In this document: positions 1 through 64,000 of the stretch, one piece after another | How the letters are laid out: the number at the start of each line of letters is the position of its first letter | Position numbering within the stretch: the first letter of the stretch is position 1 | Assembly: GCF_014678725.1 (NCBI RefSeq) | Contig: NZ_CP061497.1 | Span: 930,001 to 994,000 of the forward strand | Reading direction: 5' to 3' | DNA from: Thermomonas sp. XSG | GTDB taxonomy: Bacteria; Pseudomonadota; Gammaproteobacteria; Xanthomonadales; Xanthomonadaceae | DNA: 64,000 nt | The notes under the pieces: generated by a model | What the model saw: the letters and a program-made list of their open reading frames with translations, nothing else | The model's database searches: none | What the model was told of the DNA's origin: nothing | Translations under genes and position numbers: made by a program

Positions 1-577
1 TCACCGCACGGTCGATGTTGACCTGGGTGTTCTTCAGCGACGCGGTCTGCTGGCGGATCTGCGCCTGCGCGGCGTTGACCTGGGCGCGGGCCTGGTCCAG
101 CGCGGCGCGGGAAAGATCCAGGTCGCTGCGCGCGATCAGCTTCTGCGCCGACAGCGACTGCTTGCGTTCGAAGTCCAGGGTCGCGTTGTGCAGGCTGGCC
201 TGCGCCTGCCGCAGCTGCGCCTGCGCGTTGGCGATCTGCGCGTTGCCCTGCTCCAGCTGGGCCTGGTAGGTGGATGGATCGATCCGCGCCAGCACGTCGC
301 CCTTCTTCACCGGCGAATTGAAGTCCACCAGGATCTCGGTGACCTGGCCGGAAATCTGGCTGCCCACGGTGACGGTGGTGATGGCGCTGAGGGTGCCGGT
401 GGCCGAGATCGCCACCCGGATGTCGCCACGCTGGACGGTCTCGGTCCTGTAACCACCGGCCTCATCCGCAGCGCCGCGTTTACTCCAGAAATACCAGCCT
501 GCGGCCAGCACTGCGATGGCGGCAACGGCCAGGCCGGCCTTGGGGAAGGTGTTGCGGGAACGACGGGGCTGGCTCAT
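1..577 (-). CDS. MacA-like efflux pump periplasmic adaptor, partial
   Basis: Periplasmic adaptor (HlyD/MacA/AcrA type) of a tripartite exporter; the 3' end lies outside the window. The visible 192 residues hold an N-terminal signal-anchor (hydrophobic stretch at about residues 14-28 after a basic start), a biotinyl-lipoyl-like half with the motif GSQISGQV, and then a long Gln/Ala-rich segment that reads as the alpha-helical hairpin. A second in-frame ATG lies nine bases upstream (586); I chose 577 because the basic SQPRRSR start follows it. The gene lies 99 bp downstream of a histidine kinase and response regulator on the same strand, so the pump is probably controlled by them. MacA is the closest match by eye; other HlyD-family adaptors cannot be excluded without the partner permease. 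Confidence 0.85.
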   Translation of the reverse strand, partial: MSQPRRSRNTFPKAGLAVAAIAVLAAGWYFWSKRGAADEAGGYRTETVQRGDIRVAISATGTLSAITTVTVGSQISGQVTEILVDFNSPVKKGDVLARIDPSTYQAQLEQGNAQIANAQAQLRQAQASLHNATLDFERKQSLSAQKLIARSDLDLSRAALDQARAQVNAAQAQIRQQTASLKNTQVNIDRAV

Positions 578-676
578 GCGGGGCATCGGCAGGGATTGAC
601 GGGTGGGAACGCACGGATGTGCGTCCGGTTGACAGCCGCGCATCCTAACCGCGCAGCCCCCGCGGCAACCGTGCCT

Positions 677-1387
677 TCAGTCCCGGTCGGCCTTCCCGAA
701 CAGGATGCTGGCCCGCGTCCCTTGCCCCGGCGTGCTGTCCAGCCGCACCGGCCAGCCGCAACGCTGGCCGAGCCGATGGGTAATCGACAGCCCCAGTCCG
801 GAACCCACGTACTGCTCGCCCTCGCCCCGGTAGAACGGCTCGAACGCGCGTGCCAGCGTGGCCGCGTCCATGCCGATCCCGGAGTCTTCCACCTCCACGC
901 AGCCTTCCTTGAGCCGCACCACAACACCGCCGGCGTCGGTGAACCGCACCGCGTTCGACAGCAGGTTGCCCAGCATCACCTGCAGGATCCGCGGGGGCGC
1001 ATGCAACACCGGCTCCGCCTCCACTTCCAGATGCAGGGCCAGCTGCTTGTGGCGCAGGATCGGGCGGACCCGATCGACCTCACGCTCCACCACTTCCCGC
1101 ACCACGACATCGTCCACGTCCAGCGGCGCCTGTTCGGAGCGGGCCAGGAACAGCAGTGCATCGATCACGGCTTCCATGCCCGCCACTGCGTCCTGGATAC
1201 GCGCCAATGAACGCCGCGAGGCGGGGGAAAGCCCGTCATCGTGTGCGATCAGGTCGCTCGCTACCCGGATCACCGTCAAGGGCGTACGCAGCTCGTGGCT
1301 GGCGTCACGGGTGAAATCACGCTCGCGCTCCGCCGCCTCCGGTGATGGATTGGCGGCAAAGGGCGGGCGCGGCAGGGCAACGGACAT
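677..1387 (-). CDS. Histidine kinase without sensor or membrane domain
   Basis: Encodes 236 residues that are almost only a kinase core. The phospho-acceptor motif SHELRTPL begins near residue 30, followed by the N box (NLLSNAVRF), G1 (DSGIGM), F box (FEPFYRG) and G2 (GSGLGLSI). No transmembrane segment, HAMP or sensor region is present, although family members next to OmpR-type regulators normally have about 430-470 residues. The stop of the response-regulator gene lies only 16 bases upstream, so no sensor domain can be hidden in front of this start. All catalytic boxes are intact, so it could still act as a soluble kinase or phosphatase; it may also be a truncated relic. It resembles the complete kinase at 53166-54473. 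Confidence 0.9.
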   Translation of the reverse strand: MSVALPRPPFAANPSPEAAERERDFTRDASHELRTPLTVIRVASDLIAHDDGLSPASRRSLARIQDAVAGMEAVIDALLFLARSEQAPLDVDDVVVREVVEREVDRVRPILRHKQLALHLEVEAEPVLHAPPRILQVMLGNLLSNAVRFTDAGGVVVRLKEGCVEVEDSGIGMDAATLARAFEPFYRGEGEQYVGSGLGLSITHRLGQRCGWPVRLDSTPGQGTRASILFGKADRD

Positions 1388-1403
1388 GGGCAGGCTTTCG
1401 GCG

Positions 1404-2105
1404 TCAGTCGGCGAGATCGGCGATCCGATACCCGGCGCTCTGCACGGTATGCAGCAGCGGACGCTCGAACGGCTTGTCCATCACCTTGCGAAGGTTGTAC
1501 AGGTGGCTGCGCAGCGTATCCGAGTCCGGAAGCTCGTCGCCCCAGATCTCGCGCTCGATTTCCTGCCGGCTGACCACCCGCGGCGACTCGCGCATCAGAA
1601 TCGTCAGCAGGCGCAGGGCGATCGGGGACAGCTGCAGCTCGATGCCTCCGCGGGTGGCCCGCAACGACGCCGGATCCAGCACCAGGTCGCCCACCTGCAG
1701 CACTTCCGATCCCACCTGGCGGCGGTCGCGGCGGATCAGCGCATGCAGTCGCGCTTCCAGTTCGCGGATCGCGAACGGCTTGGTCAGGTAGTCGTCAGCG
1801 CCGGACGACAGGCCGGTGAGCTTGTCGTCCAGAGTGTCGCGCGCGGTCAGCATCAGGATCGGGGTTGCCTTGCGGGCGTCACCGCGCAAGCGGCGGCATA
1901 CCTCGATCCCATCTAACCTGGGCAACATCAGATCCAGCACGATGGCGTCGTAGACGTTCTCCGACGCCAGCCGGTAGCCATCCAGGCCGTCCGCCGCGTA
2001 GTCGATCTCGAAGCCGCGGCTCTCGAGGTACTCCCCCACCATCTCTGAGATGTTGCGGTTGTCCTCGACGATGAGCACCAGTCCCGCCTGTTCCTGTTCG
2101 CGCAT
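1404..2105 (-). CDS. OmpR/PhoB-family response regulator
   Basis: A 233-residue two-domain transcription factor. The receiver domain has the acidic pair in VLIVEDN, the phospho-acceptor in IVLDLMLPRLDG and the lysine in YLTKPF. The C-terminal winged helix carries the typical WGDELPDSDTLRSHLYNLR recognition segment. I start it at the ATG at 2105, which places the receiver directly after a short tail and has GCGAGG upstream; the frame is open further upstream to 2207 but that would add 34 residues of non-family sequence. It is followed by a sensor-less histidine kinase and a MacA-like adaptor, so it probably controls the efflux genes. It is similar to the regulator at 54460-55143 (shared GxELPDSD motif). 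Confidence 0.9.
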   Translation of the reverse strand: MREQEQAGLVLIVEDNRNISEMVGEYLESRGFEIDYAADGLDGYRLASENVYDAIVLDLMLPRLDGIEVCRRLRGDARKATPILMLTARDTLDDKLTGLSSGADDYLTKPFAIRELEARLHALIRRDRRQVGSEVLQVGDLVLDPASLRATRGGIELQLSPIALRLLTILMRESPRVVSRQEIEREIWGDELPDSDTLRSHLYNLRKVMDKPFERPLLHTVQSAGYRIADLAD

Positions 2106-2205
2106 GCGCGCCTCGCTCGAATTAGCTTGCCAAACGATGACGATCCGGAAGTCGAAGCCGCGTGAAGGCGTAATCTGCGCGCTCCCGCGCACACCGCCCG
2201 CCCGC

Positions 2206-2547
2206 ATGCCCTACGACCGCCTGATTGCCCCGCTCCTGCTGGTATTTTCCAATGTGTTCATGACCTTCGCCTGGTATGGGCACCTGAAGTACCGGGAGAC
2301 CGCCCTGCCCAAGGTCATCCTGGTCAGCTGGGGCATCGCGCTCTTCGAATACCTGCTGATGGTGCCAGCCAACCGCATCGGCAGCGCGGTCTACAGCGCG
2401 CCGCAGCTGAAGGGCATGCAGGAAGTCATCACCCTGCTGGTGTTCGTCGGCTTCTCCACCTGGTATCTCGGCCAACCGCTGAAATGGAACCACTGGGCCG
2501 GCTTTGCCCTGATCGTGGTGGCGGCCTGGCTGATCTTCCTGGAGTGA
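2206..2547 (+). CDS. DUF486 small multidrug-resistance-like membrane protein
   Basis: A 113-residue hydrophobic protein with four predicted membrane helices, starting MPYDRLIAPLLL and ending WLIFLE. The pattern FMTFAWYGHLKY near the N-terminus and FSTWYLGQPLKWNHWAGF near the C-terminus match the DUF486 family of small inner-membrane proteins in the drug/metabolite transporter group. No substrate is established for the family. It is divergent from the response regulator, 100 bp apart, and convergent with the DUF962 gene. Confidence 0.85.
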   Translation: MPYDRLIAPLLLVFSNVFMTFAWYGHLKYRETALPKVILVSWGIALFEYLLMVPANRIGSAVYSAPQLKGMQEVITLLVFVGFSTWYLGQPLKWNHWAGFALIVVAAWLIFLE

Positions 2548-2628
2548 CGACCTGACCGCGGACGCGGCGTACCCGCAGTGCGGGCATGCGCACCACCACC
2601 GGCCGGGCGGACGCCTGCCGGACGGGCA

Positions 2629-2934
2629 CTAGAACGGGATGCGCCCGATCAGGATGTCCCGATACATCACCCAGTCGCCGGCAAACGAATAGAACGGGTG
2701 CTTGAAGGTGGCCGGGCGGTTCTTCTCGAAGAAGAAGTGGCCGATCCAGGCGAACGCATAGCCCGACAACAGCGCCGCCAGCAGCCACCCCGGGTTGCCG
2801 CCCTTGGCCGCCAGCACGATGAAGCCGATGGCGAAACTCGTGCCGACGAAGTGCAGGCGCCGGCAGCTGCGGTTGCGATGTTCGCCCAGGTAGAACGGAT
2901 AGAACTCGCGGAAGCTGGTGAAGCGCTCGCTCAT
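2629..2934 (-). CDS. DUF962/Mpo1-like membrane protein
   Basis: A 101-residue protein of the DUF962 (YGL010w/Mpo1-like) family. Conserved histidines are visible in EHRNRSCRRLHFVGT, in WIGHFFFEKNRP and in FKHP, the set that in yeast Mpo1 coordinates iron for alpha-oxidation of a long-chain 2-hydroxy fatty acid. Two hydrophobic helices lie between them (about residues 32-65). The bacterial function is not established. Its start codon overlaps the mazG stop by four bases (ATGA), so the two are translationally coupled in the nudE-cysQ-mazG operon. Confidence 0.88.
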   Translation of the reverse strand: MSERFTSFREFYPFYLGEHRNRSCRRLHFVGTSFAIGFIVLAAKGGNPGWLLAALLSGYAFAWIGHFFFEKNRPATFKHPFYSFAGDWVMYRDILIGRIPF

Positions 2935-3758
2935 TGCATGCCCTCCTTCTCCGCCGCCTTGGCCTGCACCCAGTAGCGATCCTGCGCGTCCAGGGGTTTG
3001 CCGGCAAGGCCGCCATCGGCGGCGGCCAGCGCCTCCATCGCGCGGAAGCGGCGCTCGAACTTGGCGTTGGCGCGGCGCAGCGCGTTGCCCACGTCAACCC
3101 TGGCATGCCGCGCCAGGTTGGCGCAGACGAACAGCACGTCGCCCAGCTCGTCCTCCAGCCGGTCGCGCGCGGCGGCATCGCCGGGATCGGCGGCCACGGC
3201 ATCGAACTCGGCGCGCACCTCGTCGATTTCCTCGTGCAGCTTGTCCAGCACTGGCGCCGGATCCGGCCAGTCGAAACCGACCTTGGCCGCCTTCTGCTGC
3301 AGCTTCACCGCGCGCTGCCATTCCGGCAGGCCGCGGGAAATGCCGGCCAGCGCCGAGGTATCGGTCTCGCCCCTGGCGTCGCGCTCCGCGCGCTTGATCG
3401 CATCCCAGTTGCGCAACACCGCGGCACTGTCGCCAACCGCATCGGCGGTCCCTGCGGCGAACACATGCGGGTGACGGCGCACCATCTTGTCGCAGATCGC
3501 CGCCACCACGTCGCCGAACGCGAACGCACCGGCTTCCTCGGCCATCCGTGCATGGAACACCACCTGCAGCAGCAGGTCGCCCAGCTCGTCCCTGAGGTCG
3601 GCCATGTCGCCGCGATCGATCGCATCGGCGACCTCGTAGGCTTCCTCGATGGTGTACGGAGCGATGGTCGCGAAGTCCTGCTGCAGATCCCACGGGCAGC
3701 CGCCGTCCGGGTCGCGCAGCCTGGCCATGATGGCGAGCAGTTCAGCGATGTCGCTCAT
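2931..3758 (-). CDS. mazG: Nucleoside triphosphate pyrophosphohydrolase MazG
   Basis: Hydrolyses (d)NTPs, including aberrant ones, to the monophosphate and pyrophosphate. 275 residues with the two tandem MazG repeats: the first has CPWDLQQ, the metal-binding EEAYEVADAI and DELGDLLLQVVFHA; the second has EEIDEVRAEFD and DELGDVLFVCANLARH. Length and order match the full-length enterobacterial MazG type. The gene overlaps cysQ upstream and the DUF962 gene downstream by four bases each, so it is the third gene of a tightly coupled nucleotide-sanitation operon. Confidence 0.96.
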   Translation of the reverse strand: MSDIAELLAIMARLRDPDGGCPWDLQQDFATIAPYTIEEAYEVADAIDRGDMADLRDELGDLLLQVVFHARMAEEAGAFAFGDVVAAICDKMVRRHPHVFAAGTADAVGDSAAVLRNWDAIKRAERDARGETDTSALAGISRGLPEWQRAVKLQQKAAKVGFDWPDPAPVLDKLHEEIDEVRAEFDAVAADPGDAAARDRLEDELGDVLFVCANLARHARVDVGNALRRANAKFERRFRAMEALAAADGGLAGKPLDAQDRYWVQAKAAEKEGMQ

Positions 3759-4546
3759 GCCGGCAGCCGCGCGCGCACCGCGACATCGCCCAGCGCGATG
3801 AAGTCACCGTTGAGCAGGGTGTCACGCTGGTTGTAGCGGAACGGCCGGCCGCGCGGATCGAGCACCGCGCCGCCAGCGGCCTCCAGGATCGCCTGGCCGG
3901 CGGCGGTGTCCCACTCGCTGGTGGGGCCGAAGCGCGGATACAGGTCCATCCCGCCTTCGGCGATGCGGCAGAACTTCAGCGACGACCCGCAGCCCAGCAC
4001 CTCGCTGCCCGGCAGGGCGTCCAGCAGCGCCTGGGTGCGCGCATCGCGGTGCGAGCGGCTGGCGGCGATGCGCAGCGGCGAGGCCGCCGGAATGCGTGCG
4101 TGGATGGCGACATCGGCATCGCGGTCGCGACGGAATGCACCGTGTCCCGGCATGCCGTGCCAGAGCGCGCCGGTGACCGGCTGCTGGATCACGCCGAACA
4201 CGGCCACGCCATCCTCGATCAGGGCGATGTTCACGGTGAACTCGCCATTGCGCTTGATGAACTCGCGGGTGCCATCGAGCGGATCGACCAGCCAGAACCG
4301 CGTCCACTGCCGGCGCGTGGCGATGTCCGCGCCACTGGACTCCTCCGACAGCACCGGGATGTCCGGCGTCAGTTCGGCCAACCCCGCGACGATGCAGCGA
4401 TGGGCGGCCAGATCGGCCGCGGTCAGCGGGGAGCGGTCGTCCTTGTGTTGCACGGCGAACTCGCTGTCGTAGACCGAGAGGATCGCGGCGGCGGCCTGGC
4501 GCGCGATGCGGATCACGCCATCGCGGAGTACGTCAATCACCTGCAT
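3755..4546 (-). CDS. cysQ: 3'(2'),5'-bisphosphate nucleotidase CysQ
   Basis: Removes the 3' phosphate from PAP (adenosine 3',5'-bisphosphate), a by-product of sulfate assimilation, at the cytoplasmic membrane. The 263-residue protein shows the lithium-sensitive phosphatase signatures: the metal-binding EE in VLSEESS (about residue 69), WLVDPLDGT (about 86-93) and SEWDTAAGQAILEAAGG near the C-terminus. I chose the ATG at 4546, giving MQVIDVLRD; the open frame extends 21 codons further upstream but into nudE. It overlaps nudE by 14 bases and mazG by four. Confidence 0.95.
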   Translation of the reverse strand: MQVIDVLRDGVIRIARQAAAAILSVYDSEFAVQHKDDRSPLTAADLAAHRCIVAGLAELTPDIPVLSEESSGADIATRRQWTRFWLVDPLDGTREFIKRNGEFTVNIALIEDGVAVFGVIQQPVTGALWHGMPGHGAFRRDRDADVAIHARIPAASPLRIAASRSHRDARTQALLDALPGSEVLGCGSSLKFCRIAEGGMDLYPRFGPTSEWDTAAGQAILEAAGGAVLDPRGRPFRYNQRDTLLNGDFIALGDVAVRARLPA

Positions 4547-5087
4547 GCTGCTGCAACCATTCGCGGACCATGAACAGGGCCGCGATGCTGCGACCTTCGG
4601 AAAAATCATCCTGCAGGATCAGCTGGCCGAGGTCCGCCAGCTTCCACGGCACCAGTTCCAACTCCTCCGGCTCGTCGCCGGGCAGGCGCTGCGGATACAG
4701 GTCGCGCGCCAGCACCACGTGGGTCTGGTGGCTCATGTAGGTCGGCGCCAACGTGAGGCTGCGCAGCACGCGCAGGTCGCGCGCCCCGTAGCCGGCTTCC
4801 TCCATCAGCTCGCGGTTGGCCGCCTCGAGCGGCGTCTCGCCGGCGTCGATGCGACCTTTCACCAGCCCCAGCTCGTAACGGTGCACGCCGGCCGCGTACT
4901 CGCGCACCAGCAGCACGGTTTCGGCATCCAGCATCGGCACCACCGCCACCGCGCCATGGCCGCGTCCGTGCAGACGCTCGTACAGGCGGCGTTCGCCGTT
5001 GGAGAACTCCAGGTCGAGCCGCTCCATCCGGTACGGGCCGGCGTCATGCTCGGTGACGTGGTGGATGACCGGCAGGCGGCGGCTCAT
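4533..5087 (-). CDS. nudE: ADP compounds hydrolase NudE
   Basis: A 184-residue Nudix hydrolase. The perfect Nudix box (G-x5-E-x7-RELMEEAGY) lies at about residues 78-100, preceded by LVKGRID. The full-length match and the cysQ/mazG neighbourhood identify NudE, which cleaves ADP-ribose, Ap3A and NADH-type dinucleotides. The chosen ATG at 5087 gives MSRRLPVIHH; the longer open frame runs back into bioA and has no family similarity. It is the first gene of the nudE-cysQ-mazG-DUF962 operon, divergent from bioA with only 29 bp between the two start codons. Confidence 0.93.
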   Translation of the reverse strand: MSRRLPVIHHVTEHDAGPYRMERLDLEFSNGERRLYERLHGRGHGAVAVVPMLDAETVLLVREYAAGVHRYELGLVKGRIDAGETPLEAANRELMEEAGYGARDLRVLRSLTLAPTYMSHQTHVVLARDLYPQRLPGDEPEELELVPWKLADLGQLILQDDFSEGRSIAALFMVREWLQQHAGD

Positions 5088-5104
5088 GCGGCTGCCCCGG
5101 CGGC

Positions 5105-5116
5105 GATAATGGCGGG
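5105..5116 (+). promoter_or_regulatory. Candidate leaderless promoter of bioA
   Basis: GATAAT (5105-5110) is followed by six bases and then the bioA ATG, so the predicted transcription start is at or next to the start codon. No clear -35 hexamer or Shine-Dalgarno sequence is seen. The box lies in the short divergent gap with nudE. Confidence 0.4.
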
Positions 5117-6517
5117 ATGGAAAGCGTTCACGATGCAACCATGATAGCCGCCGCAGATGACTGGCGGGCACGCGACCTGGCCGTGCTCTGGCATCCCTGC
5201 ACGCAGATGCGCGAGCACCCGCATGCGCTGCCGCTGTTTCCGGTGCAGCGCGGCGAGGGCGCATGGCTGGTGGGGTTCGACGGCAGGCGCGTCCTCGACG
5301 GCGTCAGCAGCTGGTGGACCAACCTGCACGGCCACGCCGAGCCTCGCATCGCCGCGGCCATCGGCCGGCAAGCCGGCACGCTGGAGCAAGTGATCCTGGC
5401 CGGCTGCTCGCATGCACCGGCGGTGGAACTGGCCGAACGCCTGCTGGCGGTTGCCCCGTGCCAGGCCGGACGCGACCCGCTGGCCAAGGTGTTCTACGCC
5501 GACAACGGCTCGGCGGGCGTGGAAGTGGCGCTGAAGATGGCCTTCCATTGGTTCCACAACCGCGGCGTCGAGGGGCGCACCAAATTCGTGGCGCTGACCG
5601 GCAGCTACCACGGCGAGACGCTGGGCGCGCTGTCGGTGGGCGACATCCCGCTGTACCGGCGGGTGTACGCGCCTTTGCTGCTGGAAACCCTGTTCGCGGC
5701 GTCGCCGGATGCCTTCGGTGCGCGCGACGAAGCCGAGGCCATCGCCTGCGCCGAGCGTGCCGCCGACGCCCTGGCCGACCTGCTGGACGCGCACGGCGGT
5801 GAGGTCTGCGCCCTGATCGTGGAGCCGCTGCTGCAGTGTGCCGGCGGCATGCGCATGCACCATCCCCGCTACCTCCAGCGCGCGCGCGCGCTCTGCGATG
5901 CACATGGCGTGTTCCTGATCGCCGACGAGATCGCCACCGGCTTCGGCCGTACCGGCAGCCTGTTCGCCTGCCAGCAGGCAGGCATCCAGCCGGATCTTCT
6001 CTGCCTGTCGAAAGGACTGACCGGCGGCTTCCTGCCGCTGTGCGCGGTGCTGGCCACGCAGGCCATTTACGACGGTTTTCTCGACGATTCGCGCGAGCGC
6101 GCCTTTCTCCACTCGCACAGCTACAGCGGCAACCCGCTGGCCTGCGCGGCGGCGCTGGCCTCGCTGGACATCCTCGAGGGCGAAGACGTGGTGGCGCGCA
6201 ACCGCGCCACCGCGGTGAAGATGGCCGCACTGAGCGCGCCGTTCCGGGCGCACCCGGCGGTGGCGGAAGTACGCCAGACCGGGATGGTGGTGGCGATCGA
6301 GCTGCATCCGGAAACCGGCAACGGCGAGGACGGCCACGCGGTGGAGATCGCCGGGCGCCGCGGCCTGCGCATGTACCGCGCGGCGCTCGAGGCCGGCGTG
6401 CTGCTGCGCCCGCTGGGCGACGTGCTGTACTGGATGCCGCCCTATTGCATCGACGATGCGCAGCTGGAGCAGCTGGCGGCGGCCACCCGCGCCGCGCTGG
6501 CGGAGGCATCCACGTGA
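5117..6517 (+). CDS. bioA: Adenosylmethionine-8-amino-7-oxononanoate aminotransferase BioA
   Basis: PLP enzyme of biotin synthesis that transfers the amino group of S-adenosylmethionine to KAPA, giving DAPA. 466 residues. BioA hallmarks are LWHPCTQM near the start, DGVSSWWTNLHGH, the Gly-rich FYADNGSAGVEVALKM, GSYHGETLGALSVGD, the PLP-ring aspartate in LIADEIATGFGRTG and the Schiff-base lysine in LSKGLTGGFLPL (K299). A second ATG at codon 9 is possible. The other bio genes are not in the window. rsmE follows 52 bp downstream on the same strand. Confidence 0.96.
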   Translation: MESVHDATMIAAADDWRARDLAVLWHPCTQMREHPHALPLFPVQRGEGAWLVGFDGRRVLDGVSSWWTNLHGHAEPRIAAAIGRQAGTLEQVILAGCSHAPAVELAERLLAVAPCQAGRDPLAKVFYADNGSAGVEVALKMAFHWFHNRGVEGRTKFVALTGSYHGETLGALSVGDIPLYRRVYAPLLLETLFAASPDAFGARDEAEAIACAERAADALADLLDAHGGEVCALIVEPLLQCAGGMRMHHPRYLQRARALCDAHGVFLIADEIATGFGRTGSLFACQQAGIQPDLLCLSKGLTGGFLPLCAVLATQAIYDGFLDDSRERAFLHSHSYSGNPLACAAALASLDILEGEDVVARNRATAVKMAALSAPFRAHPAVAEVRQTGMVVAIELHPETGNGEDGHAVEIAGRRGLRMYRAALEAGVLLRPLGDVLYWMPPYCIDDAQLEQLAAATRAALAEAST

Positions 6518-6569
6518 ATCCGACCCGCATTCCCACGCGCCGCCGGGCGCGATCCGCGAGGGCAAACCC

Positions 6570-7301
6570 ATGCGCCTGACCCGCAGCTTCGTCGCCCAGC
6601 CGTTGCCCGTCGGCAGCACCATCGCCCTGCCCGAGGACGCCGCCGCCCATCTGGTGCGGGTGCTGCGCCTGCAGGCGGGGGATCCCTGCGTGTTGTTCAA
6701 CGGTGACGGCTTCGACTGCGACGCGCGCATCGCCTCGGTCGGTAAGCGCGAGGTGCTGGCGGACATCGTCGCCAGTCGCCCGGTCGACAACGAATCGCCG
6801 CTCGCCATCACCCTGCTGCAGGGCATCGCCCGCGGCGAGAAGATGGATCTGATCCTGCAGAAGGCGACCGAGCTTGGGGTCACCCGCATCCTGCCGGTGT
6901 CCAGCGAACGCAGCGAAGTGAAACTGGATGCGCAGCGCGCCGACAAGCGCGTGGCGCACTGGCGCGAAGTGGTGGTATCGGCCTGCGAACAGAGTGGTCG
7001 CGCCCGCGTCCCGGAAGTGGCCGCGCCGCAGCCGTTGGCGCAGGCCGCGGCGCTGCGCCAGGGGCGCGGCTTCATCCTCGATCCGTTTGCGCAGCAGGCA
7101 CTGTCGGCGCTGCAAGGCAGCGAACTGCCTGCCTGCACGCTGGCCATCGGCCCCGAAGGTGGTTGGTCACCGCGCGACCGCGAACAGCTGGTAGCGGCGG
7201 GATTCGAGGGACTGCGGCTGGGCCCGCGCATCCTACGCACGGAAACCGCGGGCATCGCTGCGATTGCCGCGCTGCAGGCGATGGTTGGGGATTTGGGCTG
7301 A
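6570..7301 (+). CDS. rsmE: 16S rRNA (uracil(1498)-N(3))-methyltransferase RsmE
   Basis: SPOUT methyltransferase that methylates U1498 of 16S rRNA. The 243-residue protein begins MRLTRSFVAQPL, with a PUA-like N-terminal domain (AAAHLVRVLRLQAGD) and a C-terminal knotted domain with the SAM-binding IGPEGGWSPRDRE and LRLGPRILRTETAGIAAI. The ATG at 6570 has GCGAGG about eight bases upstream; the upstream extension of the frame overlaps bioA and is not family sequence. Confidence 0.95.
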   Translation: MRLTRSFVAQPLPVGSTIALPEDAAAHLVRVLRLQAGDPCVLFNGDGFDCDARIASVGKREVLADIVASRPVDNESPLAITLLQGIARGEKMDLILQKATELGVTRILPVSSERSEVKLDAQRADKRVAHWREVVVSACEQSGRARVPEVAAPQPLAQAAALRQGRGFILDPFAQQALSALQGSELPACTLAIGPEGGWSPRDREQLVAAGFEGLRLGPRILRTETAGIAAIAALQAMVGDLG

Positions 7302-7306
7302 CACTT

Positions 7307-7328
7307 CCCGGCCGCCGCTGCGGCCGGG
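7307..7328. terminator. Hairpin between convergent rsmE and chpC
   Basis: A perfect nine-base stem (CCCGGCCGC / GCGGCCGGG) with a four-base loop fills the 36-bp gap between the stop codons of rsmE and chpC. There is no long T-tract on either side, so intrinsic termination would be weak; its position suits a bidirectional terminator. Confidence 0.45.
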
Positions 7329-7337
7329 CGCCATCTC

Positions 7338-7808
7338 TCAGGCAGCTGCCGCCAGCGCGGCGTGCAGGTGCTGCTCCAGCGCGGCCAGGTCCGGCACCAT
7401 CGCGTCGTTCTCGTTCAGGCGCACGCGAGCCAGCACGCCGGCTGGAAGCCCGTCGCTTTCCTCCTGCGTCGCCAGCGTCTCCTCGGTCACCGTCACCAGC
7501 CGCGGGAAGCCCTGGGTCAGCAGGGCGAAGTAGGGCCGCTTCGGATTGCCGCCCAACGCCTTCAGCACGATCACCTTGCTGCCCAGGCCGCCCTGCTCGT
7601 CGGCGATGCCGGCGAAGCGCGCGAACGACACCAGCGGCAGCTGCCAGCCGCGCCAGCGGATCCGGCCCAGCAGCCAGTCCGGCGCGGCCTCCAATGGTTC
7701 CGGGGCGGCGTAGGACAGCACCTCGGCGATGGTCGCGTTGGGCAGCAGCAGGCGTGCATCGGCCACCTGGATGAGCACGCCACGGATGATGTATGCGATG
7801 TCGGACAT
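7338..7808 (-). CDS. chpC: CheW-like protein ChpC
   Basis: A 156-residue CheW-fold protein, last gene of the Pil-Chp operon. It begins MSDIAYIIRGVLIQVAD and contains IAEVLSYAAPEPL, WLLGRIRWRGWQLPLVSF and the C-terminal strand pattern of CheW (RPYFALLTQGFPRLVTV). CheW proteins couple receptors to the CheA-type kinase; ChpC is an accessory adaptor of the pilus system in Pseudomonas. It begins seven bases after the chpB stop. The upstream extension of the frame lies inside chpB and was rejected. Confidence 0.85.
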   Translation of the reverse strand: MSDIAYIIRGVLIQVADARLLLPNATIAEVLSYAAPEPLEAAPDWLLGRIRWRGWQLPLVSFARFAGIADEQGGLGSKVIVLKALGGNPKRPYFALLTQGFPRLVTVTEETLATQEESDGLPAGVLARVRLNENDAMVPDLAALEQHLHAALAAAA

Positions 7809-7815
7809 GGAAACC

Positions 7816-8793
7816 TCAGGCAGGCCAGCGTTGCAGCAGTTGACGGGACATCCCGGCGAGGCTGTCCGCTTCGCCGCCGCGTGCCGCCAGCGCCTGGCTG
7901 GCGGCGGGATCAAAACAGTTCTCGGTGGCCTGCCCCAACGCCAGGCCGCCGGCCATGCGCATCGCCAGCGCGGCGTCGACCAGCGCCGGCGCCGCGCCGC
8001 TGAGCAGCAGCATGGCGCTGTCACCGGGTCGCAGTGCCGCGAATCGGGGTTCACCGGCAACCTCCACGAAGTGCAGGCCGGCCGGCGCCTCGCCGACGTC
8101 GAGGTGGTCGGGCATCACGTGGACGTGGCCGCGGCGCAGCGGTTCACCGGCACTGGCCAGCACTACGGGCATGCGTGCGGCACGCTGCATCTGCCGGACC
8201 AGGCGATCGTACTGGCCGCCTTCGATGCGCTGCCGCAGCAGCACGGGGCGCGGAAAATCCTCCGGCAGTTCGCCGAGCAGCTGGCGCACCGCGTCCGGCC
8301 CGCCGATACCGGCCGCAACCACCACCGCGCCATCCGGCAGGGCAACTGCCGAGCCCACCGCCGCCGGTGCGAGCGGTTGCAACGCCGCCACCTCCATCGT
8401 GAGGTCGTGCATTTCCTGTTCGAAGTCGCGCGCCGGGGCGCCGCCGGGCGGCGCCGGCAGCACGTCGCGGTGGCCCTGCAGCTTGGCGGTCAGATGGCGC
8501 GCCCAGCGTGCCGCTTCCCAGCCATCCCGGCGGGCCGCCACTTCGGCGTCGTCGAACAGCACCAGCAGAGACGGGTCGGCCAGCACCGCGTCGAACTTCT
8601 CCAGCGCCGCTTCGGCAACCGGATCCAGCACCACCAGCACCGCGTCCGACGCGGCCGCGCGAACCTGCGCTTCGTCTGCGCCGGCCGGGTCCAACACCCC
8701 CGCCAGCACCGCGCCGGCCTGTCGCAGCGCCGCTTCGGTGCGGTCGCGCGCGGCCCCCGCCCGTGCCAGCACCAGCACGCGGCGCGCGCTCAT
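7816..8793 (-). CDS. chpB: ChpB: CheB-like protein lacking the catalytic residues
   Basis: 325 residues. The N-terminal 100 or so look like a degenerate receiver: VLVLARAG replaces the usual acidic pair, though an aspartate remains in VVLDP at 57. The C-terminal half aligns along its length with the CheB methylesterase domain. The three catalytic positions appear lost: the GASTGG serine is glycine (AAGIGG, G162), the VQHM histidine is arginine (RQRI, R189) and the TGMGxDG aspartate is absent ([10 protein letters not shown], about 265-273). These substitutions are from eye alignment. It overlaps chpA by four bases, so it is translated with it. It probably has no esterase activity but may keep a structural role. 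Confidence 0.85.
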
Positions 8794-11700
8794 TGCTCGG
8801 TTCCGGCGCCCGCGTGCTCCAGCCCCAACAGCTCGAACACGTTACGCATCAGCTCGACTTCCTGGTACGGCTTGCCGAGGTAACGCTCCACGCCGATCTC
8901 GAAGGCGCGCTGACGATGCTTGTCGCCGGTACGCGACGTGATCATCACGATCGGCACGTCGCGCAGGCGCGGATCCGCCTTCATCGCGGTCGCCAGCTCG
9001 TAGCCATCCATGCGCGGCATTTCGATGTCCAGAAGCATCAGGTCCGGCACGATGTCGGCCATCCGCTCCAGCGCATCCAGGCCATCCTTTGCCGTGGCCA
9101 CCTCGAGGCTGTGGCGCTCCAACACGCGACCGGTGACCTTGCGCATGGTGACGGAGTCGTCCACCACCATGACCAGCGGCACCCGCCGCTGGGTGCCGGC
9201 AACGTGGGTGACCTCGTCATCCGCCGGCGTCGCCGCGGCCTGACGACGCACCAGCGGTGCCACGTCCAGGATCACCACCACGCGGCCATCGCCCATGATG
9301 GTGGCGCCGAAGATGCCCGGCACCGAAGTCAGCTGCGGACCGCCGGTCTTGACCACGATTTCGCGGCTGCCCAGCACCTGGTCGATCGCCACCGCCGCGC
9401 GCAGTTCGCCCGAGCCGACCAGCAGCAGCGGCATCTGCAGGTGCCCTTCGGCACGCGCCGGCGCGGCGCCGACCAGCGTGCCCAGGTCGTGCAGCACGTA
9501 GTCCTCGCCGCCATACCGATAGCTGCCGCCCTGCTTGGCCAGATCCTCGCGGGCGATGCGGCCGACGCCGCGCACCGAGGCGATCGGCACCGCGTACTCG
9601 GTTTCGCCGATCTTGACGAAGACCGCCTGCGTCACCGCCAGGGTCTGCGGCAGGCGCAGGGTGAAGACCGTGCCCTGGCCGGGTTGCGAAGCGATATCGA
9701 TGGTGCCGCCCAGCTGGCGGACCTCGCTGGCGACCACGTCCATGCCGACGCCACGGCCGGCCAGCCGGCTGACGGTTTCGGCGGTGGAGAAGCCGGGCTG
9801 CATGATCAGCTGGTCGAGCTCGACGTCGGTCAGCTGTGCGTCCGCGGCAACCAGCCCGCGCTCGACGCCACGCGCCCGGATCGCCGCGCGGTTGAGGCCC
9901 GTGCCGTCGTCGGAAATCTGCAGGACCACTTCAGAACCTTCGCGGCGCACCGCGACCCGGATGCTGCCCTCTTCCGGCTTGCCGGCGGCGCGGCGCGCCT
10001 CCGGCGCTTCCAGTCCGTGCGCGATGGCATTGCGCAGCATGTGCTCCAGCGGGGCGGTCATGCGCTCCAGCACGTTGCGGTCGAGTTCGCCCTGCGCGCC
10101 ATCCAGCTTGAGTTGCGCCTGCTTGCCCGTTTCCGCGGCGGCCTGGCGGATGACCCGGCGTAGACGCGGTACCAGCGAGTCGAACGGCAGCATGCGCGTG
10201 CGCATGAGGCCTTCCTGCAGATCGGAGCTGACTCGCGACTGCTGGGTAAGCAGGGTTTCGTACTGGCGGGTCAGGTCATCCATCGACCCGTGCAGGCTCT
10301 GCAAGTCGGCCGCCGATTCGGCCAGCGCGCGGGAGAGCTGCTGCAGGGTGCTGAAGCGGTCGAGCTCGAGCGGGTCGAAGGCTTCGTTGCCGGTGTCGTG
10401 CTCGCGCTGGAAGCGGGCGATGATCTGCGCTTCGGTTTCCGAATCCAGGCGACGCAGCTGGTCGCGCAGGCGCAGGTTGGTCTGCTCCATTTCAGCCGCG
10501 GTGCTGCGGAACGCGGCCAGCTGCTGTTCCAGGCGCGCACGGTAGATGGCGACTTCGCCGGCGTAGTTCACCAGCCGGTCGAGCAGGTCGGCGCGGATGC
10601 GCACCTGTTCCTGCGGCGCGCGCACGCCGATGTCCTCGTCCTCGCCGAACCCGTCCTGGCCCATCGGCGCGGACAGCGGCTTGAGTTCGATCTTCGCGGC
10701 GGGCTGCGCCGCCTTCGCCGGCCCGGCGCCGGCAGCCGGCACGGCAACCGTGGCCGGACGCTGTTCCGCACGCGCGTTGAATTCCTCGATCAGCGCTTCC
10801 GGCATGCCCAGCGCGCGGCGCGCGGCGATGCGCGTGATCATGCCGTGCAGGCGGTCGAAGCCGCGCTCCAGCAGCGGCACGCCGTCAGTACCGAAGTCGA
10901 CCTTCTGCGCTGCCACCGCCTCCAGCAGCGACTCCATGGCGTGGCCCAGTTCGCCGGCGGGCATCATGCCGGCCATGCGCGCACCGCCCTTGAGCGTGTG
11001 CAGGTCGCGCTGCAGGCCCACCACCAGTTCGTTGTCGTCCGGCGTCTCCCGCAGCTTCGCCAACAGGCCGTCGGAGTGGTCCAGCAGGTCGCCGGCTTCC
11101 TCTACGAAGATGTCGACCAGTTCCAGATCCAGCTCGCTGGTATCCAGCGCCTCGTCAGGATCTTCACTGGCACCGGCGGTCGCCTGCAGCGCAGCCAGCG
11201 CAGCCTGCTCGCGTGCCCTGGCAGCGGCGGCGGCTTCGGCAGTGCGACGTTCCGCCTCGGCGCGCTCGGCCTCCGCGCGGCGCGCGGCGGCACGTTCGGC
11301 CTCGAGACGCTCTGCCTCGGCGCGCGCGGCGGCGATGCGTTCTGCTTCGACGCGCTCGGCCTCGCGCCTGGCCGCCTCTTCCGCGGCGAGGCGCTCGGAT
11401 TCCGCGCGCGCCGCTTCTTCGGCAGCAAGGCGCTCGGCCTCGGCCTGCTCGGCCGCGAGCCGTGCGACTTCGGCTTCTTCCGCAGCGATGCGTTCGGCCT
11501 CCTGGCGCGCGGCCTCTTCCGCCGCGAGGCGCTCGGCTTCGGCCTGCTCGGCCGCGACACGCGCAGCCTCCGCCGCTTCCGCGGCGATGCGCTCGCCCTC
11601 GAGCCGCGCGGCCTCCTCGGCCGCCTGGCGTTCGGCTTCTTGCGCGGCAAGGCGCTCGGCCTCGGCATGGGCAGCTGCCTCCGCGGCAATCCGCTCCGCC

Positions 11701-14700
11701 TCCTGATGCGTGGCTTCTTCCGCTGCCAGACGCTCGGCTTCAGCCTGTTCGGCCGCGGCGCGCGCGGCTTCCGCCGCTGCGATGCGCTCGGCCTCGGTGC
11801 GGGCGTTTTCCTCCGCAGCGGCGCGTTCGGCCTCCTGACGGGCTGCCTCTTCCGCGGCGAGGCGCTCGACCTCGGCCTGCTCGGCCGCGAGACGTGCAGC
11901 TTCGGCTTCCGCCGCGGCAATGCGTTCGGCCTCCTGGCGCGCGGCTTCTTCCGCAGCAACGCGTTCGGCTTCCTGGCGCGCAGCCTCCTCCGCCGCCAGA
12001 CGCGCGGCTTCGGCCTGCTCGGCCGCGAGACGTGCAGCTTCGGCTTCCGCCGCGGCAATGCGTTCGGCTTCCTGGCGCGCAGCCTCTTCCGCAGCGAGGC
12101 GCTCGGCTTCGGCCTGCTCGGCCGCGAGACGTGCAGCTTCGGCTTCCGCCGCGGCAATGCGTTCGGCTTCCTGGCGCGCAGCCTCCTCCGCTGCCAGACG
12201 CTCGGCTTCCGCCTGCTCGGCCGCAAGACGTGCAGCTTCAGCTTCCGCCGCGGCAATGCGTTCGGCTTCCTGGCGCGCAGCCTCCTCCGCCGCCAGACGC
12301 TCGGCTTCCGCCTGCTCGGCCGCAAGACGTGCAGCTTCAGCTTCCGCCGCGGCAATGCGTTCGGCTTCCTGGCGCGCAGCCTCTTCCGCAGCGAGGCGCT
12401 CGGCTTCCGCCCGCTCGGCCGCGAGACTCGCGGCATCGGCTTCGCCATCCATGGGGGATCCGGCCTCGACGAACGGCAGACTGGCCTCGGGCAATGCATC
12501 GCGCAATGCCGCCATCCGTTCCGCCAGCGCCGTGAACACCGGCACCTGCGCCGGGCTTTCCTGCAATGCGCGGGTCGAAGCTCGCACCGCCTCGGCAACC
12601 GCGCCCAGCGCCGCGACGCCCTCGGCGCCGGCGACCGCATGTGCGGCCAGCAGGCGCTTGGCATAGCCTTCGGCAGGCGCGGTGAACGCGGTCACCGAGG
12701 GCACCTCGGTCATCGCGAAGGCGCCATTGAGCGTGTGGATGGCCCGTACCAGCGCATCGGTGGCCACGGCATCGCCGGTACGCGCCTGCGCCAGCCAGGC
12801 ATCCACGGTTTCCAGATGCCCGCCGACCTCGGTGCCGAGGATCTCCAGCAGCACCGGATCGACCGCGACCACCTGCGTGCCCGCTTCCACCGCCACAGCC
12901 GTTTCCTCGGCCGCGTCGACCTGTACCGGCGCGGCCTGCGCCGTCGGCGGCGCAGACATCACCACGTCTTCGCCCGCCGCCAGCCTGTCGGCGATCGCCT
13001 CCATTGCCGGGATGTCGACGGCGACCGCGCTTTCCCCACGCAGGGCGGCATGCAACTGCGGCAGCACGCCGCGCGCCTGACCCACGTATGCGACCACGGC
13101 ATGGCTGGCCGGACGCGAACCATCCAGCACGCGGTTGAGCATGTTCTCGACGTGCCAAGCGAACTCGCCCAGCACCTTGGCGCCGACCAGACGGCCGCTG
13201 CCCTTCAGGGTGTGGAACACGCGGCGGATCGGACGCAGCGTGTCGGCATCGTCCGGGGTCAGCTTCCAGACCGGCAGCAGGCCGTCCAGGTTGTTGATCT
13301 CGTCCTCGAATTCCTCGAGGAAGATCTCGCGGATCTCGTCATCGATCTCGTCGCCGGCGGATTCGAAGCCGGCCGCCATTGCCACCGTCGCCGGGGCGAC
13401 GCTGACCGCCACCTCGGCAGGTGCTGCAACGGGTTCCTCCTCGGCAACCATCTCGTCCTGCGCTTGCGCGGCAGGAGCGCTTGGCAGGGCCTCGGCGTCC
13501 TCGATGGCCTCGGCTGCCTCTGCATCCGGCGTCACGGCAGGCGCGGCAGGCGCGGCAGGCGCAAGCTCCGGCAGCGGCCAGTAATGCAGTGCTTCCAGGC
13601 TGACGCGGGTTTTCTCCAGCAGGTCCAAGCGCTGGCCATGCGGATCGTGCAGGGTCTCGAGGAAGTACTCCATGCTGGACAGTGCGTCGGCCAGCGTATC
13701 GAGCTGGCGCCCGCCGGGCACCTGCGCGCGGTCGATCAGTTCCACCTGGCTGTAGCGGCGCAGCGCTTCCAGGTAGGCCGCCGGCTCCGGGCGCTCGAGC
13801 ATGCGCATCGCGCCCGACACTTCGGCCAGCAGCCGCGGGACGGCTTCCAGCGCGGAATGGCTCCAGTCGGTTTCGACGAAGGCCACGAACGCATTGCGTA
13901 CTTCCGCGAAGTTGGTCACTGCGGCGCGCGTCAGCGCCCCCATGACCTTCCGCGATTCCTGCGCCAGCAGGCCGCCGGCATCGCCTTCGGCGCTGCCGCT
14001 GCCGAGCTGGGCCACCTGGTCGTCGAGCGAATGGTCGATGTAGAGCAGCGCACCGGCGACTTCCAGCAGGTCGCTCTCCGCCGGCGGCCGCACGCCACTG
14101 GCGATGTCGTGGACGATCCGGCGCTGCTCCTGCACCACGCCACGGGCGCTGTCGAGACCGAGCATGCCCAAGGTATCGCCGATCCGGTCCAGTGCCTCCG
14201 CCTGTGCCTGCAGTTCCTGCACGTTGTCACGGCTGCCGCGCAGGTGCAGGTCGAGCGCATCCTTGACCTTCAGCAGGTCTTCCTTGATCGCCGTGGACAC
14301 CGTGTCCAGCAGCGCGCGGTTGCGCCCGGCCAGGCTGCCGCGGGCGTGTTCCAGCTCCGCCTCGGTGGGCGCATCCAGCAACCGCGGCAAGGCCTCCTGC
14401 CCCAGTGCGGGGACGCCACGCGCGGCGCGCAGTTCGTTGATCAGCGGCAGCAGCACGATCGGGATGTCGCGGTGCCCGCCCTGCAGGCGTTCCAGGTAGT
14501 CCGGCAGCTGCACCATGCCGCGCATCAGCACGGCCAGCGCCTCGTCGCGGTCGCCGGTGGCACTGTCGCGCAGCGCGGTGGCCAACTGCTCCATCTCGCC
14601 GGCCACCATCGCCGGCGCCTGCAGCTCCAGCATCTGCAGCGTGCCCTGCACCTGGTGCAGGTGACCCATGCAGGTTTCCATGGGCAGCGGATCGCCGGGG

Positions 14701-14813
14701 TTGTCGGCGAAGCCTTCGAGTTCGATCCGCGCCTGGCGCAGGGTCTCGTCGATCTCCGGCTTCACCCAGCCGAGCGCGGTGTGGTCGATGGCATCCCGCA
14801 ACGCCGTGGTCAT
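8790..14813 (-). CDS. chpA: ChpA hybrid CheA-type histidine kinase of the Pil-Chp system
   Basis: 2007-residue kinase that takes signals from PilJ and phosphorylates PilG/PilH to control type IV pilus extension and retraction. In order: an N-terminal FimL-like/degenerate Hpt region (HLHQVQG near 51); Hpt domains with histidines at 534 ([10 protein letters not shown]), 693 ([10 protein letters not shown]; Lys replaced by Asn) and 1272 ([10 protein letters not shown]); a 400-residue Ala/Glu/Arg-rich helical repeat block (about 795-1208); dimerisation and HATPase domains (N box [10 protein letters not shown] near 1594, G1 DDGTGLN, G2 GRGVGMDVV); a CheW-like domain; and a receiver (about 1870-2000, phospho-acceptor in [13 protein letters not shown]). 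It overlaps chpB by four bases. The repeat block makes it distinct from Pseudomonas ChpA, which has six Hpt plus Spt/Tpt domains. Confidence 0.95.
11190..12430 (-). repeat. Tandem 99-bp/33-residue repeats inside chpA
   Basis: The DNA repeats with a period near 99 bp, clearest at about 11860-12420, and encodes a 33-residue unit rich in [18 protein letters not shown] and [14 protein letters not shown]. Thirty-three is three times eleven, and the strict Ala/Glu/Arg composition predicts one long charged alpha-helix or coiled coil like TolA domain II. Copies towards the 11200 end are more diverged. The near-identical units make the copy number likely to vary between strains and hard to assemble. 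Confidence 0.9.
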
Positions 14814-14869
14814 GGCGCGGCTCCGTCACGGCCCGGCAACGCGGGGCTGGCCTGGAGGGTGTTGTTCAT
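14810..14869 (-). CDS. Possible 19-residue leader ORF overlapping the chpA start
   Basis: An ATG at 14869, preceded by a good Shine-Dalgarno-like CAGGGATCGGG, opens a 19-codon frame ([19 protein letters not shown]) whose TGA overlaps the chpA ATG as ATGA. This would couple chpA translation to the leader. The peptide has no recognisable family. It sits between pilJ and chpA, where Pseudomonas carries pilK. It may be chance; chpA also has its own upstream GGAG. Confidence 0.3.
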
Positions 14870-14894
14870 CCCGATCCCTGTGTTCCGGCCGGCG

Positions 14895-16910
14895 TCAGGC
14901 GGGCAGCTTGAAGTCGGCGACCGAACGACGCAGGTCGGCGGCGAGCTGGGCCAGGTTGCCGATCGACTCGGCGGTCTGGCTGGCGCCCTGCGAGGTCTGC
15001 GCGGTGATCGACTGGATGGTGTTCATGGTCTGGGTGATGTTGGAGGCAGCGTTCGACTGCTCCTGTGCCGCCACCGAGATGCCCTCAATCAGTCCCGACA
15101 GGTCGGACGACACCTTTTCGATCTCGCCCAGCGCGGTCCCCGCGTCCTCGGCGAGGCGCGCACCGGCAACCACTTCCGAGGTCGTCTGTTCCATCGAGGA
15201 CACCGCTTCGTTGGTATCCGCCTGAATGGTCTGGACCAGCGATTCGATGCGCTTGGTCGCGCTGGAGCTGCGCTCCGCGAGTCGCTGCACTTCGTCCGCC
15301 ACCACCGCGAAGCCGCGGCCCGCTTCACCCGCCGAAGCCGCCTGGATGGCCGCGTTCAGCGCCAGGATGTTGGTCTGTTCGGAAATGTCGTTGATCAGTT
15401 CCACGATCGAGCCGATTTCCTGCGAGCTCTCACCCAGCCGCTTGATGCGCTTGGAGGTTTCCTGGATCTGGTCGCGGATGCTGTCCATGCCGGCGATCGT
15501 CTGGCGCACCACGCCGGCGCCGTTGGTCGCGATCTGCACCGAGCGGCGCGCCACCTCGGCGGAGTCGGCGGAGTTGCGCGACACCTGGTTAATGCTGGAG
15601 GCGATCTCGTTGATGCGGTCGGTGGCGGAGTTGATTTCCTGCGCCTGGTGCTCGGCCGCATCGGCCAGATGCATGGCGGTGGCCTGGGTTTCCTGCGCGC
15701 TGGCCGCGACCTGCACCGAAGTGTCGTTGATGGTGGCCACCAGGGTGCGCAGCTGTTCCACCGCGAAGTTGATCGAGTCCGCGATCGCGCCGGTCATGTC
15801 CTCGGTCACGGTCGCCTTCACGGTCAGGTCGCCTTCCGCGAGCGAACCCATTTCGTCCAGCAGGCGCATGATCGCCTCCTGGTTGCGGTCGTTCAGTTCC
15901 TTGGTGGTCTGGTAACGGACGCGCTGGGCACGGTTCAGGGCCCACAGCAGGCCGGCGATGGAGATCAGCGCCAGCAGGCCGGAAAGGATGCTGACCCAGA
16001 CGCCACCAAGGATGCTGGTGTCCTTCAGCGAGCCGAACTGGGTGAAGGAGGAGAACAGGCGCTCGCTGTCTGTCAGCAGCTTGTCGGAACCGCTGGCCAG
16101 CGCGGAGGCGGAGGCCTGCGCGCCGATCAGCTTGCGCGAGTCGCCGACGATCGCGTCGAGGTCCTTCTTCATCCCCTGCCACAGCGTGTTGGACTGGCCG
16201 AGCGGGCCGATCGCGCCGGCCGCGCTGACCTTGACGATGTCGCCGCTGCCGTTGATCAGCGCGTTCATCTGCCGGTCGAACACCGCGGCATCGCGGCCCA
16301 GCGCGTTCGCCGCCACCTGGGCACCGTCGCCGCCGGCGCGCAGCTCGGCGATGCGCTGCGCCATGCGCGAACTGATGTTGGCCTGCTGCAGCGCCGCGCT
16401 CACCTGCGCGGAATTGGCACCACCGGAGACCAGGCCGCGCAGCACCTCGTACAGCTGCGCCTGCAGCTGCGGCACCTTATTGGTGAAGCTGTCGGCGCGG
16501 CCGGCCAGCGCCAGCACCGCCTGTTGCGAGCCCAGCACTTCCTCGGCGCGCTTGGTCAGCGGGTTCCAGGTTTCGGTGACGGTGCGGATCGGGGCCGCCA
16601 CGTCGGCGGCGTCGCCGAAGCGGTCGTTCAGCCACTTGATGTCGCCGTCGATTTCTTCCTTGGTCGCCTTGAACGCTTCGAACGCCTGCACGTTGCCGTC
16701 GATCGCTTCCCGGCCCTGGTTGGCGAGGCGCTGCGAGTTCAGCTGCAGGCGCGATGCCGCGGAACTGGCGCCGCCGAGGCGCGAAGCCTTGGTGGTGGCG
16801 TACAGAGTATTGCCGGCGAACACCACCAGCGAGCCGATCAGCAGCCAGATCCAGAAGTTGGTGCTGAGATTGCGGCCCTTGCCGGCGGCGGAATCCATCA
16901 AATTGCTCAT
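14895..16910 (-). CDS. pilJ: PilJ, methyl-accepting chemoreceptor of the Pil-Chp system
   Basis: 671-residue inner-membrane chemoreceptor for surface and pilus signals. TM1 at about residues 19-38 ([15 protein letters not shown]), a periplasmic sensing region of about 265 residues with PilJ-type helical modules, TM2 at about 305-326, a HAMP-like segment, and the MCP signalling domain. The hairpin tip [20 protein letters not shown] lies near residues 510-530 and [14 protein letters not shown] follows. The C-terminus has no NWETF-like tether. Gln/Glu pairs typical of methylation sites are visible in the helices, but no methyltransferase gene is present in the operon. It sits 33 bp after pilI and 81 bp before chpA. 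Confidence 0.96.
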
Positions 16911-16943
16911 TGTGCGACCTCGGCTTACTTCGGAGTTCCGCGT

Positions 16944-17720
16944 TTAAGCGGCGGCTTGTCGGAATTCGGGGGTGCGGGCGAGGCGCTCGAGGCTGAACAC
17001 GCCCCAGTCCTGTCCATTCATGCGGTAGGCGCGATCGACGAAATGGGCGTAGCGACCATCCGCCACCGCGTCGGCATCGATGCCCTGCTCTTCGACGAAA
17101 CTGCGCTGGCCGTAGAGCTCGTCGATGGTGACGGCGACATCGCCGCCGGGCTGGCGCACCACCAGCACGCGCTGGCGTTCGTGCAGCACGGTGCGCTCGC
17201 CGTCGAGGAACTGCTTGAGATCGACCACCGGCAGCAGTGCGCCACGGATATTGGCCACGCCCAGCATCCACGGCTGCGCGCCGGGGACATGGGTCAGCGA
17301 CGGCATCGGCAGGATTTCCACCACTTCATCGAAGCCGGAAGCCAGCCGGTGCGCTCCGACGCGATAGGCCACGCCGCGCCACAGGCCGGGGGCATCCAGC
17401 TGTTCCGGCAGGCCGGCAACGTGGGCAAGGCTGCGCTGTTCGTAATCGGCCAGCACCAGGAACGGCGAACGCCTCTCGCCGCTGGCAGGCTGTACCCATT
17501 CCGGGGCGGCAGCGGGAGCGCCCACGGGCACCGGCCCGGCTGCATCTAGATCCTCGTGCGCACCCGCGGAGACGACTGGCTCGGACCGCTCCTCTTCCGC
17601 GTCGTCGCCTGCGTCCTCGTCGTCATCCACCGCTGCGGCTGCGGCCAGCGAGGTGGCCGCCGGCACCGCTGCGGCCTGCTGCGGGCGGAACTTGTGCTTG
17701 TGCTTGCCGCGCTTGGCCAT
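16944..17720 (-). CDS. pilI: PilI, CheW-like adaptor with a low-complexity N-terminal extension
   Basis: 258 residues. The CheW domain is the C-terminal 170 or so: GVAYRVGAHRLASGFDEVVEIL, LGVANIRGALLPVVDLKQFL, VLVVRQPGGDVAVTIDELYG. It couples PilJ to ChpA. The first 75 residues are unusual: a basic KRGKHKHKFRPQQ start, then an Ala-rich and strongly acidic DDDEDAGDDAEEE stretch, likely disordered. PilI in Pseudomonas has about 178 residues, so this is an extension of the family. The gene starts three bases after the pilH stop codon. Confidence 0.92.
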   Translation of the reverse strand: MAKRGKHKHKFRPQQAAAVPAATSLAAAAAVDDDEDAGDDAEEERSEPVVSAGAHEDLDAAGPVPVGAPAAAPEWVQPASGERRSPFLVLADYEQRSLAHVAGLPEQLDAPGLWRGVAYRVGAHRLASGFDEVVEILPMPSLTHVPGAQPWMLGVANIRGALLPVVDLKQFLDGERTVLHERQRVLVVRQPGGDVAVTIDELYGQRSFVEEQGIDADAVADGRYAHFVDRAYRMNGQDWGVFSLERLARTPEFRQAAA

Positions 17721-17723
17721 CGG

Positions 17724-18089
17724 TCAGCGCCCGAGCAGTGCGTCGATGCGCGCGACCAGTTCGCTTTCGCGCGGCGGCTTGACGATGTAGTCCCTGGCGC
17801 CCTGGCGCATGCCCCAGACGCGATCGGTTTCCTGACCCTTGGTACTGATGATGAGTACCGGGATATGGCTGGTGTCGGCATCGCGGGTCAACGCGCGGGT
17901 CGCCTGGAAGCCGTTCATGCCGGGCAGGATGATGTCCATCAGGACGAGGTCGGGCTTGTCGCGCTTGCAGCTGGCGATGCCGTCCTCCGCGTTGGCGGCG
18001 GTGGTGACCTGATGGCCGTTGCGTTCCAGCAACTGGACCATGACCGCGGCTTCGGTCGGCGAATCCTCGATCAGCAGAATGCGTGCCAT
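17724..18089 (-). CDS. pilH: PilH, single-domain response regulator
   Basis: 121-residue stand-alone receiver: MARILLIEDSPTEAAVM with the acidic pair, phospho-acceptor aspartate in LVLMDIILPGMNGFQATR, the threonine/serine in LIISTKGQ and lysine in YIVKPP. In the Pil-Chp system PilH acts as the second CheY-like output of ChpA, linked to pilus retraction or as a phosphate sink. It lies 18 bases after pilG and three before pilI. Confidence 0.95.
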   Translation of the reverse strand: MARILLIEDSPTEAAVMVQLLERNGHQVTTAANAEDGIASCKRDKPDLVLMDIILPGMNGFQATRALTRDADTSHIPVLIISTKGQETDRVWGMRQGARDYIVKPPRESELVARIDALLGR

Positions 18090-18107
18090 TGGTGCCCTAC
18101 CCCCCGG

Positions 18108-18509
18108 TCAGGCGTTGACGTACGTACGGATGGCGCCAAGCAGTTCTTCCCGCGTGAACGGCTTGGTCAGGTATTGCTCGGAGCCGACGATACGGCCTCG
18201 CGCCTTGTCGAACAAACCGTCCTTCGACGAAAGCATGATCACCGGCACGCTTTTGAACGTCTGGTTGTTCTTGATCAGCGCACAGGTCTGATAGCCGTCC
18301 AGCCGCGGCATCATGATATCCACGAAGATGATCTGCGGCGCATGGTCGGCGATCTTGGACAGCGCCTCGAAGCCGTCGGTCGCGGTGACGACGTCGCAAC
18401 CCTCGCGCGCGAGCAAGGTCTCCGCCGTGCGGCGGATGGTCCTGGAATCGTCGATGACCATCACCCTCAAACCCTTGAGGCCGATGCCGGAATCGTCCTG
18501 CGGCGCCAT
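18108..18509 (-). CDS. pilG: PilG, single-domain response regulator
   Basis: 133-residue CheY-like receiver that promotes pilus extension. Acidic residues in VMVIDDSRTIRRTAE, phospho-acceptor in IIFVDIMMPRLDGYQTC, the serine in VIMLSSKDG and lysine in YLTKPFTREEL. I start it at the ATG at 18509, with AAGGGGAT about five bases upstream; the open frame extends further upstream but contains the promoter region. It is the first gene of the seven-gene operon that runs to chpC. Confidence 0.95.
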   Translation of the reverse strand: MAPQDDSGIGLKGLRVMVIDDSRTIRRTAETLLAREGCDVVTATDGFEALSKIADHAPQIIFVDIMMPRLDGYQTCALIKNNQTFKSVPVIMLSSKDGLFDKARGRIVGSEQYLTKPFTREELLGAIRTYVNA

Positions 18510-18563
18510 GTAATCCCCTTGCGCGATTGCCAACCGCCGCGTCTGCGCGCGTTGCGGACCACC

Positions 18564-18592
18564 TTTATCCAAGTCCGCGCGCGATGTGTCAA
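18564..18592 (-). promoter_or_regulatory. Sigma-70-type promoter of the pilG-chpC operon
   Basis: On the minus strand, a perfect -35 TTGACA (18592-18587) is followed by a 17-base spacer and a -10 GATAAA (18569-18564). The predicted start, near 18557, gives a leader of about 48 nt before the pilG ATG. This is the clearest consensus promoter in the window. Confidence 0.7.
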
Positions 18593-18634
18593 GCGCCGCA
18601 ATACCGCTGCGGATGGGTGGGCACCGGCGCCTGC

Positions 18635-18646
18635 TACCATCCGCCC
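18635..18646 (+). promoter_or_regulatory. Candidate -10 and discriminator of gshB
   Basis: TACCAT (18635-18640) followed by CCGCCC, giving a predicted start near 18647 and a 21-nt leader before the gshB ATG. No convincing -35 is seen. It diverges from the pilG promoter about 45 bp away. Confidence 0.35.
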
Positions 18647-18667
18647 ATCCCGCCCACGGACGTGCAG

Positions 18668-19629
<962 letters not shown>

Positions 19630-19630
<1 letters not shown>

Positions 19631-20517
19631 TGCCGGCAACCGTGGCCCCCGCCGTACCTGCGCCGCCCCGCATCGGCGAAACCGAGCGGCTGCGCGCGAC
19701 CTTCGTGCTGTCCGTGCTCGTGCACGCGATGGCCGTGTTCGGGATCGGCTTCGCGATGGAGGATGCCGCGCCGCTGCTGCCGACCCTGGACGTGATCCAG
19801 ACCCGCACGCAGACGCCGCTGACGCCGGCACAGGCCGACTTCCTCGCCCAGGCCAGCAACCAGGGCGGCGGCGAACACGCGCGCAGCACCCGTCCCAGCG
19901 CCCCGCAGGCCGGCCCGCTGCCGCAGCCGGAGGACGGGCTGGCGCCGCGGCCGCTGCGTGCGCAGACGCCGGCGCCCAGTCCGCCGCCGGAAGCGCGGGT
20001 GGTGGCTTCGGCCAGCGGCGAAGCCGCGCTGCCGACCCCGCAGGCGCGCCCGGAGACGCCGCCAGACGACGCCCCGCGCGGACGCGAAAAGATCGAACGC
20101 GATATCGAAATGGCGCGGCTGGCGGCCGAGATCCAGCTGCGCTCGGTGGAGTACGCCAAGCGCCCGAAACGCAAGTTCGTCTCCGCCAGTACCCGCGAAT
20201 ACGCCTGGGCGCAGTACCTGCGCGGCTGGGTGGACCGGGTGGAGCGCGTCGGCAACCTCAACTACCCGGACGAGGCGCGCCGCCGCCGCATCGGGGGACT
20301 GGTGGTGATCAGCGTGGGCGTGCGCCGCGATGGCAGCGTGGAAAGCGCGCGCATCATCCGCTCCAGCCGCATCCCGATGCTGGACGAGGCGGCGCTGCGG
20401 ATCGTCAAGCTGTCGGAACCCTTCGCGCCGCTGCCGAAGAGCAGCGAGGATCCGGACGTGCTGCACATCACCCGTACCTGGCAATTCATGCCGGGCGGAG
20501 AGCTGGTGGATCGCTGA
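19630..20517 (+). CDS. TonB-family energy transducer
   Basis: 295 residues. A single N-terminal membrane anchor (TFVLSVLVHAMAVFGIGFAM, about residues 23-42), a Pro-rich periplasmic linker (about 90-145), a charged helical stretch (REKIERDIEMARLAAEI), and a C-terminal TonB domain with YPDEARRRRIGGLVVISVGV, DGSVESARIIRSS and LDEAALRIV. It would pass proton-motive energy from an ExbBD complex to outer-membrane receptors. No exbB/exbD lies nearby, so its partners are encoded elsewhere. It is one of several TonB paralogues normally present in this family. Confidence 0.9.
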
Positions 20518-20541
20518 GGCTCGGCGCGGGCCGACCCAAGT

Positions 20542-21030
20542 TCATCTGTACAGGCAGTCGACGACCTTGTTCTCGGCCGCGACCAGTGTCTCCAGTCCCT
20601 TCTCCCAGATCCCGCCGGTTTGCGCGAGCGGCACGTAGGCGAAGGTACCGTCGCCGGCATCCTCGGTGACCTCGAGTGCGGATTCGGAGAGCTGGAAGGA
20701 GCCCTCGCCCACGTCCAGGCGCAGCTGGCTGCGCAGGATCCGGTTGGCGAAGCTGGCGCGGAAGCGGGTCAGCACCTCGGCCTGCACCACGCCCTGTGCG
20801 GCATCGGGCGTGGTCGCCGTGATGCCCTGCGCGGACAGACAGGACGGCACGCGCGCCAGCAACTGCGCCTGCGTCAACGGCAGGACGTACTGGGTGCCCT
20901 TCATTGACAGGATCGGGCGCGCCTCCTGCTCGGTGGCCACCTCCAGCGTGCGGCCGTTGAACGGCACATCCTCCGCGGATGCCGGCGATGCGGCCAGTGC
21001 CGCACCCAGCATCAGAATCCAACCCTTCAC
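20542..21030 (-). CDS. Secreted protein of unknown function
   Basis: I do not recognise the family. I prefer the GTG at 21030: it is preceded by AGGGGG at a suitable distance and gives a clean signal peptide (KGWILMLGAALAASPASA, cleavage before EDVPF). An ATG at 21072 in the same frame adds 14 residues with no signal-like start. The mature part of about 140 residues has two cysteines (VPSCLSAQ and VVDCLYR) that could form a disulfide, and looks mainly beta. It is convergent with the TonB gene and lies 45 bp downstream of tsaB on the same strand. Confidence 0.75.
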   Translation of the reverse strand: MKGWILMLGAALAASPASAEDVPFNGRTLEVATEQEARPILSMKGTQYVLPLTQAQLLARVPSCLSAQGITATTPDAAQGVVQAEVLTRFRASFANRILRSQLRLDVGEGSFQLSESALEVTEDAGDGTFAYVPLAQTGGIWEKGLETLVAAENKVVDCLYR

Positions 21031-21075
21031 ATTGCCCCCTGTGCCAGTGGAACCCACAGGCAGGATAGCCAAAAG

Positions 21076-21783
21076 TCAGGACTGGCGTGGTGGCTCGGCG
21101 TCGCGCGCGGCACGCTGCTGGGCGAGGGTCAGCGCCACATCGTTGCGCAGGTAGGCCGGTTCGGCACGCTCCGGCGCGATGCCGCCGCCTGCCGCGAACA
21201 CCGGCGCGGCCAGCCGGGCGACATCCGCCGCCCGCGGCAACGCCTGCGCATCGACGGTGGCCAGATGTCCCTGCAGGCGCAGCTGCAGGGCGCCATCGGC
21301 CGCGCCGAAACCGGTGCCGGCGCCGTGCCAGCCATCCCCTGCCGGGATCACCGCGACATCCGGCCGCACCACGGTTTCCTCCGACAGCGCCAGCAGCCCT
21401 TCGCCCTGGCGGGCGAACGTGCCCAGATAGACCTCGCCCATGCGCGCGTCGATGGCGGAGATCCGACGCTCACCACCGGCCTGCATGGCCAGCACGGCAA
21501 GGGTGGACACCGGCAGCACCGGCAGGTCCAGCCCCAGCGCGACGCCCTGCGCCAGCGCGATCGCCAGCCGCACGCCGGTGAATGCCCCGGGGCCCCGACC
21601 CACCGCGATGGCATCGAGCTGCGAACGCGCCACGCCGGCCTCGGCCAGCAACGCTTCGGCCCATGGCAACGCCAGCTCGGTGTGCCGGCGCGGGGCGATC
21701 TCGAAGCGCTCGAGCACCCGCCCATCGACGTACACGGCGACCGAGCAGGCCTCGGTGGAGGTTTCGAAAGCAAGCAGTCTCAT
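21076..21783 (-). CDS. tsaB: tRNA threonylcarbamoyladenosine biosynthesis protein TsaB
   Basis: Dimerisation partner of TsaD in making t6A37 of ANN-decoding tRNAs. 235 residues of the ASKHA fold: MRLLAFETSTEACSVAVY, HTELALPWAEALL, the hallmark VGRGPGAFTGVRLAIALAQG and VSTLAVLAMQA. Length fits the family. The ATG follows three bases after the stop of the DinG-like gene, whose last codons (GAT AAT TGA) also form a GATAAT box six bases upstream of the tsaB ATG. Confidence 0.95.
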   Translation of the reverse strand: MRLLAFETSTEACSVAVYVDGRVLERFEIAPRRHTELALPWAEALLAEAGVARSQLDAIAVGRGPGAFTGVRLAIALAQGVALGLDLPVLPVSTLAVLAMQAGGERRISAIDARMGEVYLGTFARQGEGLLALSEETVVRPDVAVIPAGDGWHGAGTGFGAADGALQLRLQGHLATVDAQALPRAADVARLAAPVFAAGGGIAPERAEPAYLRNDVALTLAQQRAARDAEPPRQS

Positions 21784-21786
21784 CGT

Positions 21787-23820
21787 TCAATTATCCGCGA
21801 AGAACGCCTGCACATCCTTCACTTCGCGGGTGATGGGCAGCGGCGGCAACGACTCCAGGAAGGTGCGGCCATAGGTTTTCCCCAGCAGGCGCGGATCGCA
21901 CAGCACCAGCACGCCGCGGTCGGTCTCGGTGCGGATCAGCCGGCCGGCGCCCTGCTTGAGCGCGATGACCGCCTGCGGCAACTGCTCGTCGCGGAACGGA
22001 TTGCCGCCGGCGCGGCGGATCGCGTCCAGCCGCGCCTCGAACACCGGGTCGTCCGGTGCAGCGAACGGCAGTTTGTCGATGACCACCACGGAGAGCGCAT
22101 CACCGGCCACGTCCACCCCCTCGCGGAAGCTGGCGGTGCCCAGCAGCACGCCGTTGCCGGATTCGCGGAAGCGCTGCAGCAGCACGTGGCGCGGCTCCGT
22201 GCCCTGCACGAACAGCGGCCAGGGGCCGCCCTGCAGCGCCTCGGCGGCCTCGCGCAGCGCGCGATGCGAGGCGAACAGCAGGAAGGCGCGGCCGCCGGAG
22301 GCTTCCAGCACCGGACGCAACGCATCCAGCAGGGCCATTCCAAAGTCGCGTGACGCCGGCTCCGGCAGCCCCTTCGGCAGGTAGCACAGCGCCTGCCGGT
22401 CCCAGTCGAAAGGGCTGGGTTCGAGCAGCTCGCGGGCGTGTTCGACGCCAAGGCGCTGGGCGACGTGGTCGAAGCGCCCGGCCACCGCCAGCGTCGCCGA
22501 AGTGAACACCCAGGCCGCATTCGATGCCTCGCGATGGGCGCGCAGCGGCGCCGCCACGTCCAGCGGGGTGCGCTGCAGGCGGAAGCCGCGCGGGGTCAGT
22601 TCGTACCAGTGCACCGAAACCGAATCGGGGGGCGAAACGGGGTCAGGTTCACTTCCCGGGAGGGTTTTTTGCGATGCCAAGCAGACGCCATCGGAACGTG
22701 AACCTGACCCCGTTTCGCCCTCCTCGCCCAGCCAGCGCTGCAGCCGGCCCAGCTGGTCCTGCGCGCGCACATGGCAGGCATCGAAACCCGGCGCGGCCTG
22801 GCGCAACGGCGCCACCGCGTCGCGCAGATTTGCCAGCGACTGCACCAGCCCGTGGAAGGCGGGTTCGATGTCCACTTCGTCCAGCGCCCGCCAGGCGGTG
22901 CCGCGCAGCGGCAGGTTGTCCATCGCCGCGCGCAACGCCCGCGCCGCCTGCTCGAGGTCGCGCGCTGGCTGCTGCACGGCGGCCAGCGCGCCCGGGACCT
23001 CCTTGCATTCGGCGACCGCATCGCGCGCCAGTTCCACCAGCGGGCGTGCACCCAGCCCCTCGCCGAAGAACTGCGCGGCCAGCTCCGGCAGCTGGTGGGC
23101 CTCGTCGACGATGAACGCCTGCGCGCCCGGCAGGATCTCGCCGAAGCCTTCCTGCTTCAGCGCCAGGTCGGCCAGCAGCAGGTGGTGGTTGACCACCACC
23201 AGGTCGGCCGCCTGCGCCCGCTGGCGCGCCTGCACCACGAAACATTCGCTCCAGAACGGGCACTCGGTACCCAGGCAGTTGTCAGCGGTGGAGGTGACCA
23301 GCGGCAGCAGCGGCGAATCCTCCGCCAGCGATTCCATCTCCGACATGTCGCCGCTGCGGGTGCGCCCGCTCCAGGCGACCACGCGCTGGAACTGGCTGAT
23401 CTGCTCCCTGGAAGTAAAGCGCGGCTCGCCCTTGGCCTGCTCCATCCGGTAACGGCACAGATAGTTGGCCCGGCCCTTCAGCAGCGCGGTCTTCAGGCCG
23501 ATGCCGAGCGCATCGCGCACCCGCGGCAGATCGCGCAGGTAGAGTTGGTCCTGCAGCGCGCGAGTGCCGGTGCTGACGATGGTCTTCATTCCCGACAGCA
23601 ACGCCGGCACGAGGTAGGCGTAGGTCTTGCCGGTACCGGTGCCGGCCTCTGCCAGCAGCACCTCGCGGCGTTCGAACGCATCCGCCACCGCCACCGCCAG
23701 CCGCTGTTGCGCCGGTCGCGGGCGGAAGCCGGGCAGCGCCTGTGCCAGCGGCGATCCCTCGCCCAGCGCTTCGCGCACGGCCCGGCCCAGCCGCGTATCG
23801 GTTGCCGCCACCGGGCTCAC
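21787..23820 (-). CDS. DinG/YoaA-type Fe-S DNA helicase with an in-frame palindrome insertion
   Basis: 677-residue superfamily 2 helicase of the XPD/DinG group that unwinds DNA 5'-3'. Walker A AEAGTGTGKT (K65); four cysteines of the 4Fe-4S domain (YLCRYR, and DNCLGTECPFWSEC); DEAH box in FIVDEAHQLPEL; helicase C-terminal motifs FASHRALREAAEAL and GAGRLIRTETDRG. The length and lack of an N-terminal extension favour YoaA over DinG. Residues about 367-397 are encoded by a 91-bp palindromic element and read ETGSGSRSDG...GSEPDPVSP, a Gly/Ser/Pro-rich insert absent from the family as I know it. It overlaps mrcB by four bases. Confidence 0.92.
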   Translation of the reverse strand: MSPVAATDTRLGRAVREALGEGSPLAQALPGFRPRPAQQRLAVAVADAFERREVLLAEAGTGTGKTYAYLVPALLSGMKTIVSTGTRALQDQLYLRDLPRVRDALGIGLKTALLKGRANYLCRYRMEQAKGEPRFTSREQISQFQRVVAWSGRTRSGDMSEMESLAEDSPLLPLVTSTADNCLGTECPFWSECFVVQARQRAQAADLVVVNHHLLLADLALKQEGFGEILPGAQAFIVDEAHQLPELAAQFFGEGLGARPLVELARDAVAECKEVPGALAAVQQPARDLEQAARALRAAMDNLPLRGTAWRALDEVDIEPAFHGLVQSLANLRDAVAPLRQAAPGFDACHVRAQDQLGRLQRWLGEEGETGSGSRSDGVCLASQKTLPGSEPDPVSPPDSVSVHWYELTPRGFRLQRTPLDVAAPLRAHREASNAAWVFTSATLAVAGRFDHVAQRLGVEHARELLEPSPFDWDRQALCYLPKGLPEPASRDFGMALLDALRPVLEASGGRAFLLFASHRALREAAEALQGGPWPLFVQGTEPRHVLLQRFRESGNGVLLGTASFREGVDVAGDALSVVVIDKLPFAAPDDPVFEARLDAIRRAGGNPFRDEQLPQAVIALKQGAGRLIRTETDRGVLVLCDPRLLGKTYGRTFLESLPPLPITREVKDVQAFFADN
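22630..22720. repeat. REP-like palindromic element in the DinG-like gene
   Basis: Two perfect 23-bp inverted arms (22630-22652 and 22698-22720) flank a 45-bp centre. The arm core is GGGGTCAGGTTCAC / GTGAACCTGACCCC. The same core forms the arms of the element at 34769-34820 in hrpA. The reading frame stays open across the element and the arms encode GSGS and SEPDP. This looks like a short non-autonomous palindromic sequence, possibly mobilised by a REP-associated (RAYT-type) transposase encoded elsewhere; no transposase is in the window. Confidence 0.9.
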
Positions 23821-26276
23821 TGCACCGGTCGCGGCGCCGGCGCGTCGGGCGGCGGCAGCTGCTTGGCCGGATCGCCGCCACCGAAGAAATCGCGGATCGC
23901 CTGGCCAGCCCGCTCAAGCGGATTCAGCGACCCGTCCTCGGGCGGCAGCGGATTGCCGAACTCGTCAAGTGCCGGCGGCGGCACATACGGGCAAGGCTGG
24001 TAGGGCGGCGCGTAGCCGGCCACGAACGGCAGATGACGCGCACCGGGGCAGTCGCCATCGGTGCTCTGTCCGCCCAGCACCCAGCGCCAGTCGACGCCTT
24101 CGCTGGACAGCCGCAGCGGCGCGCTGGGCAGGCGCGCGAACATGTCGGACCACACCCGCATGCCGCCGGTGGCGCCGTACAGACCGGTGGACTGGTTCTG
24201 GTCGTTACCCACCCAGACTACAGCCAGATGGTCGCCGGTGTAGCCGGCGAACCAGCTGTCGCGTCCGTCGTTGCTGGTGCCGGTCTTGCCGGCCGCCGAC
24301 AACCGGCCAAGGCCGTCACGCACCAGTGCATTGCCGGTGCCCGAGGTGACCGCGTACTGCAGCGCGCTGCCGACCAGCCGCGCCGCCACCGCATCGCCCT
24401 TCTGCGCCGGCGGCGCCTCGCTGTCGTAGCGCTTGATCGTGCGTCCCAGCGGATCCAGCACCCCGCGCACCGCGTGCAGCGGTTGGATCTCGCCGCTCGA
24501 GGCGAGAAACTGGTAGAGCTGTGCCATGGCATACGGGCTCTGGTCCACGGCGCCGAGAATCAGCGAAGGCTGGGCCTCGGATTCGATCCCGGCCAGGGTT
24601 CGGATCAGTGCCGCCAGCCGCTGCGGCTGCACCTCCATGCCCAGCCTCACCGTGGCCTGGTTGTAGCTCTGCGCCAGCGCGTCCATCAGGCGCACGTCGC
24701 CGTGGCTGCGGCCATCGGAATTGCCCGGCTTCCAGGTCCGGCCGCGGCCGAGCCCCACGGTGACTGGGGCATCGCTGATGACGCTGGCCAGCGACCACTT
24801 CTCCGGCTGTGCCAGCGCCAACAGGTAGACGAACGGTTTGAGCAGCGAACCGACCGGCCGGCGCGCATCGACCGCACGGTTGAAGCCGGGCTCGGTGAAC
24901 TCGCGGCTGCCCACCACTGCCAGCACATCGCCGTTGTGGACGTCGGTCACCACCAGCCCGGCCTGCAGCGGCGGCCGGCCCTTGGTCGTCAGCGCCTTGA
25001 GCGTACGCGCCACCGCGCCTTCCGCGTAACCCTGCGCCGACGGCGACATGCCGGTCATCACCGACAAACCGGCGCCGGACAGCTTGTCCGCCGGATAGTC
25101 GCGCGCAAGCTGCTTGCGCACCAGGTCCACGTAGGCCGGGAAGCGGTTGGCGGCCAAGTTGCCGGCGCTGGCGGTGACGCCAAGGGGCGCCTTGACCGCA
25201 CGACGATACTCGGCGTCGTCGATCAGGCCGGTTTCGTGCATTTCTCCGAGCACGAAATTGCGCCGCTCCAGCGCGCGCTCCGGGTTGCGCCGCGGGTTGT
25301 ACCAGGACGGCCCCTTAACCATGCCGATCATCAGCGCGATCTGCTCGGACGACAGGTCCCGCAGCTCGCGTCCGAACCAGAACTCGGAAGCCGCCGCCAC
25401 GCCACGGATCGCCTGCGCGCCGCGCTGGCCCAGATCGACCTGGTTGAAGTAGGCCTCGAGGATGGTGCGCTTGTCGTAGCGCGCCTCCAGCAGGAGGGCG
25501 AACAGGATTTCCTTGACCTTGCGGGTGTAGGTCTGCTCCTTGCCGATGCCGAGCAGGCCGCTGCGCGCCAGCTGCTGGGTCAACGTGCTGGCGCCCTGCC
25601 TGGTGTCGCCACCGGACCGCACGTTCACGAAGACGGCACGCAGCATGCCGCTGAAATCGATGCCGATGTGGTGGTTGAAGTCGCGGTCCTCGACCGCCTG
25701 CAGGCCGGTGACCAGCAGCTCGGGCACTTCCTCGATCCGCACCAGCCGGCGCTCTTCCTGGTTCTGTCCGTACAGGGTGGCGATGCGCGCGGGGTCCAGC
25801 CGCGCGCTGCGCAGCGCGCGCTTGGCCTGGGCATCGCGGATCGCCGCTACCCGGCCGCTGGACAAGGTCACTTCCAGCACTGCCGGTGCGACCCGTCCGT
25901 CCACGTCGTTGTAGCCGCGGCTGGAGATGCGCCAGCGCGCGCCGTTGCGGTCGTAGGTTCCGGGCCGGCGGCCGTCGCCATCGCGATAGGAGGCGGCGTC
26001 GAGCTCGGTCTTGAGCGTCTGGGCATCCATCGCCAGACCCTGCCGCAGCACCAACGGGCGCGCGTACACGCGCGTAGGTACCTGCCAGCGCAGTTTGCCG
26101 AAGCGCTCTCCAACCTGGTGGTTCAGGTACAGCAGGTAGGGAATCAGGAAGCCCAGCAGCACCGCGGCCGCGGCCAGTGACCAAGTCAGCAGCCGCCGGC
26201 GCCAGCCCGAGCCACCGCCCGCATCGCCGCCCTCGTCGTCGTACAGCTCGTCTTCTTCGTCTTGGATGCGGGGCAT
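23817..26276 (-). CDS. mrcB: Penicillin-binding protein 1B (bifunctional)
   Basis: 819-residue class A PBP that polymerises and crosslinks peptidoglycan. An acidic cytoplasmic tail (DEEDELYDDEGGD), one membrane helix at about 30-52, a UB2H-like region, the GT51 transglycosylase (EDRDFNHHIGIDFSG with the catalytic Glu near 196, and QGASTLTQQLARSG), and the transpeptidase with SxxK in GSLLKPF (about S476), SYN in AQSYNQATV and KTG in GKTGTSND (about 664). The C-terminus is Pro-rich. The ATG at 26276 gives MPRIQDEEDE; the upstream extension is not family sequence. Its LpoB activator was not seen here. Confidence 0.95.
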   Translation of the reverse strand: MPRIQDEEDELYDDEGGDAGGGSGWRRRLLTWSLAAAAVLLGFLIPYLLYLNHQVGERFGKLRWQVPTRVYARPLVLRQGLAMDAQTLKTELDAASYRDGDGRRPGTYDRNGARWRISSRGYNDVDGRVAPAVLEVTLSSGRVAAIRDAQAKRALRSARLDPARIATLYGQNQEERRLVRIEEVPELLVTGLQAVEDRDFNHHIGIDFSGMLRAVFVNVRSGGDTRQGASTLTQQLARSGLLGIGKEQTYTRKVKEILFALLLEARYDKRTILEAYFNQVDLGQRGAQAIRGVAAASEFWFGRELRDLSSEQIALMIGMVKGPSWYNPRRNPERALERRNFVLGEMHETGLIDDAEYRRAVKAPLGVTASAGNLAANRFPAYVDLVRKQLARDYPADKLSGAGLSVMTGMSPSAQGYAEGAVARTLKALTTKGRPPLQAGLVVTDVHNGDVLAVVGSREFTEPGFNRAVDARRPVGSLLKPFVYLLALAQPEKWSLASVISDAPVTVGLGRGRTWKPGNSDGRSHGDVRLMDALAQSYNQATVRLGMEVQPQRLAALIRTLAGIESEAQPSLILGAVDQSPYAMAQLYQFLASSGEIQPLHAVRGVLDPLGRTIKRYDSEAPPAQKGDAVAARLVGSALQYAVTSGTGNALVRDGLGRLSAAGKTGTSNDGRDSWFAGYTGDHLAVVWVGNDQNQSTGLYGATGGMRVWSDMFARLPSAPLRLSSEGVDWRWVLGGQSTDGDCPGARHLPFVAGYAPPYQPCPYVPPPALDEFGNPLPPEDGSLNPLERAGQAIRDFFGGGDPAKQLPPPDAPAPRPVQ

Positions 26277-26388
26277 TGGCTGGCGGTCGGCCGCTGGATG
26301 CGACAATGGCGTTGGTTTGTTCCTGTAACCCGAGTCTAGCGGACTCCCGTCCCCAACTCCCATACGCGACCCTAGCCGTTCCGCGACC

Positions 26389-27705
26389 ATGCAGCTGCCG
26401 GACGCAACTCAGCCCATGCCTTCCAATGAACATCTGACCGTCCTGCGGTTCCACCGCCAGCGCCTGTCCGCGCTGCTGCACAGGGCTCGGGTCGCGGCCG
26501 GCTCCCAGGGACTGCGGGCGGTCCTGCGCAAGTTTTCCACCCCCCGGCCGGAACCGGCCAGCGGCGGCGTCAGGCCAAGTGACCCGCCGGGCCATATCCC
26601 CGCGGGTCCGCGCGTACTGGTCATCGACACCACCCTGCCCCGGCCTGACCGGGATTCGGGGTCGGTACGCGCGTTCGAGTTGCTGAAACTGATCGGCGAA
26701 TCCGGCCTCGGCATCGACTTCCTCCCCGAGCGCGGCACTGCGGGTGGCGCACCGCAGGACGCCTTGCACGCGATCGGCGTGCGCGTATTGCCTTCCCGGC
26801 CGATCGATGCATTCCGGCGCGCCGTCCGTGCCGGCACGGATTACCAGGCCGTCATCATCTGCCGCTACTACCTGGCGGAGTACTGGATTCCGCTGGTAAG
26901 GGCTTGGCTACCGAAGTCGAAGCTGATCCTCGACACCGTGGATCTGCATCATCTTCGCGAGTCCCGGGAAGGAGAGTTGAGGCGCAGCCGTTGGCTCCAG
27001 TCGCTCGCGGCATCGACACTCCGACGCGAACTGGCCGCCGTCGCCGCGAGCGACGAAACCTGGGTGGTCAGCCCCGCTGAACGGGAGTATCTGCAATCGT
27101 CCGGATGTGATCGACCGATCAGGCTCGTCCCCAACCTGCATGAAACCTGTGCAGAGTTGCCGTGTTTCGATAACCGCAACGGGCTGTTGTTCGTCGGCGG
27201 AGCCGGACATCCCCCGAACACCGATGCAGTGCGGTGGCTGCTCCGGGACATCCTGCCGCGCATTCACGCCGAGCGCCCGGACATACAGCTCCACTTGGTG
27301 GGTGCCGGCCTGTCCGACTTGATGCCAGTGCCTTTGCCTCACGGGGTGATCTGCCATGACCACGTTCCCGATTTGGCACCGCTGTTCGCCGCCGTGCGCA
27401 TCGGCATTGCACCGCTGCGGTTCGGCGCCGGGGTAAAAGGCAAGGTCAGCCAATGCCTGGCGCTGGGTCTGCCGGTGGTGGCAACGCCTTGCGCAGCCGA
27501 AGGAATGCACCTGACAGATGGCGTGCATGCATTGATCGCCGAAGACGCCGCGGCCTTTGCCAAGGCGATCGTTCGCCTGCACGATGACCGCCTCCTGTGG
27601 GACACCCTCGCCACCAACGGGCGGCAGGTGATCGAGTCGCACTTTTCACCCGCCTCCGTGCGCTTGACCGTTGCCGCCTCACTCGACCGCCTGCCTCACG
27701 CCTGA
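26389..27705 (+). CDS. GT-B glycosyltransferase (family 4-like)
   Basis: 438 residues. The N-terminal 60 or so are basic and not conserved. Then come VLVIDTTLPRPDRDSGS at the start of the first Rossmann domain and, in the second, NGLLFVGGAGHPPNTDAVRWL and IAPLRFGAGVKGKVSQCLALGLPVVAT with the nucleotide-sugar-binding region, typical of glycosyltransferase group 1. The sugar and acceptor cannot be told. An in-frame ATG at 26416 is an alternative start. The next gene starts directly after its stop, and it is another GT-B enzyme. Base composition looks slightly less GC-rich than the neighbours. Confidence 0.85.
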   Translation: MQLPDATQPMPSNEHLTVLRFHRQRLSALLHRARVAAGSQGLRAVLRKFSTPRPEPASGGVRPSDPPGHIPAGPRVLVIDTTLPRPDRDSGSVRAFELLKLIGESGLGIDFLPERGTAGGAPQDALHAIGVRVLPSRPIDAFRRAVRAGTDYQAVIICRYYLAEYWIPLVRAWLPKSKLILDTVDLHHLRESREGELRRSRWLQSLAASTLRRELAAVAASDETWVVSPAEREYLQSSGCDRPIRLVPNLHETCAELPCFDNRNGLLFVGGAGHPPNTDAVRWLLRDILPRIHAERPDIQLHLVGAGLSDLMPVPLPHGVICHDHVPDLAPLFAAVRIGIAPLRFGAGVKGKVSQCLALGLPVVATPCAAEGMHLTDGVHALIAEDAAAFAKAIVRLHDDRLLWDTLATNGRQVIESHFSPASVRLTVAASLDRLPHA

Positions 27706-28977
27706 ATGCGCATCCTGCTGATCGCCTACGAGTTTCCCCCCAGCGCATCTCCCCAGTCGCTGCGATGGGCCTACCTCGCCCGCGAGTTGGCCCACAAAGG
27801 CCATGACTTGCACGTACTCACGATTGACCTTGGTGGCCAGACTCCGGGGCTGCCGGAATTGCCCGACAGCATCACCATCCATCGCACCTACGCAGGTCCC
27901 TTTCGTGGACTCTTCGCGATGCGCCGGAAACTCCGCGCCCGCCGCCAGGTGGCCACCGAAACGTCCGCAGCGCCACTACCGGCATCGACGTCCACCAATC
28001 TGCACGGCTGGAAGCGCCTCCTGTCGGAACGTGTCCAGACGCTGCTGGCCCGGATCGTGTTTCCGGACGCCCGTGGCGAGTGGATGCCTTGGGGGCGTCG
28101 CCGGTTGCTGCGCCTGCTGAACGAGCTTGCCCCGTCCGTGGTCATCAGCTCCCACGAACCAGCCACCACCCTGGAGCTCGGTCTGCTGGCCAAGGGCCGC
28201 GGATATGCATGGATCGCCGACCTCGGCGACCCGGTATTGGCCGGCTACACCCCGGCGCGCTGGCGTCTGCGTGCAAACCGGCTGGAAGCGCGTGTGTGCC
28301 GCGAGGCTGATGCCGTCATCGTCACCACGGAGGCCACCCGCAACCTGCTGATGGAACGCCACGGACACCGTGACGATGTCATCGTGGTCAGCCAGGGATA
28401 CGACGCAACGGCGGAGACGGAAGCGGAGCTGCCTGTGGAAATGGATCCCGCCCGTACCGAGTTGCTCTACACGGGCAGCCTGTACCGTTTCCGGCGCATG
28501 GACGAACTCCTGCATGCGCTGGAGGAGTTGCCGGGTGTCCGGTTGAACATCGCTTCCGTCAGCCTGCCGGATGAACTGATGGCCTGGGCCGCGCGGTTCC
28601 CGGAACGGATCCGGCTCCTGGGATTCCTGCCGCATCGAGTCGCATTGGGCCTGCAGCGCCGGGCCGACGTCCTGGTCAATATCGCCAACGATGACCCTCT
28701 GCAGATTCCCGGCAAGGTGTACGAATACCTGGGCGCAAATCGCCCGATCCTGCATCTCGGCAAACCGGACGATGCCATTGGCAGCCTGCTGCATCGCACC
28801 GGTCGCGGCTGGGCATGCGCGAACGACGCTGGCGACATCATCCGGGTCCTGAAAGGTCTGGCCGGGCGCAGGCCCCTGCTGCCCAATGATGGCGACGGGG
28901 AGGTCGCCAGCCACTCCTGGCAGGCGCTCGCGGGCCGCGTGGAAGCTCTTGCCACCGGGCTGGCGGAAAAGCGCTAG
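27706..28977 (+). CDS. GT-B glycosyltransferase
   Basis: 423 residues, starting MRILLIAYEFPPSASPQS, a common opening of WbuB/GT4-type glycosyltransferases. The C-terminal Rossmann half has ELLYTGSLYRFRRMDELLHAL, RADVLVNIANDDPLQIPGKVYEYLGANRPIL and the conserved Lys/Glu of the sugar-nucleotide site. It begins immediately after the stop of the preceding glycosyltransferase, so the two are co-transcribed. Its TAG stop overlaps the TAG of the opposite-strand TPR gene in the palindrome CTAG (28974-28977). A role in surface polysaccharide or protein glycosylation is inferred from family only. Confidence 0.85.
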   Translation: MRILLIAYEFPPSASPQSLRWAYLARELAHKGHDLHVLTIDLGGQTPGLPELPDSITIHRTYAGPFRGLFAMRRKLRARRQVATETSAAPLPASTSTNLHGWKRLLSERVQTLLARIVFPDARGEWMPWGRRRLLRLLNELAPSVVISSHEPATTLELGLLAKGRGYAWIADLGDPVLAGYTPARWRLRANRLEARVCREADAVIVTTEATRNLLMERHGHRDDVIVVSQGYDATAETEAELPVEMDPARTELLYTGSLYRFRRMDELLHALEELPGVRLNIASVSLPDELMAWAARFPERIRLLGFLPHRVALGLQRRADVLVNIANDDPLQIPGKVYEYLGANRPILHLGKPDDAIGSLLHRTGRGWACANDAGDIIRVLKGLAGRRPLLPNDGDGEVASHSWQALAGRVEALATGLAEKR

Positions 28978-30482
28978 CGGAGCCTCTCCAGACGCTCCGC
29001 GAATTCGCCCAGTCCAGGCGTATCCGGGTCGAGGTTGCGGGCCTGTTCCAGCGCGCGCCGCGCCTCGGCGGTACGGCCAGCCTCGAGGCGTTCACTGCCG
29101 ACTGCGATCCAGCGCTGCGCCAGCCGCCGCCGCGCTGTCGCCACGCCATCGTCGGACGGCGCCAGCTGCCGCCATGCATCCAGGCAGACCAGCGCACGAC
29201 CGAGGCTGTTGTCGCGCAGGGCCTGGCGGTTGCAGTCCCGCGCTGCCCCCAGCAGCGCCGCCGATGCCCGCAGCACGCGCGGATCGCGCGGGGCCAGCGC
29301 ACGCGCCTCGCGCAACCTGTCCCAGGCGCTGTCGCCGGGAGGCGTCAGCCAGTCGCCGCGGGCGCGGGCGCGCTCCATCTGCTCCAGCAGGCGGGCAACG
29401 CGCGCGCGTTGCTGCGGGCCTGTACTGGCAGTGCCGTAGCTCGGTCCGCTGCCTTGAGCCTGGCGCCGCTGCCGCTGCGCCTCCTGCAGGCGCGCAGCGT
29501 CCACGCCTGCCGCATCAGCCAGCGCCAACAAACGCATGGCCCTCGCCGTGGGCGCAATGACCGTCGCGCGTAGCAGGGCATCGCCCAATGGCGCAGCACA
29601 GGCCTCCGGCAACGCCCCGGCCTGCAGCTGGCGCAGCTCGCCGCAGGCCTGCGCAGCGGCTTCCAGCCGGCCGCGCGCCAGTAGCTGGCGGATGCGCTGG
29701 CCGCGCGCTTCCAGCGCCCGCGCCAGACCAGCGTGCAGCGGCGGTAGCGCGGCATGGCCGGGATCAAAACTTTCGGCGCGATGCAGCAGTTCCGCCGCGG
29801 GCAGCAGCTCTTCGCGCGCCAGCATTCCAGCTGTCGGTTTCAACAGGTCTTCCAGCGCATCCTCGCGACCTTCCAGCGCCGCCTGGCTGCGCGGCTGCGC
29901 CTGCAGCACCTGCTGGTACAGCGGCAGCGCGGCGTCGGGTCCATCGTCCAGGTGGCCAGCCGCCTGCGCTGCTTGCGCGCGCGCCATCAACGCGTCGATG
30001 CCGACCGCCTGCGCCTGCGTCGCCTGCAAGCTCGCGGACAGCGCATCGACCTGCGCCTTGGGCGCCTGCAACTCGCGCGCCAGCTGCAGCGCGACGTGCG
30101 CCTGCACGGCGTCGCCCGCGCTGGCGCTGGCTTCCGCTCGCTCCAGCGCCGCCTGCGCCACCCGCGCCAAGCCGTCGCGCGCCTCCAGCTGATCCGGCTG
30201 CAGCGCCAGCGCCGCCTCGAACAGTTCGCGTGCGCCGTCGCCATCCGCATCCGTGAGTCGGCCGGCCTGCAGCGCGACCTCCGCTCGCTGGCGCAGCGCG
30301 TCGTAGCGCGGATCCGGCCACAGCCAGCGGCCCAGTGCGTCGCGATACGCGAGCCCGGCAAGCAGGCCCAGCAGCACTACCGCGACGCCTGCGATGGCGC
30401 CGATGCGCGCCGGCCGGGGCAACGCCTGCCAGCGCGCCCGCACCGCTGCGCGTCGCGCCGGCACGGAGGCGAAGCGCTTCAT
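28974..30482 (-). CDS. Membrane-anchored TPR-like protein
   Basis: 502 residues. A basic N-terminus and one membrane helix (IGAIAGVAVVLLGLLAGLAY, about 27-46) are followed by about 450 residues of Ala/Leu/Arg-rich helical hairpins, several fitting the TPR pattern (ARELFEAALALQPDQLEARDG; AEARRALEQARNLDPDTPGL). I do not recognise a named family. It would present a large helical domain to the periplasm. Its ATG overlaps the relA TGA (ATGA), so it is translationally coupled to relA. The upstream open frame in relA was rejected as a start. Confidence 0.82.
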   Translation of the reverse strand: MKRFASVPARRAAVRARWQALPRPARIGAIAGVAVVLLGLLAGLAYRDALGRWLWPDPRYDALRQRAEVALQAGRLTDADGDGARELFEAALALQPDQLEARDGLARVAQAALERAEASASAGDAVQAHVALQLARELQAPKAQVDALSASLQATQAQAVGIDALMARAQAAQAAGHLDDGPDAALPLYQQVLQAQPRSQAALEGREDALEDLLKPTAGMLAREELLPAAELLHRAESFDPGHAALPPLHAGLARALEARGQRIRQLLARGRLEAAAQACGELRQLQAGALPEACAAPLGDALLRATVIAPTARAMRLLALADAAGVDAARLQEAQRQRRQAQGSGPSYGTASTGPQQRARVARLLEQMERARARGDWLTPPGDSAWDRLREARALAPRDPRVLRASAALLGAARDCNRQALRDNSLGRALVCLDAWRQLAPSDDGVATARRRLAQRWIAVGSERLEAGRTAEARRALEQARNLDPDTPGLGEFAERLERLR

Positions 30483-32641
30483 GCGCGGCGCGCGGATTCG
30501 ATGCCGGGCAGCGACTCCAGCCGGGCCAGCAGCAGGCCCAACTGTTCGTAATCGGACACCCGCACCTGCAGCCGCACCCGTATCCGCCCGTTGCCACCGC
30601 GCAGGGGATCGGTATGCAGGCCCAAGGCATGCACGCCGACCTGTGCCACCAGCGTGGTGATGTCCTTGAGCAGCCACTTGCGGTCCACCGCCTCGATGCG
30701 GATCGCCACGTTCTGGCCGCTCCGTCGCGTCCCCCACTCCACCGGCAGCACCCTCGCCGGCTCCTTGGCGGCAAGGCGCAGGAACGCGGCGCAACCGGGA
30801 CGATGCACGCTGACGCCACGGGCGCGTGTGAGATAGCCGACGATGGCCTCCCCCGGCAGCGGCTGGCAGCACCGCGCCACCTGCGCCAGAAGGTTGTCCA
30901 CGCCCTGCACCGTGACCGCGCCGGCGCCGGGTGAAGCGGGCGCCACCGGCTTGGCCGGCAACGCGGGCAGCGCCGGTTCGGGTTCCTGCGCCGCCTTTTC
31001 CAGTTCCAGCAGCGCGCGGCCGATCTGGTTGGGGCCGACGTCACCCAACGCCACCAGCACCAGCAGGTCGTCTTCGGTCTGCGCGTTGAACCTGGCGAGC
31101 ACCGGGGTGAGGTCGGCGTTCAACAGGCCCATCCGGCGCAGGTCGCGTTCGAGCAGCTCGCGGCCCTCCTTCAGGTTCTGGGCGCGGTCGAGCTTGTTGA
31201 ACCAGGCCCGCACCTTGTCGCGCGAGCGGCTGCTGGACAGGAAGCCGGCGCTGGGCTGCAGCCAGTCGCGGCGCGGCGCGGCCTCCTTGCCGGTGAGGAT
31301 CTCGACGCGCTGGCCGGTCTTCAGCACCTGGGTCAGCGGCACGATCCTGCCATCCACCTTGGCGCCACGGCAGCGGTGGCCGACCATGCTGTGGACGGCG
31401 TAGGCGAAGTCGAGCACGGTGCCGCCCTGCGGCAGGTCGATCACTTCGCCCTTGGGCGTCAACGCGTACACACGGTCTTCTATCAGCTCGCTGTCGATGC
31501 CCTGCAGCGGCGCGGCTTCGCCTTCGCCCGCCGCCTCCGCGGCCTGCTCCAGCAGCTTGCGCATCCACGCGATGCGCTTGTCCATCGCCGCTCCGCCGGC
31601 GCTGCTGCCTTCCTTGTACCGCCAGTGCGCGGCCACGCCGAGCTCGGACTGCGCGTGCATCTCGCGGGTGCGGATCTGCACCTCCACGGTCTTGCCTTCC
31701 GGGCCGATCACCGCGGTATGCAACGAGCGGTAGCCATTGGGCTTGGGCCGGGCGATGTAGTCGTCGAATTCGCTGGGGATCGGCACCCACAGCGCATGCA
31801 CCAGTCCCAGCACCGCATAGCAGGTGGGAATGTCGTCCACCAGCACCCGCAGCGCGCGCAGGTCGTAGAGTTCCTCGATCGGCAGCGCCTTGCGCTGCAT
31901 CTTCTTCCAGATGCTGTAGATATGCTTGGGCCGGCCGGCCACGTCGGCTTCGATGCCGTGCGACGCCACCGCGTCGCGCAGCTGTGCGCGCACGGCCTCG
32001 ATGTAGCGCTCGCGGCCGCTGCGGTTGTCGTCCAGCGATTGCGCGATGCGCAGGTAGTCCTCGGCCTGCAGCACGCGGAACGCCAGGTCCTCCAGCTCCC
32101 ACTTCAGCTGCCAGATGCCGAGCCGGTTGGCCAGCGGCGCGTGGATGTCGCGCGTCATCCGCGCCAGCGCACGCTGCTCGTCGGCCGGCAGCCGCCACGC
32201 CGCGCGCATGCGCGAGAGCTGGCGGGCCAGCACGATCGGCACCACGCGCAGGTCGCGCACCAGCGCCAGCAGCAGCCGGCGCATGCCTTCGGGATTGCGG
32301 CCACCGCCGTGGCTGCGGTGCAGCGCCCACACCCGGCTCGCGGCGCGCTGGCCTTCCAGCAGCACATGCAGGCGCTCCGGCACCTCCACCTGCGCCTGCG
32401 CCGCCAGCGCTTCCACATCGACCAGCGAATCCAGCAGGGTGGCGGCCAGCACCTCGGCGTCGGCGTTGAGCGAGACGAGGATCGACAGGGTGTCGGTCAG
32501 CACCTCCGGGCGGTCGCGCATCGGCGCGCCCGCCTCGGCATGCGTGCGCCAGCAGACGGCCAGCGGCGCCGGCAAGGCCTCAGCAGGCACGCGCGCCAGC
32601 GCGTCGGCCCAGGTGATGGTGGCGATGGCGGGAACGGACAT
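30479..32641 (-). CDS. relA: GTP pyrophosphokinase RelA
   Basis: Ribosome-associated (p)ppGpp synthetase of the stringent response. 720 residues: an N-terminal HD region in which the hydrolase HD pair is lost (LAATLLDSLVD where SpoT has LLHDVVED), the synthetase domain (GRPKHIYSIWKKM, ELYDLRALRVLVDD, ARPKPNGYRSLHTAVIG, EVQIRTREMHAQSELGVAAHW), the TGS domain (VYALTPKGEVIDLPQGGTVLDFAYAVHS), a zinc-finger/helical region and the C-terminal ACT domain. Loss of HD marks it as a RelA-type synthetase, not a SpoT-type bifunctional enzyme. Its ATG is six bases after a TACTGT box, which suggests a leaderless mRNA. Confidence 0.95.
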   Translation of the reverse strand: MSVPAIATITWADALARVPAEALPAPLAVCWRTHAEAGAPMRDRPEVLTDTLSILVSLNADAEVLAATLLDSLVDVEALAAQAQVEVPERLHVLLEGQRAASRVWALHRSHGGGRNPEGMRRLLLALVRDLRVVPIVLARQLSRMRAAWRLPADEQRALARMTRDIHAPLANRLGIWQLKWELEDLAFRVLQAEDYLRIAQSLDDNRSGRERYIEAVRAQLRDAVASHGIEADVAGRPKHIYSIWKKMQRKALPIEELYDLRALRVLVDDIPTCYAVLGLVHALWVPIPSEFDDYIARPKPNGYRSLHTAVIGPEGKTVEVQIRTREMHAQSELGVAAHWRYKEGSSAGGAAMDKRIAWMRKLLEQAAEAAGEGEAAPLQGIDSELIEDRVYALTPKGEVIDLPQGGTVLDFAYAVHSMVGHRCRGAKVDGRIVPLTQVLKTGQRVEILTGKEAAPRRDWLQPSAGFLSSSRSRDKVRAWFNKLDRAQNLKEGRELLERDLRRMGLLNADLTPVLARFNAQTEDDLLVLVALGDVGPNQIGRALLELEKAAQEPEPALPALPAKPVAPASPGAGAVTVQGVDNLLAQVARCCQPLPGEAIVGYLTRARGVSVHRPGCAAFLRLAAKEPARVLPVEWGTRRSGQNVAIRIEAVDRKWLLKDITTLVAQVGVHALGLHTDPLRGGNGRIRVRLQVRVSDYEQLGLLLARLESLPGIESARRA

Positions 32642-32653
32642 GGTTCTACAGTA
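32642..32653 (-). promoter_or_regulatory. Candidate leaderless promoter of relA
   Basis: On the minus strand, TACTGT (32653-32648) plus six bases (AGAACC) leads directly into the relA ATG. There is no Shine-Dalgarno sequence in this short space; GGGAGG lies further upstream of the box. Confidence 0.35.
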
Positions 32654-32680
32654 GCGGGAGGTACCTGAAGCAGCCAGCAG

Positions 32681-35600
32681 TCATCGTCGCCCTCCGCTTG
32701 CGCCAAGCTTTTCCACCCGCGCGGCCAGCCGCTTCGGCGAGATGCCGCCCTTGGCGCCCAGTTCCTGCGCGAACAGCGACACCCGCAGTTCCTCCAGCTC
32801 CCAGCGCAGGGCGTGGGCTTCCGGATCGGCAGGATCGGCGGCGGCCAGCGCGGCGGTGAATGGCGCCAGTTCCAGCATGCGCTGCTGGTCGCGCACCGGG
32901 TCGCGCTGGGCACGCTCGGCGCGCAGCGACATCGCCTTCAGCCAGCGCGGATATTCGGCCAGTGCCGCGGCGGGGACGTCGCGCAGGAAGCCCGGCGCGG
33001 CCAGCGCATCGAGCTGCGCCTGCATGTCGTCGAGATTGGCGCGCGCCCAGCCGATCAGCTTCGATTCCAGCTTCGCCCGCACTTCCGCCACCAACCCGAG
33101 GATGGTTTCCGCCTGCCTGAGCCGCTGCATCGCCTCGCCGAACACCGCCTTGGCGATGGCCTCGCGGCGCTGCGCGAAGGTTTCGGCATCCCGAACGTCT
33201 AGCAGGCCGTCGGCGGTAAGCGCATCGAAGGCACCATCCAGCAGGTCGGCGCGCAGGCGATCGGCGTCCTTGAGTCCGTCGCGTCGCGGCGCGGCCGACT
33301 CGATGGCGGCGTACAGCAGCGAGATCTTCGGCTGCACCGGGAGCTGCCGGCGCGCCTGCTTCAGCTTGTCGGCCAGCGCGATCGCCAGCAGCCGGCGCAC
33401 GCCCTGCGGGTGCAGGCGCTCGGCCACCGCGCGCTGGGCGTGCAGGGCCAACGAGACGGACTCGCCATCATCCTGTAGGGCCGGATACGCCGGCACGCCG
33501 CCGGCACCGGGCACCGACGCGGGGATCGGCGTGTCCGGGAACACGGTCAGGCCGGCTTGCGCCATGCCCTGCGCCGCGTGGCGGGCGAAGGCCTGCGCCG
33601 CGCGTTCACCGAAGCGGGTGCGCAGCTCTGAAAGATCCCGCGATTCGGCCAGCACCGCCTTGCCCTCCAGCAGGCGCAGGTTGGCGCGCAGGTGCGGCTC
33701 GATGGCGGCAGCGTCGAAATCCAGCGCGGAGACGTCCACGCCGGAGAGCTTCTTCAGGAACTTCGCCAGCGCGCCTTCGATGCTGTCCGCGTCCGGTTGC
33801 GCGAATGCTTCCGCGAAGGCGCGGGCCAAATCCGGCGCCGGCACGAAGTTGCGCCGCAGCGCCTTCGGCAGCGACTTGATCAGCGCCGTCGCCTTGTCTT
33901 CGACGAAGCCCGGCGCCAGCCAGGACAGCTTTGCTGCATCCAGTGCGTTGAGCAGGTGCAGCGGCACCGCCACCGTCATGCCGTCATCCACCGCGCCGGG
34001 CTCGAAGCGGTACTGCACCGCCAGCCGCGCATCACCCAGCGCGATGTAGGCCGGGAAGCGCGCGGCATCGCTCTGGTCGGCCACCAGCAGGTCGTCGCGC
34101 GACCACTCCAGCGCGGCCTTTTCATCCTTCGACAATTTGCCAACCCACGCATCCAGCGCCTGCGCGTTGTGCACGTGCGCGGGCAGCCGGTCCAGATACC
34201 AGCGCGCCTGCCAGTCCTCGTCCACCACCAGGCCGACCCGGCGCTGCTTGGCTTCTTCCTGTTGCGCCAGTTCCAGCGTGCGCAGGTTGCGTGCCAGGAA
34301 GGCGCTGCGGGTGTTGATCTCGCCGGTCAGCAGTGCCTCACGCACGAAGATCACCCGGCTTTCCTCGGGGAACAGCGCGCCGTAATGGATGGGACGCTTC
34401 GGTGCCAGCACCAGCCCGAACAGCGAAATCTGCTCGCTACCGAGCACCCGTCCCTGCGCCCGCGACCAGTGCGGATCATGCTGGCGCCGCGCCAGCAGGT
34501 GCGGCAGTTCCACGATCGCCCAGTCCGGCTCAATGGCGGCGTTGGTCAGCGCCCAGACCTTCTCGGTGTCCAGCAGGTTGGCCGACAGCACCCACGGCGG
34601 CGGCTTCGACGCCAACTTCGAGCCGGGGAACAGCTGGAACTTGCGCCCGCGCGGGCCGTCATAGACGCCCCGGTCGCCACGATTGCCGATCTGCGTGGGC
34701 AGGCCGGCAATCAGTGCGCGATGCAGCGCCGCATACGACTGGGCGCCGATCCCGCCTTCTGGCACGGCGGAAAGGGGGTCAGGTTCACTTTTCGCGGAAA
34801 GTGAACCTGACCCCCTTTCCGACCCCCTTTCCGGCCACAGCTCTTCGCACTGCAGCTTCAGCTGCCGGTGCAGCTCCCACCACTCGCGCAGGCGCAGGAA
34901 GCCGAGGAAATTACGATCGGCCCACTTGCGCAGCTGCGACTGGGTCATTGCCTCGTGCGCTTCGCGGTAGGCATGCCACAGCTTGAGGATGCCGACGAAC
35001 TCCGATTTCGCGTCAGCGAACTGCGCGTGCGCGGCGTCGGCGGCGGCGCGGGCATCGGCCGGGCGCTCGCGCGGGTCCTGGATGCCGAGGAAGCTGGCGA
35101 TCACCAGCATCTCGCGCACCACCCCGTGCACCTGCGCGGCCACCAGCATCCGCGCCAGCTTCACGTCCACCGGCAGCTTCGCCATGGTCTTGCCGATGGC
35201 AGTCAGCTTGCGATTGGCATCGACCGCGCCCAGTTCGTTCAACTGCTGCCAACCATCGGCCACCGCGCGCGAATCCGGCGGCTCCAGGAACGGAAACTGC
35301 TCGATGTCGCCCAGCCCCAGTGACAGCATCCGCAGGATCACCCCGGCCAGCGCGGCGCGACGGATCTCCGGGTCGGTGAATTCCGGCCGCGAGGCGTAGT
35401 CCGCCTCCGAATACAGGCGGAAACAAGTGCCCGGCGCGATGCGCCCGCAACGGCCCGCGCGCTGGTTGGCGCTGGCCTGCGAGACGTCCTCGATGTGCAG
35501 GCGGTCCAGCTTCTGCCGCGGACTGTAGCGCTTGACCCGGGCCACGCCGGGATCGACCACGTAGTGGATGCGCGGGACGGTCAGCGAGGTTTCCGCCACG

Positions 35601-36664
35601 TTGGTGGCCAGCACGATCCGCCGCTGCGGGCCCGGGTGGAACACGCGGTCCTGGTCCTTCGCCGACAGCCGCGCGTACAGCGGCAGCACCTCGGTATGGC
35701 GGTACTTGCGCTTCTCCAGCGCCTGATGGGCGTCGCGGATCTCGCGCTCGCCGGGCAGGAAGATCAGGGTGTCGCCGATGCCCTTGTCGCGCATGATCTC
35801 GTCGCAGGCGGCGACGATGCCGTCGATGATGCTGCGTTGCCCGCCATCCTCGCCTTCGCCCTCCAGCGGGCGATAGCGGGTCTCCACCGGATAGCCGCGC
35901 CCCTCCACGCCGACCACCGGCGCACCGCCGAAATGCGCAGCGAAACGGGCGGTGTCGATGGTGGCCGAGGTCACCACCAGCTTCAGGTCGGGCCGCTTCG
36001 GCAGCAGCTGCTTCAGGTAGCCCAGCAGGAAATCGATGTTGAGGCTGCGTTCGTGCGCCTCGTCGATGATCAGGGTGTCGTACTTCGACAGCCAGCGGTC
36101 ATTCTGGATTTCCGCCAGCAGGATGCCGTCGGTCATGAACTTGATCGCGGTCTGCTCGCTGACCGCATCGTTGAAGCGCACCTGGAAACCGACCGCGCCG
36201 CCCAGCGGCACCTGCAGCTCCTCGGCCACGCGCCGCGCCACCGAACGCGCGGCGATCCGGCGCGGCTGGGTGCAGCCGACCATGCCCGCCGCGCCGCGCC
36301 CGGCCAGCAGGCACAACTTCGGCAGCTGGGTGGTCTTGCCGCTGCCGGTTTCGCCGGCGATCACCACCACCTGGTGGCGGCGGATCAATGCCACGATCTC
36401 GTCGGCGTGCGCGGCGATCGGCAGCGTTGCATCGACCGTGGCCACGGGCAGCGCGGCGACGCGGCGCTCACGCTCGGCGATCGATGCTTGCAGTCTGCCC
36501 GCGAAGGCTTCGCGCAGGCCCGCGTCGCCCGGCTTGGCCTTCCAGCGCGCCAGCAGCCCAAGCAGGCGGCCGCGGTCGCGGGTCAGCGCGCCATCGATAT
36601 CGCGGCGGGCCCGATGCAGCGCGTCGGCGCTCGCCGGCTTGATGTTCGATTCGTCAGACACCAT
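32681..36664 (-). CDS. hrpA: ATP-dependent RNA helicase HrpA with an in-frame palindrome insertion
   Basis: DEAH/RHA helicase of 1327 residues, close to the 1300 of E. coli HrpA. It has Walker [16 protein letters not shown], the DEAH box in [18 protein letters not shown], motif III SATIDT, motif [14 protein letters not shown], an HA2/OB region and a C-terminal DUF3418 domain. HrpA rescues ribosomes collided on mRNA in E. coli. The start at 36664 (MVSDESN) fits; the frame is open far upstream through the opposite-strand dps gene, which is not coding. Residues about 612-633 come from a palindromic element (see 34769-34832) and read [18 protein letters not shown]. Confidence 0.95.
34769..34832. 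repeat. REP-like palindromic element in hrpA
   Basis: Two perfect 23-bp inverted arms (34769-34791 and 34798-34820) with a 6-base loop; a 12-base direct repeat of the right arm's end (GACCCCCTTTCC) follows at 34821-34832. The arms contain the same GGGGTCAGGTTCAC core as the element at 22630-22720. hrpA stays in frame, with the arms read as GSGS and SEPDP, the same frame as in the DinG-like gene. Confidence 0.9.
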
Positions 36665-36757
36665 GGTTCCAACAACGTGTTTATTCGCCTGCAGACAGGC
36701 GCAGAATCCGCGTATTGTCGCCGCAAGTTCCCCCCGAAGCGTGTAAAGGAGTCCGCC

Positions 36758-37294
36758 ATGCCCAAGAGCAAGACCCCCAGCAAGCCCACGAAGGCCAAGG
36801 CACCGGCCGCCAGCACCCCCGGCATCGATATCGGCATCAGCGCCAAGGATCGCGCTGGCATCGCCGACGGCCTTTCGCACTTCCTCGCCGACAGCTACAC
36901 GCTGTACCTGAAGACCCACAACTTCCACTGGAACGTGACCGGGCCGATGTTCAACGCCCTGCACACCATGTTCGAGACCCAGTACACCGAGCAGTGGACC
37001 GCGCTGGACGAGATCGCCGAGCGCATCCGCGCGCTGGGCTTCAACGCCCCCGGCAGCTATTCCGAATTCGTCCGCCTGTCCTCCATCCGGGAAGAGCCCG
37101 GCCTGACCGCCGCGCCCGCCTGGCACGACATGGTGCAGCAGCTGGTGGACGGCAACGAGGCGGTCTGCCGCACCGCCCGCAAGGTGTTGAAGGTGGCCGA
37201 TGCCGGCGGCGACGACCCGACCGCCGACCTGCTGACCCAGCGCCTGCAGACCCACGAGAAGTACGCGTGGATGCTGCGTTCGCTGCTGCAGTGA
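36758..37294 (+). CDS. dps: Dps family DNA-binding ferritin-like protein
   Basis: 178 residues. It forms a 12-mer that oxidises and stores iron and protects DNA. The ferritin-like core has [20 protein letters not shown] and the ferroxidase ligands in [20 protein letters not shown]; the N-terminal 22 residues are rich in lysine, proline and serine ([16 protein letters not shown]), the kind of tail that binds DNA. The ATG at 36758 has AAAGGAG eight bases upstream. It is divergent from hrpA (93 bp). An imperfect TATTGT box about 45 bp upstream could be its -10. Confidence 0.95.
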
Positions 37295-37923
37295 CGCACC
37301 GCGCATCTCCGGCGCGCGGGCCAGCCGTGGCGCTGCTGGCCATCGCCGCGCTCGCGGCGGGCCCGCCAGCCGCCGCCGGCGGGCCCGAGCCGCGGCTGGC
37401 TTACCTTGGCATCGCGCTGGACCAGCCACTGGCGCTGCCCGAGTGCCCGACGCGGGCGATGAGCCGCGGCATCCTGGTATACGACCCGCCGGTCCAGCCC
37501 TGCTGGCGGCAGCTGCTGGCCCCGCAACAGGACGGCGGCGGCAAGCCGCCTGCGGAAGGCCAGGTGTCGCTGCGCCAGCTTGCCGTACCGGACGCCATCG
37601 ACGCCGGTGGGGTCACGGTCAGCCTGTACGACGGCAAGGTCGCACTCGTCTCCGCCGGCGTGCCCAGGCGTGCCGACCAGGATGCGGTGTTCGCGCAGCT
37701 GCAGGCGCAATTCGGCACGCCGACCTCGCTGGAGCGTGGCGCGGCCAACAACCTCTACGGGGAAAAGGTGCCCACGCTCATGGCAAGCTGGGAACTTCCC
37801 GACGGCCGCGTGCAGCTGACCGGCGCCACCACGCTGGAAGGCAACGGCAATGTCACGGTGCTGACCCGCGCCGAAATCGAGCGGCTGAAGCAGCTGTCGG
37901 ACGCGCCCGAAGACGACGCCTGA
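37291..37923 (+). CDS. Secreted protein of unknown function
   Basis: 210 residues from a GTG that overlaps the dps stop (GTGA), which implies translational coupling to dps. The first 30 residues form a signal peptide (basic start, then [21 protein letters not shown]). The mature part begins [21 protein letters not shown] and ends with an acidic tail (SDAPEDDA). I do not recognise a domain. Two cysteines (LPECP and VQPCWRQ) could pair. The start is inferred from the overlap and the signal peptide; no ATG exists near it in frame. Confidence 0.75.
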
Positions 37924-37931
37924 GTGGCCCG

Positions 37932-37958
37932 ACAAGCCGGCCTCGCCGGCCGGCTTGT
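37932..37958 (+). terminator. Strong hairpin after the dps-linked gene
   Basis: A perfect 11-base stem (ACAAGCCGGCC / GGCCGGCTTGT) with a five-base loop (TCGCC) lies nine bases after the stop at 37923. No T-tract follows. It overlaps the region just before the recQ start, so it may separate the dps unit from recQ. Confidence 0.55.
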
Positions 37959-37970
37959 TACCCTTGCACC
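37959..37970 (+). promoter_or_regulatory. Candidate leaderless promoter of recQ
   Basis: TACCCT (37959-37964) plus six bases (TGCACC) directly before the recQ ATG. No Shine-Dalgarno sequence is seen. The -10 match is modest (TAnnnT). Confidence 0.3.
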
Positions 37971-39785
<1,815 letters not shown>

Positions 39786-39798
39786 CGGTCCGCCCCAC

Positions 39799-39810
39799 TA
39801 CAATGCGCGC
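39799..39810 (+). promoter_or_regulatory. TACAATGCGCGC promoter block of dusB, leaderless
   Basis: TACAAT (39799-39804) followed by GCGCGC and directly by the dusB ATG. The identical 12-mer stands before the ABC-F gene (46285) and ahcY (48250). A start site about seven bases after the -10 would fall on the A of the start codon. A GC-rich discriminator is characteristic of promoters inhibited by (p)ppGpp/DksA. Confidence 0.55.
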
Positions 39811-40809
39811 ATGCGCATCGGCCCCCACCTGATCGACCCGAAGGTGATCCTCGCGCCCATGGCGGGCGTGACCGACAAGCCGTTCCGGCTGCTGTGCAAG
39901 CGCCTGGGCGCTGGCCTTGCGGTGTCGGAGATGACCATCTCCGATCCGCGCTTCTGGAACACCAGCAAATCGCGCACGCGGATGGACCATGTCGGCGAGC
40001 CGGAGCCCGTCAGCGTGCAGATCGCCGGCACCGACCCGGTGGCGCTGGCCGAGGCGGCGCGCTTCAACGTCGACCACGGCGCGCAGATCATCGACATCAA
40101 CATGGGCTGTCCGGCCAAGAAGGTCTGCAACGTGCTGGCCGGCAGCGCGCTGATGCGCGACCCGCAGCTGGTCGGGCGGATCGTCGAGGCGGTGGTGGCC
40201 GCGGTGGACGTGCCGGTGACGCTGAAGATCCGCACCGGCTGGAGCGCGGACCACCGGAACGCACCGGAAATCGCGCGGATCGCCGAAGACGCCGGCATTG
40301 CCGCGCTGGCCGTGCATGGCCGCACCCGCGACCAGCACTACACCGGACAGGCCGAGTACGACACCATCGCAGCGGTCAAGGCAATGCTGAAGATCCCGGT
40401 GATCGCCAACGGCGACATCGACTCACCGCAGAAGGCCGCTTTCGTGCTGGCGCGCACCGGCTGCGACGCGGTGATGATCGGCCGCGCCGCGCAGGGCCGG
40501 CCGTGGCTGCCGGGACAGGTCTCCCATTTCCTGCACAGCGGCGAACAGCTGCCGGAACCGGCGCCGGCGCAGGTGCGCGGCATCCTGCTCGGCCACCTCG
40601 AAGCCCTGCATGCGTTCTATGGCGAAGAGATGGGCGTGCGCATCGCCCGCAAGCACCTGGGCTGGTATGCCAAGGATCGGCCGGAGAACGCGGCCTTCCG
40701 CGCGGTGGTCAACCGCGCGCAGAGCGCCGACGAACAGCTGCGGCTGACCCGCGATTACTTCGACGCGCTGGCCGCCGGCGTCACGCCTGCGCTGCCGGCC
40801 GCGGCCTGA
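39811..40809 (+). CDS. dusB: tRNA-dihydrouridine synthase DusB
   Basis: FMN enzyme that reduces uridine in the tRNA D-loop (U17 in E. coli DusB). 332 residues: TIM barrel with ILAPMAGVTDKPFR, VSVQIAGTDP, DINMGCPAKKVCN with the catalytic Cys (C100), VTLKIRTGW, LAVHGRTRDQHYTGQAEYD, IANGDI and GCDAVMIGRAAQGRPWL, then a helical C-terminal domain. DusB is favoured over DusA/DusC by these motifs. The fis gene that often follows it is not here. Confidence 0.95.
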   Translation: MRIGPHLIDPKVILAPMAGVTDKPFRLLCKRLGAGLAVSEMTISDPRFWNTSKSRTRMDHVGEPEPVSVQIAGTDPVALAEAARFNVDHGAQIIDINMGCPAKKVCNVLAGSALMRDPQLVGRIVEAVVAAVDVPVTLKIRTGWSADHRNAPEIARIAEDAGIAALAVHGRTRDQHYTGQAEYDTIAAVKAMLKIPVIANGDIDSPQKAAFVLARTGCDAVMIGRAAQGRPWLPGQVSHFLHSGEQLPEPAPAQVRGILLGHLEALHAFYGEEMGVRIARKHLGWYAKDRPENAAFRAVVNRAQSADEQLRLTRDYFDALAAGVTPALPAAA

Positions 40810-40839
40810 ACGTCGGCACCGGCAAACGCCGGCATCGAT

Positions 40840-41721
40840 TCATGCGGCTTCCGCCTCGCGGCCATCGTGGGCGGGCAATTGCGCCGACCGCAGACGCGGC
40901 GGAATTTCCGCCCACACATGGCCCAGATGCGAGAGCAGCCGCAGGGTGCCGTCGGCCTCTTCGACCAGCGCGCTCAGGCTTTCCACCCAGTCGCCGTCGT
41001 TGGCGTAGACCAGCCCATCGCGCTGCAACAGCGCGGCACGGTGGATATGCCCGCAGACGATGCCATCCAGCCCGCGCCGGCGCGCGTCGTCGAGCCCGGC
41101 CAGCACGAACCGCCCGATGTAGCGTTCGGCAGCACCGCTCTTCGATTTCAGGAACTCCGACAGCGACCAGTAGCGCAGCCCCAGCCGGGCGCGCAGCGCG
41201 TTCAGCCACTGGTTGCCGGTGAGGATTCGGTAGTACAGCCAGTCGCCGAATTTTTCCTGCAGGCTGCCGAAGTGCGTCACCGCGTCGTAGTCGTCGCCAT
41301 GCGTCACCAGCAGGCGGCGACCATCGGCGGTGACGTGGACCGCGCGCCGGCGCACCCGCGTCGCCGGCAGCGCCAGCCCGCAGAAGCGGCGGATCGGGCG
41401 GTCGTGGTTGCCGGGGATGTAGACCAGTTCGGTGCCGCGCCGGTGCAGCGCATGCAGGGCCTCCACCACGCGGTTGTGCGCGGCGCCCCAGCTGGCGCGC
41501 CGCTGCGCCATCCACCACAGGTCGACGATGTCGCCGACCAGGTACAGCCGCTCGCAGCGCAGTCCAGCGAGGAAATCGGCCAGCTCGGCCGCGTGGCAAT
41601 GGCGCGCGCCCAGGTGCACGTCCGAAATGAAAACCGCGCGACGCGGAGCCGGCGGCGGCACCGCGCGGACCACCGCCGTTGCGGGGCGTGCGCGCCTGCC
41701 GCTGCGGCCGGCGGCGCCCAC
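40840..41721 (-). CDS. UDP-2,3-diacylglucosamine diphosphatase-like metallophosphoesterase
   Basis: 293 residues. Calcineurin-like motifs in order: FISDVHLGARH, LVGDIVDLWW, VYIPGNHDRPI, LLVTHGDDYD and GIVCGHIHRA, the set seen in LpxH-type enzymes of lipid A synthesis and their paralogues (UDP-DAGDP hydrolase family). The N-terminal 25 residues are basic and poorly conserved. It starts with GTG at 41721, one base after the olsF-like TAG stop, with GAGG five bases upstream. A dedicated lpxH probably exists elsewhere, so the substrate is not certain. Confidence 0.82.
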   Translation of the reverse strand: MGAAGRSGRRARPATAVVRAVPPPAPRRAVFISDVHLGARHCHAAELADFLAGLRCERLYLVGDIVDLWWMAQRRASWGAAHNRVVEALHALHRRGTELVYIPGNHDRPIRRFCGLALPATRVRRRAVHVTADGRRLLVTHGDDYDAVTHFGSLQEKFGDWLYYRILTGNQWLNALRARLGLRYWSLSEFLKSKSGAAERYIGRFVLAGLDDARRRGLDGIVCGHIHRAALLQRDGLVYANDGDWVESLSALVEEADGTLRLLSHLGHVWAEIPPRLRSAQLPAHDGREAEAA

Positions 41722-43467
41722 CTATTCCTCCGCGCCGGCCGTGGCGGCCACCGGTGCGGATGTGGGATTTCCAGCACCGAGATAGCGTTGGCGCTTCTTC
41801 GGCCGCATCCGCTGGATGTCCACTTCGATCAGGCCATCCACGGAATCGCTGAAATCGGGATCGACGCCGAAGGCGAGGAAGCGCGCACCGCCCGGTTCGC
41901 ACAGTTCGACGTACTGTTTGTAGAGCATCGGCACCTGCGCGCCCAGCGCGTCGAGATTGGCCTTGAGCACGCGGAAGGCGGTGTCGGCGTCCAGCGCGGC
42001 ATCGCCGGGGTCGGCGGGCTCGTAGTGGAACGGTCGGCGCGACACCACATCGCCCTGCGGGCCGCCATGCCAATGCGCGTAGTGGGCGACGATCTGCGCA
42101 CGCGCCGCCGCCGGCAGTGCGGCGCTGATCGAGACCGCGCCGAACAGGTAGCGCACCCGCGGATGCGCGCGCAGGTAGGCGCCGATGCCCTGCCAGAGGT
42201 AATCGATGCTGCGGCTGCCCCAGTAGTCCTGCGCCACGAAACTGCGGCCCAGCTCCATGCCCTGGGCGATCCGCGCCAGCGCGTCCTCGCCGTAGTCGAA
42301 CAGACTGGCGGTGTAGAGACCTCGCAGGCCGTGCGCGGCCAGTACCGGCGCGCCGCGGGCGATGCGGTAGGCGCCGGCGATCTTCGCCGCGGCCTCGTCC
42401 CACAGCACGATGTGTTCGTACCAGCTGTCCCAGGCGTCTAGGTCGAGGCGGCGGCCGGTGCCTTCGCCCACCGCGCGGAAGGTCAGCTCGCGCAGCCGAC
42501 CGATCTCGTGCAGCAGCGGCGAGTCCACTGCCAGGGCGCCGACCCGGATCTGCTTGCCGTCGCTGGTCCGGCCGAGCAGGCGCAACCCAGCCACGGCCGC
42601 GCCGACCAGCGCCGGGTCGGCGGCCGCGGCCACCGGCTCGGGGCCGCTGCCCGCCGGCTCTTCGCACTGCCGGCGGGTGCCCAACGCATAGAGCTCGCGG
42701 CGGATATCCCGCAGCAGCGCCTCGTCGCCGGCATCGGCCGGGATCGCGCGTGGCGTCCCCACCCGTAGCAGCACCCGGCGCGCGCGGCGGGCGAACATCT
42801 CGCGCGCCAGCAGCGCCGTGCCCACCGGCTTGAACAGTGCCGAGGCCCCGTAGAACAGCATCGAGTTGCGCGCATCGATGCGCACCGGCAGCACCGGCGC
42901 AGCGCAGGCGCGGGCGAAGCGCAGGAAGCCGCGCCGCCAGCGGCCGTCGCGGATCCCGCGCGGGCCCAGGCGCGAGACCTCACCGGCCGGGAACACGATC
43001 ACGCATTCGCCGCGCCCCAGCGCCGCGCGGATCGCGCGCAGGCTGTCCGGCGCCGGTCGCCCGCCGAGGATGCGCACCGGCAGCAGCAGCTCGCCCAGCC
43101 CGCCCAGCGCGGACAGGAAATCGTTGGCGACGATGCGCACGTCGCGCCGCACCTGCCCCACCAGGTCCAGCAGCGCCAGCGCATCCAGCGCCCCGGAAGG
43201 ATGGTTGGCGACGATCAGCAGCCGCCCATGCGCCGGGATCCGCGCCCGGTCCGCATCGCTGGTCACGTACCCCGCCCCCAGATGGCGCATCGCCGCGGCG
43301 ACGAAGTCGAAGCCGCGCACATGCCGGTTGGCGGCGAGGAAAGCATCGATCTCGTCCAGCCGCGACCAGCGCGCGATGCCGCGCAACAGCGGCCTGGCCA
43401 ATACCGCCCGGCGGCCGCGGAACCAGTGCGGGAAACGCTGCTGCAGGCGCTGTTCGAGCTGGATCAT
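41722..43467 (-). CDS. OlsF-like bifunctional ornithine lipid synthase
   Basis: 581 residues in two parts. N-terminal (about 1-270): lysophospholipid acyltransferase (PlsC/OlsA type) with NHPSGALD at 88-95 and VIVFPAGEVSR. C-terminal (about 290-580): GNAT-like OlsB domain with LRELTFRAVGEGTGRRLDLDAWD, HIVLWDEAAAKIAGAYRIARG, SRSIDYLWQGIGAYL. This matches Serratia OlsF, which makes ornithine lipids in one chain: an N-acylation of ornithine by the C-terminal part and an O-acylation by the N-terminal part. Ornithine lipids replace phospholipids under phosphate limitation. The adjacent metallophosphoesterase (41721) is probably in the same operon. Confidence 0.85.
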   Translation of the reverse strand: MIQLEQRLQQRFPHWFRGRRAVLARPLLRGIARWSRLDEIDAFLAANRHVRGFDFVAAAMRHLGAGYVTSDADRARIPAHGRLLIVANHPSGALDALALLDLVGQVRRDVRIVANDFLSALGGLGELLLPVRILGGRPAPDSLRAIRAALGRGECVIVFPAGEVSRLGPRGIRDGRWRRGFLRFARACAAPVLPVRIDARNSMLFYGASALFKPVGTALLAREMFARRARRVLLRVGTPRAIPADAGDEALLRDIRRELYALGTRRQCEEPAGSGPEPVAAAADPALVGAAVAGLRLLGRTSDGKQIRVGALAVDSPLLHEIGRLRELTFRAVGEGTGRRLDLDAWDSWYEHIVLWDEAAAKIAGAYRIARGAPVLAAHGLRGLYTASLFDYGEDALARIAQGMELGRSFVAQDYWGSRSIDYLWQGIGAYLRAHPRVRYLFGAVSISAALPAAARAQIVAHYAHWHGGPQGDVVSRRPFHYEPADPGDAALDADTAFRVLKANLDALGAQVPMLYKQYVELCEPGGARFLAFGVDPDFSDSVDGLIEVDIQRMRPKKRQRYLGAGNPTSAPVAATAGAEE

Positions 43468-43623
43468 CGCGGGGCGGTATCGGCCTGGTTGGCCGACAGC
43501 CTGCGCGGCAACCGGGACAGCCCGGTTTCACGCGGGTTACCCGAGGGTGACGGCAGGCTTAATGTCGGCCAAACACCGCCGGCAGCGGAAACAGGGCAGG
43601 ATGCACATCCGGCCGCGCCGCTG

Positions 43624-43635
43624 TATCATGCGCGC
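43624..43635 (+). promoter_or_regulatory. metK promoter: TATCAT plus GCGCGC
   Basis: TATCAT (43624-43629) followed by GCGCGC, the same discriminator as at dusB, the ABC-F gene and ahcY. The predicted leader is about 35 nt and contains AAGGA before the ATG, so metK has a normal 5' leader. Confidence 0.5.
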
Positions 43636-43670
43636 CCATCTTTTCATCCGAATGCAAGGATATAAAGCCC

Positions 43671-44882
43671 ATGTCCAGCTACCTGTTCACCTCCGAATCG
43701 GTCTCCGAAGGCCATCCGGACAAGATCGCCGACCAGATTTCCGATGCGGTGCTGGACGCGATCCTGGCCCAGGACAAGCAGGCGCGCGTGGCCTGCGAGA
43801 CGCTGGTGAAGACCGGCGCCGCCATCGTGGCCGGCGAGGTCACCACCAGCGCGTGGGTGGACATCGAGGCGCTGGCGCGCCAGGTGATCAACGGCATCGG
43901 CTACGACAATTCCAGCGTCGGCTTCGACGGCCACACCTGCGCCATCATCAACATGCTCGGCAAGCAGTCGCCCGACATCAACCAGGGCGTGGACCGCAAG
44001 AAGCCGGAAGACCAGGGCGCGGGCGACCAGGGCCTGATGTTCGGCTACGCCTGCAATGAAGCGCCCGAATTCATGCCGGCCCCGCTGTACTACAGCCACC
44101 GGCTGGTGGAACAGCAGGCCAAGGTGCGCAAGAGCGGCAAGCTGAAGTGGCTGCGCCCGGACGCCAAGTCGCAGGTCACCCTGCGCTACGACGGCAACAC
44201 CGTGCTGGGCCTCGACGCGGTGGTGCTGTCCACCCAGCACGATCCGGACATCAAGCAGAAGGACCTGATCGAGGCGGTGCGCACGCACATCCTCGCCCCG
44301 GTGCTGCCCAAGAAGTGGCTGGACGCGCTGCCGAAGAACAAGGTGCACATCAACCCGACCGGCAAGTTCGTGATCGGCGGCCCGGTGGGCGACTGCGGCC
44401 TGACCGGCCGCAAGATCATCGTCGACACCTACGGCGGCATGGCCCGCCACGGCGGCGGCGCGTTCTCCGGCAAGGACCCGTCGAAGGTCGACCGCAGCGC
44501 CGCCTACGCCGCGCGCTACGTGGCCAAGAACATCGTCGCCGCCGGCCTAGCCGACAAGTGCGAAGTGCAGGTGTCCTACGCCATCGGCGTGGCCCAGCCG
44601 ACCTCGATCTCGGTCACGACCTTCGGCACCGGCAAGGTCGGCGACGACGTGATCGAGAAGCTGATCCGCGCGCACTTCGACCTGCGTCCGTACGCGATCA
44701 CTCGCATGCTGGACCTGGAGCACCCGATCTATCAGCCCACCGCCAGCTACGGCCACTTCGGCCGCAAGCCGAAGGAAATCAGCTACACCGACGGCGAAGG
44801 CAAGAAGCACAAGGCCACCACCTTCTCCTGGGAGAAGACCGACAAGGCCGAAGCGCTGCGCAAGGCGGCGAAGCTGAAGTAA
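43671..44882 (+). CDS. metK: S-adenosylmethionine synthase MetK
   Basis: Makes SAM from methionine and ATP. 403 residues. Motifs are [22 protein letters not shown], the [15 protein letters not shown] signature, [32 protein letters not shown] and the C-terminal [15 protein letters not shown]. The length is about 20 more than E. coli MetK, usual for this group. It belongs to the methyl cycle with ahcY and metF further along the window. I found no SAM riboswitch upstream. Confidence 0.97.
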
Positions 44883-44909
44883 GCCGCGCTCCGGCAAGGC
44901 GATTTGCGA

Positions 44910-44939
44910 ACGGGCCGCAGCGATGCGGCCCGTTTTTTT
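44910..44939 (+). terminator. Rho-independent terminator of metK
   Basis: A perfect 10-base stem (ACGGGCCGCA / TGCGGCCCGT) with a GCGA tetraloop, followed by a run of seven T. It is the clearest intrinsic terminator in the window. Confidence 0.93.
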
Positions 44940-44955
44940 GCGTCGCGCTGCGTGC

Positions 44956-46152
44956 TCAGGTCCGCACGAAGATCTCCACCCGCCGGTTGAGCTGGCGGCC
45001 GGCGGGGTTGTCCTGCCCGTTGAGCTCGTTGGGGGCCACCGGTTGTGATTCGCCGTAGCCACGCGCATCAGCACCCTGTGCCGCTTGGCGCTGCCGCAGC
45101 GCCGTCAATACCGCCTGCGCGCGGCGCTCGGACAGCGCCTGGTTGTAAGGATCGCTGCCCTTGGCATCGGTATGGCCGCGGATCTCCATCGACTTGGCTT
45201 GTACCTGGTTGAGTGCGGTAGCCAACGTGTCCAGCACCTTGGCCGCGTCCGGACGGATGTCCGACTTGTCGAAGTCGAACAGGACCCGATCCTCCAGGGT
45301 GACGACGAATCCGCACGGAGCGCCCGGCGGCGCGAACTTCTTCAGCGGCGGAAAGCGGCCCGCGGGGGCCACTCTCGGGATCGGCGCCATCTTCACCTCA
45401 CGCGCGGGCGCGCCGATGCGCCCATTGCCGTCGCCGTCGTTGACGACCAGCCCGTGCGGTCCGTTCCAGCTGCCGCTGCCATCGGCGTTGATGGTGACGA
45501 TGCCCTGCGGACCGTTCCAGGTGCCCGAACCATCGCCGTTATTGCGGATCAGGCCGCTATCGCCATTCCAGGTGCCGCCACCTTGCCCGTCCAGCCGGAT
45601 GATCCCGTAACGCCCGTTGTAGCTGCCCGAGCCGTCGGCCTCGACCGAAATCAACGCGTCGTCGGCCCCATCCTCGCCGCTCCCGTTGATGGTGCCGCTG
45701 CCATCGGCATTGACGGTGATGAGGCCGCCGCCGTAGTTGGCGGTGCCGCTGCCGTCGGCATTGATGCGGAAGATGCCCGCATCGCCGTTGCGCAGCAGGT
45801 TGCCCTGTGCATCGACGCTGGTGATGCCCGCGTCATTGACCAGCGCGCCGTCGCCCGTGCAGGTGGCCGGACGGACGCGGATGCCGGCGATCGGGTCGAT
45901 GATGTCCTGCATCGATGCCTCCAGCGTCCGCTGCGCCGGGCCGATGCCGACGACATCGGGCACCACGATCTGCGGGATGGCGGGGAAGTCGAACTCGCCT
46001 GCCGTTTTCGGCGCTTCCGCCGTGGCCGCTGCCACCGGCGCCGCGCTGGCCGCGCCGCCCGTGGGCGCGTCCACCGCGGCATTGGGTGCACGCGTGCAAG
46101 CGCCGCACAGCACCATCGCCCCCACCAGCATTCCCACGCGTCCTGCCGCCAT
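44956..46152 (-). CDS. OmpA-family outer-membrane/peptidoglycan protein with DGSG repeats
   Basis: 398 residues from the ATG at 46152. The N-terminus (AAGRVGMLVGAMVLCGAC) reads as a signal or lipoprotein signal with no perfect lipobox. Seven 17-residue repeats with consensus G-I/L-xxx-N-x-DGSGT-W/x-NG lie in the middle (coded by 45403-45777). The C-terminal OmpA domain binds peptidoglycan: VLFDFDKSDIRPDAAKVLDTLA, IRGHTDAKGSDPYNQALSERRAQAV, GYGESQPVAPN and RRVEIFVRT. It is convergent with metK. TATAAC (rc) near 46186 is a possible -10. An in-frame ATG at 46212 is less likely. Confidence 0.88.
   Translation of the reverse strand: MAAGRVGMLVGAMVLCGACTRAPNAAVDAPTGGAASAAPVAAATAEAPKTAGEFDFPAIPQIVVPDVVGIGPAQRTLEASMQDIIDPIAGIRVRPATCTGDGALVNDAGITSVDAQGNLLRNGDAGIFRINADGSGTANYGGGLITVNADGSGTINGSGEDGADDALISVEADGSGSYNGRYGIIRLDGQGGGTWNGDSGLIRNNGDGSGTWNGPQGIVTINADGSGSWNGPHGLVVNDGDGNGRIGAPAREVKMAPIPRVAPAGRFPPLKKFAPPGAPCGFVVTLEDRVLFDFDKSDIRPDAAKVLDTLATALNQVQAKSMEIRGHTDAKGSDPYNQALSERRAQAVLTALRQRQAAQGADARGYGESQPVAPNELNGQDNPAGRQLNRRVEIFVRT
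45403..45777 (-). repeat. Seven 17-codon repeats in the OmpA-like gene
   Basis: Seven tandem units of 17 residues; the second carries a six-residue insertion. Examples are GIIRLDGQGGGTWNGDS and GIVTINADGSGSWNGPH. The regular glycine, aspartate and aromatic spacing suggests a beta-solenoid or stacked-hairpin fold. Alignment was by eye. Confidence 0.85.
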
Positions 46153-46284
46153 GCCTGCCGTCCTGTCGATGTTGTCGGAGCGGCGGTTATAGGCCACCGC
46201 CGTGACGCACACGTTAAGCGCGTCTGAACGCGGGCGAGTCCATCACGACGCACCACGGGCCGGGTCGGCCGTGCACGCGCCGCT

Positions 46285-46296
46285 TACAATGCGCGC
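46285..46296 (+). promoter_or_regulatory. TACAATGCGCGC promoter block of the ABC-F gene, leaderless
   Basis: TACAAT (46285-46290) and GCGCGC directly before the ATG. Identical to the blocks at dusB and ahcY. Confidence 0.55.
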
Positions 46297-48177
<1,881 letters not shown>

Positions 48178-48249
48178 GAAGGCCCTCCGCGGCCCCATCC
48201 ACCGGTGGGTGGCCGACGATCGGTTCATCCGTGGCCCGCCGGCTGGCGC

Positions 48250-48261
48250 TACAATGCGCGC
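48250..48261 (+). promoter_or_regulatory. TACAATGCGCGC promoter block of ahcY
   Basis: TACAAT (48250-48255) and GCGCGC (48256-48261). The predicted start near 48262 lies two bases before the riboswitch, so the RNA element would be the extreme 5' end of the mRNA. Confidence 0.6.
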
Positions 48262-48263
48262 CG

Positions 48264-48325
48264 GCCGAGGGGCGCTGCGATCGCGACATGCGACCAGGCT
48301 CGGCATCGAAACAACGGCGCCCGTG
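48264..48325 (+). ncRNA. SAH riboswitch upstream of ahcY
   Basis: The segment matches the S-adenosylhomocysteine aptamer known from proteobacterial ahcY leaders: CCGAGGGGCGCTGCGA, a variable hairpin, GACCAGGCTCGG and AACGGCGCCC. Two helices can be drawn: CCGAG (48265-48269) with CTCGG (48299-48303), and GGGCGC with GCGCCC (48317-48322), as in the pseudoknotted aptamer. SAH binding raises expression in this class. The ribosome-binding site GGAG lies 22 bases after it. Assigned from recall of the consensus; covariance search not run. Confidence 0.85.
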
Positions 48326-48357
48326 ACCGCAATCCACCGCACTCACGGAGCATGCAC

Positions 48358-49803
48358 ATGAACGCCGTAGCCAGGACTTTTTCGACCGAGGGCGACTACA
48401 AGGTCGCCGACATCTCGCTGGCCGACTGGGGCCGCAAGGAACTGGACATCGCCGAGCACGAGATGCCGGGCCTGATGTCGATCCGCCGCAAGTACGCCGC
48501 CACCACGCCGCTCAAGGGCGTGCGGGTGACCGGCTCGCTGCACATGACCATCCAGACCGCGGTGCTGATCGAGACGCTGAAGGACATCGGCGCCGACGTG
48601 CGCTGGGCGTCGTGCAACATCTTCAGCACCCAGGACCACGCCGCCGCCGCGATCGCCGCCACCGGCACCCCCGTGTTCGCCTGGAAGGGCGAGACGCTGG
48701 AGGAATACTGGGACTGCACGCTGGATGCGCTCACCTTCACCCTGCCCGACGGCACCCTGACCGGCCCGGAGCTGGTGGTGGATGACGGCGGCGACGTCAC
48801 CCTGCTGATCCACAAGGGCTTTGAACTCGAGCAGGGCGACGACAGCTGGGTCAATTCGGCCTCCGGCAGCCACGAGGAGCAGGTGATCAAGAACCTGCTC
48901 AAGCGCGTCGCCAGCGAGCGCCCCGGCTACTGGACCCGCGTGGTCAAGGACTGGAAGGGCGTCTCCGAGGAAACCACCACCGGCGTGCACCGCCTCTACC
49001 AGCTGGCCGAGAAGGGCAAGCTGCTGGTGCCGGCGATCAACGTCAACGACTCGGTCACCAAGTCGAAGTTCGACAACCTGTATGGCTGCCGCGAGTCGCT
49101 GGCCGATGGCCTGAAGCGCGCGCTGGACGTGATGCTGGCCGGCAAGGTGGCGGTGGTGTGCGGCTATGGCGACGTCGGCAAGGGCTCGGCGGCCTCGCTG
49201 CGTGCCTACGGCGCCCGCGTCATCGTCACCGAGATCGACCCGATCTGCGCGCTGCAGGCGGCGATGGAAGGCTATGAAGTAACGACCGTCGAGGACACCC
49301 TCGGCCGCGCCGACATCTACGTCACCACCACCGGCAACAAGGACATCATCACCCTGGCGCACATGCAGGCGATGAAGGACCAGGCCATCGTCTGCAACAT
49401 CGGCCACTTCGACAACGAGATCCAGGTCGATGCGCTGTACGCCAGCGGCGCGGTGAAGACCAACATCAAGCCGCAGGTGGACAAATTCACCTTTGGCAAT
49501 GGCAACAGCATCTTCCTGCTGGCCGAAGGCCGGCTGGTGAACCTGGGCTGCGCCACCGGCCACCCCAGCTTCGTGATGTCGAACTCGTTCTCCAACCAGA
49601 CGCTGGCGCAGATCGACCTGTGGGCCAACAAGGACGCCTACGAGGCCAAGGTCTACATCCTGCCGAAGAAGCTGGACGAGGAGGTGGCGCGCCTGCACCT
49701 GGAGAAGATCGGGGTGAAGCTGACCAGGCTCACCAGCGAACAGGCCGACTACCTCGGCGTGTCGATGGACGGCCCGTACAAGCCGGAGCACTACCGCTAC
49801 TGA
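48358..49803 (+). CDS. ahcY: S-adenosylhomocysteine hydrolase AhcY
   Basis: Splits SAH to adenosine and homocysteine. 481 residues. Motifs include [16 protein letters not shown], the proteobacterial insertion around [32 protein letters not shown], the NAD site [46 protein letters not shown] and the C-terminal [10 protein letters not shown]. Of the two close ATGs I chose 48358, because GGAG at 48347-48350 is seven bases away; the first ATG (48352) is only one base from it. Expression is controlled by the SAH riboswitch at 48264-48325. Confidence 0.97.
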
Positions 49804-49828
49804 TCGCCACCCGTCAACGGTGATGACC

Positions 49829-49850
49829 ACGGGCGCCGCAAGGCGCCCGT
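49829..49850. terminator. Hairpin between ahcY and the SRPBCC gene
   Basis: A perfect nine-base stem (ACGGGCGCC / GGCGCCCGT) with a GCAA tetraloop, 25 bases after the ahcY stop. Only TT follows on the plus strand. It lies in the gap of two convergent genes and could act for both. Confidence 0.6.
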
Positions 49851-49863
49851 TTCCGTTGCGGGA

Positions 49864-50370
49864 CTAGCCCAGCCGCGCCACCTGCTCGGCGTACGACTTG
49901 CGGGTCTGCACGAACAGATCGAACGGGAACCGCGTCGACACGCCTTCCAGCGCCGTGGCCAGCATCTCCAGATGGCCCTCGAACCCCGCACAGGCCTTGG
50001 CGATGTCTTCGTCAGCAGGCACCTCCACGAACAGGTCCAGCCGGGTGCCGGCCCCGCGCGGGTGCAGCTCCCAGCGCAGCGGACGCTGCGGCTGTTCGCC
50101 GCTGCTCCACGAATACTCCAGCACCCGCCCCGGCTCGAACGCGGTCACCGTGCTGTCGATGACGATGCCGCTGTCGGCGAAATCGATCCGCACCGCGCCG
50201 CCCGGCTGCTGCTGGATGCTGCCCGGCGCCAGCCACTGCGCCATCGACGCGGACTCGGTGAGCATGGCCCAGACCGCATCCGCCTCATGCTCCAGGTCGC
50301 GCGAGAGGTGGCCTTGGAAGCCGGTGCCGGTGCGCCGGATGCGCCCGACCGGAAACAGCATGGTGCTCAT
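49864..50370 (-). CDS. SRPBCC (START/AHA1-like) family protein
   Basis: 168 residues. It begins MSTMLFPVGRIRRTGTGFQG and fits the AHSA1/SRPBCC helix-grip fold: LEHEADAVWAMLTESASMAQWLAPG, VLEYSWSSGEQPQRPLRWEL, GTRLDLFVEVPADEDIAKAC and GFEGHLEMLATALEGV. Family members bind hydrophobic ligands; a substrate cannot be named. It is convergent with ahcY and divergent from metF. The gene between ahcY and metF differs among relatives, so a link to the methyl cycle is not implied. Confidence 0.85.
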   Translation of the reverse strand: MSTMLFPVGRIRRTGTGFQGHLSRDLEHEADAVWAMLTESASMAQWLAPGSIQQQPGGAVRIDFADSGIVIDSTVTAFEPGRVLEYSWSSGEQPQRPLRWELHPRGAGTRLDLFVEVPADEDIAKACAGFEGHLEMLATALEGVSTRFPFDLFVQTRKSYAEQVARLG

Positions 50371-50468
50371 TGGCGGATTTCCTGAAGGAAGGCCGATAGT
50401 TGTAACCCCTGCGCGGCCGGGGCGCATTGACGCACGTCACCCGGTCCCGGATGGCTTGCCCGGCAGCT

Positions 50469-50504
50469 GATATATCGCTTCATCCGGAAAAAGAGATATA
50501 TAAT
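50469..50504 (+). promoter_or_regulatory. metF promoter region with paired GATATAT sites
   Basis: An AT-rich island in a GC-rich genome. A perfect -10 TATAAT (50499-50504) overlaps the second of two GATATATC/GATATATA sites (50469-50476 and 50495-50502), 26 bp apart. The first is an 8-bp palindrome. The overlap with the -10 suggests an operator for a repressor, possibly of the ArsR/SahR type that controls methionine genes in some proteobacteria; that last point is a guess. Confidence 0.5.
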
Positions 50505-50533
50505 CGCACCAACCACGGAACCACGCCGCCGCA

Positions 50534-51358
50534 ATGCTGCCGATCAGCTTCGAGTTCTACCCGCCCAAGACCGACGAACAGCACTCCCAGTTCGACCGCA
50601 CCGTGCGCAAGCTCAAGGCGCATGCGCCGCAGTTCATGTCGGTCACCTTCGGCGCCGGCGGCTCCACCCTTAGCCACACCCCGGAAACGGTGCAGCGCCT
50701 GCGCGGCGAGCACGGCGTGGACGGCGTGCCCCACCTGACCTGCGTCGGTGGCAGCCGCGAGGAAATCCGCACCCTGCTCAAGCTCTACCGCGCTCTGGGT
50801 TGCACCCGCATCGTCGCGCTGCGCGGCGACCTGCCCTCCGGCATGGCCCGCAGCGGCGACCTGCGCTATGCCAGCGAGCTGGTGCGTCTGATCCGCGACG
50901 AGCACGGCGACCACTTCCACGTGGAAGTCGCGGCCTACCCGGAAACCCACCCGCAGGCGGAAGACGCACGGATCGGACTGGACCATTTCAAGACCAAGGT
51001 CGATGCCGGCGCCAGCGGTGCGATCACCCAGTATTTCTACAACGCCGACGCCTATTTCCGCTTCGTCGACGATGCGCGCGCGCAGGGCATCGACCTGCCG
51101 ATCGTGCCGGGAATCATGCCGATCGCCAATTTCAGCCAGCTGCGCCGGTTCTCCGAGGCCTGCGGGGCGCAGATCCCGCGCTGGATCGACCAGCGCATGC
51201 GCGCCTTCGGCGACGATGCGGACGCGGTGCGCGAGTTCGCAGCGGACGTGGTGGCAGGCCTGTGCCGCCGCTTGGTGGAAGGCGGCGCGCCGGCCCTGCA
51301 CTTCTACACGCTGAACCTGGCCAAGCCCACCCAGACGGTGTTGCAGCGGCTGGCCTGA
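50534..51358 (+). CDS. metF: Methylenetetrahydrofolate reductase MetF
   Basis: Flavoenzyme that makes 5-methyl-THF for methionine synthesis. 274 residues, within the family range of about 275-300. Motifs are MLPISFEFYPPKTDEQ (catalytic Glu region), MSVTFGAGGSTLSHTPETV, HLTCVGGSREEI, IVALRGDLPSGMA, DAGASGAITQYFYNADAYFRF and ALHFYTLNLAKPTQTV. It completes the set of metK and ahcY in this window. Confidence 0.96.
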   Translation: MLPISFEFYPPKTDEQHSQFDRTVRKLKAHAPQFMSVTFGAGGSTLSHTPETVQRLRGEHGVDGVPHLTCVGGSREEIRTLLKLYRALGCTRIVALRGDLPSGMARSGDLRYASELVRLIRDEHGDHFHVEVAAYPETHPQAEDARIGLDHFKTKVDAGASGAITQYFYNADAYFRFVDDARAQGIDLPIVPGIMPIANFSQLRRFSEACGAQIPRWIDQRMRAFGDDADAVREFAADVVAGLCRRLVEGGAPALHFYTLNLAKPTQTVLQRLA

Positions 51359-51401
51359 AACGGCGCCGCCCGCCTTCCTTCCGCCTTGACGGGGCGGAGG
51401 G

Positions 51402-51413
51402 TACCCTGCGGAG
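51402..51413 (+). promoter_or_regulatory. Candidate leaderless promoter of the DUF4124-like gene
   Basis: TACCCT (51402-51407) plus GCGGAG directly before the ATG. The GGAG touches the start codon, so it cannot serve as a Shine-Dalgarno site; the spacing resembles that of dusB and the ABC-F gene. Confidence 0.3.
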
Positions 51414-51953
51414 ATGCTCCGTCTTGCCCCGCTGCTGCTCCTGTTGGCCTGCCTCGCGCCGCCGCGCGAGGCGTCGGCGCAGGTCAGGCATTGCGTCACC
51501 GCCGACGGCACCCGCCTCTACACCGACCGCCGCTGCGCGGATATCGGTGCGGTCGATGAACTGCGACTGCCGGCGCTGGGCACCCCCGTGGCGAACAGCC
51601 GCCGCCCACTGTGCGCGCGCAACGTGCAGGATCTGGCCTATGCGCTGGAAGAGGCGATCCGCTCCGGCGATGCCAACCGCATCGCCGGTCTCTACGACTG
51701 GGCGGGAATGGGCACGGCCAACGCCAACCGGGTGATGAACCAGCTGCAGGCTATTGCCAGGCGCGAGGTGGTGGAAGTGCGGCAGGTACATGCCGGCGAG
51801 CGCTGGGAGGCCGCCGACCCGTGGCTGGCACCGCCACCGTCCGGCCCGCCGGTCGGCCTGCGGGTGGAGCAGGTGCAGGCCAACGGCCACACGCCGGCGC
51901 GCGCCAGTTTCGGCCTGCGCCAGCGCATGGGCTGCTGGTGGGTGCGGATGTAG
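51414..51953 (+). CDS. Secreted DUF4124-like protein
   Basis: 179 residues. Signal peptide (LRLAPLLLLLACLAPPREASA, cleavage before QVRHC). The mature protein opens with VRHCVTADGTRLYTDRRCADIGA, the DUF4124-type motif with a cysteine pair, then a second helical part (ALEEAIRSGDANRIAGLYDWAGMGTANANRVMNQL) and a C-terminal beta segment ending MGCWWVRM. No function is established for the family. It is convergent with ilvE. Confidence 0.8.
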   Translation: MLRLAPLLLLLACLAPPREASAQVRHCVTADGTRLYTDRRCADIGAVDELRLPALGTPVANSRRPLCARNVQDLAYALEEAIRSGDANRIAGLYDWAGMGTANANRVMNQLQAIARREVVEVRQVHAGERWEAADPWLAPPPSGPPVGLRVEQVQANGHTPARASFGLRQRMGCWWVRM

Positions 51954-51989
51954 CCACCCCGCCCTTGGGCAGGGTTGGCCGAGCGCCGG

Positions 51990-53096
51990 TCAGCGCAGGC
52001 GCACCATCCAGCCGTGGCGGTCCGGCGCACGGCCGTGCTGGATGTCGGTCAGTTCGCGACGGATCGCCATGGTGACCTCGCCGGCCGGCGCATGGATGTC
52101 ACCCACCGCGAAGTCCTTGCCTTTCAGTTCACCGATCGGGGTGACCACGGCGGCGGTGCCGCAGGCGAACACTTCGGCGATCTCGCCGGAGGCCACGCCG
52201 CTCTTCCATTCCTCGATGGAGACCCTGCGCTCTTCGACCGTCATGCCACGGTCGCGCGCCAACTGCAGGATGCTGGAACGGGTGATACCTTCGAGGATGC
52301 TGCCCGACAGCTCCGGGGTGACGATGCGGCCGTCGCGGTAGACCAGGAACACGTTCATGCCACCCAGTTCCTCCAGGTACCGGCCTTCGACCGGGTCGAG
52401 GAACAGCACCTGCGAGCAGCCGTGCGCCTGCGCTTCCTGCTGCGGCAGCAGCGAGGCGGCGTAGTTGCCGCCGCACTTGGCCGCGCCGGTGCCTCCCTTG
52501 GCCGCACGCGCGTAGTCCTCGGACAACCAGATCGACACGGGAGCCACGCCCTTGGCGAAGTACGCACCGGCCGGGCTGGCGATCACGTAGTAGGCCGCCG
52601 CCTGCGCGGGGCGCACACCGAGGAAGGCTTCAGTGGCGATCATGAAGGGACGGAAATACAGGCTGCTCTCCGGCGCCGACGGCACCCAGGCGTGGTCGAC
52701 CGCGACCAGCTGGCGCAGCGACTCGACGAACTCGCCCACCGGCAGCTGCGGCAGCGCCAGCCGCGCGGCGGAGCGCTGCAGGCGTTCGCCATTGGCCTCG
52801 GGACGGAAGGTCCAGATCGAGCCATCGGCATGGCGATAGGCCTTGATGCCTTCGAAGATCTCCTGGCCGTAGTGCAGCACCGCTGCCGCCGGGTCCAGCG
52901 ACAGCGGGCCGTAGGCGTGGACCTGCGCATCGTGCCAGCCGCGTTCCCTGTCCCACTGGATGGCCACCATGTGGTCGGTGAAGCGCTTGCCGAAGCCCAG
53001 CTCGCCGGCCAGCAGCGCGTTGCGCTGGGCCTCGCCGAGGGCGTGATCGGACAGGTTGACCTGGTAGGCCAGCGGTGCGGCGGCGGAAGCGTGCAT
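51990..53096 (-). CDS. ilvE: Branched-chain amino acid aminotransferase IlvE
   Basis: PLP enzyme of the last step of Leu, Ile and Val synthesis. 368 residues, the longer BCAT type resembling eukaryotic enzymes. Motifs are DHMVAIQWDRERGWHDAQVHAYGPLSLDPAAAVLHYGQEIFEGIKAYR, RPFMIATEAFLGVRPAQ, the Schiff-base Lys in GTGAAKCGGNYAASL and ELGGMNVFLVY. The ATG at 53096 gives MHASAAAPLAYQV with AGGGA upstream. A CATAAT (rc, 53130-53125) is a possible -10. Confidence 0.95.
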   Translation of the reverse strand: MHASAAAPLAYQVNLSDHALGEAQRNALLAGELGFGKRFTDHMVAIQWDRERGWHDAQVHAYGPLSLDPAAAVLHYGQEIFEGIKAYRHADGSIWTFRPEANGERLQRSAARLALPQLPVGEFVESLRQLVAVDHAWVPSAPESSLYFRPFMIATEAFLGVRPAQAAAYYVIASPAGAYFAKGVAPVSIWLSEDYARAAKGGTGAAKCGGNYAASLLPQQEAQAHGCSQVLFLDPVEGRYLEELGGMNVFLVYRDGRIVTPELSGSILEGITRSSILQLARDRGMTVEERRVSIEEWKSGVASGEIAEVFACGTAAVVTPIGELKGKDFAVGDIHAPAGEVTMAIRRELTDIQHGRAPDRHGWMVRLR

Positions 53097-53165
53097 GCGG
53101 AATCCCTGTGAGACGAACCCGCATATTATGAGGCCCGCCGGCGCCATCGGCGCTGGGCTCGCCCC

Positions 53166-54473
53166 TCAGCCGAACGCCAGCGTCGCCACCACGCCCTTCT
53201 GCGCGCCCGGCCGCACCTGCACGTCCCAGTCGTACAACGCGCACAGCCGGCGCACGATCGACAGACCGATGCCGCCGCCCTGCGAATGCCCGGCGTGAGT
53301 GCCACGGTAGCCGCGGGTGAACAGCTTGGCCGCATCCTCGGCGCTCAACCCGGGACCGGAGTCGCTGACTTCGACCGCGTCGGCCAGCACGCGCACCACC
53401 ACCTCGCCGTTGGGCGTGTACTTCACCGCGTTGCCGATCAGGTTGCCCAGCGCCACCGACAGCACCGACTCCGGCACGTCCAGCGGCAGCGACGAGGCGC
53501 CCTCCAGGCGCAGCTCCACCGGCTTGCCGGCGAGCTGGGCGCGGTGGCTTTCCAGCAGCTGCTGCGCCACCCGGGCCGCATCGCACTGGCCTACCGCGCG
53601 CTCGTTGCGCGACAGCAGCAGCAGCGCACTGATCAGGTCGGTGCACTGCAGTTCGGCGCGCTGGATGCGCAGCAGCCGCGTGCGCGTGCGCTCGTCCAGC
53701 TCGGGCCGGGCCAGCAACAGTTCCACCGCGCCGCGGATCACCGCCAGCGGAGTGCGCAGTTCATGGCTGACGTCGGCGTTGAACTCGCGGTCGCGCTGCA
53801 CCACCTCGGTCAGGCGCGCGGCGTAGTCGTCCAGCGCCTTCGCCAGTTCGCCCACCTCGTCCTCGGGGAAGTGCGGCGCCAGCGCCTCGGGATTGGAACT
53901 GGCGCCCGAACGGCGCAGCCGCTGCGCCAGCTCGGTGACCGGGCTCATCACCCGCGCCGCCGACCACCAGCCCAGCAGGAATGCCAGCGCGGTGAATCCC
54001 ACCACGGCCCCGACCAACCACTGGTTCTGCTGCTCCTGGCCGTGCAGGGTCTGCGACAGGTCATAGGCAAGATAGAAGACGTGCGTCGATGTCCGCCGCA
54101 CCGCGAGTTTGTAGGCGAACCGCTGGCCGTCTTCGACCCCATGGAACTCGTAGATACCGTCCTTCAGGTTGCGCCAGTCTTCCGGCGCATTGCCCAGTTT
54201 TTCGGTGGCATAGACACGCCCCTGCACGCCCTCGAACGCGAACGTGGCGTTGTCGGGATTGCGCTGGAACGCAGTGGCATAGCCGTCGATGTTGCGGTTC
54301 AGCGCGTCAGCCAGCAGCTGGTTTTCCACGCGCGTGCGCAGCGCGATGCTGGCATAGGCGAACAGCGCCGTGAGGCAGAACCCCAGCAGCGTGAATGTAA
54401 CGATGATGCGGGTGCGCAGCCGCCGCCGGCCGCGCTGGTGCCGGTGCGGCGCCGCGATGTCAGCTGTCGGCAT
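53166..54473 (-). CDS. Membrane sensor histidine kinase
   Basis: 435 residues. TM1 at about 22-42, a periplasmic region of about 105 residues, TM2 at about 150-172 (WLVGAVVGFTALAFLLGWW), a HAMP segment (RVMSPVTELAQRL), then the kinase core: VSHELRTPLAVIRG with the phospho-histidine, N box GNLIGNAVKYTPNGE, G1 DSGPGLS, F box FTRGYRGTHAG and G2 GGGIGLSIVRRL. Its start overlaps the response regulator by 14 bases. The C-terminal kinase half is similar to the sensor-less kinase at 677-1387. Confidence 0.92.
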   Translation of the reverse strand: MPTADIAAPHRHQRGRRRLRTRIIVTFTLLGFCLTALFAYASIALRTRVENQLLADALNRNIDGYATAFQRNPDNATFAFEGVQGRVYATEKLGNAPEDWRNLKDGIYEFHGVEDGQRFAYKLAVRRTSTHVFYLAYDLSQTLHGQEQQNQWLVGAVVGFTALAFLLGWWSAARVMSPVTELAQRLRRSGASSNPEALAPHFPEDEVGELAKALDDYAARLTEVVQRDREFNADVSHELRTPLAVIRGAVELLLARPELDERTRTRLLRIQRAELQCTDLISALLLLSRNERAVGQCDAARVAQQLLESHRAQLAGKPVELRLEGASSLPLDVPESVLSVALGNLIGNAVKYTPNGEVVVRVLADAVEVSDSGPGLSAEDAAKLFTRGYRGTHAGHSQGGGIGLSIVRRLCALYDWDVQVRPGAQKGVVATLAFG

Positions 54474-55143
54474 CGGGTGCGGCGATCCTGTAGCCGATGC
54501 CGTGGCGGGTCTGGATCATCGGCTTGCCGAACGGCTTGTCCACCGCCGCGCGCAGGCCGTGGATATGCACCCGCAGCGAGTCCGAATCCGGCAGTTCCTC
54601 GCCCCAGACGCGGCTCTCCAGGTCCTGCCGGGTCACCACCGCGGGCGATGCCTCCATCAGCGCCTGCAGGATCTTCAGCGCGGTGGGGTTGAGCTGGATC
54701 AGCTTGCCCTCGCGGTGCACTTCCAGAGTGTCGAGGTTGTATTCCAGTTCGCCGACGTTGAGCACCCGCGCCGGCAGCCCGCGCCCGCGCCGTGCCAGCG
54801 CGTTGAGGCGCACGTTCACCTCCTGCAGCGCGAACGGCTTGATCAGGTAGTCGTCGGCGCCGGAATCGAAGCCGGCCAGCTTGTTGTCCAGCGAGTCGCG
54901 CGCGGTCAGCATCAGGACCGGGGTCTGCTTGCGCGCATCGACGCGCAGCTTGCGACAGACCTCCAGTCCGTCCATGCCCGGCAGGTTGAGGTCCAGCACG
55001 ATCGCATCGAAGTCGTGCACCACTGCCAGGTGGAGTCCGGTGATGCCATCGGCCGCGAAATCCACGGTATGGCCGCAGTCCTCCAGGTAATCACCCAGGT
55101 TGGCGGCGATGTCGGGATTGTCCTCGATGACCAGAATGCGCAT
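54460..55143 (-). CDS. OmpR/PhoB-family response regulator
   Basis: 227 residues. Receiver with ILVIEDNPDIAANLGDYL, the phospho-acceptor in AIVLDLNLPGMDGLEV and YLIKPF; C-terminal winged helix with TRQDLESRVWGEELPDSDSLRVHIHGLRAAVDKPF and RHGIGYRIAAP. First gene of a two-gene operon with the kinase at 53166-54473 and similar to the regulator at 1404-2105. The signal sensed is unknown. Confidence 0.93.
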   Translation of the reverse strand: MRILVIEDNPDIAANLGDYLEDCGHTVDFAADGITGLHLAVVHDFDAIVLDLNLPGMDGLEVCRKLRVDARKQTPVLMLTARDSLDNKLAGFDSGADDYLIKPFALQEVNVRLNALARRGRGLPARVLNVGELEYNLDTLEVHREGKLIQLNPTALKILQALMEASPAVVTRQDLESRVWGEELPDSDSLRVHIHGLRAAVDKPFGKPMIQTRHGIGYRIAAPDADS

Positions 55144-55253
55144 GGGGGTTCCAGTTGGGGGCGTATGCCGGGTGAGACCGGCGCGGCTCTCGCCGGTTCC
55201 CTCGATTCTTGCACAGCAGGTTCATTTGCGCGGGCCGGGGTGGCGCGCGCAAC

Positions 55254-55281
55254 AAAAGGCCCGGGCGGAGCCGCCCGGGCC
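55254..55281 (-). terminator. Rho-independent terminator downstream of rimK
   Basis: On the minus strand, a perfect 11-base stem (GGCCCGGGCGG / CCGCCCGGGCC, two-base centre) is followed by TTTT. It lies about 80 bases after the rimK stop and in front of the response-regulator operon. Confidence 0.75.
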
Positions 55282-55361
55282 GAAGTTCACATGCATGCCC
55301 TGCATGCCCGTCTGCGGGGGAAGTACAGCCGGGCACGGGATCGATGTTGGGCGATAGCCGA

Positions 55362-56276
55362 TTAAGAATCCGTCAAATCGGTGTTGCGGCTGCGTTGCGC
55401 CGCGGCCGCGCGTGCCGCCACGTGCTCGATGACCGCACCCGCCACGTCCACGCCGGTGACCATCTCGATGCCCTCGAGCCCCGGCGAGGAGTTGACCTCC
55501 AGCACCAGCGGGCCGCGCTGGCTGCGGATCAGGTCCACGCCGGCCACGCCGAGGCCCAGGATGCGCGCCGCGCGCACCGCCGTGTCCACTTCGGCGCGGG
55601 TGGGCCGCACCTTCTTCGCGCTGCCACCGCGATGCAGGTTGGAGCGGAAATCGCCGGGCGGTGCCTCCCGGCGCATGGTCGCGACCACCCGATCGCCCAC
55701 CACGAAGCAGCGCAGATCGGCGCCCTTGGCCTCGGCGATGAACTCCTGCACCAGGAAATTCGCATACAGGCCGCGCAGGGTTTCGATGGCTGCGCGCGAG
55801 GCCGATGGCTTCTCGGTCAGCATCACCCCTGCGCCCTGGGTGCCCTCGTTGAGCTTGATGACATGCGGTGCGGGCCCCAGCATCGCCAGCAGGTCGCCGG
55901 TGTCGTCGGGGTTGTCGCCGAACACGGTCACCGGCAGGCCGATGCCTTCCGCCGCCAGCACCTGGTGACAGCGCAGCTTGTCGCGCGCGCGCGCGATCGC
56001 CGCAGCGCTGTTCGGGCTGTAGCTGCCCATCAGTTCGAACTGGCGCAGCACCGCGCAGCCGTAGCGGGTCACCGAGGCCCCGACCCGCGGTACCACCGCG
56101 GCGTACCCGGCCACAGGCTTCCCCTTGTAGCGCATATCGAAGCCGTCGCTGCTGATCCGCAGGTAGCAGCGCAGCGGGTCGAGCACGCGCACGCTGTGCC
56201 CGCGTTCGCGCGCGGCCTCCACCAGCCGGCGGGTGGAATACAGCTTGCCGTTGCGGGAAAGGATGGCGAGTTTCAT
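55362..56276 (-). CDS. rimK: Ribosomal protein S6 glutamate ligase RimK
   Basis: ATP-grasp ligase that adds glutamates to the C-terminus of ribosomal protein S6. 304 residues, usual length. Motifs are [88 protein letters not shown] and the C-terminal [15 protein letters not shown]. The ATG at 56276 was chosen by family N-terminus. It is transcribed from just after the tRNA-Gly gene on the same strand. Confidence 0.95.
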
Positions 56277-56335
56277 CGGAGGAAGGCCCTGCATGCGCCG
56301 CTGCCGACAGTGCCCATTACCGGCCACACCGCCAA

Positions 56336-56368
56336 CGGAAAGGGCGGCACCCCTGGGGATGCCGCCCT
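56336..56368 (-). terminator. Hairpin downstream of tRNA-Gly
   Basis: On the minus strand, AGGGCGGCA and TGCCGCCCT form a nine-base stem with an inner CCCC/GGGG pairing, followed by TTTCC. It lies 14 bases after the tRNA 3' end. Confidence 0.65.
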
Positions 56369-56382
56369 GTGTTCCATCGTGC

Positions 56383-56456
56383 TGGAGCGGGTGATGGGAA
56401 TCGAACCCACGTTAGCAGCTTGGGAAGCTGCAGTTCTACCATTGAACTACACCCGC
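56383..56456 (-). tRNA. tRNA-Gly (anticodon CCC)
   Basis: A 74-nt cloverleaf read on the minus strand: acceptor GCGGGTG/CACCCGC, D arm GTTC-AATGGTA-GAAC, anticodon stem GCAGC/GCTGC with the loop TTCCCAA giving anticodon CCC, T arm TGGG-TTCGATT-CCCA and an encoded TCCA 3' end. It closely follows the E. coli glyU pattern. Confidence 0.95.
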
Positions 56457-56526
56457 GAGGCCGGCAAGTCTATGCCGGCGGCGGTACGGGATGCAACGCG
56501 CGCGCCGCATCCCGCCCGCCAGCGGA

Positions 56527-58398
56527 TCAGAAGGCGCCGCCGAAGGTGACGAAGAAGGTGGTGTTGCTGCCGCCCTTCTGCTCCACCGTCACGTTGGCGC
56601 CGGTGGTCACGTCCATCCCGAACAGCTTGCTGCGCACGCCCATGCCCACGGTGCCGTAGTTGTCGTCGAAGGCCACGCCCGGCACCGCGTACGGCGCCGT
56701 GCCCGGCATCGACATCGCCTGCGCCCATGCCTGCGCCGGAGCGTCCTCGAACTCGCGGTCCCAGGTCATCCGCACATACGGCGTCATGTGGTCGTTGAGG
56801 GCGAAGCTGGCCTGCCAACCGGCGCTGCCGATCAGCGAATCGATATCCTGCCCCGGGTAGGCCAGCGCGGTCGACTGGACGCTGTTTTCGGCATAACCGT
56901 CGACGCTGATCCGCTGCGCCAGCACCGCCACCACCGGACCGTGTTCCAGCGCACCGTGCTTGAACGTCCAGCCCGCGCTGGCGCCGGCGCTGAGGTTGTC
57001 GCCGTCCGGGGAACCGCTGTGGATGCGGGTGGCCGGGCCGAGGTTGACCTGGCGGTCGACCTTGTAGCCCAGCTTGGTCCAGCTCAGCTGGCCATTGACC
57101 CAGGCGCTGTCGCCGGCCCAGCCGACGAAGCCGCCGACGCTGGCATCGGTCTGGCGGAAGTCGCCGCGACGGTAGCCGAAGTCGATCTCCTGCCGGCCGT
57201 AGCCCGCGAACGCGCCGTACATCAGGTTGCCGCTGCGCCAGCCGATGCCGAACGAACCGGTGCCGCCCATGCCGTCGTAGCCGCTGGACTTGACGAAGCG
57301 CTGCTGCTGGCCGCGCAGGTCGGCCCACCAGTGCATGCCGTCGCCCTCGGCGGCGGCCATGCCAGACGCCACGCCATCGACCATCTGCGCGCGCGCGCGG
57401 CCGGTGGTGGTGGCCGACTGCGGCAGCAGCGAGATCAGGCGCGGGCCGTCGATCACCGAGATCGCGAAGTCCGCCACGGCCTTGTGCGCGGCGGTGGTCG
57501 GGTGCACGCCGTCGGCGAACAGGTAGCTGTTGGCGCCACCGGGCGCGGTGGACGGCGGGCTGCAGAACAGCGAGCTTCCGCCCTGCACCGCAGTGGAACA
57601 GGCCTTGCCGGTGACGTTGGTCAGGCCGAACGCAGCCGGGCTGGCCACCACTTCCTGCAGGAAGTGGAAGGTATCCAGCGGGATCACGCGCAGGTTGGCC
57701 GCGGTGATGCCGGAGAACAGCGCGTTGTTGTAGCTGGTACTCAGCGCGGTGCCTTGCGCCATGCCCAGCGCGCCGCCGGCGCGCGCGTCCGGGGTCAGGC
57801 CAAGATCGGGCAGGTTCGGCACCAGGATGTATTGCGCGCCGGCCTGGGTCAGCGCGCCGATCATGCCGATCTGCGCGGTCACCGCGCCGCCGATGATGGC
57901 GGACGCCTGCGCCGGGTTGGCCTGCACCGCGAACAGGTCGTTGGCGCCGCCCCAGACGGTGTAGAGCGCGCCCGGGTCGACGGTGTTGCCAGCCGCCAGG
58001 TAGGCCTGGTACTGCGCGGTCATCGACGGCGTATAGCCCAGCCCGCCCACGGCGCTGGTGCCGACGCGCGCACCGCCCACGGCCCAGTTGTCGCCGCTGC
58101 GCGGCGTCGGGGTGGCGGTGTTGTTGCCGCTCCAGGCCGGGGCGGCATCGCCGCCGTAGTAGCTGGCCAGGTGCTGCGACCAGACATAACCCGGATTGGT
58201 GGTGAACTGGCCGACGATCGCGCCGTTGGGGCCCAGCATCTGGGTCAGCAGCGGACGGAAGTAACCACCGTCGGTCAGGCTGTCGCCGAAGAAGATGGTG
58301 CGGGTGAACGGCGACGGCGGCACGGTCTGCGCAACGGCAGGCATCGCGACCATGGCAAGGGCGGCGGACAGCAGGGTCCGGCGGAACAGGGTTTTCAT
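56527..58398 (-). CDS. GDSL esterase/lipase autotransporter
   Basis: 623 residues, EstA type. Signal peptide (MKTLFRRTLLSAALAMVAMPAVA). The passenger has GDSL block I (FFGDSLTDGG with the catalytic Ser), GNxND-like GGANDLFA, and block V FADGVHPTTAAHK with the catalytic Asp and His. The C-terminal 260 or so residues form the 12-strand autotransporter barrel and end in TFFVTFGGAF, the aromatic C-terminus recognised by the BAM complex. The enzyme domain stays on the cell surface in EstA. The ATG at 58398 was chosen because AGGA lies six bases upstream of it; 58404 is in frame too. Confidence 0.93.
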   Translation of the reverse strand: MKTLFRRTLLSAALAMVAMPAVAQTVPPSPFTRTIFFGDSLTDGGYFRPLLTQMLGPNGAIVGQFTTNPGYVWSQHLASYYGGDAAPAWSGNNTATPTPRSGDNWAVGGARVGTSAVGGLGYTPSMTAQYQAYLAAGNTVDPGALYTVWGGANDLFAVQANPAQASAIIGGAVTAQIGMIGALTQAGAQYILVPNLPDLGLTPDARAGGALGMAQGTALSTSYNNALFSGITAANLRVIPLDTFHFLQEVVASPAAFGLTNVTGKACSTAVQGGSSLFCSPPSTAPGGANSYLFADGVHPTTAAHKAVADFAISVIDGPRLISLLPQSATTTGRARAQMVDGVASGMAAAEGDGMHWWADLRGQQQRFVKSSGYDGMGGTGSFGIGWRSGNLMYGAFAGYGRQEIDFGYRRGDFRQTDASVGGFVGWAGDSAWVNGQLSWTKLGYKVDRQVNLGPATRIHSGSPDGDNLSAGASAGWTFKHGALEHGPVVAVLAQRISVDGYAENSVQSTALAYPGQDIDSLIGSAGWQASFALNDHMTPYVRMTWDREFEDAPAQAWAQAMSMPGTAPYAVPGVAFDDNYGTVGMGVRSKLFGMDVTTGANVTVEQKGGSNTTFFVTFGGAF

Positions 58399-58601
58399 CG
58401 GCATCCTCGATCTGGACAGGGAATTCGGTTCGACCGGCGCGTGGCCGCAGTCACGACATACGCCAGCGAATGGCGGTGGATCGTTTCATGAAATCATAAC
58501 GACCTCACGCTGCGCTGCGTCACGAGGCGCTACAACGGGCGACAATAGGCACCCGGGCCTGCATGCTTGCGCAGGCCGCAGTACCGCCAGAGATCGCCGA
58601 C

Positions 58602-59336
58602 TTGACCGACCCGTTTTCCAGCAGCGGCGCCAAGGCCCCGCCCAAGCCCTTTACCGCCACCGAGGGCGTGCGCAAGGTGCGCAGCTTCGTGTTGCGCCAG
58701 GGCCGCTTCACCGACGCGCAGCAGCGCGCCTTCGACGAGCTGTGGCCGCGCTTCGGCCTGGACTATGCCGGAACCCCACGCGACTTCGACGCCGCGTTCG
58801 GCCGCAGCGCCAGGCGCGTCCTCGAAATCGGCTTCGGTAACGGCGAGGCGCTGCGCTATGCCGCGCAGCGCGACCCGGACCGCGACCACATCGGCATCGA
58901 AGTGCACGCGCCCGGCGTGGGCCGCCTGCTCAACGCGCTGGCGGAAGACGGCGCGAAGAACGTGCGCCTCTTCCACCACGACGCGGTGGAAGTGCTGGAA
59001 AACGAGATCATCGACGGCAGCCTCGACGAGGTGCGGATCTATTTCCCCGACCCCTGGCACAAGAAGCGCCACCACAAGCGCCGGCTGGTGAACCCGGAGT
59101 TCGCCGCGCTGCTGGTGCGCAAGCTCGCGGCCGATGGCCGCTTGCACCTCGCCACCGATTGGCAGGAGTATGCGGAGCAGATGTGGGACGTGCTCGATGC
59201 TACCGCCGGACTGGTCAATGCCGCCGGGCCACGCGGCCACGTGCCGCGCCCGGCGTGGCGGCCGCAAACCCATTTCGAGACGCGCGGGCAGAAGCTGGGG
59301 CACGGCGTCTGGGACCTGCTTTACAACCGCCGCTGA
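58602..59336 (+). CDS. trmB: tRNA (guanine(46)-N7)-methyltransferase TrmB
   Basis: SAM-dependent enzyme that makes m7G46. 244 residues from a TTG at 58602; I chose it because the following residues ([17 protein letters not shown]) match the usual N-terminus of xanthomonad TrmB. An ATG at 58563 would add 13 residues. Motifs are [64 protein letters not shown] and [19 protein letters not shown]. No strong Shine-Dalgarno is seen for either start. Confidence 0.93.
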
Positions 59337-59374
59337 GCCGCCGGGCCAACACGTAAGGACACCGACGACGCCTG

Positions 59375-61213
59375 ATGGACACCACCCTCACCCTCACCGG
59401 CGACATGCTCTGGGTGCTGGGCCTGGTGGCGTTCACCATGGCGATGTTCCTGTTCGAGCGCATCCGCGCCGACGCCGCCGCGCTGGTGGTGCTGGTGGTG
59501 CTGGGGCTGACCGGGCTGGTGGCACCCGAGGACATCTTCGGCGGATTCTCCTCGGACGCGGTGATGAACGTCATCGCCACCATGATCCTGGGCGCAGGCC
59601 TGGACCGCACCGGCGCACTCAACCGCCTGGCCAGCTGGCTGCTGCGGCGCGCACACGGCATCGAGCAGCGCCTGCTGCTGCTGTCCTCGGCGGTGGCCGG
59701 GCTCAATTCGGCGTTCATCCAGAACACCTCGGCCACCGCGCTGTACCTGCCGGTGGCCTCGCGCCTGACCGCGCGCACCGGCATCAGCCTGTCACGACTG
59801 CTGATGCCGATGTCGGCGGCGATCATCATGGGCGGCAGCCTGACCATGGTCGGCAACTCGCCGCTGATCCTGCTCAACGACCTGCTGGTGTCGGCCAATG
59901 CCAACATGCCATCGGGCGCGGCCTCGCTGCAGCCGCTGAAAATGTTCGCGCCGCTGCCGATCGGCCTGGCGCTGCTGGCGGCGTCGCTGGCGTATTTCCA
60001 CTTCTTCGGCCACCGGGTGCTGCGCGAGGACGGCGACGACGCGGTCACCCCGGCGCGCACGCAGAGCTATTTCGCCCGCGCCTACGGCATCGACGGCGAC
60101 ATCCACGAGCTCACCGTCACCGCCGACAGTCCGCTGGTGGGCATGAGCGTGGGCGACGCTGAGGCGCTGGTCGACATGCCGCTGCTGCTGGCCCTGCAGA
60201 CCGGCAACGAATCGCGGCTGGCGCCGCCGGCCGACACCCGCATCTGGGTGGGCAGCGTGCTGGGCGTGATGGGCGAACGCCAGCGCATCACCGACTTCGC
60301 GCAGAAGAACTTTCTGCGCGATTCCGCCCGCCTGCGCGCCTTCGCCGACCTGTTCAACCCCAGCCGCGCCGGCATCTCCGAGGCGGTGGTGCCGCCCACC
60401 TCCGGCTTCATCGGCAAGCCGCAGGCGCAGCTGCGCCTGCGCAAGCAGTTCGGCCTGAGCCTGCTGGCGATCAACCGCGACAAGCAGGTGCTGCGCGAGG
60501 ACGTGCGCAACATCCCGATCCGCGCCGGCGACATGCTGGTCCTGCACAGCATCTGGACCGACCTGGCGGAAGCCGCGCGCAGCCGCGACTTCGTGGTGGT
60601 GACCGACTATCCCAAGGGCGAGCAACGCCCGCACAAGTTCAAGATCGCGATGGCGATCTTCGCCGTGACCATGCTGCTGGCGCTGTCCACCCGCATTCCC
60701 ACCTCGATCGCGCTGATGACCGGGGTGGCCGGCATGCTGGTGACCGGCGTGCTGAAGATGGACGAGGCCTACGCCGCGATCAGCTGGAAGACCGTGTTCC
60801 TGATGGCCTGCCTGATCCCGCTGGGCTGGGCGATGGATTCCAGCGGCGCCGCCGCGTGGGTGGCCGGGCACAGCATCGAGCGGCTGCCCGAGGGCATGCC
60901 GCCGTGGTTGATCGAACTGGCGCTGGCGCTGTTCACCACCGCCTTCTCGATGGTGATCAGCCACGTCGGCGCCACCATCGTGCTGGTGCCGCTGGCGATC
61001 AACCTGGCGCTGGCGGTGGGCGGCAATCCCACCGCGTTCGCGCTGATCGTGGCGCTGTCGGCGTCCAACAACTTCGTCACCGCGTCCAATCCATCGGTGT
61101 CGATGATCACCGGCCCGGCCGGCTACACACCGCGCGACATGTGGCGCGCCGGCGGCCCGCTGACCCTGCTCTACACCGTGATCATCGTGCTGATGGTGAA
61201 CCTGGTCTTCTGA
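59375..61213 (+). CDS. SLC13-type permease with RCK/TrkA-C domains
   Basis: 612 residues with about 11-12 membrane helices. It belongs to the DASS/ArsB ion-transporter group: AEDIFGGFSSDAVMNVIATMILGAG-like first repeat (VAPEDIFGGFSSDAVMN), NTSATALYLPVASRL, a large cytoplasmic loop with two TrkA-C-like modules (ELTVTADSPLVGMSVGDAEA; LLAINRDKQVLREDVRNIPIRAGDMLVL) and a second repeat with VALSASNNFVTASNP. Such proteins carry dicarboxylates, sulfate or similar anions with Na+; the substrate cannot be read from the sequence. Confidence 0.88.
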   Translation: MDTTLTLTGDMLWVLGLVAFTMAMFLFERIRADAAALVVLVVLGLTGLVAPEDIFGGFSSDAVMNVIATMILGAGLDRTGALNRLASWLLRRAHGIEQRLLLLSSAVAGLNSAFIQNTSATALYLPVASRLTARTGISLSRLLMPMSAAIIMGGSLTMVGNSPLILLNDLLVSANANMPSGAASLQPLKMFAPLPIGLALLAASLAYFHFFGHRVLREDGDDAVTPARTQSYFARAYGIDGDIHELTVTADSPLVGMSVGDAEALVDMPLLLALQTGNESRLAPPADTRIWVGSVLGVMGERQRITDFAQKNFLRDSARLRAFADLFNPSRAGISEAVVPPTSGFIGKPQAQLRLRKQFGLSLLAINRDKQVLREDVRNIPIRAGDMLVLHSIWTDLAEAARSRDFVVVTDYPKGEQRPHKFKIAMAIFAVTMLLALSTRIPTSIALMTGVAGMLVTGVLKMDEAYAAISWKTVFLMACLIPLGWAMDSSGAAAWVAGHSIERLPEGMPPWLIELALALFTTAFSMVISHVGATIVLVPLAINLALAVGGNPTAFALIVALSASNNFVTASNPSVSMITGPAGYTPRDMWRAGGPLTLLYTVIIVLMVNLVF

Positions 61214-61244
61214 GGCGGGCCATGGCGGGCCGCCCCGGTCAGGT

Positions 61245-61604
61245 TCAGCCGGCTTCCCCCAGCCGCACTTCCCCGTCGGCCACGTGCACTGGCACCGCGC
61301 GCAGGCAGTCGCCGCGGCAGGGACCGGCCACGCAGTTGCCCTGCGGCAGCGCGAACGTGGCGCCATGCACCGCGCAGACCAGGTCGCCACCCTTGCTGCG
61401 CAGGAACCTGCCGGGCGCGAAGTCCAGCCGGCGGCCGGCGTGCGGGCAGACATTGAGCCAGGCGCGGACGCCGCCCTGCGGGTCGCGATAGAGGATCAGC
61501 GGCTCGTTTTCGCCATCGACCGGCGCATCGCAGGCATGCAGGCTGTCCGGCGGCAGGCCCTCCAGCGGCACCAGCACCACCGTCTCGTTTAACGAACTGC
61601 TCAC
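61245..61604 (-). CDS. Small Rieske [2Fe-2S] protein
   Basis: 119 residues with the Rieske cluster ligands in VCPHAGRRLDF (C-x-H) and LVCAVHGATFAL (C-x2-H). The length fits a stand-alone Rieske ferredoxin of the NirD/BphA3 type; no oxygenase partner lies nearby. It begins with a GTG (61604). It is convergent with the permease gene. Its role is not evident. Confidence 0.87.
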   Translation of the reverse strand: MSSSLNETVVLVPLEGLPPDSLHACDAPVDGENEPLILYRDPQGGVRAWLNVCPHAGRRLDFAPGRFLRSKGGDLVCAVHGATFALPQGNCVAGPCRGDCLRAVPVHVADGEVRLGEAG

Positions 61605-61678
61605 ACCTGCCCCGCCGGTTCTGCCGATACTTCGCCGAATTGTGTCATGACGCTGTCGCGTTCAGGGTTTCTACTACG

Positions 61679-61969
61679 ATGTCGAGTTTCCACCGCCGCA
61701 CCTTTCTGCGTTTCCGCAGCCTCGCCTTCAACGCACCGCGCCGCCCGCGCCATCCACTGCTGCGGGTTGCAGTGGGCCTGCTGGGCATCGCCCTGCTGCT
61801 GGCACTGGTGGTGGTGGGCGTCTTCGTAGGCGCGGCGATGCTGGCCGGCGGCCTGCTGTGGCGCCTGTGGGTGCAGCGCGGTGCGCGCGCCGGCGTGCGC
61901 CGGCGCGAACCGACGTTCGACGGCAGCTACCGGGTGGTCGGCAAGGCGCAGCTGCCACTGGCGCACTGA
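61679..61969 (+). CDS. Small single-span membrane protein
   Basis: 96 residues. A basic N-terminus (HRRTFLRFRS), one long hydrophobic segment (VGLLGIALLLALVVVGVFVGAAMLAGGLLW, about 32-62) and a basic/polar tail. No family recognised. Its TGA overlaps the ATG of the FAH-family gene by one base, so it is coupled to it. Start at 61679 chosen for the basic-then-hydrophobic arrangement; an in-frame ATG at 61640 is possible. Confidence 0.75.
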   Translation: MSSFHRRTFLRFRSLAFNAPRRPRHPLLRVAVGLLGIALLLALVVVGVFVGAAMLAGGLLWRLWVQRGARAGVRRREPTFDGSYRVVGKAQLPLAH

Positions 61970-62694
61970 TGGACCTGGTTGCCGCCGCGGCGACCCCGCG
62001 CATCCCCGTTGTTGATCGCAGCGGTGCTTCGCTGGGCACGTTCCCGGTGCGGCGGATCTACTGCGTGGGCCGCAACTTCGCCGACCACGCCCGCGAAATG
62101 GGCGCAACAGCCCCGGCTTCGAAGGCCGAACGCGGTACGCCGGTGTTCTTCATGAAGCCCGCCGACGCGATCGTCGTTGATGGCATCGTCCCCTATCCGC
62201 CCGGGACCTCCGACCTGCACCACGAGGTCGAACTGGTGGTGGCGCTGGGCGCCGATGCGCCGGCCGGCGAGCTCGCGGTCGCTGCCGCGTCGTCGCTGGT
62301 ATTCGGCTACGGCGTCGGCCTGGACCTGACCCGCCGCGACCTGCAAGCCGCCGCCAAGGCCAAGGGCCTGCCCTGGGATACCGGCAAGGGCTTCGATCAT
62401 TCCGCCCCGGTCAGCACGCTGCTGCCGGCAGGCGAACTTGGCGCACTGGACGCGCTGCCGATCACGCTGGAGATCAACGGCCAGCGTCGCCAGGCTTCCA
62501 CGCTGGACCAGCTGATCTGGGACGTACCCGAGATCCTGCATGAACTGTCGAAGCTGTACGCGCTGCGCGCCGGCGACCTGGTGTTCATGGGCACCCCCGC
62601 CGGCGTAGCTGCGCTGCAACCGGGCGACCGCTTCGATGCCCGCATCAGCGATGCGCTGCAGCTGCAGGGTCACATCGCGCCGTCGAACGGTTAA
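61969..62694 (+). CDS. Fumarylacetoacetate hydrolase family protein
   Basis: 241 residues. FAH fold with [28 protein letters not shown], the metal-binding [36 protein letters not shown] and [16 protein letters not shown]...[12 protein letters not shown]. Family members hydrolyse or isomerise 2-oxo/acylpyruvate compounds, for example acylpyruvase and oxaloacetate decarboxylase types. The substrate is not clear from the sequence. Coupled to the small membrane protein upstream and 34 bp before mscL. Confidence 0.9.
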
Positions 62695-62728
62695 TCTTCG
62701 GCTTCACGCCAGCAGTGGAGAACAGCCG

Positions 62729-63142
62729 ATGGGAATGATGACCGAGTTCCGTGAGTTCGCGATGCGCGGCAACGTGATCGACCTCGCCGTCGGCGTGGTG
62801 ATCGGCGGTGCGTTCGGCAAGATCGTCTCCGCACTGGTGGACAAGGTGATCATGCCGCCGATCGGGCTGCTGATCGGCGGCGTCGACTTCTCGAAACTGG
62901 CGATCACCCTGAAGTCGGCGACGGTGGACGCGGCCGGCAAGGAAGTGCCGGCGGTGGTGCTGGCCTACGGCGAGTTCATCAACGCGCTGATCCAGTTCAT
63001 CATCGTGGCCTTCGCCATCTTCATGGTGGTCAAGGCGATCAACCGCCTGCACAGGAAGCCCGCCGAAGCCCCCGCCGCGCCCGCTGCGCCGACGGAAGAG
63101 GTGCTGCTGCTGCGCGAGATCCGCGATTCACTGCGGAAGTGA
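62729..63142 (+). CDS. mscL: Large-conductance mechanosensitive channel MscL
   Basis: 137 residues, standard length. The N-terminal helix and TM1 read [42 protein letters not shown]2 is [25 protein letters not shown]; the C-terminal bundle has [15 protein letters not shown]. It opens under membrane tension to release solutes in osmotic downshock. GGAG lies about nine bases before the ATG at 62729. Confidence 0.97.
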
Positions 63143-63165
63143 CACTTCCGGCACGGTTGCCACGC

Positions 63166-63191
63166 AAGCCCCGGGCCTAGACTCGGGGCTT
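63166..63191 (+). terminator. Weak terminator-like hairpin after mscL
   Basis: An eight-base stem (AAGCCCCG / CGGGGCTT) with a ten-base loop, then TTCCG. It lies between mscL and the peptidase gene. Confidence 0.45.
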
Positions 63192-63211
63192 TCCGTTTGC
63201 GGAGCCCGCCG

Positions 63212-64000
63212 ATGCGCACCACCCTGCTTGCCGCCACCCTCGCCCTGCTGATTGCCGCCCCGCTGCAGGCGGCGCAGCCGACCCGCATCGATGCCAAGGC
63301 GCTGGCGCAGGCCGCCAACCTGCGCGACGCGGTGCTGCAGGACACCACCGCCTGGCAGGTCACCGAGTCGCTGACCACCGAGGTAGGCCCGCGCCTGGCC
63401 GGCAGCGAAGCCGATGCGCGCGCGGTGGAATGGGCCAGGGCGAAGTTCAAGGCGCTGGGTTACGACAAGGTGTGGACCGAACCGGTGACGTTCCCGAAGT
63501 GGGTGCGCCGCAGCGAGGCCGCGCAGGTGCTGGGCGCGCACGCGCAGCCGCTGCGCGTGGCCGCACTGGGCGGCAGCGCCGGCGGCACGGTGGAAGCCGA
63601 AGTGGTGCGTTTTGCCGATCTGGCCGCGCTGGAGGCGGTGCCGGACGGCTCGCTGGCCGGCAGGATCGCTTTCGTCGACTACCAGATGCAGCGGCGACAG
63701 GACGGCGGCGACTACCGCAACGGCGGCGGCATCCGCGGACGCGGGCCGTCGCTGGCGATCCGCAAGGGCGCGGCCGGCTTCCTGATGCGCTCGGCCGGTA
63801 CCGACACCTCGCGCGCGCCGCATACCGGCAACACCCGCTACGAGCCGGGTCTCACCCCGATCCCCGCCGCCGCCCTGTCCACCATCGACGCCGCCCAGCT
63901 GGCGCGGCTGGTGGCGCTGGGTCCCACCCGCGTGCGGCTGGCGCTGGACTGCGGCTGGGACGGCGAATACACCTCGCAGAATGTCATTGGCGAGATCACC
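63212..64000 (+). CDS. M28-type secreted peptidase, partial
   Basis: The first 263 residues of a gene that runs off the window. A signal peptide (MRTTLLAATLALLIAAPLQA) is followed by LRDAVLQDTTAWQVTESLTTEVGPRLAGSEADARAVEWARAKF, a common N-terminus of M28 aminopeptidases and related carboxypeptidase Q-like enzymes, and a PA-like inserted domain (about 110-245) with GSLAGRIAFVDY and AIRKGAAGFLMRSAG. The zinc ligands lie outside the window, so activity cannot be judged. Confidence 0.85.
   Translation, partial: MRTTLLAATLALLIAAPLQAAQPTRIDAKALAQAANLRDAVLQDTTAWQVTESLTTEVGPRLAGSEADARAVEWARAKFKALGYDKVWTEPVTFPKWVRRSEAAQVLGAHAQPLRVAALGGSAGGTVEAEVVRFADLAALEAVPDGSLAGRIAFVDYQMQRRQDGGDYRNGGGIRGRGPSLAIRKGAAGFLMRSAGTDTSRAPHTGNTRYEPGLTPIPAAALSTIDAAQLARLVALGPTRVRLALDCGWDGEYTSQNVIGEIT

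Follow-up and report, generated by a model that had tools for sequence, protein, structure and literature searches.

Within a DNA repair helicase gene of Thermomonas sp. XSG lies a long palindrome across which the reading frame stays open. This raises the questions of what kind of element the palindrome is, how it may have come to lie within a coding sequence, and what its position there means. The window analysed is a stretch of 64,000 nt (contig NZ_CP061497.1, positions 930,001 to 994,000, from the genome designated G000); coordinates refer to it unless another sequence is named. The features concerned are the following.

21787..23820, minus strand: yoaA, DinG/XPD-type DNA repair helicase, 677 aa (ORF and NCBIfam)
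22630..22652, no strand assigned: left perfect arm of the yoaA palindrome, 23 nt, holding the TIR-type end GAAACGGGGTCAG
22653..22697, no strand assigned: centre of the yoaA palindrome, 45 nt, with a homologue inverted in place in two close relatives (39/45 identical once turned)
22698..22720, no strand assigned: right perfect arm of the yoaA palindrome, 23 nt, read first on the coding (minus) strand
32681..37429, minus strand: hrpA, ATP-dependent RNA helicase; the HrpA model spans residues 278-1573 of a 1582-aa ORF
34768..34821, no strand assigned: short-centre palindrome in hrpA, of the yoaA arm family, with 27-nt arms (96%)

Palindromes in the window and its genome

The initial annotation had described two perfect 23-bp arms around a 45-bp centre, in an open frame within a DinG/YoaA helicase, and the arm and ORF coordinates agree with this exactly. 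The left arm, GGGCGAAACGGGGTCAGGTTCAC, has its exact complement in the right arm; when extended to 22627-22658 and 22692-22723, the arms are 91% complementary. The ORF is unbroken across the palindrome and is identified by NCBIfam as YoaA (831 bits, cut-off 680); the insert corresponds to approximately residues 367-397, between '..RLQRWLGEEG' and 'HWYELTPRGF'.

A chance palindrome can be ruled out on several grounds. Among 37 inverted repeats found in the window, that in yoaA is first in the list and that in hrpA second, and among the best 25 of the 37 these are the only two with arms of more than 20 nt at 90% or above. The yoaA palindrome folds 7.5 sd better than 200 shuffles. The arm core has six matches in the window with at most one mismatch, where 0.78 are expected; genome-wide (3.05 Mb), the core GGGTCAGGTTCAC has 13 exact 13-mer matches, against 0 for the reversed control, so it clearly recurs, its occurring nowhere else having been named beforehand as counter-evidence. 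An assembly artefact is unlikely, because G000 is a single contig and the turned centre is common to two separate relatives.

The hrpA palindrome, beside which a partial outer repeat of the arm extends to 34833, shares both the arm core and the reading frame of that in yoaA, as had been observed at the outset. In-frame elements in these two helicases are real, but two is too low a count: in G000, two-arm palindromes with the same core and in the same frame are found in four helicase genes (yoaA, hrpA, priA, and lhr). An in-frame palindrome with a variant GAGTCAC arm lies in icmF, and one further variant palindrome is intergenic; exact single arms away from the transposase gene (below) appear to be outside genes. 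The idea that only helicases are targets was rejected, because icmF, ispA, scpB, and mpl also have inserts when other genomes are included. At the 3′ end of nrdR (G000 1144271-1144339, locus L204), a GAGTCAC-type palindrome forms a new protein tail, with the stop codon TGA inside an arm.

The arms, their reading frame, and a Y1 transposase

A Y1 transposase gene had been suggested as a thing to look for, and G000 has a single one (one PF01797 Y1_Tnp match, 51 bits against a cut-off of 23; the ORF includes NHVH and YIDLNP), flanked by arms of the yoaA type: one on the left, at genome position 302442, and inverted ones on the right, at 303230 (exact) and 303329 (one mismatch). The sequence GGGGTCAGGTTCACTT is present on both sides in inverted orientation, and the first letters of the arm, GGGGTCAG, agree with the TIRYT motif GGGGWSAS. 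The proposed REP-like character did not hold up in the classical (GTAG) sense: the arms are the terminal inverted repeats of a TIRYT-like gene, and by eye they are of the GAAANGGGGTCAG kind, with no GT(A/G)G foot of a self-complementary REP and with single arms that are not self-complementary. The transposase scores 61.8, below the cut-off of 80 for the NCBIfam RAYT equivalog.

Because the same arms flank the only Y1 transposase gene, the most fitting reading of the yoaA insert is a non-autonomous mini-element of the TIRYT kind. Such elements are probably kept in frame at tolerant joints, in linkers that are refilled by turnover. The insert (MITE- or REPIN-like) would be built from a pair of terminal repeats, in inverted orientation, of a TIRYT-type Y1 (HUH) transposase; this enzyme would move the palindrome, probably as a single-stranded hairpin. 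Coding copies would survive only at a tolerant joint, whether an inter-domain linker, a variable loop, or a C-terminal tail, and survival would also need a length that keeps the frame and arms read as hydrophilic residues, not in the LTPF frame or with a stop. Occupants would then diverge, change arms, flip, and be replaced, so that the same few linkers would be refilled. Several observations count against this reading: the centres of separate copies are mostly unrelated, where copying of one master element predicts otherwise, and, as set out below, some genomes with no Y1_Tnp match have filled sites and one arm family has no transposase among those seen.

Of 25 genomes from the genus, 18 have a Y1_Tnp match; among the seven in which it is absent, some (G249, G296, and G301) have filled or formerly filled sites. 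There are 24 transposase loci in the genus, and a motif search gave an ORF for 19 of them: eight have one arm family on both sides, six have it on one side, two have only distant or other arms, and for three none was found. The arm families at these transposases are GGTTCAC, GGGACAATT, GAGTCGAC, and GAGTCATTG, and at least four arm families have a Y1 transposase with matching arms in the genus. GAGTCAC arms, the type found in icmF and in hrpA linker 2, were not seen at any of the 19 transposase ORFs. Arms of the type GGGGACGGAGGG, read from C-terminal peptides, stand outside this flank survey. In L243, L251, and L241, the stop-to-stop frames of the transposases extend across an arm at one end or at both (for example RGSESTFYLISEKVDSDP, KGTEGIK).

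It had also been proposed that the in-gene copies share one consistent frame, in which the arms always encode GSGS and SEPDP. The right arm is read x-D-P or x-D-T in 40 of 40 in-gene copies (by eye; 31 checked), though the LTPF frame is open as well. For the left arm, again by eye, the reading is G-S or V-S in ScpB and the helicases, and G-Q or C-Q in icmF and ispA. The consistent GSGS/SEPDP frame is borne out for the helicases and the ScpB tail, but not for icmF, ispA, and mpl, with the left arm in another frame (GQ/CQ); other arm families in the GSGS..SEPDP frame give other residues. The consistent choice of frame looks like selection for hydrophilic linkers.

Recurrent sites and their occupants

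Enumeration by pattern alone, which detects only copies with intact 12-nt ends, gave 14 short-centre palindromes (enumerated in 8 genomes) and 49 long-centre ones (in 25 genomes); one is common to both sets, making 62. Forty of the 62 are in frame, at ten sites in seven genes: yoaA (6), hrpA (10), priA (3), lhr (3), icmF (13, in two linkers), ispA (2), and the C-terminal tail of scpB (3). Helicases hold 22 of these 40. The other 22 palindromes are outside genes or beside a transposase, the calls being made from open frames and codon-position GC; one of those scored as non-gene (G183, L342 9006-9077) adjoins a transposase and is spanned by a weak open frame. Pfam identifies ScpB, a B12-binding/MeaB protein, and a polyprenyl synthetase, the first and last of these confirmed in one genome each and the other genes being assigned by shared sequence, as well as a Mur ligase in a separate MAG. 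This last, from a Pseudomonadota MAG, is a Mur ligase family gene (mpl by reading) with an in-frame palindrome at L084 7236-7274. In three genomes with other arms (G225, G270, and G237), 10 of 19 palindromes are in the five genes initially identified in G000, with a binomial probability of ~2e-18, calculated from an approximate genome share of 0.55% for the five genes, entered by hand; this value is too small, because some copies share ancestry and are not independent, but the direction is clear.

The concentration might also mean that some sequence, structure, or process at a few linkers draws elements in, rather than their being tolerated there; the linker DNA might be recognized, for example, or single-stranded DNA might be accessible in these genes. 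Targeted insertion is possible, if somewhat doubtful. In its favor, ten sites hold all 40 in-gene copies, and a Chao1 estimate on hand-counted site-family combinations is 10.3 sites; hrpA linker 1 is common to different arm families, and even to other kinds of repeat; and Arenimonas malthae, too, has a palindrome at icmF site A. The ends of the lhr copies, however, differ by some nucleotides when compared by eye, and nearly all Arenimonas copies are outside genes: among the matches listed (80 of 108 stretches) there are 38 palindromes in 34 loci, of which just one was found in a gene, the A. malthae copy just mentioned, whose site is shared with the window's genus (the Arenimonas pattern, GGGTCAGNNTCAC, is narrower than that used for the genus, and 5 of the 38 are too near the end of a stretch for a two-sided check). 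Given this proportion, 1 of 38 among the matches listed, concentration within genes appears to be particular to the window's genus, and tolerance alone does not explain the high in-gene share there.

Roughly 14 of the 38 Arenimonas palindromes among the matches listed have convergent genes on either side, as judged from a coarse frame call, in the manner of a two-way terminator; their inner stems, among the same matches, vary between copies yet are largely self-complementary. Near-identical palindromes of 38-39 bp with GGGTCAGAGTCACGTTAA occur in a MAG titled Thalassotalea (L068, L078, L083, L089, L091, L095, and L113).

The yoaA site could be read in 24 of the 25 genus genomes. Eleven have a palindrome or likely remnant, representing at least three arm families, and none was seen in 13; orthologues without the insert thus exist, as had been anticipated. 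The other counter-evidence named beforehand, presence of the insert at this site in most orthologues of other families, was not encountered in the comparison, which extends to the genus genomes. Clear copies have arms of the GGGGTCAGGTTCAC type (G000, G260, G301, and G303), GGTGTCAGGGACAATTTCC (G237, with a diverged form in G249), or GGGGTCAGAGTCGCC (G270). Linkers 1 and 2 of hrpA (23 genomes read) are filled in some genomes, including by GGGGACGGAGGGAATTAAG arms and other kinds of repeat, and a third hrpA site near the C-terminus is also occupied. Occupancy of priA (23 loci in 22 genomes, 21 readable) is mixed, as for yoaA and hrpA. In lhr (13 genomes, 12 readable; the G298 match, with 59% identity and one stop, may be a paralogue), three families are found in three genomes and nine are empty. 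Every linker read in these four genes has a length that is a multiple of three.

Two other kinds of in-frame repeat, CGTCATTCCCGCGAAAGCGGGA-like and CCCTCCCCCGC..GCGGGGGAGGG-like, are found at hrpA linker 1 of G199, G280, G183, and G249, in the last of these after a GGTGTCGGGGACA arm; the kinds at this linker (CP, CC, and "other") were told apart by eye. At hrpA linker 2 of G081, G249, and G302 there is a 141-nt in-frame stretch of another kind, near-identical in all three.

Turnover, inversion, and possible function

On a 25-genome tree built from YoaA and HrpA flanks, parsimony requires at least 42 occupant changes at five helicase sites (8+12+10+9+3), with labels set by hand, decayed copies scored as their likely family, and 24, 22, 22, 18, and 12 rows; unclear remnants (priA of G212, G081, and G167; hrpA1 of G297; hrpA2 of G183) were omitted. 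Purely vertical inheritance of the inserts is disfavored by these changes.

A modified version would have one ancient insertion per site, inherited vertically, with arms altered in place by concerted change (template switching within the hairpin, or gene conversion), making the different "families" at one site descendants of one element. Two observations fit it: at icmF site B, copies with GAGTCAC arms (G000 and G212) and GGTTCAC arms (G301) have homologous centres (36/46 identical, z 7.1-8.7), and the G212 yoaA copy departs from the common arm identically on both sides. Most other same-site copies with different arms, however, have centres that are unrelated at z >4, which points to separate insertions; weak z scores mean little here, because cross-site pairs reach z 6.2, and only higher values were used. 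In the same comparison, the row for hrpA site 2 of G303 holds the site-3 copy of that genome. The lhr site is empty in nine of the 12 genomes read, and one of these has flanks 96-98% identical, although some others are only 66-80% identical in their flanks and could be paralogues. Together with the number of occupant changes, this makes descent from single ancient insertions distinctly improbable. The hairpin-forming repeats in these linkers are probably mobile.

The mini-element reading also includes flipping of occupants, and the yoaA centre provides a case. In G260 and G301 it is the reverse complement of that in G000 and G303: the 39/45 identity of G000 with the turned G260 centre scores z 12.0, and the unturned comparison 2.5; partial self-complementarity of the centres lets other unturned pairs reach z 5.2. 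By this comparison it is an inversion in place between close species, with the frame kept. Each of the 31 long in-gene copies has an open frame in its present orientation, and turning leaves the frame open in 29 of them; a turned insert keeps the frame because the two arms are coded symmetrically.

Since turning keeps the frame (as in those 29 copies, and in one inversion between species), an insert could act as a reversible switch. It is conceivable, although we think it unlikely, that a few linkers (in YoaA, HrpA, PriA, Lhr, and IcmF) are genus-wide docking sites for mobile hairpins of different repeat families, which land, flip, and displace one another there, with the insert serving as a reversible peptide switch in helicases. 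About equally unlikely is a broader usefulness, in which the helicase is tuned by the hairpin, in mRNA or DNA, or by the peptide, through self-regulation or mutator-like change. Several facts would suit such a role: four of the seven genes encode helicases, another product, ScpB, works on the chromosome, the hairpin has great stability, and the arms are intact in several species. In many species, however, the corresponding site is empty or holds a decayed copy, and occupants change rapidly. We know of no nucleic-acid role for icmF, ispA, or mpl.

Whatever their effect, the inserts, if mobile and translated, show where selfish DNA can live within genes and become protein, and they make a clear case of its repeatedly supplying new linker peptides to core enzymes. 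With gains, losses, swaps, and an inversion on record at named sites across the genus, the choice between tolerance, targeting, and function becomes directly testable.

Comparison with known systems

A literature search on in-frame palindromes, the arm sequence, TIRYTs, and helicase inserts found nothing closer than the systems below, most subscription papers being outside its coverage. The TIRYTs, or TIRtrons (Di Nocera, De Gregorio, Rocco 2013, PMC3733652), are alike in having a Y1 transposase flanked by GGGGWSAS inverted repeats, and TIR families with dimers elsewhere in some genomes are reported there; unlike here, the accessible text of that paper describes no in-frame TIR palindromes at recurrent protein linkers. 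The transposase itself probably belongs to subclass 2.1 (RAYT group 1), to judge by its motifs (NHVH, WE, and YIDLNP here; YIELNP in PMC6006769, Table 1). Genes of that subclass are described, in the part of the source available, as without identifiable REP-like structures nearby, whereas the paired arms here form long hairpins.

The initial annotation took in-frame REP-like elements in two helicases to be a means of protein expansion not generally described for xanthomonads. The phenomenon is not wholly new there, because in-frame REPs in DNA-repair genes are in print, among them recB, in which two Xanthomonas species carry different REPs in roughly the same position (PMC3733652). The same paper finds GTAG and CGTC REPs within ORFs, many in replication/repair genes, and considers flexible linkers; its authors noted the bias toward such genes in 2013 and speculated on mutator-like change for REP-tagged repair genes, the cause being left without test in the text available (PMC3733652). 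In-frame REPs in repair genes are thus already known, and what is new here is the recurrent linker hot spots, the replacement of occupants, and the inversion. The repeats are of another class, their arms having no GTAG/CGTC foot, and they add another class with a similar bias; there, REPs in other genes of the category lie at different sites (PMC3733652, as far as its available text goes), whereas here several families refill shared sites genus-wide.

Rickettsia palindromic elements, as described in PMC3733652, may be comparable, being in-frame palindromes that give an extra peptide in likely functional proteins. In the present case a transposase gene has the palindrome's arms. To our knowledge, no transposase is linked to the Rickettsia elements. 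REPINs and BIMEs resemble the present palindromes in that two inverted units make one hairpin, for which mobilization in trans by a Y1 transposase has been proposed; they differ in that single arms here are not self-complementary and the centres are mostly specific to each copy.
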